Positions 1 through 64,000 of a stretch of 64,000 nucleotides of DNA are shown here, in pieces; the first letter of the stretch is position 1; the number at the start of each line of letters is the position of its first letter. Origin of the DNA: Escallonia rubra. Lineage: Eukaryota > Streptophyta > Magnoliopsida > Escalloniales > Escalloniaceae. Location: NCBI GenBank assembly GCA_033065855.1, contig JAVXUO010000408.1, positions 372,001-436,000 of the forward strand, read 5' to 3'. The notes under the pieces were generated by a model. The model was given only the letters and a program-made list of their open reading frames with translations. It did not search any database and was not told the DNA's origin. A program made the translations under genes and the position numbers.

Positions 1-652
1 AGAAGATGTAGCATATGATAACAACTAATAAACCATTCTATAATTCAATTTACTCATTTGTATGTTCACCTCAACTATTTCTTCTTGAAGTTGTCCAAGG
101 AAAATTCATATCTACTAAGATTTGACTAGGTGCAGAATTTTGAGTTGGATAATCAAACAATCATATAAACCACAAGAGTTTCAAAAGTAGCCTTGCCAGT
201 TCCATCATGTACTACGTGGAAATTCACCTCACAACATAACCCAAGACCAGAAAATACACGTCCATCTTTCTTGCATCCCAATAGACAAAATTAAAACCGA
301 ACAATCAAATCATGTCGGTCTATACATATCCTCAAATAAGTCATACGGAATCTTATGCATGATCAATAATTGAGAGCCTAACATATCACTCCAAAAGAAA
401 AGGAGCTTTTGTTTAGCCATTAACAAGTGAACACGCATAAAACGAATCTCCCTAAAGAATTGCCTATAAGGAAATACCTCAGAGAACTGATAAATAAGAC
501 ATTATAGGTTGAGCTAGCTTAGATCTACCCATCCTTACACATCATTTTTTCGACTATGACCGAGGCTACAAAACCATCTCACACCTTATTCGATCCTAAA
601 CACGAGTCTATAGAAGTTTAAACCTATATCTCTGATACCAATTGTAACGCCC
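1..652 (-). mobile_element. Internal region of an LTR retroelement, cut by the window edge
   Basis: No coding region is recognisable here. Read on the minus strand, the stretch follows directly after an LTR end (653 onward on +). It begins with a primer-binding-site-like sequence, TGGTATCAGAG, the complement of the 3' end of plant initiator tRNA-Met. It is therefore most likely the untranslated leader and start of the internal region of a minus-strand retrotransposon that continues outside the window. The family is uncertain. The adjoining LTR resembles the long Ty3/Gypsy LTR at 7615-9849, so Gypsy is the better guess. Confidence 0.5.
630..640 (-). promoter_or_regulatory. Primer binding site (tRNA-iMet type)
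   Basis: The minus strand reads TGGTATCAGAG about 12 bp inside the LTR terminus at 653. This is the standard initiator-methionine tRNA primer site of plant LTR retroelements, and it fixes the orientation of the element as minus. Confidence 0.6.
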
Positions 653-802
653 CGAATTTTTAGAGCGTTAATTTCAAAAGAATAAAAGCGGAAAACCTCC
701 AAAATATCACAAAATCTTCCAAACTGATTATTCAGAGCATCTAAAGAAAAATTTCCAAATTACATAATTAAATGTCCAATAGGCCTAAAACAATAAGTAA
801 AT

Positions 803-1126
803 GGGTTAATTACAAAATTGTCCCCTGAGGTTTACACGTTTTTGCACTTTGCCCCATGTGTTTACAACTTTTGCAATACTGTCCTCCGAGGTTGACAAAA
901 CCATTGCAAACAGCTCCAAAATTGGACGTCCGTCCAATTTTGGGCGTTAAGTCGTCATGTGCATAACACATGCCATTTTGGCATGGGCAAATCAGTCAAT
1001 TCCCTTACCAAAGCCCTCTGAAAACCCTAAACCCCATTACCCTCTTATCTCTCTCCTCTCTCTTCCTCTCTGCAGGCAGCAGGCCCTAATCGGGCATCGC
1101 CGCTCCCATCTCCGGCGTCCCCATTG
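803..1126 (+). repeat. Left TIR of the Pack-MULE
   Basis: This 324-bp arm matches 2359-2682 in reverse complement with scattered substitutions. It contains a perfect inverted motif around 924-942 (GGACGTCC flanked by AAAATT) and ends in a CT-rich tract. Confidence 0.88.
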
Positions 1127-1421
1127 TGTATTCCCTCCTCACACCGACGATGCCCCCCATGTGTCCCTATCTCTCTCTCTCTCTCTCTGCATCCTCTTTG
1201 CTCTCCACTTTCTCTTTCTTTCTCTGTCTGCTTACAAGCCGACGACAGACTCCGCGTTGTCAAAAGATTCTTCACCGTCCTTCTTCCTCCTCCTCCTCCT
1301 CCTCCTTATCTCTCTCTCTATCTGCCTTTTTTCCGTAGAACCTAACGTTACTTCTGCTCTTGTATTTTCTCGGCGTCGTCTGTGCGGTTTTCCGCAGCAA
1401 AACGACCGCGTTTGATTTTTG

Positions 1422-1830
1422 ATGGGCTGTGCGAGCTCCAAGCTGGATGAGCTTCGGCGGTGGCGCTGTGTCGCGAGCGATGCGTCTTCCTCGACGAGGC
1501 GATCCACCAGCGCTACGCGCTTTCCGAGGCTCACCTCGCGTACGTTCACTCGCTCAGAGCTGTTGGAGCCTCTTTCCACCGCTTCTTCAATCAGGATCTG
1601 ACTTACTCTGCCGCGGGACCCCCCTCGCCTGGTGCTCAATCTGCCTGCGAAGAGAAAGGGCGACCCTGAGCCGTCCGGTCTGCCCCCCGCCGCCGCGGCC
1701 GTTGCTCGCCATTCTCACTCCAATTCCAATTCAGGCGAACACTTGCAGTTCAATTCCGAGTCGGACGAGGACGACGACGATTCGGCAGGTGAAGAACTGA
1801 AAGACATAATGTTAGGCAGAAGAGGCGGTG
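1422..1830 (+). pseudogene. Captured 5' end of a DUF630/DUF632 (NRG2-like, MGCxxSK) gene
   Basis: Translation from the ATG at 1422 gives MGCASSKLDEL, the N-myristoylation and DUF630 start of a plant family that includes NRG2 and REL2-like proteins. After about codon 11 a frameshift moves the match to another frame, where ALCRERCVFLDEAIHQRYAL and AHLAYVHSLRAVGASFHRFF follow in order. A second shift near 1625 leads to the proline/acid-rich stretch typical after DUF630 (SESDEDDDDSAGEELKD). Only the first exon region is present; the DUF632 half is absent. The CT-rich 1127-1421 ahead of the ATG is probably the donor gene's 5' UTR. An earlier TTG at 1419 is not the start. The recognition is from motif memory but several motifs agree in order. 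Confidence 0.82.
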
Positions 1831-1920
1831 ATGAACAACCGTAACGAGGATTCCTATGTCTACAGATTGATTCTACTTGTACCCCCGAAATTCTTATTTT
1901 CCTGTGTCATGGTTTCATTT

Positions 1921-2250
1921 AAACCAGTAAGATATGGCATTGGACATGGCAGCGCCTTTACTGCCGAATCCATATCCAAAAACCAAGATCCAGCACACAA
2001 GGACATGAAGTAAACTTGTAAAGCAGGTGCTTATCATCAATGGCTTTACATTACTTTGACTCTGCAAGAACCTGAATTGGCATTGTAAGAGGCCATAAGG
2101 AAAGATGCTCGGGATCAACCACAGGGCATAGGTTCCAGCTTGGGTTGATATTTCCAAGTCCTGTCCACAGCTAGCGAAAATGTATCCTGCGTAGGTCCAG
2201 ATGAGTAATATCGGAATGCACATAAACGTAAGAACGAGCATAGCTCTACC
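1921..2250 (-). pseudogene. Captured internal fragment of a MATE (DTX) efflux transporter
   Basis: The minus strand from 2250 encodes a membrane-protein fragment with the usual MATE order: IPILLIWTYAGYI, GQDLEISTQAGTYALWLIP, GLLQCQFRFLQSQSNVKPLM, LLHVLVCWILVF, GSKGAAMSNAISYW. In full plant MATE proteins this covers roughly TM3 to TM6. The fragment has no start, no C-terminal half and stops at about 1921. It lies tail to tail with the DUF630 fragment in the same Pack-MULE, so two donor loci were sampled. It cannot make a functional transporter. Confidence 0.85.
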
Positions 2251-2254
2251 CGAT

Positions 2255-2358
2255 TGCCTGTGAGGAACGTGGCCTTCATTGCCTTTATTGCTGCCTGTAG
2301 AAAGGAACGTGGCCTTCATTGCCTTCTGGCCTTCATTGCCGGTGAGGAACGTGGCCAG
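2255..2358 (+). repeat. Short tandem repeat inside the Pack-MULE
   Basis: Three imperfect copies of a unit containing GAGGAACGTGGCCTTCATTG lie between the MATE fragment and the right TIR. The last copy runs into the TIR edge, suggesting slippage or repair synthesis at the capture junction. Confidence 0.7.
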
Positions 2359-2682
2359 CAATGGGGACGCCGGAGATGGGAGAAGCGCTGCCCGATTAGG
2401 GCCTGCTGCCTGCAGAGAGGAAGAGAGAGGAGAGAGATAGGAGGGTAATGGGGTTTAGGGTTTTCAGAGGGCTTTGGTAAGGGAATTGACCGATTTGCCC
2501 ATGCCAAAACGGCATGTGCTGTGCACATGACGACTTAACGCCCAAAATTGGACGGACGTCCAATTTTGGAGCTGTTTGCAATGGTTTTGTCAACCTCGGG
2601 AGACAGTATTGCAAAAGTTGTAAACACAGGGGGCAAAGTGCAAAAACGTGTAAACCTCAGGGGACAGTTTTGTAATTAACCC
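2359..2682 (-). repeat. Right TIR of the Pack-MULE
   Basis: Inverted partner of 803-1126, followed directly by the TSD TAAGTAAAT. Confidence 0.88.
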
Positions 2683-2890
2683 TAAGTAAATCTGCAAATT
2701 ACTCCAATCGGACTTCCAAATTAAATATGTAAATCCAACTAAGTTCTCATACTATAATTTCTAAAAATAATTAAACTAACTCTCATATTACAACTTATAA
2801 CTCTTAGACACACAGCTAGCCCCGTAATCCAGTCCCCCCTATTGATCACCTAAAAATAAAACAATAAGGGAGTGACTCTTTTGTTAGTGA

Positions 2891-3955
2891 AAGTCGTGGG
2901 TTTCACCTCCTAGCCACAGGTTGTCAGATTAAGCATAAACACCCTAAGATGTGTATAAATAGTGGATAGGATTGAACTAGCTGTTATGGGTGAAAAGGTG
3001 ATTCTTTGCAAGTTTTAACGACTACTTGATTTTACGGCCTATAAAGTTATCGGCTAAATTTGATAAGTCTAGAAGACATTGGGATGATATGTTGGTGGAA
3101 ACATTATTTGGAGCCTATGGATTGGTAGCAACGTATTTTGAAAATTTTAGCCTCGTACACCTGTCGTACTTCGGCATTTTTTGCTTTTAGAAAAAAAGAA
3201 TTGATACAACTTTTAATGCATTGGAAAGCTAATAATGGCGTATAATTTAATTGTTGTATATCGTGGTTGATTCAAACTAAATATATAATATTAAATTAGG
3301 TGTCAAAGTTAATCCATGAATGGTCTTCTTTATGTTTTGACAACTTATGCACCAACCATTTGATTAATATCTCTTCACTTTCCATTATGTTGAGCATCTT
3401 AAGCATGTTTCTGTCTAACACTGATTCTCATCAAGCTTTCACAATTCTCCAAGCATTCCATCTTCAATTTATCTCTTTAAGGATTAATGAATCCTCTCTT
3501 TCATTTTGAAAACTCTCCGATTTATCTTCTTGGTCTCTTCATTTGTCCATCTTGACTTATTTTCTATAGTTGCTCTTGATGAAACTTTGAACATCTTAAA
3601 GCATTATTCCTTGAAGCTTTCTAAGTCTTCTTTCTCATGATCTTACATATAAGCTTATTTTCCATCATTCATGATCATCATTCTTCGTCCTTTTTTCCCC
3701 CCATCATTCATGATCATCATTCTTCATCCTTCTTCTTGTTTCAAAGTGTCACTTGTGCTTATAAACCATGTACATGTTATGAACGTCTAGCACACACATT
3801 AGTACGCAACAAAATATACGTCTTATTATCATCATAACAAGATTAAACGTCATAGGATTTTAGGCTAACAATGTTGACCTCCACACACATATGAACGTGC
3901 ATGGCCAGGACAAGGTTCTAGTTTCAGAAAATGAATTCTTTCATGGAGATCTTAA
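2891..3955. other. Intergenic, no gene recognised
   Basis: This AT-rich stretch has no coding signal on either strand; the open frames are short and low in complexity. At about 3657-3735 there is a two-copy tandem repeat of roughly 37 bp built on CATCATTCATGATCATCATT. It may be remnant retroelement sequence upstream of the Copia piece that follows. Confidence 0.5.
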
Positions 3956-3959
3956 TGGT

Positions 3960-4720
3960 ATATAATGTATATGACACAACCCAGTGATGGGTTTGCCAAC
4001 CTAACTCATCTTGATTCAGTGAGTCAATTGCATAATGCTCTCTAATGCTTAAAATAAGCTCCATGAGCATGGTTTTGTCATTTTAACTCTATCGTTCCAA
4101 ATGATGTTCTTGTTTCTCATCTATTTTTATTCATCACACTCCTTTTTGCATCCTCCTCCTACTCTCTGTCTAAAATATTTTCATGATTAGGAGTGACAGT
4201 TTGATACTCAAGACTTAACACTTGACATGAAATACTTTGGCCTGACATTATTTTTCTTATGCTAGTTCAACTTGATCATCATCGTCCTGACTTAGTATGC
4301 GTATGACTAGACTGATCGTGCTAGTTTATGTCAAAAGTAATTATGTTTGCTCAAGCCAGTATTCCACTCCCAACTTTGTTGCCTTTTGTGATGCGGATTG
4401 GGCTATAAATCCCAATGTCAGTTGTGCTACTTTTGACGGTTGTAAATTCTTGGTTTCGCTCATAAGAAACCTACCATTTGTAGAAGCTACCTACAGGGCA
4501 CTAGCTATTACCACACTTGACCTCCATTGGCTTTATTGAGTCTTTATCTCTATAACCTGTCATTTTTAATTGCGATAATTGATAACCCAATTTGTCACAG
4601 ACCCCTCCTGGGTTTCTTCAAGTTTTAGTTAATATTGTCATGATAAGCTCACAGATTTGTTGACCAATGTTAGGCCCATTTGACAATTTTAGTAAATTCA
4701 TTTGAGGGAGGCTATTATGT
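3960..4720 (+). pseudogene. Degenerate Ty1/Copia pol remnant (RT end and RNase H)
   Basis: The clearest part is 4370-4540, where the + strand reads FVAFCDADWA, an FDGCKFL stretch, and VEATYRALA followed by LHWLY. This is the Copia RNase H order (DADWA, then AEAEYRA, then W/L). Upstream, 4195-4260 (DLTLDMKYFGLT) resembles the Copia 'DLG..YFLG' stretch, and 4000-4080 may be older RT sequence. Downstream a purine-rich TTTGAGGGAGGCT at about 4702-4714 looks like a polypurine tract. Many stops and shifts; a dead copy. Confidence 0.7.
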
Positions 4721-4805
4721 ATAGGCCTGCAAGCCAACCGAGAATTTTGTGAAGAAAGCTCATGTTCGTTCGTATAAAGTTCATTCATGATTGTTCAATT
4801 AATAA

Positions 4806-5250
4806 TGTAGACACCCATTTTTCATTTGTCATTGCGCTTTATTGTTAATTAAGTTTATTATTATTTTAGGTTTAGACCTAGTAAGTAATATTAGGCATAA
4901 TTCACTTAGGTCCAATCCAGTTTACGTCCAGTCCAGCTAGCAGTCTAGTCTGGTTAGGTTTAACCTAATTAGGGTTCTTTATCTCTATAAAAAAAGGGTC
5001 ATTTGGCTGATAACAAGAGAGAGGAAAAACCCTAGGAGAAGGGCGGCTATGTCAGAAATCATGACTTCTGACATCAAGCACAAATCCAAACTTTGATCGC
5101 CCATAACTTATTCATATGATTCTCGATTTAGGCGATTCGAAAGCATAAATTATATGTCTTTTAACAACTTTATATAAGAAGTCAAATCCATTCAAGGTCG
5201 TCTTAATGTCCAAATTAAAGTTTCTTTTTCCTGAAATCAGATAGTTTCCT
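4806..5250 (+). repeat. LTR-like direct repeat, copy 1
   Basis: Pairs with 9861-10290. The TATA-like CTATAAAAAAAGGGTC lies at about 4985. The 3' part of this LTR is rearranged or replaced. Confidence 0.5.
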
Positions 5251-5739
5251 TTTTAGGTTTCCAACCTTTAACAACTCGTATGTTTTGCATGCTTCTGTGC
5301 CTATACGTCTTGCATGTTTTCATAATCTCTCTTTCCATAATTTTGTGTTTGCTTGCTTGTGTGTTTTGCATGCTTGTTAATTAACAGTTTTCCAGCTTAT
5401 TTGCCTATGTGCTTTCAGATTTTTGTATGCTTATGTGCCTTGATCTCATGCCCTGTGTGCCTCCTAGATGTTATTGGCATGAATGCTTTGATTTTTCATG
5501 TTTATATGCCATGGTAATTTCCCCTATTCCGGAGGTACTTTCTAAAATTATGTCAAGGCTTCTTTAGCCCTTTTCTGAGTCATTTTGTGGTTGTAGGATT
5601 CCCTTATTAATGCATTGCATATCTTTCTTGATAATTATTCCTATGGAGTTTGCTACTTTCTACCTATGTGAACATATATTATCTGATGTCAGATTCAATT
5701 AATTGAAGTTATTGCTTAGTTTCACTGATGTTGTACGGT

Positions 5740-7440
5740 GCAAGGCCACTACCACATCTTGTCCCTTGTTGTCGTAAGCAACATTTTCTTCATATCAACT
5801 TTGGAAAATGAGTTGGTACTTCTGGTTCCGGCACTCAACAACCAACTATCTTGGGCATCATTGGCTTCACCTTTGAGTGAACACTTTGCGGATATCATCC
5901 TCATATCAAAGTGACAAGCTGATCGTGCATTGTTGGGTCTCGCCCTTAGATGTAAATCATGTGCTGACTAAGCAACCAACCGCTTGTTGGTGTTGCTGAC
6001 TCCTGTTCTTAGTTAGATCCCTTCCTTTGTCCGTTGACCATTCACAGATTGGTGGCTCTGGTGAAGGACAAAGTCATGTGCTTTTAAATATCCCTAGACA
6101 ACCATTCACATGTTGGTGTCTTTGTCATCTAGGAATACTTATCCTTTGTACGTCGACCATTTACATGTTGGTGGCTGCGGTAATGGACATAGTCATGCTT
6201 TTTAGTATCCCTAGACAACCAATTGTCCTTATTGTTGGCTCCGGCTTCTAGGGGTGCGTCCTTATGGCGAAGTGACTAGTAATTTTTATTATTGGCTCGG
6301 GCTCGTGGTTATAAGCTTTCCGTATGTCTAGGCGATTAATCATCGTTACTGGCTCCTGCTCCTAGACACGATTTTCTCCTCATTTGCCAAAGTGACCAAT
6401 TGGTGTTATCGTTGGGTTCGGTTCTTAGGCAGTGAGTTTTTTGTATCCCTACATGATCAATTATCGTTACTGTTGGCTCCAAATTCTAGGGATGCATCCT
6501 TATGACTAAGCGACCAATTTTTGTTTCTGTTAGTTTCGGTTCTTAGTCATAAGTCATGGGTACATTTAGACGACTAATTGTCATTACCGTTGTCTCCGAC
6601 TTCTTGATGTACCCCCTATTCATGATTAAGCGACCAATTGTCGTTACTGTTGGCTTCGCTTCTTAGAATTGATTTCTCAGTATCCTTAGACAACCAATTG
6701 TTGTTACCCTTGGCTCTGGCTTCTAAGGATGCACGTTATACTTAAGCGACCAATCGTTGTTACTATTGGCTTCAACTCTTAGGCACAAGTTGCTTTAGTA
6801 CTCCTTGACGAGCAATCGTTGTTACTATTGGCTTCAACTTCTAGGAATGTGCTCTTTATCTGGTGGCTAATTGTTGTCACTGTTAACTCCGGTTTGAGAT
6901 AAAGGTAAATTCGTTGTAGTATCCCTAGACGACTATCCACAAGTTAGGGGCTCCGACATCTAGGCATACTTCTCCTCTATCTGTTGACCATCCACAAGCT
7001 AGGGGCTCCATCAACGGATAATCATTATTTTTATTTTGTTTTAGTATATCTAGACAATAACCATTTGGGTGGCTCGGGGATCTAGATATGCACCCTCTTT
7101 CCATCGACCATCCACAAGTTATGGCTCTGGCAATGGACATATCCTTTCACATTTGTGGACGACCAATCATTGTTGTTGTTAATTCTGGCTTCTAGGAATA
7201 CTTTTTCATCTGACAACCAACCGCTTCCACGCATTGTTGGCTCTGACTTAAGATGGAGTTTGATTTTAGCTACCTTTTTGGTATTTCTTGGACGACTAAT
7301 CGTTGTTACTGTTGGCTTCGGCTTTTAGGAATATGCCTTCATTTGGCGACCAATTGTTGTTACTGTTAGCTCCGGCTCCAGATGAAGTTTAATATCAGTC
7401 GATGACCAATTGTTGTTACTGTTGGCTCCAGCTTCAAATG
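5740..7440 (+). repeat. Long degenerate tandem array (more than 20 units)
   Basis: A core such as 'gaccaattgttgttactg' followed by 'ttggctccggcttctagg' recurs more than 20 times, spaced roughly 55-90 bp apart. Spacer phrases alternate between 'tatccctagac' types and 'gaatgcatcctt' types, suggesting a higher-order unit of two. Divergence between units is high, so the array is old. No open frame is maintained. Confidence 0.75.
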
Positions 7441-7614
7441 ATATCCCCTTTCAAACTAAGTTGGCCTGATTCCTTTCCAGGGATACGTAGGAAGCCTTAT
7501 AAAGGTCTGACCTCATATCTGTATGCAGTTTCGAGTCTGTCATGTGGTCTTTTTTTCGTGTTTCTTGCTACAAAAATATGTTGTTTTCGGTGATGTTCAT
7601 TCAGGGGCACATAG

Positions 7615-9849
7615 TGTAACGCCCTGAAAATTAATTAAAATTCCCGGAGCGTCAACGATCATATAATCAGAATTCGGAGTAAACCTCACAATATCGAAAG
7701 TCTCCCAAAATGAAATAAAAACCTTATAATATCATAAATATCTCAAACAGTCAATCAGAACATGCACTAATAAACTCCCAAGAGTATATCAATATCTGTC
7801 ACAGGGCCCAAAGCTTTTATACAATCCAAAAAAAAAAACTTTCTCCAACACGGAGTTCAAAACAAAACCTAAACAATACCAACTTGTCTTAATTAAATAC
7901 ACTTAAATGTCAATACTAACTCTGAAATAAGGCATCTAACTTTTGGTCACAGAGCTAGCCCTTCAAATCTGAAATTCTCACCTACTAATCACTTGAAATG
8001 AAAAACAATAAAGGGAATGAGCCAAATACCCAGTAAGGTCGCTCAAAGGACCAATCAAACATAAGCAAAAATATCTGAGAAACAAAATTTCGAAAGCACA
8101 AAATGTGTCAATGGAACGGATAATCAAACTAGATTTTGAATTTCAAACTATATCTGAATACAAAGACAGACACGAAATTTTTCACCAGAACTGATAATCA
8201 AACCAGATTTCAAATGTCAAAACATATATGAATAACAAAATTTCAAAGGCACACCCTTTTCAACTCAACAGAGACCAGATCAAATATCAAACGCCAAAAT
8301 ATATCTGAGTACGGAGACAGACACTATCAGACCAAATATCAAATGCCAAAATATATCAGAGTACGAAGACAGACAACAGAGATGTCAGACCAAATATCAA
8401 ATGCCAAAATATATCTGAGTACGGAGACAGACACTAGAGAGCCATTCAGAAAGTGGTCACATACGTCATTCCTGACATACGAGGCCGGTTCAAAAAGTGG
8501 TCACATACGTCATTCTTGACATATGAGGCCGGTTCAGAAAGTAAGATCGCGATCTCTAGCTCAACTCCCCTGAGCTAGCTCACGTTTCAATCCACGTGGG
8601 TAAGTCGGAAATAAGTCACATACACCGTGACATGGCTCATAAAGTCACCAAAACAAAATCTCAAAATAACTGTTATCAAATATCGGAAAAATCAAACCAT
8701 ATTCAAAGGTTTCAAAATCACATTATCAAATAACGAACTCGTCAAACAATAAGTGGAGTTCACGAAATAATGACGATCATAAATCACTAAAACGACGATA
8801 TCAATATGTCAATATTCTGAGGTCAAACAAATTCGACGGAATTTGATTTTCACAAATCATTGAATTGACAACAAGTCATTCTTAACAAAGTTCAAAACAA
8901 AAAAGGAGAGGAAGAATCACTTACCCCTACTTGAAGAAGTTTGAATTTCAAAAGAATCTAAAGACTTACATGAGCGATTGGTCCATCGTTGATTTAAATT
9001 TTTGAAAGTAAACCCTTACCTTAATCAAGCCTTTAAGAATGCAAATCCTCAAGCACCACTTTAGAACTCAAGAGCTTCCCAAGCCTTCTCTTTCTCTCTT
9101 TCCACCGCAAGGGTAAAGCCGTAAAGGGAACAAACTTCCCTAGCCTTTTGAGAGCCACAAATCCTAAAGCTCCTCCTTAGAGCTTCCAAACTTTCTAAGA
9201 CTTCTTCTCTATCTCTCTTTCTCCTCTCTCTCTCGTGCAAAGGAGGAGAAAAGAAACAGAGGACCCAAAAAGTTTAGGAATGAAATAAAACACTATTTAT
9301 ATATGACATAAAATTTTAAGTTTTCATTCGACCGAAAACATAGTTTCATTCGACTAAAAACACCTTTAAGTCGACTAAAAACACATTTAAGTCGACTGAA
9401 AACACCTTTAATTAAAACACTTTTAATTCGACCGAAAATAACTTTAAGTCGACCGAAAATAGTTTTTAGTCGACTGAAAGTTACTGTTCATCGACTAAAA
9501 ATTTTAGAAACCTCTTTCTTTTTTTTTCGATTGGAAAATGAGTTTTTTTAGTCGACTTAAAACCTTTAAGTCGACCGAAAACTCCAGTAGCTCATTTCTA
9601 CACAAAAATCTTTTCATTCGAAGCCAAACTATTTTCTTTCGAAGACAAACTATTTTCCTTCGACTGAATATTTCAGAACTCAAAAACTTTATCATCAATA
9701 AGTTTTGATTCGAATGAAACCACTTTCATTCGACCGAAAATTTCAGAAACAATCCCAATTCATTTTCTTAATTTTAACAAAAGACCAAGAAATTATTTAT
9801 TCAAAAATAAAATTTTCACATAAGAAAAAGAAAATTTCGGGGTGTTACA
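7615..9849. mobile_element. Solo LTR, Ty3/Gypsy-like, 2,235 bp
   Basis: It begins TGTAACGCCCTGAAAATT and ends AAATTTCGGGGTGTTACA, the inverted TG...CA ends of an LTR. The flanks are CATAG (7610-7614) and CAAAG (9850-9854), a 5-bp target duplication with one difference. No internal region or partner LTR adjoins it. It is related to the LTR at 653. It holds imperfect tandem repeats at about 8150-8440 (units of about 65-70 bp) and 8440-8540 (about 50 bp), and a TTCGA-rich section near its end. Confidence 0.75.
9310..9745 (+). repeat. Dispersed short motif cluster, TTCGACCGAAAA type
   Basis: About fifteen copies of variants of (A/G)TCGAC(C/T)GAAAA and ATTCGA(C/A)(C/T)GAAA fall within 430 bp of the solo LTR. 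The same motif occurs at 35990-36310 and 38950-39310 in Copia-type sequence. Confidence 0.7.
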
Positions 9850-9860
9850 CAAAGAGTCTC

Positions 9861-11041
9861 TGTAGATAACCCATTTTTGTAGTCTTATTCTATTTTTAGT
9901 TGTCATTTGGCTTTATTGTTAATTAATGTTCATTATTATTTTGGTTTAGATCTAATACTAAATGTTGCGTTTGAGTCCAGTCCAGTTAGAAGTCAAGTTT
10001 AGCTAGGTCAGGGTTCTTTACGTCTATAAAAAAGGTCATTTGACTCCTTATATGAGGGAGAAAAAACCTTAAGAGAAAGGTGGCTAGATTAAAAATCTCA
10101 AATTCCTTCATTAAGCACATAGTCAAACTTTGACCGGCCATAACTTGCTCATATGATGCTCAATTTAAGCGATTCAAAAGCATAAATCGTGTATCTTTTC
10201 ATTTTCTCTACAGAAGAAGTCAAATCCATTCAAGGATGTCTTTAGGTCCAAAATAACGTTTTTATAAAATTTAATGGATTTCCTTTCTAGGTTTTCGAGC
10301 AGCCTTAACTTGCTCATGTTGTACGCGATTTAGGTGATTCAAAAGCTTCAATCGTGTTTCTTTTCAAGAGCTACAACCTTTTAGAAGGAGTAAAATCCAT
10401 CAGAGGTTGTATTCAGGCCCAAAATAGAGTTTTGTTAATTGGGCAGATTGTTTTCCTTAGTTATCAACATCAAATAAATTCTTAATCAAGCAATTGAACA
10501 ATCCGGACCAATGTATGATTATTCGTCCTTCTTTTGAGTACTTTTATTTGTAAATTACAGGGGTCTAGAGTTTTTCCCCTCCTTGCGACCATATCTCGGT
10601 CAATAAATATAAAACCTATAAAAGAATCTAGAATTTAGGTTTATTCGATTAGAAGAAGTCGAGTCCAATCAGAAAGGAAAGACCGAGATCTAGGTCGCCT
10701 CATGTAGGTCCGGTCGAACAACGATGGTTTTGATCCCGACTTGTCCTGTCAGATACGTAGGCCATTTGACCCCCGCTGTCGAATTCAAGCCAAAACCAGA
10801 GAATTATGTTAGGGTGGATTTATATAAGTTTATATGCATGTTTATGTGTTATGTGTTAAAAGGCCAAAAAATCATAAAAACAAAGTAGAGATAGTTATGG
10901 TATAATGGGTGCCTAACACCTTCGTGTTGTATAACTTAATCCCCGAACCCGTCATTTTTGTTTTTGATAGATTAGTAGCCTAGCTGTGCATTTTAGAGTC
11001 TTTTAGGATTTTTCTTATTTTTCCTTTGTTTCTTTCTAACA
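9861..11041 (+). repeat. LTR-like direct repeat, copy 2
   Basis: Pairs with 4806-5250. The TATA-like CTATAAAAAAGG is at about 10024. It includes a tandem duplication of the 'cataacttgctcatatgatgc' segment. The remainder to 11041 has no coding signal. Confidence 0.5.
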
Positions 11042-11287
11042 ATAAATAAGATGGAGAATTCGAGTTGGACCTTCCTCGATCTAAAACTTTTTAGGCGGTT
11101 TGCTACAAATATTATAACCGAGCTTCAGCATGAAATTAGGGCCCGTTAAATGAACGAGCTGAAACACAGCTCCTTTACGTTCGTGAAAATTAGGGCTTGT
11201 TTAATATTTAAACTTATTTCATGTATACATATACATATGTACATATATGAAAAAATCTAGCTTACTTTTTCTACAGCTATACCCATA

Positions 11288-12436
11288 TAGACCTGGCAAA
11301 CGGTTCGACCCGCGCGGGTACGGGTATTATCCGGTCGGGTCCGGATAAATTCGGGTCGGGTAAAAATTACCCGTTTTTTCCCGGGTAGCATTTCTTGGCA
11401 CCCGTACCCTACCCTTGCGGGTAGGGTATTACCCGCGGGTATACAAAATTTGCAGCTTCTATTATTAACACTACATATTCACTGGGGTATTTCTCTGCCC
11501 CTTCCTTTTATTACAATTTTCAGTTTAATTTCTACAGGATTTCAATTTTGTTACTACAATTAAACATTTTTCGGCTATAGATCCAATAAATAATCTCAAA
11601 TCTAACACAATCAGATCATCAATTTTTAACATTCCCAGAAAATGAGCTAAAAATCAATCATAATAAAAATAATACAATCTGATTGATTTCATAGTCACTC
11701 AAAAATGACCATTACATAAATCACTCAAAAATTAACAGAAAAATAAAACAAGATCTGATTGATTTCATAGTCAGATCGACTATGAAATCAAAGTTGAAGG
11801 CCTCAGCTTTTCCACGCAAGACCGGCGGAGCTGTTGCCGTCGGAGCAAGACTGGCGATGCTGTTGCCGTCGGAGCAAGACAGTGGCGGAGCTGTTGCCGT
11901 CGGAGCAAGACAGTGGCGGAGCTGTGGCCGTCGGAGCAAGACAATGTCGGAGCTGTGGCCGTCGGACCTGGACGGTGGGTGAGAGCGAGGCTGAGAGAGA
12001 TGCGGTCGTCGGTGGATCGATGTTGGGCGAGATCGAGAGAAAGATCTGATTATGGTGGCGTGGTGGGTGAGACAAGAGAGTTCAGAGAAGGAGGGAAGTG
12101 GAGGGGACGTCGTGAGAGAGAGAAAGAGGAGCGGCGCCGATGAGGAAGATGAGAAATGAATGAAAGTGAAATTGAAACCCTATTCTTACATATAGACTGT
12201 GAGAGACTGAGAGTGAAACCAATTTCCTTAGGGCACATTCCAATTTTGCATTATATACTCCAAAAAATACGGGTAAATCCGGGTACCCGCAATCCGACCC
12301 ATACTTACACGTATTTTACGGGTCGGTTCGGGTCCGGGTACAATTTCAGCGGGTAGTGGAAATGGCTACCCGTACCCGGGATTTTGGACCGGATACGGGT
12401 CGGGTAACGGGTCCGGGCAACATTTTGCCAGGTCTA
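11288..12436. mobile_element. Non-autonomous hAT element, 1,149 bp
   Basis: Perfect 8-bp target duplication TACCCATA at 11280-11287 and 12437-12444. The ends are TAGACCTGGCAAA and (T)TTTGCCAGGTCTA, a hAT-type terminal repeat. The subterminal regions on both sides are packed with CGGGT/ACCCG motifs in inverted arrangement (11318-11450 and 12262-12420), as expected of hAT transposase binding arrays. No transposase frame is present. The interior contains a GC-rich minisatellite. Confidence 0.88.
11815..11985 (+). repeat. 31-33 bp minisatellite in the hAT interior
   Basis: About five copies of a unit containing GGAGCTGTTGCCGTCGGAGC. Overlapping open frames on both strands here are an artefact of the repeat being stop-free in several frames. 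Confidence 0.8.
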
Positions 12437-12444
12437 TACCCATA

Positions 12445-13385
12445 CCAACAAAAATATTACGCACAGTTCATTCAGAATCAAAGTGTCATTTACCTATAAA
12501 AGTACAAAACCCTAATGGTCTGTCTCTTTCTCTCAAGCCATCACTAACATACAAGCCATCCCAACCATCCCAAAAAGGCAAAGACCCATCTCGGCCACGG
12601 CCACAGCCACCTTCGCATCTGTGGCCGCCTCTGCTGCCACCAACGCTTTGTCGCTGCCACCAATGCTCTGTTGCTGCTGCTGACCCTGAAGATGAAACAC
12701 CCTCCCGTAATCATCGTCCCGTCTTCACCTCCGCATTAGGTGATTTCAGACGCTCACCATCTCTGCTGGTGACAAGGAACTTGAAGATTGGGATTCCATT
12801 TCAATTCTAGAAGACTCCAATCCATTTCCATAACTTAGAGATTTGGCTTATAATATGTTTTCCAGAATTCATCTTGTGATTTTGGTTATTAGGGCTTCCA
12901 CCAATCTTTTCTCTAATTTTGCAAGTTAAGCCGAGTAAAGCTCGCATTAGTCTATAAGATGCGAGTCCAAGCATAAAATTTGAGCTCCTGATGTGCAGGA
13001 GCCGAGCTTGAACCTCTTCAAAATAAATGAACACGTGTGCGATCTCGCCTTAATGAGCTCCTGATTATGCCTTTACATGATACGTCATTATGTCTACGAT
13101 GTGTGGTCGTCATACTTTTGTTAATTACGTGTAACCCCAACTTGACACTCAGCATAATAAACATGACTATTCAATCTAAATTCACATGTAATGGCCTCAT
13201 TCAGCAGCATATGCTGGCTTCCAGTTCGTGAAAAAAATTTCAAAGGAGTTTATATGCATTTCAAAGGAAATAGCCCAGGAACCCGAGCCAAGCTCAGTTC
13301 AGTTAATAAAGTCGGTTATAAAGTTCTTAAAAGTGTAATAATGCATACCACATAACATGAAATAATTTTAACATCCTAGGAAAAA
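12445..13385. other. Intergenic, no gene recognised
   Basis: A TATA-like CCTATAAAAGT lies at about 12493 and is followed by a GC-rich stretch (12590-12720) rich in GCC/ACC triplets. No protein family could be recognised. Several 'gagctcctg' and 'ccgagctt' motifs at 12900-13080 resemble 11100-11180, so this may be the edge of an older repeat. Confidence 0.4.
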
Positions 13386-13386
13386 G

Positions 13387-14868
13387 AATTGACTACTCGG
13401 TTGACACCACTATATTATTATGAAAATTCAACTTTGGTCACTTGACATCAATTTGTGTCAAAGTGATCATTGAACTCGTCAATTTGTCCAATCAAGTCAC
13501 TTTATTAGGCTAAGTTAGCACATTATCCGTTTAGTTTTGAACTGTAGGGGTAAATCCGTCACTCTCTTTATAGGATTCCCAATTGTTTTCTTTCCTCTGT
13601 TCTTTCTTTTTCCCATCCGCGCCATTACCTCTGTTCTTTCTTCTTCCTATCCCTACCATCACCACCTTATCACCTCTTCACCACCGATGCCACATCACAT
13701 ACAAAAACAACAGTCCAAATCTAACTAAATTTAAAATATGTGAATCACACAACAGATCTGGAAATGATTAGGGTGCAGGGTGAAACATGGGGTCAATGTG
13801 TACCCATCTTGGATGTGAGGAGGCAGTGCTATGTGGCGAGGCGATAATGGCTTGCGATATGATGGCACTGGCCATGGCAGCCTGCGGGGTTGGCAGTTAA
13901 GGTTCTGATGGTAACAGTTAAGGGCTGAAGGGGTTCAGATGTTGGCGATTGGGGCGATAACTTGGATGGTGAGTGTTGGGGGTAGTGACTGTTTGGACCG
14001 AAGTTGAGGGGGGTTGTTGGTGCATCGTGGTTGAGTAAAAGGGGAATTGGTGGTGTTTACGAGTGTGGGTTTTTTGGTGTCAATAAATTGGTGGTGGCTT
14101 GGGTATGGTAGTTGTGGCATGGATTTTTGGTTTAAAAATAATATGGGTTGGGACATTGATGTTGGTGGTGGCTTGAGGCTAATGGGGTGCTGATGTGGTA
14201 GTGACATTGATGTTGCAAGTATGCTGGTGGTAGGGGAGGGGGGGTTGGGTGGCAGTGGTGTTTTGGTAAGGGTATCATTGCGGTGGTGATGGGTATGGTG
14301 ATGAACTAATGGAGGAAGGGGACGAACTCGCGACTGGGTTTGATCTTGAAATATAGCGCACCCCATCAAATGGTTCATTCTGCTTACTTAGGTCTCCACT
14401 TGCATTTAGGCACATATAGACTTGTTTTGCTGCAGTGTTGGACTGTAAGCACTATTTGTTGTTAGAATCTCGTGTTTGGTAATACAATTTGACCTTTCAC
14501 CCAAAAGAGAACCAGTCGTGGTGTGGTGGCGCTGGAATCCCATGATAGGATCTTGAGCGTGCCCACAACGAACTTGAGGTAGGTGGTGTAGCAGTGGCTA
14601 TCTTGAGGTTGATAATGGTGAATCGACAATGTTGTGGTGGTCGGAGATATAAGAGAAGACATGGAGGGAAAGAAGAGGGAAAGAAAAGAGTAAAAAGACG
14701 GATATACCCTGACTAAAGGCACTTAACGAGACGACGACATGGACAGATTGCGGAATGACCAGATTGAAATGAATTTAAGAATTTAGCGGTCACTTTGACA
14801 CAAATTAATATCCAGTGACCAAAACTGAATTTGCTTAATAGTATAATGGTCAACCGAGTAATTAACTC
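13387..14868. mobile_element. Non-autonomous element with long TIRs (Mutator-like?)
   Basis: Left 13387-13590 and right 14665-14868 match in inverted orientation. Both start near TTGACTACTCGGTTGAC, share TTTGGTCACTTGACATCAATTTG and 'tttgtgtcaaagtgatc', and stay alignable for about 200 bp into a CT-rich tract. The interior has a T/G-rich, low-complexity minus-strand open frame (13935-14378) with no recognisable product. I could not find a clean target duplication, so the superfamily is inferred from TIR length only. Confidence 0.6.
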
Positions 14869-15180
14869 TAAAAAGAAGCATACCCACTTTTGGTAAAATT
14901 AGAGAGATTTTGACTATTTAAAGCATTGCATTGAAAAGACTAAGATAAGTATCAAATGCAATCATGACTAAATTAAGCCAAATATAAAAATTTAATGATC
15001 ACTAGTATTCCCCATTTCCCGCAAATTTGTGCAGAACGTAGGCCTCATTATACATAACAGTTAGGAACACTCCTTTGCAAGTGCTTCAACTAACCTATCA
15101 AGGCTTTACTATTTGGGTCTATGGTGGTCCATCATATAGCTTTTGAAAACTTAGTCTTATTAGCTTGAAAGAGTTATTTA
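14869..15180. other. Intergenic, nothing recognised
   Basis: AT-rich sequence with no coding signal, ending in the TTA that is duplicated around the next element. Confidence 0.5.
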
Positions 15181-15666
15181 GGCTCCAGTTTAGTTTTCCA
15201 TTTTTTTCTCTAGTTTTGTAAAGTGGAGAAAATAAACGCGTTTGTCACACAGCTTTCATTTTTTTTCTTTCAGTTTTAAAAACCAGTTTAAAAAACAGGG
15301 CTATTTTTGAAAACTCAAAAAAAAAAGTTTTTGGTTTTTATTTTGAGACCACCACCACCTTCCCACCGTCGGCAGCCATCACCCACCACCGGCTACCGGC
15401 AGCCTCCTCCGGAGGCCGGGGGCCACCGCCTGCCACCGCAGGTGACCGACAGCCACCGTCGGCTATGGCCAGCGGTTGGCCACCATCACCGTCAACCACT
15501 GCCATGCCCCACCACCGCCACCGCAAACCACCACCAAAGAAAAAACTCAAAATAAAAACTGGGTAATCAAACACCCATTTGTTTTTGTAAAAAAAAAAAA
15601 ATTTAAACTGGTTTTGGTTTTTTTGGAAACAGAAAACCAAAATTGAAAGTGTTACCAAACGCTACC
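15181..15666. mobile_element. Harbinger-like MITE, 486 bp
   Basis: The 3-bp sequence TTA flanks both sides (15178-15180 and 15667-15669), as in PIF/Harbinger insertions. The ends GGCTCCAGTTTAGTTTTCC and the reverse complement of the right end, GGTAGCGTTTGGTAACAC, are only imperfectly alike. Inner flanks are T-rich on the left and A-rich on the right. The core (15345-15540) is ACC/GGC-rich with short palindromes and gives spurious open frames on both strands. Confidence 0.5.
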
Positions 15667-15669
15667 TTA

Positions 15670-16150
15670 GTTTTAAAAAAGAAGTCCCTTCTTATGCTTC
15701 ACAAATCATTGTTTCAATGAACCCCTAAGTTGTCAAGATACAAACATGATTTACAACAATACATCGTATTGTCTGCTAAATTATTGATGAAGGCTTAATT
15801 TAGTTGCCATTTAATTGTTATGCAACATTTGCTTACGTGTGTTTGCTTCGATTTCTTTGAATAGCAAGTTGAAAGAAAAATGAATAGATTGCGACACAGT
15901 GCACCCCCTTGTTATTCGCCTTCTTTAAGTTTCCTTTTTGCATCATCAAGTGGAATTTTAAATTAATATATTTCCTGATCAGTTAGCATATAAGAGTAAT
16001 TATGCTGTAACATGTAGAGCTCGATAGCAAATAAAATTACAATCATAATTAAAAAGGGTGGGGCTATTCGCGTATCCTTTTTAACTTTTAAAAGATACAC
16101 GAGTTTTAAAGGGCGTAATTAAAAAATGATACGCCCTTTAACTTTTAAAG
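15670..16150. other. Intergenic with small palindromes
   Basis: No gene recognised. At 16085-16155 short inverted repeats occur: TTTTAAAGGGCG and its complement around CGCCCTTTAACTTTTAAAGGGCG. They could form hairpins. They sit just next to the truncated end of the Gypsy element. Confidence 0.45.
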
Positions 16151-16159
16151 GGCGTCCTG

Positions 16160-16560
16160 GACGACTGGCCGCAAGTTTCACACACTAGTGGTAAGTTGGA
16201 GGGACAACCCTGTTGACGTGGATCCAGGATCGGCCAAGTAGAAGGTAGAATGCGGGTTCCGTGTGAATCACATAAAATATGGTGTCGCGACAGACAGAGC
16301 CAATCACGAGGTCGATAGTTATGTGGCCAAGGGTTTCCTAAGGGCCTTGCCCAAAGCCGATTATCTTGATAGGGTCGCGAACAATCTTCCTCTCAGGGAT
16401 GCCGACCCTCTGCAAGATGACGAGGGGTATGATGTTGCCGTTGACGGTACATTTAAAAAACAAGGGCTGGTTGTGCTGCTCAACCGGTGGCGAGTCTTCA
16501 TCTAAAAAGCAGTGAGAGAGAGATGGCGGAGCTCGGCCTGAGCAGTAAAGCATTCGGGAC
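16160..16560 (-). pseudogene. Gypsy aspartic protease remnant
   Basis: The minus strand encodes HNQPLFFKCTVNGNIIPLV, then IIGFGQG and finally FYVIHTEPAFYLL-LGRSWIHVNRVVPPTYH. The LLGR.WIH..  VVPST.H ending is a hallmark of the protease region of plant Tat/Athila-like Gypsy polyproteins. The frames are shifted and the catalytic D(T/S)G is not clearly intact in what I can read. It is followed by a stop codon and loss of similarity. Confidence 0.72.
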
Positions 16561-16837
16561 CAAGGCCGGTGGTAACCTCAATCAGGCAGTTGGACAGATA
16601 AGTTCTCACCGCTGGTGAAAACCTCATTTCATCAAAGAAACCTTTGATCTTTGTCATTTGGCCAAAGGCGGGTGTTAACTGACTGACTGAACACACCTGG
16701 GGTACGACGGGGGGAATAGCCTCTGTCGAGACGTCGATGGTTTGGGTTCAACATGGTCAGTGACAGCCATGAGTACCCAATGCTATCTAGTTTTCACCAT
16801 GAGGGGGGTAGGGATGCCCATGCACATCATTATTCTT

Positions 16838-17436
16838 TCACATCTTGAGGTTTCCCGAAGCGACTTTTCTCGCAAACACATCTCTTAGTCCATTGCAATC
16901 TTTCAGGTAATGCTCAACAGCTCGGTGATAAGGGAAGTAGTTGGGTCGGGCGTTGTCTACTTCGGTAAGGGTTGTCTTTTCTGACGGTAGATGAAAGTTG
17001 GCGTCATGTTCAATCCATTCCTTCAATAGCTCCCTCAAGGTCTTAAGATCACATGGGTACTCCAGGCATGCACCTGTTGTCTTCTCCTGTCAGGGTGTCG
17101 GTCTCCATCCTGAGACTGACGCTTGCGGTCGTTGTAATTGTTGTTGCCGTTGTGATTGGACCGAGCCTCAGACGGGTCTGTCGTGGCAAGGAGTGCATTT
17201 TGGGGACGAGGATTCCATGGTTTAATAGGGCCGACCGACTCGTAAGTGCGGCGGGCGGTCTTTTTGAGGTGACCCAAAACTTCAACTACAATTCTCAATA
17301 TGAACACGGTATACATCACTCATGTTCTTTATACATATTGGGACCAGCATCTCGTCCTTGCTAAAATCCGTGCACTCAAGGTATTTGAGATGGAAGTGAT
17401 ACACGTACTTGTTCAAGTCCTCCCTGGGATTTTGGC
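16838..17436 (-). pseudogene. Gypsy gag, C-terminal part
   Basis: Reading from 17436 down: RQNPREDLNKYVYHFHLKY, then LVPICIKNMSDVYRVHIENC, an Arg/Asn-rich linker, and FPYHRAVEHYLKDCNGLRD followed by VASGNL. The last motif is the usual 'YHR..GH...DC..LRD' zinc-finger-like site of Tat-like gag, here with the glycine before H altered. There are stops and frame changes; it is non-functional. Confidence 0.72.
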
Positions 17437-18522
17437 GGATACCAGCAATACCCGTGGTCCGATCCGTACTCGGTCAAAAACCCCGGGTACGGGTACATAT
17501 ATGTGCTACCTGTTGAAAATAGACCCGTACCTGAACCGAACTGTAATTTTTGGGTTGGTCCGGGTCGGGTGACGGTTTACCTGATTTACTCGACTTTCAT
17601 GTATACATAAAGACACATTTTTGAGCCCTAAGTTCTAACCCTTCATTTTCCACTTTTCTGTTTCTCTGAGACATTTCTCTTCTCTCCTAATCTGTCGCTT
17701 TTGCCTTCTTCTCTGCCACCGCGCGCATCTCACTCAAGATCGATCACCACTCCCTCTTTCCTCTCATTCTAGCAAGCTATCGGCGACCGCCAACCGTCAA
17801 TCTGTGAGCCCCTTCACTCTAGCCACTCAGATCCCTCACGCTTCAAGGCCATCATGAGGCCATCCCCTACTCTGCCTGTCCCCGCCACACTCTCTTTGTC
17901 CTTTACCCTCAGTCTTTTCTCATAGATCGACCGCTAATGGACGCCAATCTTCCAGTCCACCACCGATCGAGAACCTCACATCGCCACTGTCACTGTTCAC
18001 CGCCTTTCGACTTGTAAAAGGCCTTATTTTGGAATCTCTATGCATGTGATGTTGGATTGTTAGTGGGATTTAATTGTTGTATTTTGGATTGTTGGTGAGG
18101 ATTAAGAATGTGATTGTGTTTCTATTGATGAATTTAATTATTTTATTATGGATTGTGGGTAGGAAATGGGGTATGGTATTTAATATGTTATTTGATATAA
18201 TTTTCTTGTTTTAGATTTTTAATTTTTGTGAGATTGAAAATAATTCTAACAAACTATTAAGAATAAGAATCATGCTAGCTAAGAAAAGTAAATGAAACAA
18301 AAAGAAAAAAGAATATGCCTAACTAGTCGGTTAAATTTTGTTTATTATAAAACCAATATTTATTCATTTACCTGCGGGTAATACTCGACCTACGTGGGTA
18401 GGGAACGGGCATTAAAAAAGGCTACCTGAAAAAAAACCAGGTAAATTTAACCCGACCTGGATTTACCCGAACTCGATCAGGTATTACCTGTACCCGGCAG
18501 ATATATCAGTTTGCCAGGTCTA
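17437..18522. mobile_element. Second hAT-like non-autonomous element, inserted in gag
   Basis: The right end TTTGCCAGGTCTA (18510-18522) equals the terminus of the hAT element at 11288-12436. The left end is degraded (a GATACCAGCAATACCCG stretch near 17438). Both subterminal regions carry the same CGGGT/ACCCG-rich arrays (17450-17580 and 18368-18500). It splits a continuous gag sequence whose halves lie at 18523-18740 and below 17437. No clean 8-bp duplication remains, so the left junction has been altered. Confidence 0.7.
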
Positions 18523-18740
18523 GTGATGGTGACTCTTTCAGCCTCGTAATGAAATTTGTCCAAGAAGATTCGCACCATGCCATTCCACGAATGTACAATC
18601 CCTTCAGGGATCTGGTGGTACTAAGTATAGGCAAGGCTTGTTAAGGACTTGTGAAATTCCCTAAGTTTTAAAGCGTCGCCCGACCCATATTGCTCTAAGG
18701 AGCTTACAAATCTGGTCAAGTGCTCACGGGCATGCCTCAT
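18523..18740 (-). pseudogene. Gypsy gag, central domain
   Basis: The minus strand reads REHLTRFVSSLEQYGSGDAL, KLREFHKSLTSLAYT, a stop, then YHQIPEGIVHSWNGMVRIFL and DKFHYEAERVTI. The 'LT..A..W...P...I.SW..M...F...F' arrangement is the retrotransposon gag domain. One in-frame stop replaces the expected tryptophan codon. Confidence 0.75.
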
Positions 18741-19042
18741 GTCCGTTAAGAGGGTTGGTTGCTTGTATTTCTGTAGGTAGGACATGACAGAGATGTCACT
18801 GGCATAGGATGCAATACGAGAGAGCCGGGTTAAAGAGCCGGGTTTAGAATTCTTTGAGAGACGATTGATGATGGATTTTAAGTTAGACTTGGTGATATAG
18901 TGAAGAGAGGGCCCCTAGCTAGGGACCTGCAGGGATGTGGCAGCCAGCAAGGGCGTCGCGAGCCCCCGAGCCCTCAGACGGGACAACTTGGAGTACGATC
19001 ACTGGAGAGTTGTTGATATGTAACAAGGGCTGGCAATTGCGC

Positions 19043-19600
19043 CTATGTAGAGGCATGGGCAACCGGATAAGATATGTCTATCGTGTGGCCAGTGGCTTGA
19101 TGATGGTCAGCTGGATAGGGGTTGGGCTCTATCTCAACAGAGCCATGTGCTTCTGAAGAGCTTCGTGCTGGCATAGGGCTAGATGGTGCGGCGACAAGGA
19201 GGATATACTGCAATACTTGTCCAAGGTCTGTCTGAGGTCTGCGAAGTGGTACCACGGAGGGAGGCACATCAGCTACAGGTTGGATTTGAGAAGCAGCTTG
19301 TTTAGAGGCTAGGGCTTGTACGAACTTCTGCATCTCCATAATGGTTGCCATAAGAGAGGACTGGGAGTCCTGTAGATCGATGATGGTCGGAGCGATCTGT
19401 TGAATGGTTGCGTTAACAATAACTTGCACATCGGGTACAGTAGTTGCTGGTTGGTCTTGGAGTCAAATGCATTAGTCCCCTCCTAGTCATCAAGTTGGTG
19501 CTCCTCTTGGACAATAGGGTTGAGGCCTTGGCTAGTTGTCCTGGTAACTCTCTGTTGTAGAGGAATGATGGTCAAGTGTGTCAGACGGAGACGGATTGCA
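19043..19600 (-). pseudogene. Gypsy gag, N-terminal linker region
   Basis: A 128-codon frame at 19043-19429 has a coiled, Gln/Thr/Ile-rich start (ATIQQIAPTIIDLQDSQSSL) and a proline-rich tail. Position, just downstream of the LTR and primer site, supports it being the start of gag. The sequence itself is weakly conserved. Confidence 0.5.
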
Positions 19601-19634
19601 TTACCATGCTCACCTCCCCAGTGAGTCACCAAAA

Positions 19635-21802
19635 TGATGCCAAAAAAGTGGGTTTGTAACTTACATAGAGGTGCCACAAAGGATAAAGTTTAAGTCAGCT
19701 ACCAGATATACAGAAGTGGGACACAATGAGGGTGTAGTAAGGGCATATAGAAAGGCTTCCGAGACAGGGCTTGAGGAGTGACGATGTTGTTAGGATGAGG
19801 GTTGAGACGAATATGGCCGACAATCAATAGTCCAAGATGAGGTCCAAGTCAAGGTCCAATGTCACAGTCCAATGTTACGGTCCAATCATGTCTCTCTCTC
19901 TAGAATTTAGTAGCTCTAGATTCTAGAGTGAGAAAATAATTTTGTCAAATGAAAATTGTGTCTAAAATGAAGTTCAAAGCCCATTACTTATAGGCAAAAG
20001 TATGCCTGTGTCATTAGTCGACACATGTCGTCCCCTAGAGTGACATGTTACCAGGGGGTCCACAAATACTGGTGCTTCTTCCGACTCTCGGTTCCTGTAT
20101 TCGTGCTACCTACCCCAAATAGCTTCGCTTCGTCTGTCTAAAAAGACTGACCACACAGTGCCGGCATGATTAGAGTACGCCCTCGCCCTAGCCACCGGTA
20201 CAAAGCCCTTACTGAGTCCCGCAAGGGGTTGTCAAGAAATGTGGAGAACCTGAGTGGAGGGGGAGTGTCCCTACGCCTAACTGTCAGGCGGACTAGGCGT
20301 GATGCCGTCAAAAGAAATGCTCCCGTCTCGGAGTGACCCAGTGTCATCGTCCTGAGGCGTCGAAGATCACCGATAATGTGAGTGCGACGTGGTCATAGCT
20401 CAGGCATTCCTAGTGTCATGCAAGCCCCCCAGGTAGCGATAGCTTATTTGAGAGCGAGCCTAACCTGCTACAAAGGGTTCTCATGCCGGAGCACTGCGAG
20501 AAGAGCCCTTCAGAATGTTGCACGCTCCAGAGAGCAGGTCAAAGCATGTTGCACGTTCACGGCGGGGGCGCATGGTCTGGTGAATGCGTGCGGTGCCCAG
20601 GGGCATGTAACATGGAAACAGTGCATGTGCGCGGTGACGGTTGCCGCTGAATAAAGTGGCGTGCCGAGGGCACATGACATAGAAGTGGCACACGGGCGGC
20701 ATCTATCGTAAAACTGGGTTTCCTGTCGGGGGCCCCTGACGCACGAAAGGTGTATGGGCGCGACAACATCTATCGCAGGATCGGAGTGCGAGCACGGGTG
20801 ACTGGCATCGTGAAGTTAGCGTACGGGCGCAGACAATGTATATCGCAGAGTCGGCGCATGGGCGATTGGGGTCGCGGAGATGGCGTGCGGATGAGGGCAA
20901 TGGGTTTTGTGCTGTCAGCACCCGAGCGACGGGCATCGCGGAGTCGGTGCATGGGCGCAGGCGAACGTCCCGAAGTTGGTGCGTGGGTGATGGGCATCGT
21001 GGAGATGGCGCGCGGATACGGGCGACGAGTATCGTAGTGACAGCGCCCGGTCGACGCTCCTATAGTATTTGGCCAAAGAAAAAGAAAGTGCAGACACGGG
21101 TGACGGGCATCGCGGAGTCGGCACACGGGCGCGAGCGATGTACGTCGCAGAGTCGGCGCGTGGGTGACTGGAGTCACGAAGAGGGCGTGCGGATGAGGGC
21201 AATGGATTTTATGCAGTCAGCATGGGGGCGACGGGCGTCGTGGAGTCTGTGCATGGCCGCAGACGAGTGTTCCGAAGTCGGCGCATGGGTGATGGGCATA
21301 GATGGCGGGCGAACGCGGGTGACAGGTATCGCGGTGACAGCGCCCGGACGACGCTCCCATAGCACTTGGTCGAAGAAAAAGAGAGTGGGCATGCGTTGGT
21401 TTATAGAGGAAGAGGGAAGGCCGGCCTACCCACTAAAAGAGGATGGCAAGCTGACACCTTAAAAGGGAAGGCCGCCGATCCCTTAAAGGGGAAGGCGACA
21501 GACCCCCTAAAGGGGAAGGGCCGCCGATCCCTCTAACGGAGAAGACCGGACAACCCCCAAGGGGGAAGGCCGAGGCCAACCCCCTCCGGGAAAGGCCAAG
21601 CCGCGCCGAAGTCTTCACGGTCGCGAGAATGAGCCGTGCAAAATTAACTTAGCGAAGAAGAATCGTAAAAAAAAAAAAAAAAGAGGCAAAAATGCGCGTG
21701 ACTTGAGCGTATGTATTTTGACCGTTGGGAGCGTTGAAAAATTGACCGTTGACATGTGACCCACAATGGACCCATGAGTGCAACCAAGATAGGTTGGGAA
21801 CA
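19635..21802 (-). repeat. 5' LTR of the Tat-like element, 2,168 bp
   Basis: Plus-strand ends TGATGCCAAAAAAGTGGG and AGATAGGTTGGGAACA match the ends of the solo LTR at 48111-51261. On the minus strand the LTR is followed by GGTGACTCACTGGGG, a plausible primer site. The middle is much more GC-rich than its surroundings, with repeated GGCGACGGGCATCG-like motifs and 'cccttaaaggggaaggc' repeats at 21450-21570. Confidence 0.75.
20836..21395 (+). repeat. Two-copy tandem repeat of about 300 bp in the LTR
   Basis: 20840-21090 and 21140-21390 are similar throughout; matching points are offset by 297-302 bp (for example CAGCGCCCGG at 21041 and 21338). Each copy is built from smaller GC-rich units. Long open frames on both strands here (up to 208 codons) reflect the repeat, not a gene. 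Confidence 0.75.
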
Positions 21803-22660
21803 AAAGTTAATCTAAATTTGGTTTGTCTATTGCTTCTATAAAAAGAAAGGAAGAACTTTTAATCTATGAAATATTAACCTATGATTTTTTGGTACATGAT
21901 TTTCATAGTTTACATTTGTGAAATTTTGTTTTGTTTTTTTAAAGAGCTTTTGAATCATTAATAGTCAAAAGTAAATCTAACATAAAAGTATATCGTTTAT
22001 GTAGAGTTTTAGAAGTTATAGAATTAATTTTCTACTTTTATAAGATTCCTAATAAATGAGCCATTTATACCTACAAATATTTTAATACTATAAACATAGT
22101 ACATATATAATAAGTACGGAATTATTTTTGTATTTTACTTTTAAGAGATTTTATTTTGTTATTTTAAAGTACTTTTGAGGTATAAATAGTCAAAATTAAT
22201 GCCTAACATATATCATATATATACATTGCTTAGAAAAAATTTTAGAATGTGTAGAATGAGTTTTCTATTTTATAAGGTTTACGAAAATCGGGCAAATTAA
22301 ACCTACGATTTGTTTTTTGTAAGAACCAGGGGTGAAGAAAAAAAGAACGCAGAAATAAATGGGACGAATTTGGGCAAAGCCCCGGTACGTTAGATCCTAT
22401 TTTCTTAGTCCACTTTTCACTAATTTTTTTGAAGTTCAATAAACTAAAACACTAAATTGAGAATTCATTCACATCATATGTTTGCGAAACATATTTTTCT
22501 CCCCACGGCCTCCCTTTCGGAAAGTAGTCACTACTTGAGTCACAGAAGATGCCTTTTAACCAAAAGCTAAACACATCACATTTTGACCCTGTTGATTAGT
22601 CACTACCTGAACCACAAGAGATTATTTTTTGACCAATAGCTACGCGAACATATATTGCAT
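21803..22660. other. AT-rich intergenic, no gene recognised
   Basis: Very AT-rich sequence with runs such as 'tataagatt' and no coding signal. It separates the Gypsy LTR from the first PUP unit. Confidence 0.5.
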
Positions 22661-24872
22661 TTTGGCTTTGTTGGTTGATAATCGTGTATGTTGCTACCGC
22701 TGTTTTATCGGTCTGTTTGTCTGCAATAGTTAACTCTTGCTTCATCTCTTATACGCAAAATTATATATATATACACGTACATAAATCAGTGAAAAAGAAA
22801 TTGGCACGAAGAATATATTTTGGTACTATATCAGTCACGGACGTTGGGTTGGAATATTAAGCTTTTTGTTCAAAGCATGTCTAGAACAAGCATATATAGT
22901 GAAGTACCTGATAACCCTAAGGTTGATTTTCAGGAAGAGCCAAAAGCCAAAGCACAGCTCTCTGACAATGGATTTGTATCCCAGCCGCACATTATTTTTG
23001 TACTATCGATCTACCCACGGTCGGAATAATAATATCGTACGTACAAACTTATTGTAAGCTTCTAATTGGGTTCCTTTCCGGACGAATTGGGTCCTTCTGA
23101 GCTGCATGTGTGTACATAAAAGATGTTGAAAGGTGTATCCTTCAGCAGTGAATAATTAGTCACATCTTCAACGTTTGTGTCGATAACTTTAGGGTGGTGC
23201 TTGTTTGAGCAAATACTGTAAAGCAAGGTTCTCTCTAGCAGCATCCATTACAAGAGCTAGCTCTACTTCACTGCCTTACAACTGGTGTGTACCGCTACTC
23301 TTCAGATTCTAAACATGGCATGCCTCCCCTCTCTCTGGTCGGCCACTCTATATAGCATGCATATCTGAGTCTAACACTATACATCGTTTCTACCAGAAGA
23401 AAGAAGGAAATTGTTGTCGTAGTCTCTTACTTGATTTGCAGGGTACATTTTAAACTTCTATCTTTTGGATGAAATAGCCTTCATATCTGGTTCTTTGCTC
23501 CTGGTTGGGTTCATTGTTTATACCATTCACTGCATAGAAATGCATGAAAAAAAAGAAGTGGAGATTAACACTACTTTTCGAGTCACAATCCATTTCATCC
23601 ATGAAAGTTTTCCTAGGTTCTAGTCCCTAAAGAATATTCTAGATATGAAAAGTAACAACAAAATAAAAAGATAAGTTGCTCATCATAGCTATGATTTTCC
23701 CCTTTCTACGTGGTAAGCATCCACCATCTAGAGGATCATGCAACACAAGAGAGGACATATTGTCGCATTCAGATATGTATGAAATGAACAGGTCTGCTCA
23801 ATGGGACCCCCCTTGTTTCTCATTAGACAAACACATCCTCCTGATTAATAATTTTTCATCCTAATCTAGTGGAGATTTTTTTTTCTTTTACCTATTTTAG
23901 ATATTAAAATACAATTATGAACTTGTACCAGAAGACAGCTCCCATGCACCCCCGTGGAGGCTAACTGGCTTTGATGATTGTTTCCTCTGAATCATTTGTA
24001 ATTTTCGGGCCACTTTCAGATCTGTAAGGCCCGCCACTCACCCGTGAAAGGACTTGGGAAGACCACAGTCATCATTTGTTTAGGTGGAATCCGTTAGAAG
24101 AATTCTGGTAGAGGCCAAAACTAACAAAAGGGAACTCCACTTCTCGCATATATAAGAGGGCATTTGTTCCACCTAAGTGTTTCACACTTTCACTATCACC
24201 GTGGACAAGGATAAGACAAGAAAACTTTTTATTTAACTATTTTTTCCATGCACCCTTCTCGTTGCTTCGTACAGTGTATGAGGAAATTTTTTAACGTCAC
24301 GTTAAATCATTTAACATCATGTTAAATCATTTAACTTGCAGAATATCATAATGAGATGTGAGACCCACAAATTGACAGTGATATTATGAGTAACAATACT
24401 GACATGAATGAATTGAAATAAGTAATGGCACCTTAATTCCAATTTCCACCTAGAGGAGAGACCGAGGGGTTCATATAAAATCGCATGAAGACTCGACCAT
24501 TTTTTTTTTTTGGGGACAACCCAGAAGAGATTTCATTTCAACAAAAGCATATAAGTCATCATCCACGACATGCATAACGTAGTTTACTATAATACTGATC
24601 CTAACTAACTATAAGTCACCATTCCGTTGCTAAGTGATACAAATTTTCCGCCGTAAGAAAAAGTTTGTAAACATGCAAAGGATGTGAACTGATCCCTAAC
24701 ATTTATTGACGCAAATGGAAGTGATTAACTTGTTGAAAGTTTTGGTCTTTAACATTAAGACACTGGAGGCCAAGTCAAGTGGGGCTAAAAATTTGAAACT
24801 CATGACACTTCGAAATGTTCTAAAGACCACCTTCAGCTGACTAAAACTTTCAAAGGAAACATGATCAAAATC

Positions 24873-26015
24873 TTATACAGACATCTCCATCAGCTGAAGC
24901 TGAAGCTGTTGAGTCTCGTTGACTACTTTGTCTTTTGCCCTCTCCTCCTCATTCCTCTTCTTCTGCTTAACGTAAATGCCGTACACATAGGAACAAAACC
25001 CCCACTCGCACAGCAGCGTGGACACCACCTTTGCACCTCCAAACTCATCCCCGTACAACAGGACGCCACCCAACACGTTCATGGCCATCAGCGCCGTCAT
25101 ACAGATCCCGCTCGTCAACGACGTCGTGCAGAAGATCATCCCAGCCGTGCCTAGAAAGCATAGCTGCCATGTGACCACGTTAAACCCTACGGTTAACCAG
25201 TAAGCCCTCGGGCCCAGGTCAAACACCCTTGAACTCTCGTTCCTAATCTCCGAAAACCCTCCGTCCCACGCCATCCCTGTGAAGGCCAACGCCGTCGCCG
25301 CCACCTCCATCACCAGCTGCATTTCCACCACCATCGCGTAACAGTACACCTTCCGGTATATCATCTCCATCAAGGGGAGATACAGCGCGAACAGAAGACC
25401 CGCACCAAGCGTGCAAAAGAACCCGATTAAGTACTTGGTGCGGGTCAGGCCCTGCAGGGTGGTGTTTGAGCCACCACCCTGCAGGCCTAGTAAAACAGAA
25501 CTGAGTGTCAGGAGGACGACGCAATTGAGATTAGAAAAAGTGGTTTTCTGTTTAACAATTATAACAGAGAGGATAAGATTGAAGGCGAGTTGGGAGGAAA
25601 GGAGGAGAGAAGAGGTTGAAACAGGGAGATAAGAATTTCCCCAAGAGAAGAGGAGGTTGTTGATGCCTAACAAGAAGCCTACCATCACGGAGAGGAGGAG
25701 GATCTTAGGAGTGAATCGAGAGAAGGGCTTCCTTTGGGTGCATTTGAAGAGGTGGTAAGGGAGGTAAATGGGGAGGAGGAGGAGAGGAAAACCCGCAGAT
25801 TGGACCCATGTAGAGACCCATCTACTGGAACCCTTGTGGTTGAAATAAAATTTGGAGAGGAGACTGGAAGACACTGAACCTAAGAAGAGACACATGTAGT
25901 TGAGCCCTATAAGGATCATGTAACGTTTGTCGCCCACAGATGCTGCTGCTGGCGGTGCTGGTGCTGGTGCTGGTGAGGAGGTGGATTGGGGTGGTAGTGA
26001 AACTGAAACCTCCAT
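24873..26015 (-). CDS. Purine permease (PUP family), intact single-exon gene
   Basis: This encodes 380 residues, the usual length for plant purine permeases, which belong to the drug/metabolite transporter superfamily and move adenine-type bases, cytokinins and related compounds across membranes. The ATG at 26015-26013 is the start; the TTG just before it is not. After a Pro/Ala-rich N-terminus (residues 1-28) about ten hydrophobic segments follow. Family stretches include FYFNHKGSSRWVSTWVQSAG, the PIYLPYHLF region, LGINNLLFSWGNSYLPVSTS, SSQLAFNLILSVIIVKQK, the LPLMEMIYRKV loop and WGFCSYVYGIYVKQKK at the C-terminus. The frame is open with no disruption, unlike the two sister copies. The C-terminal tail is charged and Gln-rich. 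Substrate specificity cannot be read from the sequence. No intron is needed. Confidence 0.93.
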   Translation of the reverse strand: MEVSVSLPPQSTSSPAPAPAPPAAASVGDKRYMILIGLNYMCLFLGSVSSSLLSKFYFNHKGSSRWVSTWVQSAGFPLLLLPIYLPYHLFKCTQRKPFSRFTPKILLLSVMVGFLLGINNLLFSWGNSYLPVSTSSLLLSSQLAFNLILSVIIVKQKTTFSNLNCVVLLTLSSVLLGLQGGGSNTTLQGLTRTKYLIGFFCTLGAGLLFALYLPLMEMIYRKVYCYAMVVEMQLVMEVAATALAFTGMAWDGGFSEIRNESSRVFDLGPRAYWLTVGFNVVTWQLCFLGTAGMIFCTTSLTSGICMTALMAMNVLGGVLLYGDEFGGAKVVSTLLCEWGFCSYVYGIYVKQKKRNEEERAKDKVVNETQQLQLQLMEMSV

Positions 26016-26990
26016 CAAGTTAAAGTGGGGGTGGGGGGGTTGTTGAAGGGGCAGAGGCTAAGTATAATGGATGGTGCTAATCTGCATTTAATGTGATTGA
26101 GGGCGGAGGAGGGGTTTTAGATTGGGTTTAATAAAATGGTGGGGTCCGGTAACCTCTTTTGGCAAATTGGAGAGGTCACCTGAAGATCCAATGATTGCGA
26201 ACAATCTTAAAAAACTTGAAAGTGTTTTGTGGGTTCAGTGCTGATAGATGGACAGATGTTCATGAGCACAGCATGCACACACTTGATGAGAGTAGAGTGC
26301 GCACAGTGAGGATGAATGAATGGATTGATGATCAAAGGGAAGATGTAGTGAGATGTGAGTTAAAAGTTAATGAATGAAGCTCATTAATATGGACCGCCCT
26401 CGGTCTACAGTCCACACTATATATTCCGAGAGAAAGATGAATTAGGAAAGAGAGAGAGAGAAGAAAAGAGAGAAAAAAGTTGACATGTTGGAACAATGGC
26501 GTTTGGTTGGATTTGGGGTTAAGAGGAAGAGGGAGAGGGTACAGATGGAGAGTAGCTTTATGGTCTGAAACGGCTGCATGCATTGACTGTTTGGCTGGCT
26601 CCTCATTGACTGCATCGACGTCTTATACTGCTTGCTACGACCTCTTCACTTTCAATGTCCACCTCGGCTTTCATGGTGACGTGGGTATGGCCACGGGCTT
26701 GGTGTCATGGCCTTGGGCCTTGGGCCTCGGGTTTGGCGTGGACAGATGTCCTGTTCTGTTGCAGTTGGTCTGACGTGGAGGGCAGTTGTCTCGTCACTAG
26801 ATTATATTGAATTTGTTTGGTTTTATCTGGTTGCTTCGGTTCTTTACGGGAAAAAAACAAAGAAACGAAGATAAAGAGATCAAAAAAGAAAAGAGTAGCA
26901 GTTCTTCTTAGTTTTCTTTAGTTTAATATGTTGTCAATTTATCTTACTTTACACGGTGTTACATATCGATGAGATTATCATCCGTTTTTT
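26016..26990 (-). promoter_or_regulatory. Upstream region of the intact PUP gene
   Basis: This region is conserved with 34703-35690 upstream of the pseudogene copy. On the minus strand a TATA-like ATATATAG occurs at about 26409-26418, roughly 400 bp before the ATG. A purine-rich 'gagagagagag' tract lies at 26450-26475 (CT-rich on the coding strand). No transcription start can be assigned from sequence alone. Confidence 0.35.
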
Positions 26991-28850
26991 GCTTCGTATA
27001 TTTTACTACTTTTGGTTTACCGTTCTGTGTCTGCCCGTAATAATTAATCATTGCTTCATCTACTATATATTGATATGATAAAATGTGTATGTATGTATAC
27101 ATGCATGATATATAGCTAGGTAAAAATGAGTGAAAGAGATATTGGTACAAAGCATATATTTTGGTATGAATTTTTTTTTGCTGCTACCCAGGTTTATAGG
27201 AAGATTCTTACAACCCTTTATATAGTGTCAATTAATAGTCGTAAAATGTTTTCAGTGATTTTTTTCAGTGACATTAAAAGGGTGTCGTTGAAAGTGATGT
27301 TAGAAAAGTCACTTAAAACATTCGGTAACTATTAGTTATCGTTATACCAAAGATTGTCGAAACTGGGTAATAGCAAAAACATTTCCTTTTAGTATTATAT
27401 GAGTCACGGATGTTGGGTTGGAACATTAAGCCTTTTTTTCAAAGCATGTCTAAAACAAACATAGTGAAGTACTTAATAACCCTAAGGTTGATTTCAGGAA
27501 GAACAAAAAATCAAAGCAAAACTCTCTGACAACGGATTCGTCTCCCCAGCCGCACAATTAGTTTTGTGGTATCAATCCACCCTCGATTGGAATACTGTCA
27601 TGCTAGTTTTGTGGTATCAATCCACCCTCGGTTGGAATAATGTCATGCCAGCATGTGCATGCATAAAAGATGTCGAAAGGTGTATCCTTTAGCAGTGAAT
27701 AATTAGTACGTATCTTCAACGTTTGCCGATAACTCAAAAGTGTCTTTAGGGAGGTGCAAATACCGTAAAACTGATACCGTAAAGCAAGGTTCTCTCTAAC
27801 ATCACGCATTATTAGAGTTCTACTTCACTGCCTTACATCTGGTACCGCTACACGTACTCTTCAGATTCTAAATGCAGGCTCCCTATCTCTCCATCCCTCT
27901 CTCTCTTGTCGGCCACTCTAAATAACATGCAAATGAGTGAGTCTAACGCTATACATGGTTTCTACTAGAAGAAAGAAAGAAATTGTTGTCGTAATCTCTT
28001 ACTTGATTTGCAGATGTTATGATACTAGTGCGCCCTAGCTTTGGTTAATGAAATTATGTTGGTTGTTTTGGCACACTATCAAGATTCTTAATGCAACAAC
28101 TAATGTACAACGATCTAGCGATTACTAGATCTGAAAGTTCGACGTAGACTACCTTACTCTTATAAAGTGTTTGTCACAATGGGACAACTTAAAGAGATGA
28201 CCCCATGTCTTCCAGGTCACAATGAGATTTTATGTCGTAGATTTGTTTGCATTTTAAACTTCTATCTTCTGGATGAATTACTCTGTCATATCTGGTTGGA
28301 ATGTTTGGATAAGCAATACGTATAGTTTCTCCTTGCTCCCAGTAGGGTTGATTGTTTATTCACTGCATAGGAATGCATGAACCCAAAAAAAAAGGTGGAG
28401 AGTACACTACTTTTTATGTGAGAATCCATTTCATCCATCAAAATTTTCCCAAGTTCTAGTCCCTAAAGATTACTCCAGATATGACAACTACAACAAAATA
28501 AAAAGACACATTTCTACCGGTAAGTATCCACTATATAGAGGATCATGCGACCCCTTGTCTCTCATTGGAGAACACCTCTTTCTGATTAATAATTTTTTAT
28601 CCTAATCTAGTGGAGATTTCTTTTTGCCGTCTTCTACCTCTTTTAGATATTAAAATACAATTATGAAATTGTACTAGAAGACAGCTCCCATGCACACCCA
28701 TGGAGGCTAACTGGCTCTGATGATTGTTACCTTTGGATCAATTGTAATTTTCGGGCAACTTTCATATCTGTTTGGTCCGCCACTTACCCTTAAAAGGACT
28801 TGGGAAGGCCATAGCCAACAAAATCATGTAAAGGAATTCTCGAAAAAGAA

Positions 28851-28990
28851 CATGAGATACGCAAACAGAGCAATCACATTCCTTGTAAGAGCCTAGCTCG
28901 GTCATCATTTGTTTCATTAACATGAGATTCGCAAACAAAGCAATCACATTCCTTGTAAGAGCCTAGCTCGGTCATCAGTTGTTTCATTTG
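28851..28990 (+). repeat. 70-bp tandem duplication in unit B
   Basis: CATGAGATACGCAAACAGAG at 28851 and CATGAGATTCGCAAACAAAG at 28921 start two copies of a 70-bp segment. Unit C has one copy (43141 onward) and unit A none, so this is a small unit-specific expansion. Confidence 0.8.
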
Positions 28991-29559
28991 CATGGGTGGA
29001 ATCCGTCAGAAGAGTTCTGGTAGAGGGAAGAGGCCAAAACTAACAAAAGGGAACTCCACTTTTCGCATATATAAGAGGGCATTTGTTCTAGCTAGGTTCA
29101 CACTTTCACTATATATCATCATGGAGAAGGACAAGACAAGAAGACTTTTTATTTAACTATTTTCTCGATAATAGCTTCCTCGTTGCAATATATGAGGAAA
29201 ATGTTTACATCATGTTAAATCATTCAATTTCCAAAATATTTTAACCAAAATATTTTAATGAGAGGTGAGGTCTAGCTAGAACCATAGTAATATGAGTATG
29301 AATACAACCCGTATACATTGAAATAAGTAATGGCACCTTCATGCCTATTTCCTACTTCGAGGAGAGACTGAGTGGTTCGTATAAAATCCATGAAGACTAA
29401 TGTTTTTCGAAAAAACCAGAAGAGATCTTATTTCAACAAAAGCTTATAAGTGATCATCATCGACGACCTGTATAGCATAGTCTACTAAATGGAGTTGGTT
29501 AGATCTGATCTCACTTTACAAGACTAATAAGTTAAATTATAGAAAAATGAACAACTTGG

Positions 29560-30960
29560 TGACCAATTGTCGTAGTGATCTAGTGTCTTGGTTGCCATGG
29601 TCTTTTGGCCAAGGTCTTCAAATACTCTTCCTCAAGTTGGAGTATGAAGATTAGAAATGCCCAAGTTGGATTTTAGAAATTGAAACCGGTCACGACAAGA
29701 GATTTTGTAGAGTAATGCCTGTTGGAACTTTTCACGAACAACATGACAATCCATTTCGATATGCTTGGTCTTCGTGAAAGACTGGGTTGACAATTATACG
29801 AAGAGCAGCTTGATTGTTGCAACAAAGTGGATAAGGAGTTGACGGAGAAACACTAAGATCACGAAATAATTTAAAATAGGATTACTGTGTGAGCTCGCAA
29901 GTGGCAACAACCGTGGCATGATACTCAACCTCGGTAAAAGAGCATGATACTGTATTTTGTTTCTTTGTCTTCCACGGTATACGGCTAGGACCAAGAAAGA
30001 TATAAAAATCAGCTGTAGAACGATGAGTGATGTGACAACTAGCCTAGTCTGAATCGCAACAAGGTCTAAGAGAAAGATTAGAAGCAGATGAGAAATAGAG
30101 ACCTTGACTAGGAGTAGCTTCTAAATCCGTAAGAGGTGATAAGCTGCATCCAAATGTGGTTAACATGGCTCATGCCTAAACTGCCTTAAGGATGTTAAGA
30201 TAAATAAAGTGGCTAACCATACCTCGCATAAGAAGTGGGGTTTGATAGTAGATCTCCATTCAAGTAAGGTAGTTTCACGTTTTGTTCCATTGCAAATTCA
30301 GCAGAACGAGAGCCAGTCGTACCATAAATGCTAAAATATCAAGAATTTATTGCCTTTGCAAAATAGCAAGACCTTGGTGAGACTGCCACCTCTGTTCCAA
30401 GAAAAACATTTCTAAGGACCAGGTCCTTAATATGGAACCGGCAATAAAGAAGGTCTTCGAGTTCCCGAATTGGCAAAGAAGATTGATCTCGTAATCACAA
30501 TGTCATCAACATAGACAAGAATAAGCACAGAGGTCTTTTGACGAATTAAGAAAAAATGGATGGTCCACTTGCGATTGAGAATATCCATATTCAAGAGCAT
30601 TTAAAAACTCAGAAAACCAATTGCGAGGTGCTTGTTTGAGCCCTTACGAGGATTTATGCAACCGACAAACAAAGGACTCTCCCTTGCATGCAATGATATT
30701 CAGGAAGGATGGCCATATACATTATTCACTTAAATAACCATGAAGGATGGCATTGCTTGTCTAACTAATGTAAAGGCCATCCACGAGCAGTAGCAAAGGC
30801 CAGAAGAACGCGATGTAACAAGTTTTGCCACTGGGGCAAAGGTATAGGATGATAATCAATTCTTTCAATTTGAGTACATCCCTTGGTAGCAAGACGTGCT
30901 TTGCTACGTTCAATGGAACCATCTAATTGACGTTAATCTTATGCACCCATCTAGAGACCT
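29560..30960 (-). pseudogene. Ty1/Copia pol remnant (RT to RNase H)
   Basis: Reading from 30960 down the minus strand: an RT start with DGSIERSKARLATKGCTQ and IDYHPIPL, an RT core RLHKS then [20 protein letters not shown] (about 30580-30680), a LVLVYVDD-like stretch (about 30500), and RNase H with a PWKTKKQNTVS..FTEVEYHA stretch and THIE-like KTKHIEMDCHVVREKF (about 29720-29770). Frames shift and stops are frequent. Similar sequence is absent from unit A at the equivalent place. Confidence 0.8.
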
Positions 30961-31670
30961 AACCCGGCCTAGCCACGAAAGACCACCTTCTGCCCACTCA
31001 CTGCACATCACATAAGCACATACACACACCGGCAACACACAATCACATAGATTGCCTATCACACGGTCTAGCACTACCTTGATCAAATCGTAATGAAGAA
31101 CTACATCTTTGGGCTTTGATTACGAAGATACTGTAATTACCAATTCGTACGCATAGATTTGAGATCCCTGATCTCTGAAACCAACACACCGACCCATGGT
31201 CTGTAATTCTTCAGTCACTCTTCATCTATCTCTACTGGTTGTGGTGATGGGTTGTTTAGACCCGCGGGCGGGGGGGGGGGGGGGGGGGTGGTTGGGTTAT
31301 GGAGTTATGCTTGGGCTGGCCGGCACTAGGGTGGAGGTTGAGGCCTGAGGGAGGCAGAAGGTGGAGGGTGGAGGTAATTTTATTTTCTACTGAGCCTACT
31401 AGCGTCTTTTTCTTAATTCTATCAATTTTATGAACCGAAAACAAAAAAGTGTAATTTAATGTAATTTCAATGGTTAATAGGAGTAGAGCGTATTTTCGAA
31501 TAAATCTCAGAAATGCTGTGTATATTAACCCAAGTACCATGCTACATAAGATATGTCGTAGGTATTTTCGGATAAATATTTCTTACAGCTACTATACTAC
31601 ATAAGATATGGTCATTATAAATGTTGTATAGCAGAAGTGCACAAGTGAAAAATAGATTTTATGATATTTT
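30961..31670. repeat. Non-coding segment shared with 56270-57140
   Basis: The segment resembles 56330-57140 in unit C ('ctgcacatca', 'gatttgagatccctgatctct', 'gaggcagaaggtggag'). It includes a 19-bp G run at 31270-31288. It is absent from unit A, so it arrived in the ancestor of units B and C together with the Copia remnant, perhaps as its flank or LTR. Confidence 0.6.
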
Positions 31671-32083
31671 TCAATAGAAGTGCTGATCTTAACTAAGTAT
31701 AATCCCATTCTGTTGCTAAGTAATACACATTTTGCACCGTAAGAAAAACTTCGTAAATGTGCAAAGGATATGAACTGATCCCTAACATTTTGCCCATCTA
31801 TACTTGCCATAACGAAGGTGTTGTGTGTATCACTCACCATTTATTGACGCATCAAATGGAAGTTATTAACTTGTTGAATGTTTTGATCTTTAAAGTTAAG
31901 ACATTGGAGGCCAAGTCAAGTGCGGCCAGCATATATTGCTAAAAATCTGAAACTCATGACACTTCAAAAAGCTATAAAGACCACCTTCATATCTATACTA
32001 CTGACTAAAACTTTCGAAGGAAACATGAGCAAAATCTCATAAAGATATCTCCATCAGCCGAAGCTGTTGACTACTTTATATTT

Positions 32084-32327
32084 TTTTGGTACAAAAAAGT
32101 GTGATTAGGTTTTTCACACCTTCGAGCCGGGTAGGACCACATGAGCGGCAAAGCTCTCCCTACCAAGTTTTAACACAACTGCATTCCCAGGACTCGAAAT
32201 CGAGACCTCTGGTTAAGTGAGGACAACCCCTTACCAGCTGATCTAGCTGCATTTCCAGAGGGTTCGAAATCGAGATTTCTGATTAAGTGAGGACAACCCC
32301 TTACTAGCTTACCTTCGCGCTTGGTGG
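32084..32327 (-). mobile_element. tRNA-derived SINE with duplicated head, next to the PUP pseudogene
   Basis: A perfect 19-bp target duplication, TGTTGACTACTTTATATTT, lies at 32065-32083 and 32328-32346. On the minus strand the element begins with a pol III promoter-like tRNA head ('aactggtaaggggttgtcc' box A region and a 'ttcgaaccc'-type box B), ends in a T-rich tract on the plus side (A-rich 3' tail), and matches the SINE at 36532-36736. The head segment occurs twice (32170-32245 and 32246-32310). Confidence 0.85.
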
Positions 32328-32338
32328 TGTTGACTACT

Positions 32339-34702
32339 TTATATTTGCCCTCTCCTCCTTATTCCTCTTCTGTTGATTAAAGTAGATGCTGTACACATAG
32401 GAAAAAAAACCCCACCCGCACAGTAGTGTGGACACCAAATCCCCTTTACACCTCCAAACTCATCCCCGTTCATCAGGACGCTAACCAACACGTCCATGGC
32501 CATCAGCGCCGTCATATAGATCCTGCTTGTCATCGACGTCGTCCTGCAAAAGATCATCCAGCCGTGCCCAGGAAGAATAGCTACCATGTAACCACGTTAA
32601 ACTACGGTTAACCGGTAAGCCCTCGGGCCTAGTTCAAACACCCTCGAACTCTCGTTCAAGGGATGACCTACGTGGGAACTAGGGGGGGCTAGTGCATCCC
32701 CTGGAATTTTGACAAAAAAAAAAAAAAAAAAATTTTTGGGAAATTGCACCCCATTTCTCGTGACCCCGTTCCCCGAGACCCCGTCCGCTCTGCCTCTCAG
32801 TCTCTCACCTCTGTCTGTCTGTCTCTCTCTTCGTGACCGCCGACCGGTGACTACACTCCGACCGTGAGTCCGTGACAACAGCGACGGCCACTGCCCGAGT
32901 GCCCGAGCACGAGCTGTGACCAGATCTGAATGTCGGATCGTTTCTCGAGCTGCACCTGTGCCACTGACAGTGACCGGCGACGCCGCGACGACCAAGTTGC
33001 CAACGGCTGTGCAGCTGCAGCCTGCAGGTGACGCCGTGACTGACCGACATGCGATAGCGGTCGATCACCGGCGAGCTTCTCTCATTCTCTGCTCTCTCTG
33101 CTGACTGCTGTTACTTCCCATCTTGAGGTAAGCTGCTTCTTTATCTTGAAATTGTAGTTTAATTTCTTGAAATTATCGTTTAATTTCAGTAATTGATTAT
33201 ATAGAAAATTAAAAAATATGTTTGTTTAATTTGCTTGTTAATTCTTAATTGGTAAGCAGAAATTATGCATTGATTATATATATTTATGTTCCCTAATAAA
33301 AATGCTAAACCAAATAATGAATTATGCCTTGATTATATATATTGCAGAAATTATTGGTGATTTGGTAGAAGTTGGAACACCTTAATTATTTGGTTAATTT
33401 GCTTTACTAATTCTTAATTGGCTAATTGCTTTTCTAATTCATAAATTAGTGCATAGATAGTTTATAATTGTGCTGAAATGTGTCGTTGAGCTTGAGTTTG
33501 TTTGGCTATTTAATTTTAAAATTGAAAAGTTGAAAGTGTACTGTTTTGTTGGAAATTGATGTTGTGTTAAGATTGGGAGGTGGAGCTTGAGCTCGGGAGC
33601 GGAGGTTGATCTTGAAATGTGATTTAGTTTTAAAATTGGGAGTTTGATATTGAGCTTGAAATGTACAGTTATTTAACTACGTGAATTTGTGTTGAGAACT
33701 GAGATTTTGAAATTTTTTTCCAATGTGCGTGTGTATGTGTGTTTTTTTTTTTCAGAATGAAAAAGTTTTTTAGAAAGAAAGAAAAATTGGCAGAATCCTC
33801 GCAGTCTAATCAAGATAGTATTATTTTACTAACAAAAAATTTTGGCTATTATTTTATTAACAAAATTGTTTTGATGAATTTGATATAATTTTTGAACCCC
33901 TGAAAAAAAATCCTGATTCCGCCCCTGCTCTCGTTCTTCATCTCTGAAAACCATCCGTCCCAAGCCATCCCTACGAAGGCCAAAGCCGTCGTCGCCACCT
34001 CCATCACACATTGCATTTCCACCATCATCGCGTAACAGTGCACCTTCCTGTATATCATCTCCATCAAGGGGAGATAAAGCGCGAACAGAAGACCGCACCA
34101 ATCATGCAAAAGAACCCGATTAGGTACTTGGTGCGGGTCAGGCCCTGTAGGGTGGTGCTTGAGCCACCATCGTGCAAGCCTAGCAAAATGGAACTGGGTG
34201 TCAGAAGGATGACACAGTTGAGATTAGAAAAAGTGATTTTCTGTTTAACAATAATAACGGAGAGGAAAAGATTGAAGGCGAGTTGGGAGGAAAGGAGGAG
34301 AGAAGAGGTTGAAACAAGGAGATAGGAATTTCCCCAAAAGAAAAGGAGGTTTTTGATGCCTAACAAGAAGCCTACCGTCACAGAGAGTAGGAGGATCTTA
34401 GGAGTGAATGGAGAGAAGGGTTTTCTTTGGGTGCATTTAAAGAGGTGGTAAGGGAGGTAAATAGGGCAGAGGAGGAGAGGAAAGCCCACAGATTGGACCC
34501 ATGTAGAGACCTGCCTGCAGGAACCCGTGTGGTTGAAATAAAATTTGGAGAACAGACTGGAAGACACAGAACCTAAGAAGAGACGCATGTAGTTGAGCCC
34601 TATAAGGATCATGTAACTTCTGTCGCCCATAGCTGCTGCTGGTGGTGGTGCTGGTGCTGATGGGGTGGTGGATTGGAGTGGTAGTGAAACTGAAACCTCC
34701 AT
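32339..34702 (-). pseudogene. PUP pseudogene, interrupted by a hAT element
   Basis: The ATG at 34702 opens a frame nearly identical in layout to the intact PUP gene up to about residue 200. A 1-base deletion at about 34093 then shifts it, and the match continues in another frame (LLFALYLPLMEMIYRKV) to about 33936. A 1,271-bp hAT element follows, after which the rest resumes at 32656 (SSRVFELGPRAYRLTV). Two further small deletions (near 32612 and 32565) break the C-terminal part. The last codons abut the SINE. Several independent lesions show the copy is dead. Confidence 0.92.
32657..33927. mobile_element. hAT-like element inside the PUP pseudogene, 1,271 bp
   Basis: 8-bp target duplication CTCTCGTT at 32649-32656 and 33928-33935. 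The ends are CAAGGGATGACCTACGTGGG and, reversed, CAGGGGCGGAATCAGG, imperfect versions of one terminus. The same 8 bp occurs once at the matching codon in the intact PUP gene (25234-25241) and in the third copy (63859-63866), which are natural empty sites. The left half is GC-rich and the right half AT-rich with polyA/T tracts; no transposase is present. Confidence 0.85.
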
Positions 34703-35989
34703 CAGGTTAAAGTGGGGATGGGGGGTTGAAGGGGCAGAGGCTAAGTATAATGGATGGTGCTAATCTACATTAAATATAGTTGAGGCCGAAGGAAGGGTTT
34801 TAGATTGGGTTTAATAAAATGGTGGGGTCTGTTAACCTCTTTCGGTAGATTAGAGAGGTCACCTGAGCATCCAATGATTTTGAACAATCTTAAAAAACTT
34901 TGAAAAAAGTGTTTTGTGGGTTCAGTTTTGATAGATAGATAGATGTTCATGAGCACAGCATGCACACACATGATAAGAGTACAGTGCGCGCACAGTGAGG
35001 ATGAATGAATGGATGGATGATCAAAGGGAAGGTGTAAGGAGATGTGAGTTAAAAGTTAATGAATAAGCTAATTAATATGGACCACCCTCTGTCTACAGTC
35101 CACACTATTACGAGAGAAGGATGAATTAGGAAAGAGAGAGGAAGATTGAGAAGAAAAGAGAGAAAAAGTAGACACGTTGGAACAATGGCATTTGGTTGGA
35201 TTTGGTGTTAAGATGAAGAGGGAGAGGGTACAGATGGAAAGTAGCTCTATGGTTTGAAACGACTGCATGCTTTGACTGTTTGGCTGCATCGACGTCTTCT
35301 ATTGCTTGCTATGACCTCTTCACTTTTAGGCTTCAGCACTCAATGCCTCCTCGGCTATCATAGTGACGTAGAGTGACGTGCGGTATGGCCTCGAGCTTCG
35401 TGCCTTGGCCTTGGGCCTCAGGTTTGACATGGACTGGTTTCTGTGTTGTTGCAGTTGGTCTGACGTGGGGGGCAGCTTTCTGGTCACTAGACTAGATTGA
35501 GTTTGTTTGGACGTTTTATCTGTTTTCTGTTCTTTATTGAAAAAAGAAAAAAAAATGGAAGATATAGATCAAAAAAGAAAAGAAAATAGTAGTTCTTTTT
35601 ATTTTATTTTTTTAATTTAATCTGTTGTCCAATTATCTTACTTTATTCGGGGTTACCCATCGGATTGAGCTGTCATCCGATTTTAGCTTTGTATTGTTCT
35701 GCAATCCCTTAGGTTAGGTCATATGCATATGGACTTATTCTGTAATCCTTGAGGTTAGGTCATGTAATCCCTGGTTTTCTAGAGATGAGAAAAATTGGGA
35801 AAAAACTCTCTAAGGGTCTCTTTTATACTTGAAAGAATATATCCGTTGAAAAGTAGTTAAAGGGTTAACACAAAGATTGTTTAAAAGAAATAATTCGAAT
35901 AAATGTTAAAGATCATTCAGAGGAATTTCATTCAAGAATGGTTAAGTCATCTCTGAAGAATTCGATCGAATGAATGCATGATTGAAATT

Positions 35990-36315
35990 GAAGAGCGGAG
36001 ATACTTTTGTGCCACTGAAAGCTTCATTCGATGAGAAGCACAAGCTTCGAATGAAAACCGTTTGCTTCAAATAAAAACCTTTAATTTCTACTGAAAGATT
36101 CATTTGAATGAGAAGCATAAGCTTCGAATGAAAACTGTTTGCCTCGGATGAAAACCTTTACTTTCAACTGAAAGATTCATTAAATGAGAAACATAGGCTT
36201 CGACTGGAAACTGTTTGCTTCGGATGAAAATCTTTTCTTTCGACTGAAAACAAATTTTAGTCCACACATGAACACTGAAGAATTCCTTCGAACGAAAACA
36301 CGATTCCTTCAAATG
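35990..36315 (+). repeat. TTCGAATGAAAA motif cluster in the SIRE LTR
   Basis: Three partly aligned blocks of about 80 bp repeat 'cattcgaatgagaagc...gcttcgaatgaaaac', giving a loose tandem structure. See the matching clusters at 9310-9745 and 38950-39310. Confidence 0.7.
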
Positions 36316-36531
36316 AAAATATTTTCCAGCTAAAACTTTTTAATTTTGTCCTTTTTTATCTTTTGGTAGATCTTTAAGAAGGCTTAGATTAAGATTTATT
36401 ACAATGAATGAAAATAAACTAAATCTAAATCCAAAGTCTTTGACCAGAGAATTGTCCATGCTATGATTGGTCCTAAAATCATACACAAAAACATTGTTAG
36501 ATTAATGTCAGAACATTAATCCTGGAATCAT

Positions 36532-36736
36532 TTACCACCAAGCGCGTAGGTCAACTGGTAAGGGGTTGTCCTAACTTAACCAGAGGTCTCGTGTTCGAGC
36601 CCTGAGAATGCAGCTGCGTTAAAACTTGGTAGGGAGAGCTTTGCCGCCCATGTGGTCCTGCCCGGCTTGAACCCGGATTAGTCGGCTCCCAATGTGGTGT
36701 CCGAAAACCGGGTGGTCTAACAAAAAATAAAAAAAG
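36532..36736 (+). mobile_element. tRNA-derived SINE, 205 bp
   Basis: Target duplication CCTGGAATCAT at 36521-36531 and 36737-36747. The head has a box A-like TAGGTCAACTGG and box B-like TGTTCGAGCCC about 40 bp apart, as in tRNA-derived pol III promoters. The tail is A-rich (AACAAAAAATAAAAAAAG). Same family as 32084-32327. It is not a tRNA gene: no cloverleaf 3' half or anticodon arm could be placed. Confidence 0.87.
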
Positions 36737-36780
36737 CCTGGAATCATCAAATTAACGAATCTAGACTTTTAAGGTCAACA

Positions 36781-36797
36781 ATCTCCCCCATTTTTTA
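36781..36797 (-). promoter_or_regulatory. Polypurine tract of the truncated SIRE-like element
   Basis: The minus strand reads AAAAAATGGGGGAGAT immediately before the 3' LTR start TGTTGACC. This is the plus-strand primer site. Confidence 0.75.
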
Positions 36798-37509
36798 TGA
36801 CGACAATACATTAATCTAACGTATCACAACATACTTTCCCTGGAATAATTAACAACAACTAAAAATAAAATTATAAATCCTTCAATATTTTTGAAGGAAT
36901 TTCTACAAAAGTCATGTACAACAAACTGTTCTCCCCCTTTGTCAAATCACAAAGCGAGGAAAGCATCGAAAGTAGAAAAAAAAAGGCTAAAAAAAATCTA
37001 ACAGCGACGGCGTCCACTGTGGGCAAAAGAGGAAGGATCCTGAGGCGGTGGAAGATCAGAGGTACTTCGACAACTTCAACCACACGAGGCGACCGCGACG
37101 GTGGTGGAGCATATGGGATGTTTGGATTAAAGAACCACTGCTCGCCATCGGTTCTTCCATGGTGGGATGGAAAAATGTCGGGACGAGTGACTCAAAAACC
37201 ATGTGATGTGTCAAAGATCTGATGCGCCAAGAATCGGTTCTGCTCAGTGAGGATGCATATAGATAATTCAGCTTGACGACGATTGGCTTGAAGAGTAGCT
37301 CCATGCTGACGTTGCAGATCCTGTTGCATGTGAGTCTGTGGTTGATGGGAATGGAGGAAATGTTAGAGACGAGATCATTTCAAAGATTGTGTAAGTGGAT
37401 TTGATTGGATATAAGTTGGTTTGAGGAGTTCTTGAGGATAGACAGATGGTGAAGGAGAGTGGTAGACAGATGGTGAATGAGAGTGGTCTAACGGCTAGGG
37501 TAGTTTGAC

Positions 37510-38831
37510 TATAGTAAAAGTTGGAGGGAGTTAAATATGCGAGAGAGCTGGTCTGGGAAAGATGAGCTGTCAAAAGTAAGGAAATCATCAAAATCTAAGT
37601 TTGAAAAATCATTTAATGGACTCTGAAAGTGGTCAAAGGACAAAGGCGGCGCAAAAGAACTAGGGTCAGAGAAGTGAGGTGGTGGTAAAGAGGAACTTGG
37701 TGCATTGGAGGAAGTGGGTGCATGAGGTGATTGGGGTGGTGCTGCCCTCTCGAGAGACAAGGCATAGATTCTGGGGTCAGTTCTAATTGTGAAGCTAGCG
37801 CGACAGAGAGTGACGATGTTGAGGCAATGAGTGGGAGGAAGATGCATGCACTCGGGGATAAAGGTGGAAAGCAGAACTTTGAAGTGTACAAAGACTTTAG
37901 AGAGAAGGAGACCATAGGGAAGATGATCAATACTTTTAGCTTTACGGGTAGCCACGTTCATCATCATAATACCCGCAAGATTTAAAGGGAGAACCGCGAA
38001 TAAAATGGGTAAGGAGAATGATGTCAAGATAGGTAAATGAAGCGTGAAATCCTAAGCGGCCCGCAAGGTTATAGGTGAGAATTAAGTGCAAAACATGGCT
38101 TATAGTTAAAGTTCGGTGATGACAGGTTTTTTGGCTGAAGGGAAAGAAGGGTCATTGTAAAATGTTTGGATTTGTTCGAAGGGGGAAAAGAGTCCACCTG
38201 TAGCCCATGAATTTTCTGAAAACACAACGAGGGATGATTGGTTGGTAAACTCGAGAATTTGGGCTAAGGAGGAGGCAGTGAGACGAATAGTCACACCATT
38301 TACGTAGGAATCGAGAGTGATGGAAGTGGTGGAGTTGTACGACATGTTGGCATGGAACATTCGGACCAAATAGGGGTAGTATTCAGTGGGTATGGTAAGA
38401 AGAGACGTACATCTCATTTGGACAAAGAAGGGCATGACACCAAGTTGTGTCATGAGGCCAAGATCACAAGGGTGACCTAGGACGATATCTCAACTGGCGA
38501 AATGAGTGTAGTAGTTAATTTGTTTTTCAACAGTTTTAAAGAAGTGAGGTAAATGATGGATTTCCTCAAGTGATATGTAGAGACAGATGGGTGGAGGACA
38601 GTTCGGTGGAGGAGCAGAAGATGATGAGAGAATATTTATATTTGAAGTGTTGTGGATATCAGTTGAAAGAGAAGGATTGGTAGGAGTGGCGGAGTGAGCA
38701 GGTGCGGCGGGAGTAGAGGAACAAGTGCTACGACGAGTTGAGACATGAAGAACCTCAGGTTCATTATCAGTATCTTCTTGTAGTCGGAGGCGACGTCTGG
38801 AACGTAGGCGGCGCGTGGATGGTGCGTCCAT
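37510..38831 (-). pseudogene. Extra ORF of the SIRE-like element ('putative plant transposon protein' type)
   Basis: The start is ATG at 38831 with an Arg-rich N-terminus (RRLRSRRRLRLQEDTDNEPE) and a Ser/Pro-rich linker. A first stop is at 38492-38490, after which the same frame continues with VRMFHANMSY, a STTSITLDSYVNGVTIRLTA stretch and ASSLAQIL. These resemble the domain annotated in plants as putative plant transposon protein, often found downstream of or within retroelements. Further shifts occur near 38106 and 37980; a Pro/Ser-rich tail (HAPTSSNAPSSSLPPPHF) follows. It occupies the env-like position of SIRE elements, but I see no signal peptide or clear transmembrane envelope layout. 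The domain name is from memory and needs a profile search. Confidence 0.5.
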
Positions 38832-38949
38832 GGCAGAAGGAGACAAGAAAGAACGAGAAAAGTGTTTGAAAATATGAAAGACTTGAGTGATAATGAAGTA
38901 GACACTGTAAAAAGTAAACAGTGAAAAACTGAGAGGGGGTATATATAGA

Positions 38950-39315
38950 CAAAGGATTTCATTCAAATGAAACTAGGATCCATTGAAGGAAAGAGTCAGT
39001 TTGCAAAAGGCAGTGAATGTGTTTAGTTTCATTCGAATGGAACTTGGATTTGGTCGAAGGAAAGAGTTAATGGCAAAAAGTTAGAGAAAATGTAGAGTTT
39101 CATTCGAATGGAACTTGGATGCGGTCGAGGGAAAAATTCAGTCAACAGAAACTAAGAGAAGTTGAAGGGTTCATTCGAATGAAAACTTTTGATTCGACCG
39201 AAAAACTTTCATTCGAAGGGAAGTTGATTTCCTTCGACTGAAAAGATCAGTTTGTGCTCAACAGAATTTGTTCGACTAAATTCGCGTCCATTCGAATGAA
39301 AGGGGCAGAAAAAAT
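38950..39315 (+). repeat. TTCGAATGAAAC motif cluster between pol and the extra ORF
   Basis: Three blocks of about 80 bp share 'gtttcattcgaatggaacttgga' followed by 'tcgaaggaaag', then ATTCGACCGAAAA-type motifs near 39190-39240. Same motif family as the LTR cluster at 35990-36315. Confidence 0.7.
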
Positions 39316-39359
39316 AGGTTTGAGCTAAAGGGTTTAGTGAGGAAAAAATGAAAGAACAT

Positions 39360-42012
39360 CTAGCTAAGATTACACATTCCTAAGCGGCGGCAGAGGGAAT
39401 AAAAACTTGCTTCAGCTAAGGGTTCTGTAAAGATGTCTGCAAGCTGATCTCCCAAGCCTACTTTCTTGAGTTCTATCAATCGTTTCTGAACATTGTCTCT
39501 AAGAAAGTGGTAACGGATATCGACGTGCTTCGTGCGAGAGTGCTAAAAAGGATTTTTACTAATATCGATGGCATTACTACTGTTGCACATGATAGGAATA
39601 TTATTTAAAGAAACACCCAAATCCCGTAAGGTGTGATGCATCCAAAGAACTTGAGCACAAAAATTACCGGCTGCAACATATTTCGCTTCGACGGTAGACA
39701 GCCGCCACAAATGTTTGTTTCTTACTATGCCTAGACACAAGTGATTCTCCAAGGAATTGACAAGTACCACTGGTACTTTTATGATCAACTAGACATCTTG
39801 CGTAATTGAAATCATAAAACTCGACTAAATCAAAAGAATAGTTGCGCGGATACCAAAGTCCCAAAATTGTAATCTTGGACAAGTATTTAAATATGCGTTT
39901 GACTGCTGTAATATGGGATACTTTAGGGCAAGCTTGGAAATGGGCACATACATACGCTAAACATGACATCAGGCCTTGAAGCCGTAAGATATAACGAACT
40001 ACCAATCATGTCACGATAAAGTTTGTGATCAACATCTTTACCATTTCCATCTTTAACAAGATTGACGCGAGGAGAGATAGGAGTACCTCTAGGTTTAGCA
40101 TTAGCCATACCAAACCTTTTCAAAAGCTCACGTATGTACTTTGATTGATTTATGAAGATTCCTTCTTTTGATTGCTTGATTTGAAGGCCGAGGAAGAACG
40201 TGAATTCTCCCATCATATTCATCTCAAATTTCCTGCACATATTCTCACAAAACTCTTGGCATAGATCGTCTTTAGTGGCTCCAAAAATGATATCATCAAC
40301 GTAGATTTAGACAACAAGAATATGCGAATTTTTAGATTTGGTAAAGAGAGTGATATCAACTTTGCCACGAGAGAATCCATGATTAGTGAGAAAGTTGCTG
40401 AAACGATCGTACCAAACTCGAGGAGCTTGTTTCAGACCATACAAAGCCTTTTTCAATTTGAAAACATGATTGGGGTGTTTTTCATTTTCAAAACTGGGAG
40501 GTTCTTTAACAAAATCTTCCTCTTGAATTATCCCATTCAAGAAGGAACTTTTCACGTCCATTTGATAAAGTTTAAAATTCATATGACATGAAAATGCCAA
40601 AAAACATTTGGATAGCTTCAAGTCGAGCAACTGGGGCAAAGGTTTCATCAAAATCAGCTCCTCCAACTTGATTATATCCTTGGGCTACTAATCTAGCCTT
40701 GTTTCTAACAATATGGCCATCTTCATCAAGTTTGTTTTGAAAAACCCACTTGGTGCCGATAACTTTTTATTGAACTGGAGGCGGGACTAGAGTCCAAAGC
40801 TTGCTTTTTTCAAATTGATTTAAATCTTCTTGCATGGCAAAGATCCACCCTTCATATTTGAGAGCCTCAAGAATACTTTTAGGTTCAATTTGAGATAGAA
40901 AAGAAAAATCGACACTTGAACGATTTACAGAAGATCAAGTAGTTACCCCATGGTCAACATTACCAATTACTTGCTCCCTTGGGTGGTTAGAGTAGTATCT
41001 CTAGCTCCTGGGAAGAGGTTGAGTTTCAGTATTTGCATTTTCAGATGAATTTGAGTTGTCCCATTCATTTGTTGAAATATCTAATTTATTGAAGCTGAGG
41101 GGAAGATTCTCGTTGTCATCATTTACATGCTTGCTTGGATTTTCAATATTAGTTTTTTCAAATACAACATGCATTGATTCTTCAATAGCAAGAGTCCTAC
41201 GATTATAAACTTCATATGGTCTATTCTTCATGGAATAGCCAAAAAAGACACCCTCGTCAGATTTTGCATCAAACTTACCCAAGTTCTCACGATTATTCAA
41301 AGTAAAACATTTGCAACAAAAAAACTTTGAAGTAATCGATTTTTGATTTTCGATTAGAGAAAAGGTCGTAAGGAGTTTTGTCAAGAATGGGTCTAATGAG
41401 AACCCTGTTCAACACGTAACAAGAAGTGCTGACAGCTTCGGCCCAAAAATATTTTGACAAAGTGTTTTCGTGAAGCATTGTTCTAGCCATCTCTTGAAGA
41501 GTACGATTCTTTGTCTCTATTACTATCCCATTTTGTTGGGGAGTTCGAGGAGCAGAAAATTCATGAGTAATGCCATTTTGATCACAAAAGGGAATAAATT
41601 TTTTTTCAAAGTTGCCGCCATGATCACTTCGGATTTGCACAAGTTTCATTTTCATTTTCATTTTCAAGAAGCTTTATGAGGTTGAAGAATTCTTCAAACG
41701 CTTCATCCTTATGAGTTAAAAATAAAACCCAGGTGTATCTAGAAAAATCATCAACAATGACGAAAGCATAAAAAATTTCACCAAGGCTAGCATGTCTCGT
41801 AGGACCAAAAAGATCTAAATGAAGAAGATGAAGAGGACGGGATGTGAAAACAATATTTTTGGCATGAAAAGAGGTTTTTGATTGTTTGCCACATTGACAG
41901 GCATCACAAACCTTATCCTTGACAAATCTCAACTTTGGTATGCCTCTAACAAGTTCTTTCGAGAGTAATTTCTTGATTATGTCCATATGCACATGACCTA
42001 ATCTACGATGCC
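39360..42012 (-). pseudogene. SIRE-like Copia pol (pre-integrase, integrase, RT, RNase H)
   Basis: Order on the minus strand: WHRRLGH...CDACQCGKQ zinc-binding pre-integrase motif (42012-41880), integrase with LLHLDLFGP, FVIVDDFSRYTWVLF and SDHGGNF then TPQQNG (41830-41530), RT with YQMDVKSSFLNG, ALYGLKQAPRVWYDRF and YVDDIIFG (40600-40270), GEFTFFLGLQIKQS (about 40200), RNase H with DHKSTSGTCQFLG and VEAKYVAAG (39790-39660), and the end RRLGMCNLS-stop at 39360. At least five frameshifts or stops, for example a stop just before YVDD and shifts near 41300, 40990, 40650 and 39790. It is a dead copy but every domain from pre-integrase onward is traceable. The N-terminal gag half is absent. Confidence 0.9.
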
Positions 42013-43660
42013 ACAAATACTGTAAAGCAAGGTTCTCTCTAGCAGCACACGTTATAAGAGCTCTACTTCATTGCCTTACAACTGGTACCGCTACTCTTCA
42101 GATTCTAAATGGAAGGCTCCCTTTCTCTCTTGTCGGCCACTTTAAATAACATGGATATGAGTGAGTCTAACGTTATACATGGTTTCTACCAGAAGAAAGA
42201 AAGAAATTTTTGTCGTAATCTCTTACCTGATTTCCAGATGTTATGATCCTAGTGCGGCCCTAGCTTTGGTTGTTAAAATTTATGTTGAATTTTGGCATAC
42301 TATCAAGATTCTTAATTAATTCAACAACTAATAATGCACAACGATCTAGTCATTACAAGATCCGAGGGTTCGTCATAGAAAACCTTATATCGAACATTTA
42401 TAGAGTGTTCGTCACAATGGGACAATTTGAACGACGACTCCATGTCTTCTAGGTCACAATGATTTTTATGTCATAGATTTGTTCACATTTTAAATTTCTA
42501 TCTTCCAGATGAATTAGTCTGTCATATCTGATTGGAAGGTTTGTCTAAGCAATACATATAAGTTCTTCTTTGCTCCCAGTTGGGTTCATTTTTTATTCGA
42601 TTCACTGTATAGAAATGCATGAACAAAAAAAAAAAAAAAAAGTGGAGAGTAACACTACTTTTTATGTCACAATCCATTTCATCCATGAAAGTTTTCCTAA
42701 GTTCTAATCCCTAAAGATTATTCCAGCTATGACAAGTAACAACAAAATAAAAAGACACGTTGCTCATTGCAACACAAGATATGACATATTGTCGCATTCA
42801 GAGATGTCTGAAAAGAATAGGTATGCTCAATGCGACCCATTGTCTCTTATTGGACAAACACTTCTTTCTGATTAATAATTTTTCATCTTAATCAAGTGGA
42901 GATTTTTTTTTGATCTTCTTTTACCTCTTTTATTAGATATTAAAATACAATTACGAACTTGTACTAGAAGACATCTCCCATCCACACCCATGGAGGCTAA
43001 CTGGCTCTGATGATTGTTTCCTTTGGATCATTTGTAATTTTCAGGCCACTTTCAGATCTGTTAGGCCCGCTACTTACCCTTAAAAGGACTTGGGAAGGCC
43101 ATAGCCAACAAAACCATGTAAAGGAATTCTCGAAAAAGAACATGAGATACGCAAACAAAGCAATCACATTCCTTGTAAGAGCCTAGCTCGGTCATCATTT
43201 GTTTCAATTGCATGGGTGGAATCTGTCAGAAGAGTGGAAGAGGCTAAAACTAACAAAAGGGAACTCCACTTTTCGCATATATAAGAGGACATTTGTTCTA
43301 GCTAGGTGTTTCACACCTTCACCTTCATCATGAAGAAGGACAAGACAAGAAGACTTTTTATTTAACTATTTGTTTCCATGCTCCTTTCTCGTTTCGTACG
43401 ATGTATGAGGAAATTTTTAACATCGTGTTAAATCATTCAACTTGAAAAATATCATAATGAGAGGTGAGACCCACAAATTGACAGTGATATTATAAGTAAC
43501 AATACTTACGCGAATGAATTGAAATAAGTAATGACACCTTAATTCCAATTTTTCACTTAGAGGAGAGAGTGAGGGGTTCATATAAAATCACATGAAGACT
43601 CACGTTTTTTCTTTGGAAAAGGCGGAAGAGATTTCATTTTAAGAAAAGTACATAAGTCAT

Positions 43661-44286
43661 ACTCCACGGAAGGATTAATTGCAGCCGGCACTTTAAACTT
43701 AATGCTTGCACCTAAGCGTACACCTTAAGGTTTCAACACTGGCACCCAGCACTTGATCTTCTTGACGTCCACTACAAAATGAATATGAAGCCTCGTTTAA
43801 CCCGATGTTTGCTAAGTCTTTGGGTGCCAGTCTGCCATTTCCACCTGCAATCCACGTCAATCCCGCCAACATGATGAAATCAAAAGTACGCCCAATTATT
43901 ATCTGTTTAAGGTTAGTTTGGTAATTTAAAAATAAAAATAAATTAAGAAACAAGAATAGACCCATCAGCTCTCACTAGTACGTGCCCCTATTGCACTACT
44001 ATCAAGCCTAGCGAGCCCACCACAACCACTCCTATCGAAGCCATCACCAGTCTCCCCCCCCCCCCAACCAAAAAAACCTAACAATAGACATCATGCACGC
44101 AATAGCCGAATATTTATGATTGAAAATAGGATGGATTTTTTTGCTGCAAATTGGATTGTAGCTGTAGCACTCCATATAGCATAAAAAAAGTTAGGTGTAT
44201 TATCGTAAAAATCTTGAATGACAAATTTTAGTAGAACTCAACTAAATATAACGAACCATATTGAATGGCTATAAGTATTCTTGTAG
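43661..44286. other. Unassigned insert between unit C flank and SIRE LTR
   Basis: The stretch begins GGATTAATTGCAGCCGGCAC, resembles no other part of the window and has no coding signal. A C-run (about 12) lies near 44057. It may be a fragment of another element; no terminal repeats were found. Confidence 0.4.
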
Positions 44287-45711
44287 AGGTATATATAAAA
44301 CAACCTTAGAGGGGGTGAATAAGGTTTTTGAAAATTAATGGAGAATTTAAATTAAGCACAATCATAAATCTCAATCAAACCAAGTAATACTTTAATGAAC
44401 ATGCTAACTAAATAATCTCAAACAATTAAAGAGCAATAAGTAAAGATATTGAGTTAGAGATACTTGACAAGGAGATTTAAATGATTTGGCTTGAACTACC
44501 CTCAAGCCTACATCCACCTCTTCAAAGAAGTTCTTTGTAAGAGCACTGGAATCCACTAGCAACAATCTTCTTCTGGGTCAAGATCAACACCCTTACAACA
44601 CTTGGTGATATCCTCACACCAAGCACAAGCCTTGAATCATCAAAGCTCACCCAAGACTTGACAAAATCAAGCCTTGATCACAATCCTTTTGCAAAGATCA
44701 ATTGTGTACAAATAAATCCTCTTGAAAGGAAATGAGTACAAATGAAACTCTTGTAGAATAGAAAGATGAGAGAATTGATGACTTGAAGTATGCTCACTCC
44801 CAATCAAAGAATCTACTCACAAAGATGCTCTATTTAATGATGTAAAATCATGAAGATGAAGAGAGAAAAGTTTAATCTATGAGTCTTGATGTTTCTCTAA
44901 TGAATGGAGGCTTAGAATGTGGTTTTTATGGTGTATGATGAAGCCCCAAATCATTTATATAAAGAAGATATGGAATATAGCCGTTAGAGGCATTATATGA
45001 GCAAAACTGCCATTGCAGTCAACTGTATTCCCAATGAAGTTGCCTGGTTCCCTCTAAACTAGTCGTTGCAGTCTTGTCCTTGAAAATAGCGGTTGGAATT
45101 GATTTTTGACCAATACAGTCGACTGTATTACCCTATTGCCTATCGGCTGCCTCACAGAACCCCATTCCCTATTTTGGCCACAACTTTTTCTAGAAAAATC
45201 GGATTGAGGTGCCGTTTTTTGCGCTAGAAAGCTAAAGAAAAGTTTTATCAAAATATGAAAATTTTAGCAGCAATTTTTTTTTTGTTGAGAAAATCTGAGT
45301 AAGCTCCAAAGTTCACCCATTTTTAATAACCATGCTTGTGTGAATGGTTATGAACTCACATGCAATGCACAAGGTGTACTAAGGTCTTTTTAGGTCATAA
45401 TCATCAATCCAAGCATGAAACCAAGACTAGTTACATAATAGTAATGATCAATCACAATCAATAGTAACTTAGCCTATGCGTTCTTTCTTGCTCTTTGACA
45501 TTGGACTTGATAAAGCTTCCATAGCATGTCCACTCTAGCTTTAAGCTTCTTTGTCTTTAATCCATCCATCCAACTTCTCAAATGTGTCTTCATGAGTGTG
45601 TATGTATATACGTACTAAGAATCTACTCAAAGCACACATTAGAACATAATCAATGTGTAGTTATCTTCAAAACAATATGTAACTCTAGGTTATCCAACCC
45701 TAGGGCTAACA
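44287..45711 (-). repeat. 3' LTR of the non-autonomous SIRE-like element
   Basis: Matches 51790-53226 throughout ('aaaacaaccttagagggggtgaataagg' onward). The right end ...GGGCTAACA adjoins the polypurine tract. The left terminal bases are altered to a short TATATATA run. A CAGTCGACTG motif cluster lies at 45010-45135. Confidence 0.82.
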
Positions 45712-45727
45712 ATCTCCCCATTTTTTG
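45712..45727 (-). promoter_or_regulatory. Polypurine tract of the non-autonomous SIRE-like element
   Basis: The minus strand reads AAAAAATGGGGAGAT directly before the LTR start TGTTAGCCCTAGGG, the same layout as at 36781. Confidence 0.78.
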
Positions 45728-46820
45728 ACGATGACAAAAATTGATTCTATATAAGGTAAGATGTATCATGAGATAGTCAATTAAGCACAATAATTTCACT
45801 TAAAGCACTCAGTTATTTCTAGTATACTCAAGATATGTCAATTTATCTCAAATAGCAATTAAGCTCATAGCTAGCTTCCCCTAGCTAAAACAAGATATGT
45901 TCTTCCTCTAATGTTCTCTCAACACACACAATCACATAGCATATAGAATCAAGATTATTTCTCCCCCTTTGTCATCACCAAAAGGCAAGGGTATGCATAT
46001 GTGAAGGGATAGTTATAAACAAGATAATGGTGTGAAGTGCATATCACTCATGAACTTATACGGATGACATCAAGAGTTCCTTCATGATCCAAAGAAAGAT
46101 ATGTAATGGAGCCCAATAATATCGTTTACTTCATGCATTTTTCAAGAGTAACAAGATAGTATGTGATTCAAGCATGTAAGCTTCCCTATCAAGTTACCAT
46201 ATGCATATTCCATCCTAATGTATGCTCCCCCTCAAACAATGCCAACAATATCCAACAAACACAATTAAATGTCTAACCAAGTCATGCTCTCCATTTGGCA
46301 TTACCAAAAGGCGTTTGTGTAGGAATGGCAACGTAAAGATTTAAGACGAAATAATCTAAACATGAAATTTTCACAATGCGAATAATGATCATCAACAAAT
46401 GTTTTCAATATATATATAAGTGCAAGAGGACCATTCATCGTCATCTAAATCCTACAAGCATCCAAGATCATAATATAGAGACGTAAACGATCAAGGATTC
46501 ATAATTTAGATCATAGTTTGCATAGGTGCTTAATAAGCAAGTTATATATATCATGAGAAATAAATATAACAATTTAAGGATGCTTCATGATGTATAAGTT
46601 TAGCACGTAGCACAATATTGGATGGAGCATCTACTTTTACCCTTTTGATGAATTACCGAGGATTCGATATTTTTAGGGATCATTTTGAAGTCCGTTTCCT
46701 TTGACAAGCTTTGAGGCTCTCCTCTTTTGAAGTAGCATGTCCAATCTTGGAATGCTTGCTCCCCCTTAAAATTTAGCTTGTTGCTCCTCCTTTTTCAATT
46801 TTTCTTGAAGCCTTCTCCTT
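45728..46820. other. Non-coding interior of the SIRE-like element
   Basis: AT-rich sequence between the polypurine tract and the gag-pol junction remnant. No protein motif was recognised on either strand; it occupies the place where pol would be. Confidence 0.5.
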
Positions 46821-48908
46821 GTTGCTATTTGCCTTTGCTTTGAACAACCTACAATCACAATTTAGGTCTAACTTTTGGTACCCACATTTTCTTGGGCCCA
46901 TAAGTGTTAGTCTTAGCAACATTAAGAAACTATTTAACAACTCACATTTTCTTTACACCTCCAACATAAATAATTCTACAAGGATAATAACTAGTCGTAT
47001 GCCATTTCTTGTTGTACCAACCACAATGTGTAAATGATGTGCAATAGTTCTTTGGTTGTCTTGGAGGAACATTTAACCTAGTTTGTTGTTTAAAAAATTT
47101 AGGAGGCAAGGTGAAAGGATCTAATCCAACATTGCCTTTGTTTAGGCCAACTCTTTAGTGTCCAAGCATGACATCCAAGTTATTTTTACCATCGACAAAT
47201 TTTTCAAGGCATCTTTTCAAATCACAAATCTTAAGCTTTAAAATTTCTTTTTTTTTTTTGGTGCTAAAATCGAAGTATTACAAGAGATTTGTTTTGTGCT
47301 AGGAATTCTCACAATCAATTCAACCAAATCATTATTCACATGCTGTACATATAAATGGCTAGATATACATTCATTATTGGCATGCAACTCATTATTTTCA
47401 CTTTTTAAGTCATCTAGCTCTTTTGAAATCGCATGCACTTATTTTTTTCAAAGCCCAATTTTTCTTGGCTAATTTCATGAATTTTTCATATAAAAGAACA
47501 CAAGCATCACAAATATCATCATTGGAACAATTGCTATCACTATCACTATTACTATATGAAGAATTTACCTCATCATCTTTTTGAGCCATGAAGCAGATAT
47601 TAGCATCTCTATTATCGAAATGACCACCTTCATCTCCACTTGAGTCATAAGCACTACAAATGATGGCTTTGATTGATGTCTTTATGGAGTGCTTCTTTCT
47701 AGACTCTTTCTTCCTCTTATTCTCCCATGCGGTAGTCTCTATACTTGAATCATTCTTGCTCTTGTGTGAGTTTCAAACTTCCTTAATTTTGAGAAACTCA
47801 TTATATTCCTTTGCAAGTATGTCCATCTCCTTGTTATTCAAGTCTTCTTCATCTTCAATTGAAGATTGATCCATAATTGATGAAGCTTTAAGAGCAATGT
47901 ACTTCTTCTTCTTTGGAACTTTTTGCCCGGATGATTCGATTTGCATTTCATAGGTCGTCAAGGAGCAAATTAATTCATCAAACGGGAAGGTATTAAGATC
48001 ATTTGATTCTTGAAGTGCGGTAATTTTTTCACCCCATTCTCTAGGTAATGACCTAATTACCTTTCTCACAAGATCACCGTTAGAGAAATCTTTTCCTAAT
48101 TGTTTTAAAGTGATGCCAAGAAAAGTGGGTTCGTACTTACGTGGAGGTGCCACAAAGGCTGTAGTCTGTGTCAGCTTCCAAGTATTCAAAGTGAGAGACA
48201 GTGAGGGCGGAGTAAGGGCAGAGAGCAAGGCTTCCCAGACAGGCCGTGAGGAGTGGCAGTGCTGCGAAGGCAAGGCTGAGACGAACCGGGCCGGCAGTCA
48301 ACAGTCTAAGTCAGGGTCCGATGTTACGGTCCAAAGTTATGTCCAATTTTGTGTTTCTCTTCCTAGGATCCAAGAGCTCTCAAATTTTAGAGTGAGAAAA
48401 TGATTTTGTGAGAATGAAGAAGAAGTCCTCTTTTTGAGTCATAAAGTTCACTATTTATAGGAAATAATGTGCTTATGTCATAAAGTGCCACATGTCGTCT
48501 CTTGGCAGTGACACATCACCAGGGGGTCCCAAAACACCGGTTCTCCGTTGGACTGCCGGTTCCTAAATTCGCGTTGCCTGCCTCGCACAGCGTCGCTCTA
48601 CCTATTTGAGAAGACTGACCACACCATGACCGCATGATCAGAGTAAGCCCGTTGCTCCAGCCACCGGTCCAAGCCCTTACTGAATCCCACGACGTGCGTC
48701 AAGAGACACGCAGAGAACCTGACGGCAGTGAGGGTTGCCCCTGTAGCCAACTACCAGGTGAACTAGGCGCGATGCCCTCTGAGGACCTGCTCCCATCCCG
48801 GAGTGACCCGTGGGTCATTGCCCTGGTGTTGTCGACGATCAATAATAACATGAGTGGACATGCTCGCAGCACAGTACTCAGAGTCCGCTGCGAGGGGTCC
48901 CCGTGCCG

Positions 48909-49352
48909 GAGCCCCCCGTGATTGTGACGGCGATGGCTTTAAGGTTGTGAGCCCATCCCGGTACGAGGGCCGAAGCCCCCCTGTGATTGAGACGGCGATG
49001 GCTATAAGGTTGTGAACCCATCCCGGTACGAGGGCCGAAGCCCCTCTGTGATTGAGACGGCGATGGCTATAAGGTTGTGAGCCCATCCTAGTGCGAGGGC
49101 CAAAGCCCCCCTGTGATTGAGACGGCAATGGCTATAAGATTGTGAGCCCATCCCGGTACGAGGACCGAAGCCCCCCTGTGATTAAGACGACGATGGCTAA
49201 AAAGTTGTGAGCCCATCCCAGTACGAGAGGCGAAGCCCTTCTGTGATTGAGACGGCAATAGCTATAAGGTTATAAGCCCATCTCGGTACAAGGGCCGAAG
49301 CCCCCCTGTGATTGTGACGGCGATGGCTTTAAGGTTGTGAGCCCATCCCGGA
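48909..49352 (+). repeat. Exact-period 65-bp tandem array, about 7 copies
   Basis: GCCCATCCCG-type anchors start at 48951, 49016, 49081, 49146, 49211, 49276 and 49341, an unbroken 65-bp spacing with substitutions but no indels. Each unit holds TACGAGGGCCGAAGCCCCCC and GTGATTGAGACGGCGATGGC. Low divergence suggests recent expansion. Confidence 0.92.
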
Positions 49353-49384
49353 AGCATGTAATATGATTGTGGCGCCTGGGCGCG

Positions 49385-49745
49385 GTGCCTATAGCACGAG
49401 ACAATACCTGGTGCCGGGGCACATGTTATGAAAGTGGCGCACGGACGCGGCGACGAACGTCGCAGAGACAATACCTGATGCCGTGGGCACATATCATGGA
49501 AGTGGCGCACGAGCGCGGCGACGAGCGTCGCGGAGATAACACTTGGTGCCGGAGCACGTGTTATGAAAGTGGTGCGACGACGAACGTCGCGGAGCAATAC
49601 TTGGTGCTGGGGGTACGCATCATGGAAGTGGCGCACGAGCGCGGTAACGAATGTTACAGAGACAATACTTGGTGCCGGGGCACGTATCATGAGAATGGCG
49701 CATGGGCGCGGCGACGAATGTCGTGGTGACGGCGCACGGGCGCGC
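49385..49745 (+). repeat. Second tandem array, about 66-bp units
   Basis: Five to six copies of a unit with ACAATACTTGGTGCCGGGGC, then CACG.(T)ATCATGAAAGTGGCG and GCGGCGACGAACGTCG. One copy is shortened (about 49560-49600). It directly follows the 65-bp array but is unrelated in sequence. Confidence 0.85.
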
Positions 49746-49914
49746 GTCGGGTGTCCCAAAGATAGGATGTGAGCTGAGTGTACCTGTCATAACAAGATAA
49801 TGAATGCAACATGTAGTAGTGACAAAGTTAAGAGTGATGATATGCGGTCGTCGGTGACGGGTCATTCAGCGGTAGCGCGTGACTATGGGCGATGGGCATC
49901 GCGGGAGCGGTGTG

Positions 49915-50165
49915 CGGTCATGGACGACGGATGTCACGAGGTTGATGCACGACGGATGTCACGAGATTGATGCACGACGGATGTCATGAGGTTGATGTAC
50001 GAACATCCGTAAGGTGATGCACGAACGGACGTCGGGAGGTTGATGCACGACGGACGTCACGAGGTTGATGCATGAACGGATGTCGGGAGGTTGATGGACG
50101 ATGGACGTCGTGAGGTTGATACACGACGAATGTCGTGAGGTTGATGTACGAACTTCCGTAAACAT
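49915..50165 (+). repeat. 25-bp tandem array
   Basis: Units of ACGACGGATGTCACGAGGTT plus GATGC repeat about nine times, at first with an exact 25-bp period and later with 4-bp 'AACG' insertions. Confidence 0.85.
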
Positions 50166-50229
50166 CGCGGAGGTGCAAAGACTCGAGAAAACAAGTGCGC
50201 GCGGGAGGGGAGGCCATAGGCCAAACATT

Positions 50230-50975
50230 GGGTGGAAGGCCTTGGCCACCACCCCTGGGGAGGCCGAGGCCGACCCCTTGGAGAGGCCAAGGCCAACCCT
50301 AGGGGGTGGCCAAGGCCAATGGCCAACTCCCATGAAGGGAGGCCAAGGCCACTCCCCCCTTCGGTGAACTTTGGGTGTGCCGACAGTAGGTGTTTTGATG
50401 AGCAATGGAAAATACGGAAGTTACGTTACGACGAGCGTGTCAACATGAATCGTACCCATGTGACGAATAAGGTGCCAAGGTTACGTACAAAGCATACGAA
50501 GCAAAAAAAGTACGAAAAGGGGTATGCGGGAAAGGGTGAACCACCGGGGGAAAATGGTCGAGCCCAACCCTTTCTGGAGGCCGAGGCCGACCCCCTGGGG
50601 TTGGCTAAGGCCAAATGGCCAACTTCCATTTTCGGAGCCTAAGGCCACTTTTCTTTTTGCAAACTTCGGGCGCGCCGTCGGTAGGTGTTTTGATGAGCAA
50701 TGATGAATCTGAAAGTTGCGTTGCGACGAGCGTGCTACCAAGAATCGTACCCATATGATGAACAAGGTGCCAAAGTCACGTACAAAATGTACGAAATGAA
50801 AAAAGTGTGAAAAGGACTTTACGCGAAAAGTGAAGAACCGGGGGGGGGGGAAGGCCAAGGCCAAACCCCCATGGGAGGCCGAGGCTGACCCCATGGCCTT
50901 GAGGGAGGCCGAGGCCGACCCCATGGCCTTGGGGGAGGCCGAGGCCGACCCCATGGGGTTGGCCAAGGCCTTTGC
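50230..50975 (+). repeat. GGCC-rich repeats and a 290-bp duplication
   Basis: GGAGGCCGAGGCCGACCCC recurs (50255, 50570, 50875, 50905, 50933), often as short tandem blocks. The segments 50370-50560 and 50660-50840 are copies of each other ('ggtaggtgttttgatgagcaatg', 'cgtacccat', 'ggtgccaa'). Confidence 0.75.
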
Positions 50976-51775
50976 CCTTTGACCCCGTTACTCCTGTTGT
51001 GCCGTCAGTCGACATTTTTGGTGAAAAGATGTTTGGGTGGTCTCGGCATGACGGTCGCGCTAGCGTGAGTGACGTCAACATGAAATAAATTGTGCCTAAG
51101 TTGCGCACAAGACGCACGGGGTGAAAAACACACTTGACTTACGCGTGCGCGCGCTGACCGGTTCGATACGTTGAAAAAATGACTGTTGCATTTGTCGACG
51201 TGTTTGCGCGGAGCGGGACCCCCAGCGGGCCATTGGGTCGGACCAAGATAGGTTGGGAACACAAAGTATTAACACTTTTAGTGAAACAAAAATTTATTTT
51301 CATAATAGATTCATCGGAAAACATTTGAAACAATTCATATTCTCTATGCCATAAATTCATCTTTGAATCTCTTAGAAGAGAAGTCCCTTCATGAGTGACT
51401 TGAAGTGTGTCACACATACTCTTAGCCGAATCACACATAATAACTCGATTGAGTTAATTTGTGTTTAAAGCACAAACAAGACAATTCTTAGCTCTAGAAT
51501 TCATGCAAAGCATATTTCTATTATAGTCATTAAATTCGGACTTCTCCTTTGGCACAAGCTTATTCCTAATCCACTTGGTTGGAATATAAGAGACATCTTC
51601 AACGATTCCTTACATTTCGTAATCTAAAGATTCTAAAAATACTTTCATCTTAATTTTCCATATACTATACGAAGACCCATAAAAAAATGGAGGTCTAGTA
51701 ATAGAACTCTCCTCAAGATAAGGAAATCCCATGATCTTTTAACTCTAGGTATTAACCAAAAAATCAAGAGCCGAG

Positions 51776-51787
51776 GCTCTGATACCA
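51776..51787 (-). promoter_or_regulatory. Primer binding site (tRNA-iMet) of the SIRE-like element
   Basis: The minus strand reads TGGTATCAGAGC two bases after the LTR end (...TTGGTTTCA), an exact match to the canonical plant initiator tRNA primer site. Confidence 0.85.
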
Positions 51788-51789
51788 CT

Positions 51790-53223
51790 TGAAACCAATA
51801 AAACAACCCTAGAAGGGGGTGAATAAGGTTTTTGAAAATTAATGGGGAATTTAAACTAAGCACAATCATAAATCTCAATTAAACCAAGTAATACTTCAAT
51901 GGAGATGCTAACTAAACAATCTCAAATAATTAAAGAGCAATAAGTAAAGAGATTGAGTTAAGAATACTTGACAAGGAGATTTAAATGGTTCGGCTTGAAC
52001 TACCCTCAAGCCTACATCCACCTCTTCAAGGAAGTCCCTTGTAAGAGCACTAGAATTCACTAGCAACAATCTTTTTCCGGGTCAAGATCAAACCCTTACA
52101 ACATTTGGTGATATCCCTACACCAAGCACAAGCCTTGAATCATCAAAGCTCACCCAAGACTTGACAAACCCAAGCCTTGATCACAATCCTTTTACAAAGA
52201 TCAATTGTGTTCAAAGAAATCCTCTTGAAAGGAAATGAGTACAAATGAAGCTCTAGTACAATAGAGAGATGAGAGAATTGATGACTTGAAGTATGCTCAC
52301 TCTCAATCAAAGAATTGCTCACAAAGATGCTCTCTTTAATGATGTAAAATCATGAAGATGAAGACTGAAAAGTTTAATCCATGAGCCTTGATGTTTTTCT
52401 AATGGATGAAGGCTTAGAATGTGGTTTCCATGGTGTATGATGAAGCCCCAAATCATTTATATAGAGAAGATATGGAATATAGCTGTTAGAGGCCTTATAT
52501 GAACAAAACTGCCATTGTAGTCGACTGTATTCCCAATGCAATCAAGTGGATTCCCTCTAAACTAGCCGTTGTAGTCTTGTTTAGAGGGAATCCACTCGAT
52601 TGGTTTTTGACCAATAGAATCGACTATATTGCAATGCAGTCGACTGTACTACCCTACTGCCTATCGGCTGCCTCACAGAACCCTTTTTCCTATTTTGGCC
52701 ATAACTTTCTCTAGAAAAATCGGATTGAGGTGCCATTTTTTGCGCTGGAAAGATAAAGAAAATGTTTATGAAAATATGAAAAGTTTAGCACCAAATTTTA
52801 TTTTGAGAAAATCTAAGTAAGGTTCAAAATTCACTCATTTTCAAGAGCAACGCTTGTCTGAATGGTTATGAACTGACATGCAATGCACAACATGTCCTAA
52901 GGTCTTTTTAGGTCATAGTCATAAATACAAGCATCAAACCAAGACTAGTTACTTAATAGTAAAGATCAATCATAATCAATAGTAACTTAGTCTATTCATT
53001 CTTTCTTACTCTTTGACATTGGACTTGATGAAGCTTCCATAACATGTCCACTGTAGCTTTACGCCTCTTTGTCTTTAATCCATCTATCCAACTTCTCAAA
53101 TGTATCTTCATGAGTTTGTATGTATATACCTACTAAGAACCTACTCAAAGCATACATTAGAACATAATCAATGTGTAGTTATTATCAAAACAAGATGTAA
53201 TTCTAGGTTATCCAACCCTAGGG

Positions 53224-53226
<3 letters not shown>
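51790..53226 (-). repeat. 5' LTR of the non-autonomous SIRE-like element
   Basis: Plus-strand start TGAAACCAATAAAACAACC next to the PBS; the right end GGGCTA continues as TA repeats in place of the expected ACA. Matches 44287-45711. A CAGTCGACTG cluster lies at 52510-52650. Confidence 0.82.

Positions 53227-53259
<33 letters not shown>
53226..53259. repeat. (TA)n microsatellite
   Basis: About 17 TA units between the SIRE LTR and the next element. Shorter TA tracts recur at 54572-54590 and 55949-55960, bracketing the two TIR elements. Confidence 0.95.
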
Positions 53260-53261
<2 letters not shown>

Positions 53262-54572
53262 CGCGGGCAAATGGGACAAAGTTGTTCGGGCGATCTGGAA
53301 GTCCACGCGCGATCATTTTACGGTCCAGATCTTTTTTTTTTGTTGCATTTTTTTAAAGTTCGTCCGCTACATAATGTAACAGACGATTTTTTTGACGCAT
53401 ATACCCCTCAATATCAAAGTCAAGATGTTATATTTTGGACAATCTGACTCTGCCAACCCCCACATACATTCTCCCTTTTTCTCTCTCTTTAGAAAAAAAA
53501 AACCCATTCATTCTCATGTTCATATCTCTCTCTCTCTCTCTAAACTGGGTTCCTCCGCCTTCGTCTCCCCAACCCCAGATCTATCATAATCGCTAGCACC
53601 TCGGCATCGCAGCTGTAGCCTTGGCGTCGCCACCACCACCATAGCCTCAACGTCGCCGCAGCCGTAGCCTCGACATCACCGCCACCGCCACTGTTGCTGC
53701 TAGATCTGTGCATGGGCCAACATCGCCGCAGCAGTAGCCTCGCCGTCAGTCGTAGCCTTGGCATCGATGCCACTTCCGTAGCCTCGGTGTCGCCGGTGGT
53801 TGACAGGCCTGTCCTCGTCGGTGGTTGACGGGATGGGCCAGTCTTCGTCAGTGGAAGAGGGTGGTGGCAGGTTGTCGTATAAGCCGCCCAGCATTATGGA
53901 AGACAAAAGCCCTGTCAATTTTGGGGTGTGGGGTTTGTGAATGCATTTTCAAGGCTGTGAATCAGTGGAATTAAGGTTGCCTTGGAGTTCTATCAGACGG
54001 TTTCAATCAAACTCGAGTCTGCTCTATTTTTATTTTTTCCTTTTTTCTGGTACTTGGCTTTTGTAATAAAATAAAATATAATCAAGGTGAAAGTAGTCGC
54101 AGTCACTAGACATGCATTTCTCTGAACACGAGGAATGCTACCTCTCTTTCTACTTCGCCATTTCCCTTTTTACTGCATCCTCTGGCATCGGTTATGCTTC
54201 TCCCTTGAGAAAATGCACTGTCTCTAAGCAAAAAGCAGGAAGAAGACCAGATTGGGTGGTCTTGTCAAGTTCTAGTTTGTTGTGATCCAAAAGGATTTGT
54301 GGGTGGATAAGAGAGACCAGAGAGAGAGAAGATGAAAGGTGGAAGACAAACAGAAAATTGAGTTGTATCATCCATTACATTATGTAGGGGGTGAGTGGAT
54401 GCATTAATGTAACACAAAGTACAGAGGGGCAATATGGTAAAAAAAATCTGTCCGTTACATTATGTAGCGGATGGACTTAAAAAAATGTAAAAAAATAAAG
54501 ATCTGAACCGTCCACAAATTGCGCGTGGATGGCCAGATTGCGTGGGTTACTTTGCCCCATTTGCCCGAGTGA
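53260..54572. mobile_element. Non-autonomous TIR element 1 in TA repeats
   Basis: Left 53260-53411 and right 54421-54572 are inverted copies: CGGGCAAATGGGACAAAGT on the left, CGGGCAAATGGGGCAAAGT read from the right, then shared 'tccacgcgc', 'cagatctttt' and CCGCTACATAATGTAAC. TIRs are about 150 bp. The target is a TA run, so a duplication cannot be delimited. The interior is GCC/GTC-rich without a gene. Confidence 0.75.
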
Positions 54573-54590
54573 TATATATATATATATATA

Positions 54591-55949
54591 TAGGGAGCTG
54601 ATCCACATCTTACCGGTGGAGAAATAACAATTTCTCCACCATAAGTCTAGTCGTCCACATGTACTCGTGGACGGCTCAGATCCCTTTTTTTTTTTTTAAA
54701 GTTACAACCGCCGCTTTTTGATGCGGTTGCAAAATTGTCTAAAATACCCTTTTTTTTAAAAAAAAACCCAACCGCACAAAAGTGTAGCGGTTGGTGATGA
54801 TGGCCTTTTTTTTGCATTCTTTACGTTGTCTCCCAATTTTTGTTAAAAAAAACCCCAACCGCATAAAAGTGTTGCGGTTGGTAATAAATGAAAAAACCCA
54901 ACGCAACCGCTGCTAAGTGTAGCGGTCCGCTGCACTTAGCAGCGGTTACACGGGCAGACTCTTCTCTATCCATTTCGGTCATTCTCTCCATTTCACTCAT
55001 TCTCTCTCTGTCCATTTCTGTAACCCATCCCCTTTCCCCTTTCCCCATTTCACTCCTTCAATCTCCTCCCTCTCTGTAATTACGTTCGATTGTAACAGAT
55101 GGAATTCAACAAAAAGAAAAATGAAGAACAAGAACTCTCCTCATTTCCATTGAACGAACATCCATGCAAAGTATAATTTGTCAATTCGAAACAAAATCTA
55201 ATAATCTCAAATCTCATCCATCACCAAACCTAATTACATATCAATTACACCTAAAATCAACCAAACACATACGTCAAAACTGGAAAATGATATAAATACA
55301 AAGCAAACTAATTGGTTATTGGAAAAATTACAACAGATATGAAAAACAGTAGATGCGGCGGTCAGAGATTGTGGGCAGCGGCGGCAGATGTGGTGGCGCC
55401 ATGACGGCAGCATGGCGTATGGGTAGATGCGGCGCCGGCGATATGGGCGAAGAGACGATGCGGTGGCAATAGCGAGGGGCACCGGCGATGAGCAGATGCA
55501 GTGGCGATAGCGGCGACGATCTGCGACGGCTTGCGAAGGACGGCGTCGGCGCCAAGACTGCGATCTGAGGGGGCTAGCGGCGGTGATTTGAGATGGCGTC
55601 GGCCGTCGTCGACCTTTTGGCATCATCGTCGGGGAGTCGGCATAGACGAATCTGGTTCGTGGAGATGAAGAGATTAGTAGAGAGAGAGTAAGAGAGAGAG
55701 AGTGTGTGAGTGTCTGAACATGGGTTTTTCGGTTCTTGTGTAGAGATAAAGATGAGAAGATATAAATAATTATATGCAGTGAATGGAAGGGTAATTTGGG
55801 TAATTTGTTAACCGCTCCTAAGAGGAGCGGTTAAGCAAAAGTTTGTATAAAGCAAAGGCATCTGCACCATCCATTTGGCATTATGGACGGTCTCGGAACC
55901 GGTGGAGAAAATCTTATTTCTCCACCGGTAGATAGGGATCGGCTCCTTA
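54591..55949. mobile_element. Non-autonomous TIR element 2 in TA repeats
   Basis: Left AGGGAGCTGATCCACATCTT and, reversed from the right, AAGGAGCCGATCCCTATCTA, followed on both sides by ACCGGTGGAGAAATAA. TA repeats lie on both flanks. The interior carries several AACCGC...GCGGTT hairpins and a GC-rich CGGCGAT region (55350-55620) that gives a spurious minus-strand open frame. Confidence 0.75.
54705..54955. repeat. Series of AACCGC/GCGGTT hairpins
   Basis: At least four short inverted repeats are spaced 50-80 bp apart: CCGCTTTTTGATGCGG, AACCGCACAAAAGTGTAGCGGTT, AACCGCATAAAAGTGTTGCGGTT and AACCGCTGCTAAGTG with GCACTTAGCAGCGGTT. A related palindrome, AACCGCTCCTAAGAGGAGCGGTT, is near the other end of the element (55809-55831). 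Confidence 0.8.
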
Positions 55950-57422
55950 TATATATATATCCCTTAGGCCTTCTTCTTTTTCTTTACTAGGCAATGCCCA
56001 GCCACTGCCGCCAACGCCTAGTCGCTGCCGCTAAAGGCTTCCTTCTGCCATTATACATACATACACACTGGCGACCATCGTCTATCCAAACACCATCCCA
56101 CCACCGAACCTATTCCACTCCCGCTCGCGGCCTATCATGCACACATACACGCTGATGATGCACACACATCGCCCATCACGTGCGCGCTCGCGTAGAAATG
56201 AATACGCACACTGCCATTACACCACCATCGTGTCCCTCTCACCCGCCCCCCACCTGATCATGGATACATTCACTACCTATCATTATTGACGTTAGCCCAG
56301 CCCCCCTCCCCCGCTATAGACCACATTTTGCCCAATCACTGCACATCAAATAAGGAATACACACACTGGCATCGCACATACACACATCCGCGACCACCAC
56401 AGACTGCCTATCACAAGGCCTAGCACTACCTAGGTTAAATCGAGTGAAGAACTATATCTTTGGGGTTGGATTACAAAGATACTAGAATTAACAATCTGTA
56501 CACACAGATTTGAGATCCCTGATCTCTAAAACCCACCCACCCATCGACCCACAGCTGTAGTTCTTCATGCATTCTTTTTCTATCCCTGCTAGTTGTGGTG
56601 ATGAGTTGTTGGGCAGAGTGGGGTTATGGCGGGTTGAGGTGTTGTTGCTTGTGGCAGTCGATCATGATTGAACTTGGTTCATTGCGGTGGTGGGTGGGGT
56701 GATTAGTTGTGGTGGTTGGCTGTTTAGGCAGCACAGATTATGAGGTTGTGTCTGGGTAGGCCGACAATAGGATGAAGGTAGAGGGAGGCAAAAGGTGGAG
56801 CGCAGGGCGATTGGCTGAGGTGGTGGGTTATTTAGACAAGGTGAGGTTGTGGCCGTGATGTATTTAGAGGGGGGGGGATGTGTGCGGCTGTGCTTGGGTA
56901 TGTCGGCCATAGGGTGGAGGTAGAGAAGGAGGCAGAAAGCGAAGGTGGGAGGTTGGAGGCATAGAGCGAAGGTGGGAGGGCTGAGGAGGGTAATGTTATT
57001 TTTCTAAGAGGGTATTAGCATCATTTTCTTAATTACGTCAATTCCCTAAACTGGAAATAAAAAAAGTATAGTTTAATGTGATTTCAATAGTTAGTAGGAG
57101 TCAGATGTTTACATAAGATACGAGTGATGTACATGAAAATGCACAAATAAAAAATAGATTTTACGATATTGATCAACAAAAGTGCTCATCCTAACTAACT
57201 ACAATCCCATTCTGTTGCTAAGTAACACATATTGTTCGCCGTAAAAAAAAGTTTGTAAACATGCAAAGGACGTGAATTGATCCCTGACATTTTGCCAGTT
57301 ATATTTGCCACAACAAAGCTGTGATATTTGCCATAACAAAGCTCTCTGTGTGTGTGTGTCACTCACTATTCATTGACCCTAATGATGGAAAGGGAAGTTA
57401 TTAACTTGTTGAAAATTTTGGT
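55950..57422. other. Unit C flank and segment shared with 30961-31670
   Basis: 56270-57140 resembles the repeat next to the Copia remnant in unit B. 57150-57431 is the PUP 3' flank shared with 24600-24755 and 31680-31890 ('cccattctgttgctaagtaa', 'gtaaacatgcaaagga'). No gene. 55960-56270 is CA/CC-rich and unassigned. Confidence 0.6.
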
Positions 57423-57431
57423 CTTTAACAT
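57423..57431. repeat. Target site duplication of the Mutator element, left
   Basis: CTTTAACAT, repeated at 63460-63468. The same 9 bp occurs once in the empty paralogous site at 24747-24755. Confidence 0.93.
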
Positions 57432-57954
57432 GAATAAAATTTCGCTGCTGACCAGGTAGCAGCGAGTTCCTGCTACCCTGCCACGTGGCAGCTTTTGAAT
57501 GGTCCACGTGTGTGTCCGCAATCTTCATCCCAAGCGAGCAGATGGCTTTAGATGACGGCTTGTTGCCGTTAAACGGCAAGTCCTTACATTATCAGCTGAT
57601 TATAGGTGATCTCTCTCCCCCTCTCTCTCCATCTATCCCCCGTTTACCTATCTCTCTCAGCGAACATTCTGTGTAGATGCTGTACACATAATAACACAGG
57701 ATTGTGTGCAGCAACTTCTTCTCCGGGGGCGCGAGCTGTTCGACGGGATTGTTCACTTGTTCGACAGGATTTGCGTCGCAGAAGTACTTGGAAGGGAGGC
57801 CGCGGCCGTGGTCAGGCAGATTGCGAGCGGCGCTGCACAGGGCCAATATTCTTCAGTCGTGGTATTGAAGCTTGAGAACTGAAGCTGCAAACGGCTTGGT
57901 TTAATCACCTAAAATCAAACGGCTAGTTCACAGGGACTTGAACCTGAGAACTGC
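57432..57954 (+). repeat. Left TIR of the Mutator element
   Basis: 523 bp, inverted match of 62893-63459. It contains the palindrome-like CCACGTGGCAG (57481-57491), a CACGTG-bearing CCACGTGTGTG (57503-57513) and, at its inner edge, a kinase catalytic-loop sequence (57929-57954). E-box/G-box-like CACGTG motifs might act in the transposase promoter, which is an inference. Confidence 0.93.
57923..57954 (+). pseudogene. Kinase catalytic-loop fragment at the inner edge of the left TIR
   Basis: Plus strand: CTAGTTCACAGGGACTTG (LVHRDL) then AA and CCTGAGAACTGC (PENC). The lysine codon between L and P has lost one base, as in the right TIR. The match ends exactly where TIR similarity ends. Confidence 0.82.
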
Positions 57955-59001
57955 CTGAGAACAGCCGTGGTGACTTTCATTGTTGTTGCTAACGAAGGTA
58001 CTCTCTCTCTCTCTCTCTCTCTCATGCATGGAATCTGATACATCATTCATACTTCATACGTCCGAAGCACAAACCGTCAATCTATCAGACAAAAAACTCA
58101 TCTGATAGCTTCAATAACTTGCATGGAACATGCTTTTGGTTTTACTTGTCATAATGTGAACATTCAAATATCTAATGCTGCCTCTTTCTTTATTTTTGAA
58201 GGTTCACTCTTCATTGCAAGCACGATCACATCCTGTACCTCACGTTTACCACTTATAGTTGTTACGAGTGGCTGAGAAATAAAAAGTACACCTTAGGGGT
58301 TGCCTGGTTCAGTACCACAAAAGAGGTGTTCCCTCATACGTAGGTTATTAATTTTATTGGTGCAACATCATATTTTGTATACACCATAAGTTGTAACAGA
58401 TTGTGCATCAATTTGCAAACTAGTTTTTTTTAATGTTTCAAACCATTCATCTTTTACTGCTTTGGTTGCACTTGGCTAATACGTGGGCAGTGTCTTTCAA
58501 TAAGCCAAGTAGATTTGTTACCTTTGATGTAAAAGAAGTTTGTATTAAAGAGCCAGTTTTTAGTTTTTAACAAGGGGCGTATGTGATCTGATACGTAAAT
58601 CCATGACCGGTTTTCATCCACATTTAGTAGTAGATTGTTGTATGTTTTCGTTAGACTATACTACCTAATAGACCTATTATTTGAATATTGTTCTCTGCTT
58701 TTGTTTCCTGAGTGTGTTATTTCATGCACTTAGGGTTTTATAAAAGTAAGGGACGATACATTAGACCCACCATTTGACTGCAAAATGTGTGTGAAATGAG
58801 TATAGATGTGCTTAGAAATTGAAAAGGGATCCTATGGAAACTGGAAAGGTAGCAGCCAACATGAAGTAATTTGACATTTTTGAACTTTTATACATTCACA
58901 AGCTATTTTTTGTTCGATTACATTGATGACAAGAACTTAGCTTGACTATAGGAATACCTTTTCACCTAGAGAAGTTACCACTATTTTTTCCCTCACTTAC
59001 A
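57955..59001 (+). other. Leader region of the transposase gene
   Basis: No coding frame. A probable 5' intron donor, GAAG/GTACTC, lies at about 57993, followed by a (CT)n tract (57998-58022); a possible acceptor, GACTATAG, ends at 58950. This would place the first ATG of the transposase in the second exon. The intron is an inference from splice-like sites only. Confidence 0.45.
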
Positions 59002-61157
59002 ATGAATTCACGCAATATGGACCAACAAGCTGATGTCAACGAGCAAGAGGTAGATGATGTATGCATTTTGCAGTCAAGACAATTTAATGTGCATGGAGGG
59101 AATGTTCATGAAGTACCAAAACTTGGAATGGAATTTGATTCGGAACAACATGCTTTTGATTATTATAGTGAGTATGCTCATCAGGTTGGTTTTAGTGTAA
59201 GAAAGCAACACGTTAAGAAAAGGGATGGAATCGTGACAAGGAGAACTTTATGTTGTTCAAAACAAGGTGAACGAGGTATTGATAAACGACGAGTAAATGT
59301 GGTGTATCATCGTCCCATTTCAAGAGTAGGTTGTAAAGCACATATGAGCATTCTACTCCAAAAGGATACAAAATTTAAGGTGATATCTTTCAATGCAGAG
59401 CATAATCATGCTTTTGCCCCATCGCCTGCAAAGCACATGTTAAGGTAAAAAAGAAGACTTTCATTTAGTCAAACAGCTTTGGCAACCGATGCTATTAAGG
59501 TAGGAGTATCAGTTAAAAAGACTTTTCGTATACTAAGTCGGCAAGCTGGAGGTCATGAACACGTTGGTTTTTTAGATGTGGATTATGCAAATTATCTCTA
59601 TCGAACACGAGCGACCGAAATGCAAAAAGGAGATGCTGGTGCTCTGTTAAAGTATTTTCAGAAGATGAAGTTACACGACCCCTCTTTTTCTTATTTGATA
59701 CAGCTTGATGAGAATGACCTAATAACAAATATTTTTTGGGCAGATTCAAGGTCAGTTGTAGATTATAAGCATTTTGGAGATGTTGTATGCTTTGACACAA
59801 CCTATCGAACTAATGATTATGGTCGTCCGTTTGCTCCATTTCTTGGTGTTAATCATCATAAACAAACGGTTATCTTTGGTGCTGCACTGCTTTATGATGA
59901 AACTGCAGAGTCATTCAAGTGGTTATTTAGGACATTTCTTGGTGCAATGTCTCAAAAACAACCAAAGACAATTCTCACTGATCAATCCGCTGCCATGGCA
60001 AATGCAATTGCAGAAGTGTTCCATGAATGCAATCATCATTTATGTGTGTGGCACATCTATCAGAATGTGGCCAAACATTTAAGTCACGTATTTCATGCTT
60101 CTAAGGACTTTGCATCTGATCTTAGTTCTTGTGTATATGATTATGAGGATGAAGATGAGTGGATAGTTACATGGAATCAAATGAACAAGACGTACTCTCT
60201 CCAAGACAATGATTGGTTGAAAGGAATCTTTGAGTTAAGAGAGAAATGGGCTATGGTTTATGGTCGACATATGTTTACTGCGCGAGTCTATGAATCATGT
60301 CTTAAAGCAATATTTAGATCCAAGGCATAATTTTTTTGCGATTCTTTGAGCAGTATGACTTGTTATTGCAAGATCGACGATATACAGAGTTAAAATCAGA
60401 GTTCAAAATGAGGCAAACTAGTCCAGTGCCAATAGCTAATGTTGAGATGCTAAGACATGCGGTTGAGGTATATACTCCTGAGATGTTCAATATGTTCCAA
60501 TATGAGTATACAAAGGCTTGGGATTGCAGTATTCATAAAGTTAGCAAGTCTGAAAACGTTTCGGATTACAAAGTTGTTTTTGGCGGAAAGGGAAGAGAAC
60601 ATCTTGTAAAATTTGAAGCCGAGACAACTACTGTGCAATGTAGTTGTATGAAAGTTAACTTTGTTGGCATTTTATGTCGTCATGCTTTGAAAGTTCTTGA
60701 TAAGAAAAACATCAAGAGGATACCACCTCAATATATATTGAAAAGATGGACAAAAGATACAAAGGATGCAATAGTAAGTGATTACCGTGGTGCTCAGGTT
60801 CAAGGCAAATCTCAAGAATCTATTGGAAAGCGGTATTCCTATTTAAGTCATGATTTTCAAGAACTGGTCACACTTGCAGCAGAGAACGAAGATATGTACA
60901 TATATGCGCATCAGTACTTAAGTAAATTGCTCAAGGATTTGGAAGAAATGAAGAAAACTTATTGCTGTAGTACTTTGGATCCAGATACTAATACACAAGA
61001 TGATCTTCTTAAAAATGTGCCCCAACTAAATGATGGTGTCGTGTCTCAATGCCCCCGGGGGATAAAAAGAAAAGCTACAGTTGGACGTCCACGTAAAAGG
61101 TTTAAGGATCTACTTGAGCAATCCAGAAGGCACAAGTCACAAGTAAAAGCTACACAA
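59002..61157 (+). pseudogene. FAR1/FHY3-like MULE transposase, main exon, two disruptions
   Basis: From ATG 59002: a FAR1 DNA-binding domain (about residues 50-145: FDSEQHAFDYYSEYAHQVGF, CCSKQGE, GCKA, then HNH) of the WRKY-GCM1 zinc-finger type. Then the MULE transposase domain, with DTTY at residue 265, TDQ at about 327 and CVWH at 348-351 as the first catalytic positions and zinc-like motif, then a SWIM zinc finger CSC.....CRH at about 60639-60692, and an AT-hook-like GRPRKR near the end (about 61084). It is broken by one in-frame TAA (59446-59448) and one frameshift in the T run at 60325-60337. Otherwise domains are full length. The open frame upstream of 59002 starts at a TTG and is probably not translated. 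FAR1/FHY3 transcription factors derive from such transposases, but the TIRs and TSD show this is the transposon. Confidence 0.93.
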
Positions 61158-61895
61158 GTACTATTCTGTCTCTAGGTTCCCAAAAAATGGTTATACATTT
61201 TTATCTTTCCATAGTCATATGGTACCGTCCAAACATTTTTCTATATGATGTGATGTTTTGTAGGGTACCTCCAATAATGGACGAGGCTCGCAACAAAAAG
61301 GGCGCAAAATTGGACGACAAAATGAACATCAGGAAGAGCATTCTGAGAAGGAAGATGAGGTGATTTTTGATTCATTTGTCACCGTATTCTCACAATCTGA
61401 TTTATAGTGTAGATAAGACTGATTCAACATTTTTGTTTTAGATACTACTGCTGTATACAGTAAAGTAAATGATGAGCATGACATTGTTGATGATACATTG
61501 CCCCTTCAAAGTCAGGTAACTACAAATGTTGCCTAAGGTCAATTGTTATATTGTCGTTCTGATAGCCAAATTAGACCATCTTTTTATTCAATCTTTTCTT
61601 GGTGAGTGTTGTTTTTACAGTACCCTCTTATCTCAAGGGAATCACAAGAGCGTTCAAATAATTACGTTATACCTTCCATCAATATTAATTCTGGTCCAAA
61701 GATATGGGCATGTCATCATATGTCCTTCACTGAGTTGCTTCAGGTAAATATGTGATATACAAGTACTTGTCTTTAAACCATTGTTGTAACTTTGCTTTGC
61801 TTTTCTAGGCATCTTCAATTTGTTATGACACTTTGCAACAACATAACCAAGAGGACAACGACTCTGACAAACAGGACGGAGAAGATGGCGGCTAG
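61158..61895 (+). pseudogene. 3' exons of the MULE transposase
   Basis: After a donor at 61158 (CAA/GTACT) the frame can be followed through GT-AG junctions: 61264-61359 (GTSNNGRGSQQKGRKIGRQN start), about 61442-61515 (ends LPLQSQ), 61621-61743 (YPLISRESQERSNN start, ends FTELLQ) and 61809-61895 (ASSICYDTLQQHNQEDN start, ends with TAG at 61893). The last two introns keep phase 0. The junction between the second and third exon is off by one base, so either a small indel or a different splice site applies there. The tail is hydrophilic and acidic without a known domain. Confidence 0.65.
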
Positions 61896-62629
61896 AAGAA
61901 AACAAAAAATGATGGGTTGATCCATTCGTTTAGATCACTTGTATTCCTCCATTGAAACAATGTTTACGTTATTACTTCTGTTTTTACTCCTCCAAAGGGT
62001 TTGAAAAAAAATTAGATTCATCAGTGCTAGTGACCATATGCTTGTTGTGGGTAATTGATTGGCGAAACGCCAAAGATGACTTTGCAAACGTTTGTATTTG
62101 CACATTACCGTATTTAATTATTAAGCGAATTTGATATAAGTTTATCAGAAGTTTGTTGATATCAATAGAAGTTCCTCAGAAGTTTGTTGATATTGTTAAA
62201 TATCATGTACATAGATGTGCCACTACATGCTGCAAGCATAGCATGGATGCACGCTTTCCTGGGCCCTTCTTAGGTGGTAGTAATAAAAAAAGTGACGAAA
62301 ATACAATGAAGTTGCCTCTTGACCAGGTGTATGAACGAAAGGAATACTTGATCATAAAACAGCAGAGTATCCTTCATCCCGAGTATCCTTGGTACTACCA
62401 CTTGGGTACATTTTGCATGCAACGAGTCTTTGCAACCATAATTTGCAAACATCACCACCACCTCCAAAATCCCAATACCATAAATGAATTATACTTTGCT
62501 GATCGGTAATTTGCTCCGACAACCGCGAGTAAACAAGAACATTTGGTAAGCAGCTTTGAGAAACATAAAAGGAGATTAGAGAAGTATAATGACTGGCACA
62601 TTTTCTTTAGCTCTAGACAAATAGAAAAT
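61896..62629. other. 3' region of the Mutator element
   Basis: AT-rich sequence between the transposase stop and the rearranged TIR-tip copy. A 118-codon + frame at 62153-62509 has no recognisable motif. Transposase polyadenylation probably occurs here ('aataat' and 'aataaa'-like signals such as at 62631). Confidence 0.5.
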
Positions 62630-62667
62630 GAATAAAATTTCGCTGCTGGTGGAGGAGTTCAATGATC
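62630..62667 (+). repeat. Displaced TIR tip fused to a kinase sequence
   Basis: 62630-62648 repeats the terminal 19 bp GAATAAAATTTCGCTGCTG in the left-end orientation. It is joined to GTGGAGGAGTTCAATGATC (62649-62667), which is the inverted copy of kinase sequence at 62813-62831. Confidence 0.85.
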
Positions 62668-62811
62668 CATCACTAATACAAGTGACTACATCTTCCGTTT
62701 CTCATAACATCCATCACAAACTACCACTGGAAAAGCTGAAGGAAAATGAAAAATATGGGAACCGAAAGGGTTGCTGCTGAAGAAAACAAATATACCCAGA
62801 TGGGAATATTT

Positions 62812-62926
62812 GTGATCATTGAACTCCTCCACCCAGCTCAGTCCAAAGTCCATAATCTTCAGGAGAGAGTCCTTGCTTTGGCTAAAAAACAAGCAGTTCT
62901 CAGGTTCAAGTCCTTGTGAACTAGCC
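62812..62926 (-). pseudogene. Captured Ser/Thr protein kinase fragment (catalytic loop to DFG)
   Basis: On the minus strand, RLVHKDL is followed after a missing base by PENCLFFSQSKDSLLKI and MDFGLSWVEEFND. This is kinase subdomain VIb (HRDLKPEN-type, Ser/Thr signature) with correct spacing to the DFG motif of subdomain VII (62842-62850). The fragment has no upstream or downstream kinase subdomains. The HRDL..PENC part is inside the right TIR and is repeated in the left TIR; the DFG part lies just inside it. A second kinase codon change (HRD to HKD) is seen here but not in the left copy. The donor gene cannot be named, although the 'MDFGLS.VEEF' wording recalls a plant CDPK-related kinase group. 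Confidence 0.85.
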
Positions 62927-63459
62927 GTTTGATTTTAGGTGATTAAACCAAGCCGTTTGCAGCTTCAGTTCTCAAGCTTCAATACCACGACTGAAGAATA
63001 CTGGCCCTGTGCAGCGCCGCTCGCAATCTGCCTGACCACGGCCGCGGCCTCCCTTCCGAGTACTTCTGCGACACAAATCCTGTCGAACAAGTGAACAATC
63101 CCGTCGAACAGCTCGCGCCCCCATAGAACAAGTTGCTGCACACAATCCTGTGTTATTATGTGTGCAGCATCTACACAGATTGTTCGCTGAGAGAGATAGC
63201 TAAATGGGGGATAGATGGAGAGAGAGAGGGAGAGAGGGGGAGAGAGAGAGAGAGAGAGACCTACTAGTTAACAGCTTGTTAATCACCTACAATCAGCTGA
63301 TAATGTAGGGACTTGCCGTTTAACAGCAACAAGCCGTCATCTAAAGCCATCTGCTCGCGTGGGATGAAGATTGCGGACACACACGTGGACCATTCAGAAG
63401 CTGCCACGTGGCAGGTAGCAGGAACTCGCTGCTACCTGGTCAGCAGCGAAATTTTATTC
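62893..63459 (-). repeat. Right TIR of the Mutator element
   Basis: 567 bp, inverted match of 57432-57954. It is longer because of an extra (GA)n tract and a 'ctactagttaacagcttgttaatca' stretch (63220-63300). Confidence 0.93.
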
Positions 63460-63468
63460 CTTTAACAT
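63460..63468. repeat. Target site duplication of the Mutator element, right
   Basis: CTTTAACAT, equal to 57423-57431. It lies 32 bp from the stop codon of the third PUP copy. Confidence 0.93.
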
Positions 63469-63500
63469 TAAAACTTCTAAAGAACACCTTCATATTCATA

Positions 63501-64000
63501 CTAGCGACTAAAACTTTTCAAGGAAACATGCTGTTGACTCTCGTTGACTACTTTGTCTTTTGCCCTCTCCTCCCCATTCCTCTTCTTTTGGTTAACGTAA
63601 ATGCCATACACATAGGAACAGAACCCCCACCAGCACAGCAGCGTGGACACCACTTTTGCACCTCCAAACTCGTCCCCATACACCAGGACACCTCCCAACA
63701 CGTTCATGGCCATTAGCACCGTCATGCAGATCCCGCTCGTCAACGACGTCGTGCAGAAGATCATCCCAGCCGTGCCCAGAAAGCACAGCTGCCATGTGAA
63801 CACGTTAAACCCAACGGTTAACCAGTAAGCCCTCGGGCCCAGGTCAAACACCCACGAACTCTCGTTCCTCATCTCCGCAAACCCTCTGTCCCATGCCATC
63901 CCTGCAAAGGCCAACGCCGTCGCTGCCACCTCCATCACCAGCTGCATTTCCACCACCATCGCGTAACAGTACACCTTCCTGTATATCATCTCCATCAAGG
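63501..64000 (-). CDS. Purine permease, third copy (C-terminal part, cut by the window edge)
   Basis: The frame runs open from the window edge to a stop at 63503-63501. It encodes the C-terminal 165 or so residues of a PUP transporter: MEMIYRKVYCYAMVVEMQLV, WQLCFLGTAGMIFCTTSLTS, AMNVLGGVLVYGDEFGGAKV and WGFCSYVYGIYVNQKKRN. It is closer to the intact copy than to the pseudogene and has no disruption in the visible part. The C-terminal end differs: the Gln/Leu-rich tail of the intact copy is replaced by QQHVSLKSFSR after a small deletion. The Mutator element begins 32 bp after the stop codon, so the transcript's 3' end must lie in the transposon. Whether the N-terminal half is intact lies outside the window. 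Confidence 0.88.
   Translation of the reverse strand, partial: LMEMIYRKVYCYAMVVEMQLVMEVAATALAFAGMAWDRGFAEMRNESSWVFDLGPRAYWLTVGFNVFTWQLCFLGTAGMIFCTTSLTSGICMTVLMAMNVLGGVLVYGDEFGGAKVVSTLLCWWGFCSYVYGIYVNQKKRNGEERAKDKVVNESQQHVSLKSFSR

Follow-up and report, generated by a model that had tools for sequence, protein, structure and literature searches.

A complete Mutator-like element (MULE) of Escallonia rubra carries, inside both of its terminal inverted repeats, sequence from exon 1 of the host gene for CCaMK, a calcium/calmodulin kinase that has a role in root symbiosis. The preferred reading, to which a probability of about 0.82 is given, is that a MULE captured this exon into its repeat, that the captured sequence was copied to both arms and that it was then spread by transposition. 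The element lies in the window, as the whole analysed stretch of 64,000 nucleotides is called here, and its real bounds (Table 1) are wider than the span of 57923-62926 given in a preliminary description of this DNA. Its two arms are about 96% complementary, with 228 of 237 aligned columns identical, plus 46 gap columns, in 57432-57669, and 279 of 288 identical, free of gaps, in 57670-57957. At 526-570 bp they are the long repeats of a TIR-type MULE, slightly over the 100-500 bp described for this class (PMC3903597), and the 9-bp target-site duplication agrees with the 7-12 bp of such elements (PMC9168764). The duplicated sequence CTTTAACAT occurs at three positions only in the window (24747, 57423 and 63460), and around the first of them, the empty site, 44 of 48 positions (24714-24761) align with the joined flanks of the element. 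No sibling repeats were found elsewhere within the 64-kb window.

Table 1. Features of the element and its target site (window coordinates)
Feature	Position	Strand	Remarks
Complete Mutator-like element, 6,028 bp	57432..63459	+	FAR1-type
Left (transposase-5') terminal inverted repeat	57432..57957	+
Right (transposase-3') terminal inverted repeat	62890..63459	-
Left target-site duplication CTTTAACAT	57423..57431	.	9 bp identical on both sides
Right target-site duplication CTTTAACAT	63460..63468	.	9 bp identical on both sides
Empty target site CTTTAACAT	24747..24755	.	Paralogous purine-permease flank
Left arm, CCaMK piece A	57726..57881	+	Donor-file 489-515 and 500-632
Filler between kinase pieces, 44 nt	57882..57925	+	In both arms
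Left arm, CCaMK piece B	57926..57957	+	Donor 604-636; HRDL-PENC with one-base loss
Transposase region with FAR1, MULE and SWIM domains	59002..61175	+	Broken
Subterminal sequence	62300..62629	+	Common to 7/7 subfamily members; other six 95-97% identical
Internal 19-nt copy of outer tip, left-end orientation	62630..62648	+	7/7 subfamily members
Inverted 20-nt copy of kinase end (VEEFND), fused to internal tip	62648..62667	+
Native repeat-interior sequence ("spacer")	62669..62813	-	Also near both ends of kinase-less L033, L034, L035
Right arm, CCaMK piece B	62820..62921	-	Donor 604-706; HKDL-(K)-PENC...DFG...VEEFND; 92.2% DNA identity
Right arm, CCaMK piece A	62966..63089	-	Donor 500-632
Native outer part of terminal repeat, 228 nt	63232..63459	-

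The inner ~230 nt of both repeats consist mostly of CCaMK exon 1, well beyond the HRDL-PENC motif to which the preliminary description had drawn attention. Its observation is confirmed that each arm has this motif at its inner edge and that the two copies lack the same single base, as GACTTGAAGCCTGAGAAC of the donor reads GACTTGAACCTGAGAAC in the arms, and the right side, said to continue to DFG, runs on to KIMDFGLSWVEEFND, through DFG to VEEFND. On the left, that first reading had missed that the kinase part extends ~230 nt outward, over 57726-57957, as two overlapping pieces and the filler. Left piece A harbors a short internal duplication and, at its inner end, a degenerate VHRDLKPENC copy; an apparent 75-nt insertion in the kinase tract turned out to be this degenerate second HRDL-PENC copy together with the filler. 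The left end of a more distant relative (L031) matches the stretch 57866-57909, made up of the end of piece A and 28 nt of filler, at 84% over 44 nt. Two further extensions of the kinase tract were rejected, one outward ("VCEDTSGVHL"), since the donor DNA match begins only at file position ~489, and one past VEEFND ("PI/GIF"), which is native repeat sequence present in kinase-less relatives.

The search for the donor kinase that had been proposed in the preliminary description led to exon 1 of a CCaMK gene in this genome, with 92% DNA identity over 103 nt, a second alignment of 84% over 136 nt and a longest exact match of 37 nt, while donor and rest of the window have no 21-mer in common. The element thus holds a host gene fragment with an identifiable parent, as Pack-MULEs do, and the donor segment has a GC content of 57% vs 41% for the window. 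A PEPKR2-type kinase had been considered as the source and was wrong, both protein and DNA matches being to CCaMK. When the 120 listed CCaMK matches, of 389, were compared unedited with the raw arm DNA, all 120 matched the right arm at E <= 1.24e-11 and none reached E <= 0.01 elsewhere in the window; for the 120 reversed-protein controls the lowest value was E = 0.022. Taken by itself, the left arm gives a weaker result (77/120 of the listed proteins at E <= 0.01, 0/120 at E <= 1e-5). This protein test is partly non-independent because its proteins were found with a window-derived query; independent evidence comes from the DNA match to the gene itself. The weak scores of the left arm and of Pfam (E = 0.11 for the short right-arm fragment alone, no match for the outer fragment) would, each taken alone, fit a chance or generic kinase-motif similarity, but the donor match, a long DNA identity to one gene, already refutes this explanation, whose probability is negligible.

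The relatives of the element in the genome were drawn from 40 scored of 199 candidates, so that all family counts are minimum values. At least six further elements (L022-L027) carry the kinase in both ends, and their flanks are mutually unrelated, so they are separate insertions. Together with the window element they form a subfamily of seven with the same structure, four of which have target duplications (9/9 or 8/9) at their tips; L022 has none at its tips, the right tip of L025 is cut short, and the left arm of L027 is truncated; a further 4.1 kb of sequence (L047) did not contain its outer repeat, so that the end of L027 used in the flank comparison is arbitrary. L031, which also bears a transposase, has kinase pieces at either end, in rearranged form, and three small relatives (L028-L030) have the kinase at one end only and all lack the spacer. 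Three other transposase-bearing elements (L033, L034 and L035) have no kinase. The repeats of kinase-less L033 align over 538/573 bp at 88.8%, spacer included, and in the right arm of the window element the kinase stands in place of the native stretch ~237-367 of such a repeat. In L043, which is the same locus as L032, the kinase is followed by the spacer and native-like sequence. Donor, kinase-less relatives and the location inside both repeats therefore show that host sequence became repeat sequence in transposase-bearing elements, as the preliminary description had supposed; the opposite outcome that it had considered, in which there is no donor and all siblings are alike, is not what the comparison of sibling repeats gave.

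The transposase region of the window element has Pfam matches to FAR1 (4.6e-23), MULE (3.9e-31) and SWIM (0.00027), all above cut-offs, the domain set of a FAR1-lineage TIR-type MULE. It is interrupted by an in-frame TAA (59446-59448) and a frame loss near 60330, and its longest stop-free run, 293 aa, is not the uninterrupted frame of an autonomous MULE. The term autonomous-type, applied to it earlier, thus holds for the presence of a transposase region and for three siblings (L022-L024) with an open frame of 726 aa from ATG, not for the window's own broken copy. In L022, FAR1 and MULE are above cut-off and SWIM is just below (19.1 bits, cut-off 19.6). Among the transposase-bearing carriers with two ends retrieved, 8/8 have the kinase at both ends, three of them being those with an open frame, and it could be argued that the tract is kept because it serves the element, for instance as a promoter or as a binding site of the transposase. 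This is rather unlikely, as the tract is frame-broken and in L031 rearranged, and common descent suffices for its retention.

Shared lesions tie the kinase tracts to each other. A 3-nt and a 1-nt loss in the CAGAAG...GGGAGGCC stretch are found in 19/20 kinase-bearing arms and the donor form in 0/20, the remaining arm (L027_5) being without this stretch; such a frame-breaking loss points to one capture. Divergence from the donor is unequal, with 0/92 substitutions for piece A in L022-L026 and, for piece B, 5 of 92-102 in the same elements, 7/102 in the window and 12/100 in L027, which makes two separate captures, of A and of B, possible on sequence grounds. In the transposase tree, rooted at midpoint only, the seven subfamily members and L031 split from L033, L034 and L035 (100/100). 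The outer-repeat tree, built on the outer 230 nt without L025_3 and L027_5, groups L031 with L028-L030 (99/98) and sets the subfamily apart (98/98), with L043 and the kinase-less elements between the two groups in an order that is not resolved, so that the kinase-bearing elements do not all form one group.

The comparison of arms bears on how both ends came to be alike. The two arms of the window, 96.4% identical, are placed together in the arm tree (94/99, which is below the treekit star threshold, the bootstrap not being settled), and neither exceeds 95.2% identity with any other full-length arm; the short L027_5 (124 columns), kept in this tree with 23% of its columns and left out of private-site counts, is 97.6% like WIN_5, nearer than WIN_3. 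The 5' arms of L022-L024 cluster together, apart from their own 3' arms. Both window arms share 10 private sites in 57432-57715 but only 1 in the kinase part, against 7 there that occur in one arm alone, so that homogenisation of the kinase part is weakly supported. Alternatively, instead of a conversion of a repeat that was already there, one whole kinase-bearing end could have been duplicated in inverted, foldback-type fashion. Kinase-tract indels and filler are common to both arms, and the accessible text on Galileo describes repeats lengthened by inverted recruitment of adjacent sequence (PMC3573991); however, the arms join different native interiors, the spacer on the right and subterminal sequence on the left, as expected with pre-existing native repeats, and such a duplication appears decidedly unlikely.

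The first reading had also missed that repeat tip and kinase end recur a third time, inverted and truncated, at 62630-62667. Nested insertion of an 829-bp right-end unit was rejected, as no target duplication was found at the internal tip (62630). It has also to be considered that a small kinase-carrying element lying next to the MULE fused with it to give the right end; 62630-63459 would then be the remnant of the small element, and the hybrid ends would have formed through aberrant excision. The fused tip and inverted kinase end in 7/7 members, the existence of small elements such as L028-L030 and a comparable hybrid formation in the available part of a review on Pack-CACTA elements (PMC13317346) speak for it. 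Against it, the internal tip has no flanking duplication, the spacer is missing from those small elements, and L043, which lies outside the subfamily in the outer-repeat tree, has kinase and spacer but not the internal tip, which was not found in 8,001 bases at up to 3 mismatches. The right-end kinase block may thus occur independently of the internal tip, which weakens the case for a fusion, and this origin is improbable.

The favoured route of capture and copying would start from a FAR1-type MULE with long terminal repeats, as in L033. Some 220 bp of CCaMK exon 1 (residues ~118-191) would have been captured inside the repeat, with the native spacer on one side and the outer ~237 bp on the other. 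A template switch in the course of gap repair is the most likely mechanism, and the tract would have been rearranged into the two overlapping pieces and filler. The kinase would then have come to replace the native interior at each end, most likely by copying of one arm onto the other, presumably from right to left, and been carried as ordinary repeat sequence through repeated transposition. The longer right tract and the one-ended small elements fit capture at one end followed by copying, as first proposed, but order and direction of these steps are not proven, as the one-ended kinase of L028-L030 could represent a loss. At positions where the CCaMK of E. rubra differs, the fragments have residues like those of E. 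herrerae (K before ALHR in L028, S before QSKD in L022), which hints that the capture is older than these changes of the host gene.

The route by which host genes enter MULEs has been called not yet understood (PMC3310237). As one genome here holds the donor, kinase-less relatives, one-ended small elements and an open-frame kinase-bearing subfamily, the steps can be ordered and tested. Judged from sequence, a host exon has become part of the terminal repeats of elements that look self-mobile, and multi-copy exact matches to a symbiosis gene are placed inside transposon repeats. Such repeat sequences are common small-RNA targets in plants. That repeat-derived small RNAs act in trans on CCaMK, through exact identity of up to 37 nt, is very unlikely; if true, it would link transposon silencing to root-symbiosis capacity, and the kinase half would be no passenger.

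Pack-MULEs of rice, maize, Arabidopsis and tomato share with this case MULE ends with host gene fragments, target duplication and a GC-rich donor segment; they are, in the accessible part of PMC4858842, non-autonomous with the captured sequence internal, whereas here the fragment sits within both repeats and the elements bear a transposase. The literature searched, which did not extend to most subscription papers or to Hanada 2009, gave no description of a transposase-bearing MULE with a host exon in each of its repeats, and CCaMK is not mentioned in those of its papers that were listed for it. KIU (Kaonashi) MULEs also contain a host-derived domain, captured Ulp1, along with other coding genes, but these are non-TIR elements whose interior contains the domain as coding sequence, unlike the non-coding fragments in these repeats. 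Galileo (P superfamily, Drosophila) likewise recruits internal sequence into its repeats, yet, in the text available, this is its own sequence, and its longest repeats never occur in nearly complete copies (PMC3573991). Tomato type 6 MULEs (Ferguson and Jiang 2012) have a transposase-like interior and an extra, solo TIR within the element that no target duplication flanks; at least 100 bp are shared by these additional TIRs, whereas the window element, with a 19-nt tip and a 20-nt kinase end, falls outside that type. Acquired sequence within extended MULE repeats is already in print, as a remark in the accessible text of Ferguson and Jiang 2012, citing Hanada 2009 and Lisch 2002, which follows there a sentence on non-autonomous MULEs. 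What distinguishes the present, well-dissected case is that donor, kinase-less relatives and open-frame siblings are all found in one genome.

The kinase motif HRDL-PENC, placed by the preliminary description in both terminal repeats (arms) of the window's Mutator-like element (MULE), is real and derives from exon 1 of a calcium/calmodulin kinase (CCaMK) gene, as judged by CCaMK protein queries and a DNA match to that exon. The raw right arm is matched by all 120 listed CCaMK proteins, used as unedited queries (E <= 1.24e-11), and the left arm by 77 of them (E <= 0.01), while the rest of the window matches none of the 120 at E <= 0.01, and reversed CCaMK proteins, used as a control, scored E = 0.022 at best. 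The motif lies at the inner edge of the arms, as described, but the whole tract is larger, the exon 1 match falling inside 57726-57957 on the left and 62820-63089 on the right. It comprises two overlapping pieces, A and B, separated by 44 nt of filler.

Coordinates of the MULE and of its kinase pieces
Feature	Position	Size or context
Window element, MULE	57432-63459	6,028 bp
Left terminal repeat	57432-57957	window element
Right terminal repeat	62890-63459	window element
Inverted scrap, tip plus kinase	62630-62667	window element
Kinase piece A	donor-file 489-632	
Kinase piece B, left arm	donor-file 604-636	
Kinase piece B, right arm	donor-file 604-706	

The donor, which had been proposed for a search of plant proteomes, was found in the assembly to which the window belongs (566 Mb, 3,222 contigs), as a CCaMK-like place on contig C1031 whose exon 1 codes with 100% identity for residues 1-234 of the protein P0002 (Escallonia rubra, RJ640_006496). 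Donor and window DNA are 92% identical over 103 nt and 84% identical, with gaps, over 136 nt, and the longest exact match, of 37 nt, is present in both arms. Shared 21-mers start at 41 positions in the element and at none in the 57,972 nt of the window outside it. Capture of the exon is well supported as real. In the host gene (loci L021 and L048), exon 1 measures 702 bp, and other exons were matched across ~7.4 kb.

The element is bordered on both sides by an exact 9-bp duplication, CTTTAACAT, which occurs singly, as an empty site, at 24747-24755 within a paralogous purine-permease flank, where 24714-24761 can be aligned to the element's joined flanks. The FAR1-type MULE transposase region between the arms bears out a transposase-bearing element, but the autonomous type does not hold for the window copy, whose transposase region is interrupted by a TAA in frame (59446-59448) and loses its reading frame near 60330. 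In the relatives L022-L024, 99.7-99.8% identical to each other in this region, the frame is open (726 aa from ATG), with FAR1 and MULE domains in L022, the one tested. Purine permease copies lie at 24876-26009, 34064-34759 and 63504-63998, the last called by Pfam and the others from repeats and ORFs; the MULE ends ~70 bp from the start of the strong match in the last copy. A repeat-ended element at 803-2682 (324-nt arms, 96% complementary), bordered on both sides by the 9-bp TAAGTAAAT, may be a Pack-MULE, because it encloses a minus-strand ORF (1915-2454) which we take to resemble a MATE transporter fragment. Tandem repeats of 65-bp period occupy 48847-49431 (seven overlapping 195-nt matches).

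Among the fetched loci, the window and L022-L027 form a subfamily of seven, each with a transposase region, an internal copy of the outer tip and kinase sequence at either end. Their flanks showed no similarity when compared, and four (window, L023, L024, L026) have target duplications of 9/9 or 8/9 at the tips. The one-base loss at HRDL-(K)-PENC, already noticed in both window arms, recurs, relative to the donor, in all 14 subfamily arms and is absent from the L043 copy. L031 has a transposase (96% identity over aligned sites) and, at each end, kinase pieces in rearranged form, the two ends being 95.9% alike over 241 bp. The small elements L028, L029 and L030 bear kinase at a single end and resemble one another at 88-95% in their main aligned blocks. 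The right end of L043 reads outer repeat, piece A, a 4.7-kb Copia-like insertion (L043:2522-7270, with identical 278-bp end repeats), piece B and spacer, the native repeat interior. No kinase is present in the transposase-bearing L033-L035, and none was seen in L036-L042 and L044-L046 (L041, L042, L044 and L045 known from one end). Copia-type retrotransposon pieces also appear in the window at 39923-42067 (-), from ORF translations.

Relative to the donor, a 3-nt and a 1-nt loss are found in 19 of the 20 kinase-bearing arms examined; the remaining arm is without this stretch, and not one of the 20 shows the donor form. The 1-nt loss breaks the frame and is therefore unlikely to have originated in a working donor, so that its sharing points to one capture. 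The midpoint-rooted transposase tree splits the subfamily and L031 from the kinase-less L033-L035 (100/100). The outer-230-nt tree gives a less sharp picture: L031 groups with L028-L030 (99/98) and the subfamily is separate (98/98), with L043 and kinase-less elements between them in unresolved order, a topology that allows a single origin, yet does not prove it.

The likeliest route of entry would be template switching during gap repair, since the two overlapping pieces of one exon, the filler and the inverted scrap may be read as its typical scars; a proposal of this kind, by gap filling and FoSTeST, exists for Pack-TIR elements of animals (PMC8277862). The transfer of the tract to the second arm is less sure. 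The two repeats of kinase-less L033 can be aligned for 538/573 bp, spacer included, with 88.8% identity. In the window's right arm, kinase replaces native ~237 to ~367 and spacer follows, and in the left arm it directly abuts native subterminal sequence, so the spacer is missing there. Conversion and inverted duplication are both possible routes; fusion with a small element nearby is less likely, being weakened by the right end of L043, which has kinase although no internal tip was found in that locus. Arm-to-arm copying is supported by the arm tree, in which the two window arms pair with each other (94/99, value not settled); the outer part holds 10 sites private to both arms against 1 in the kinase part, so that the latter alone lends it little support. 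The 5' arms of L022-L024 cluster with one another, so no copying is visible there after those copies diverged.

That extended MULE repeats can incorporate acquired sequence was remarked on by Ferguson and Jiang 2012 (PMC3310237), citing other work. In the literature consulted, no account was found that combines a host exon in both repeats of a transposase-bearing element, its occurrence at more than one site, and the presence of the donor and of kinase-less relatives within one genome. Captured genes in gene-bearing MULEs are already known from KIU/Ulp1 elements (PMC13317346). In Galileo, internal sequence was likewise recruited into the repeats, but there the longest repeats are absent from nearly complete copies (PMC3573991).
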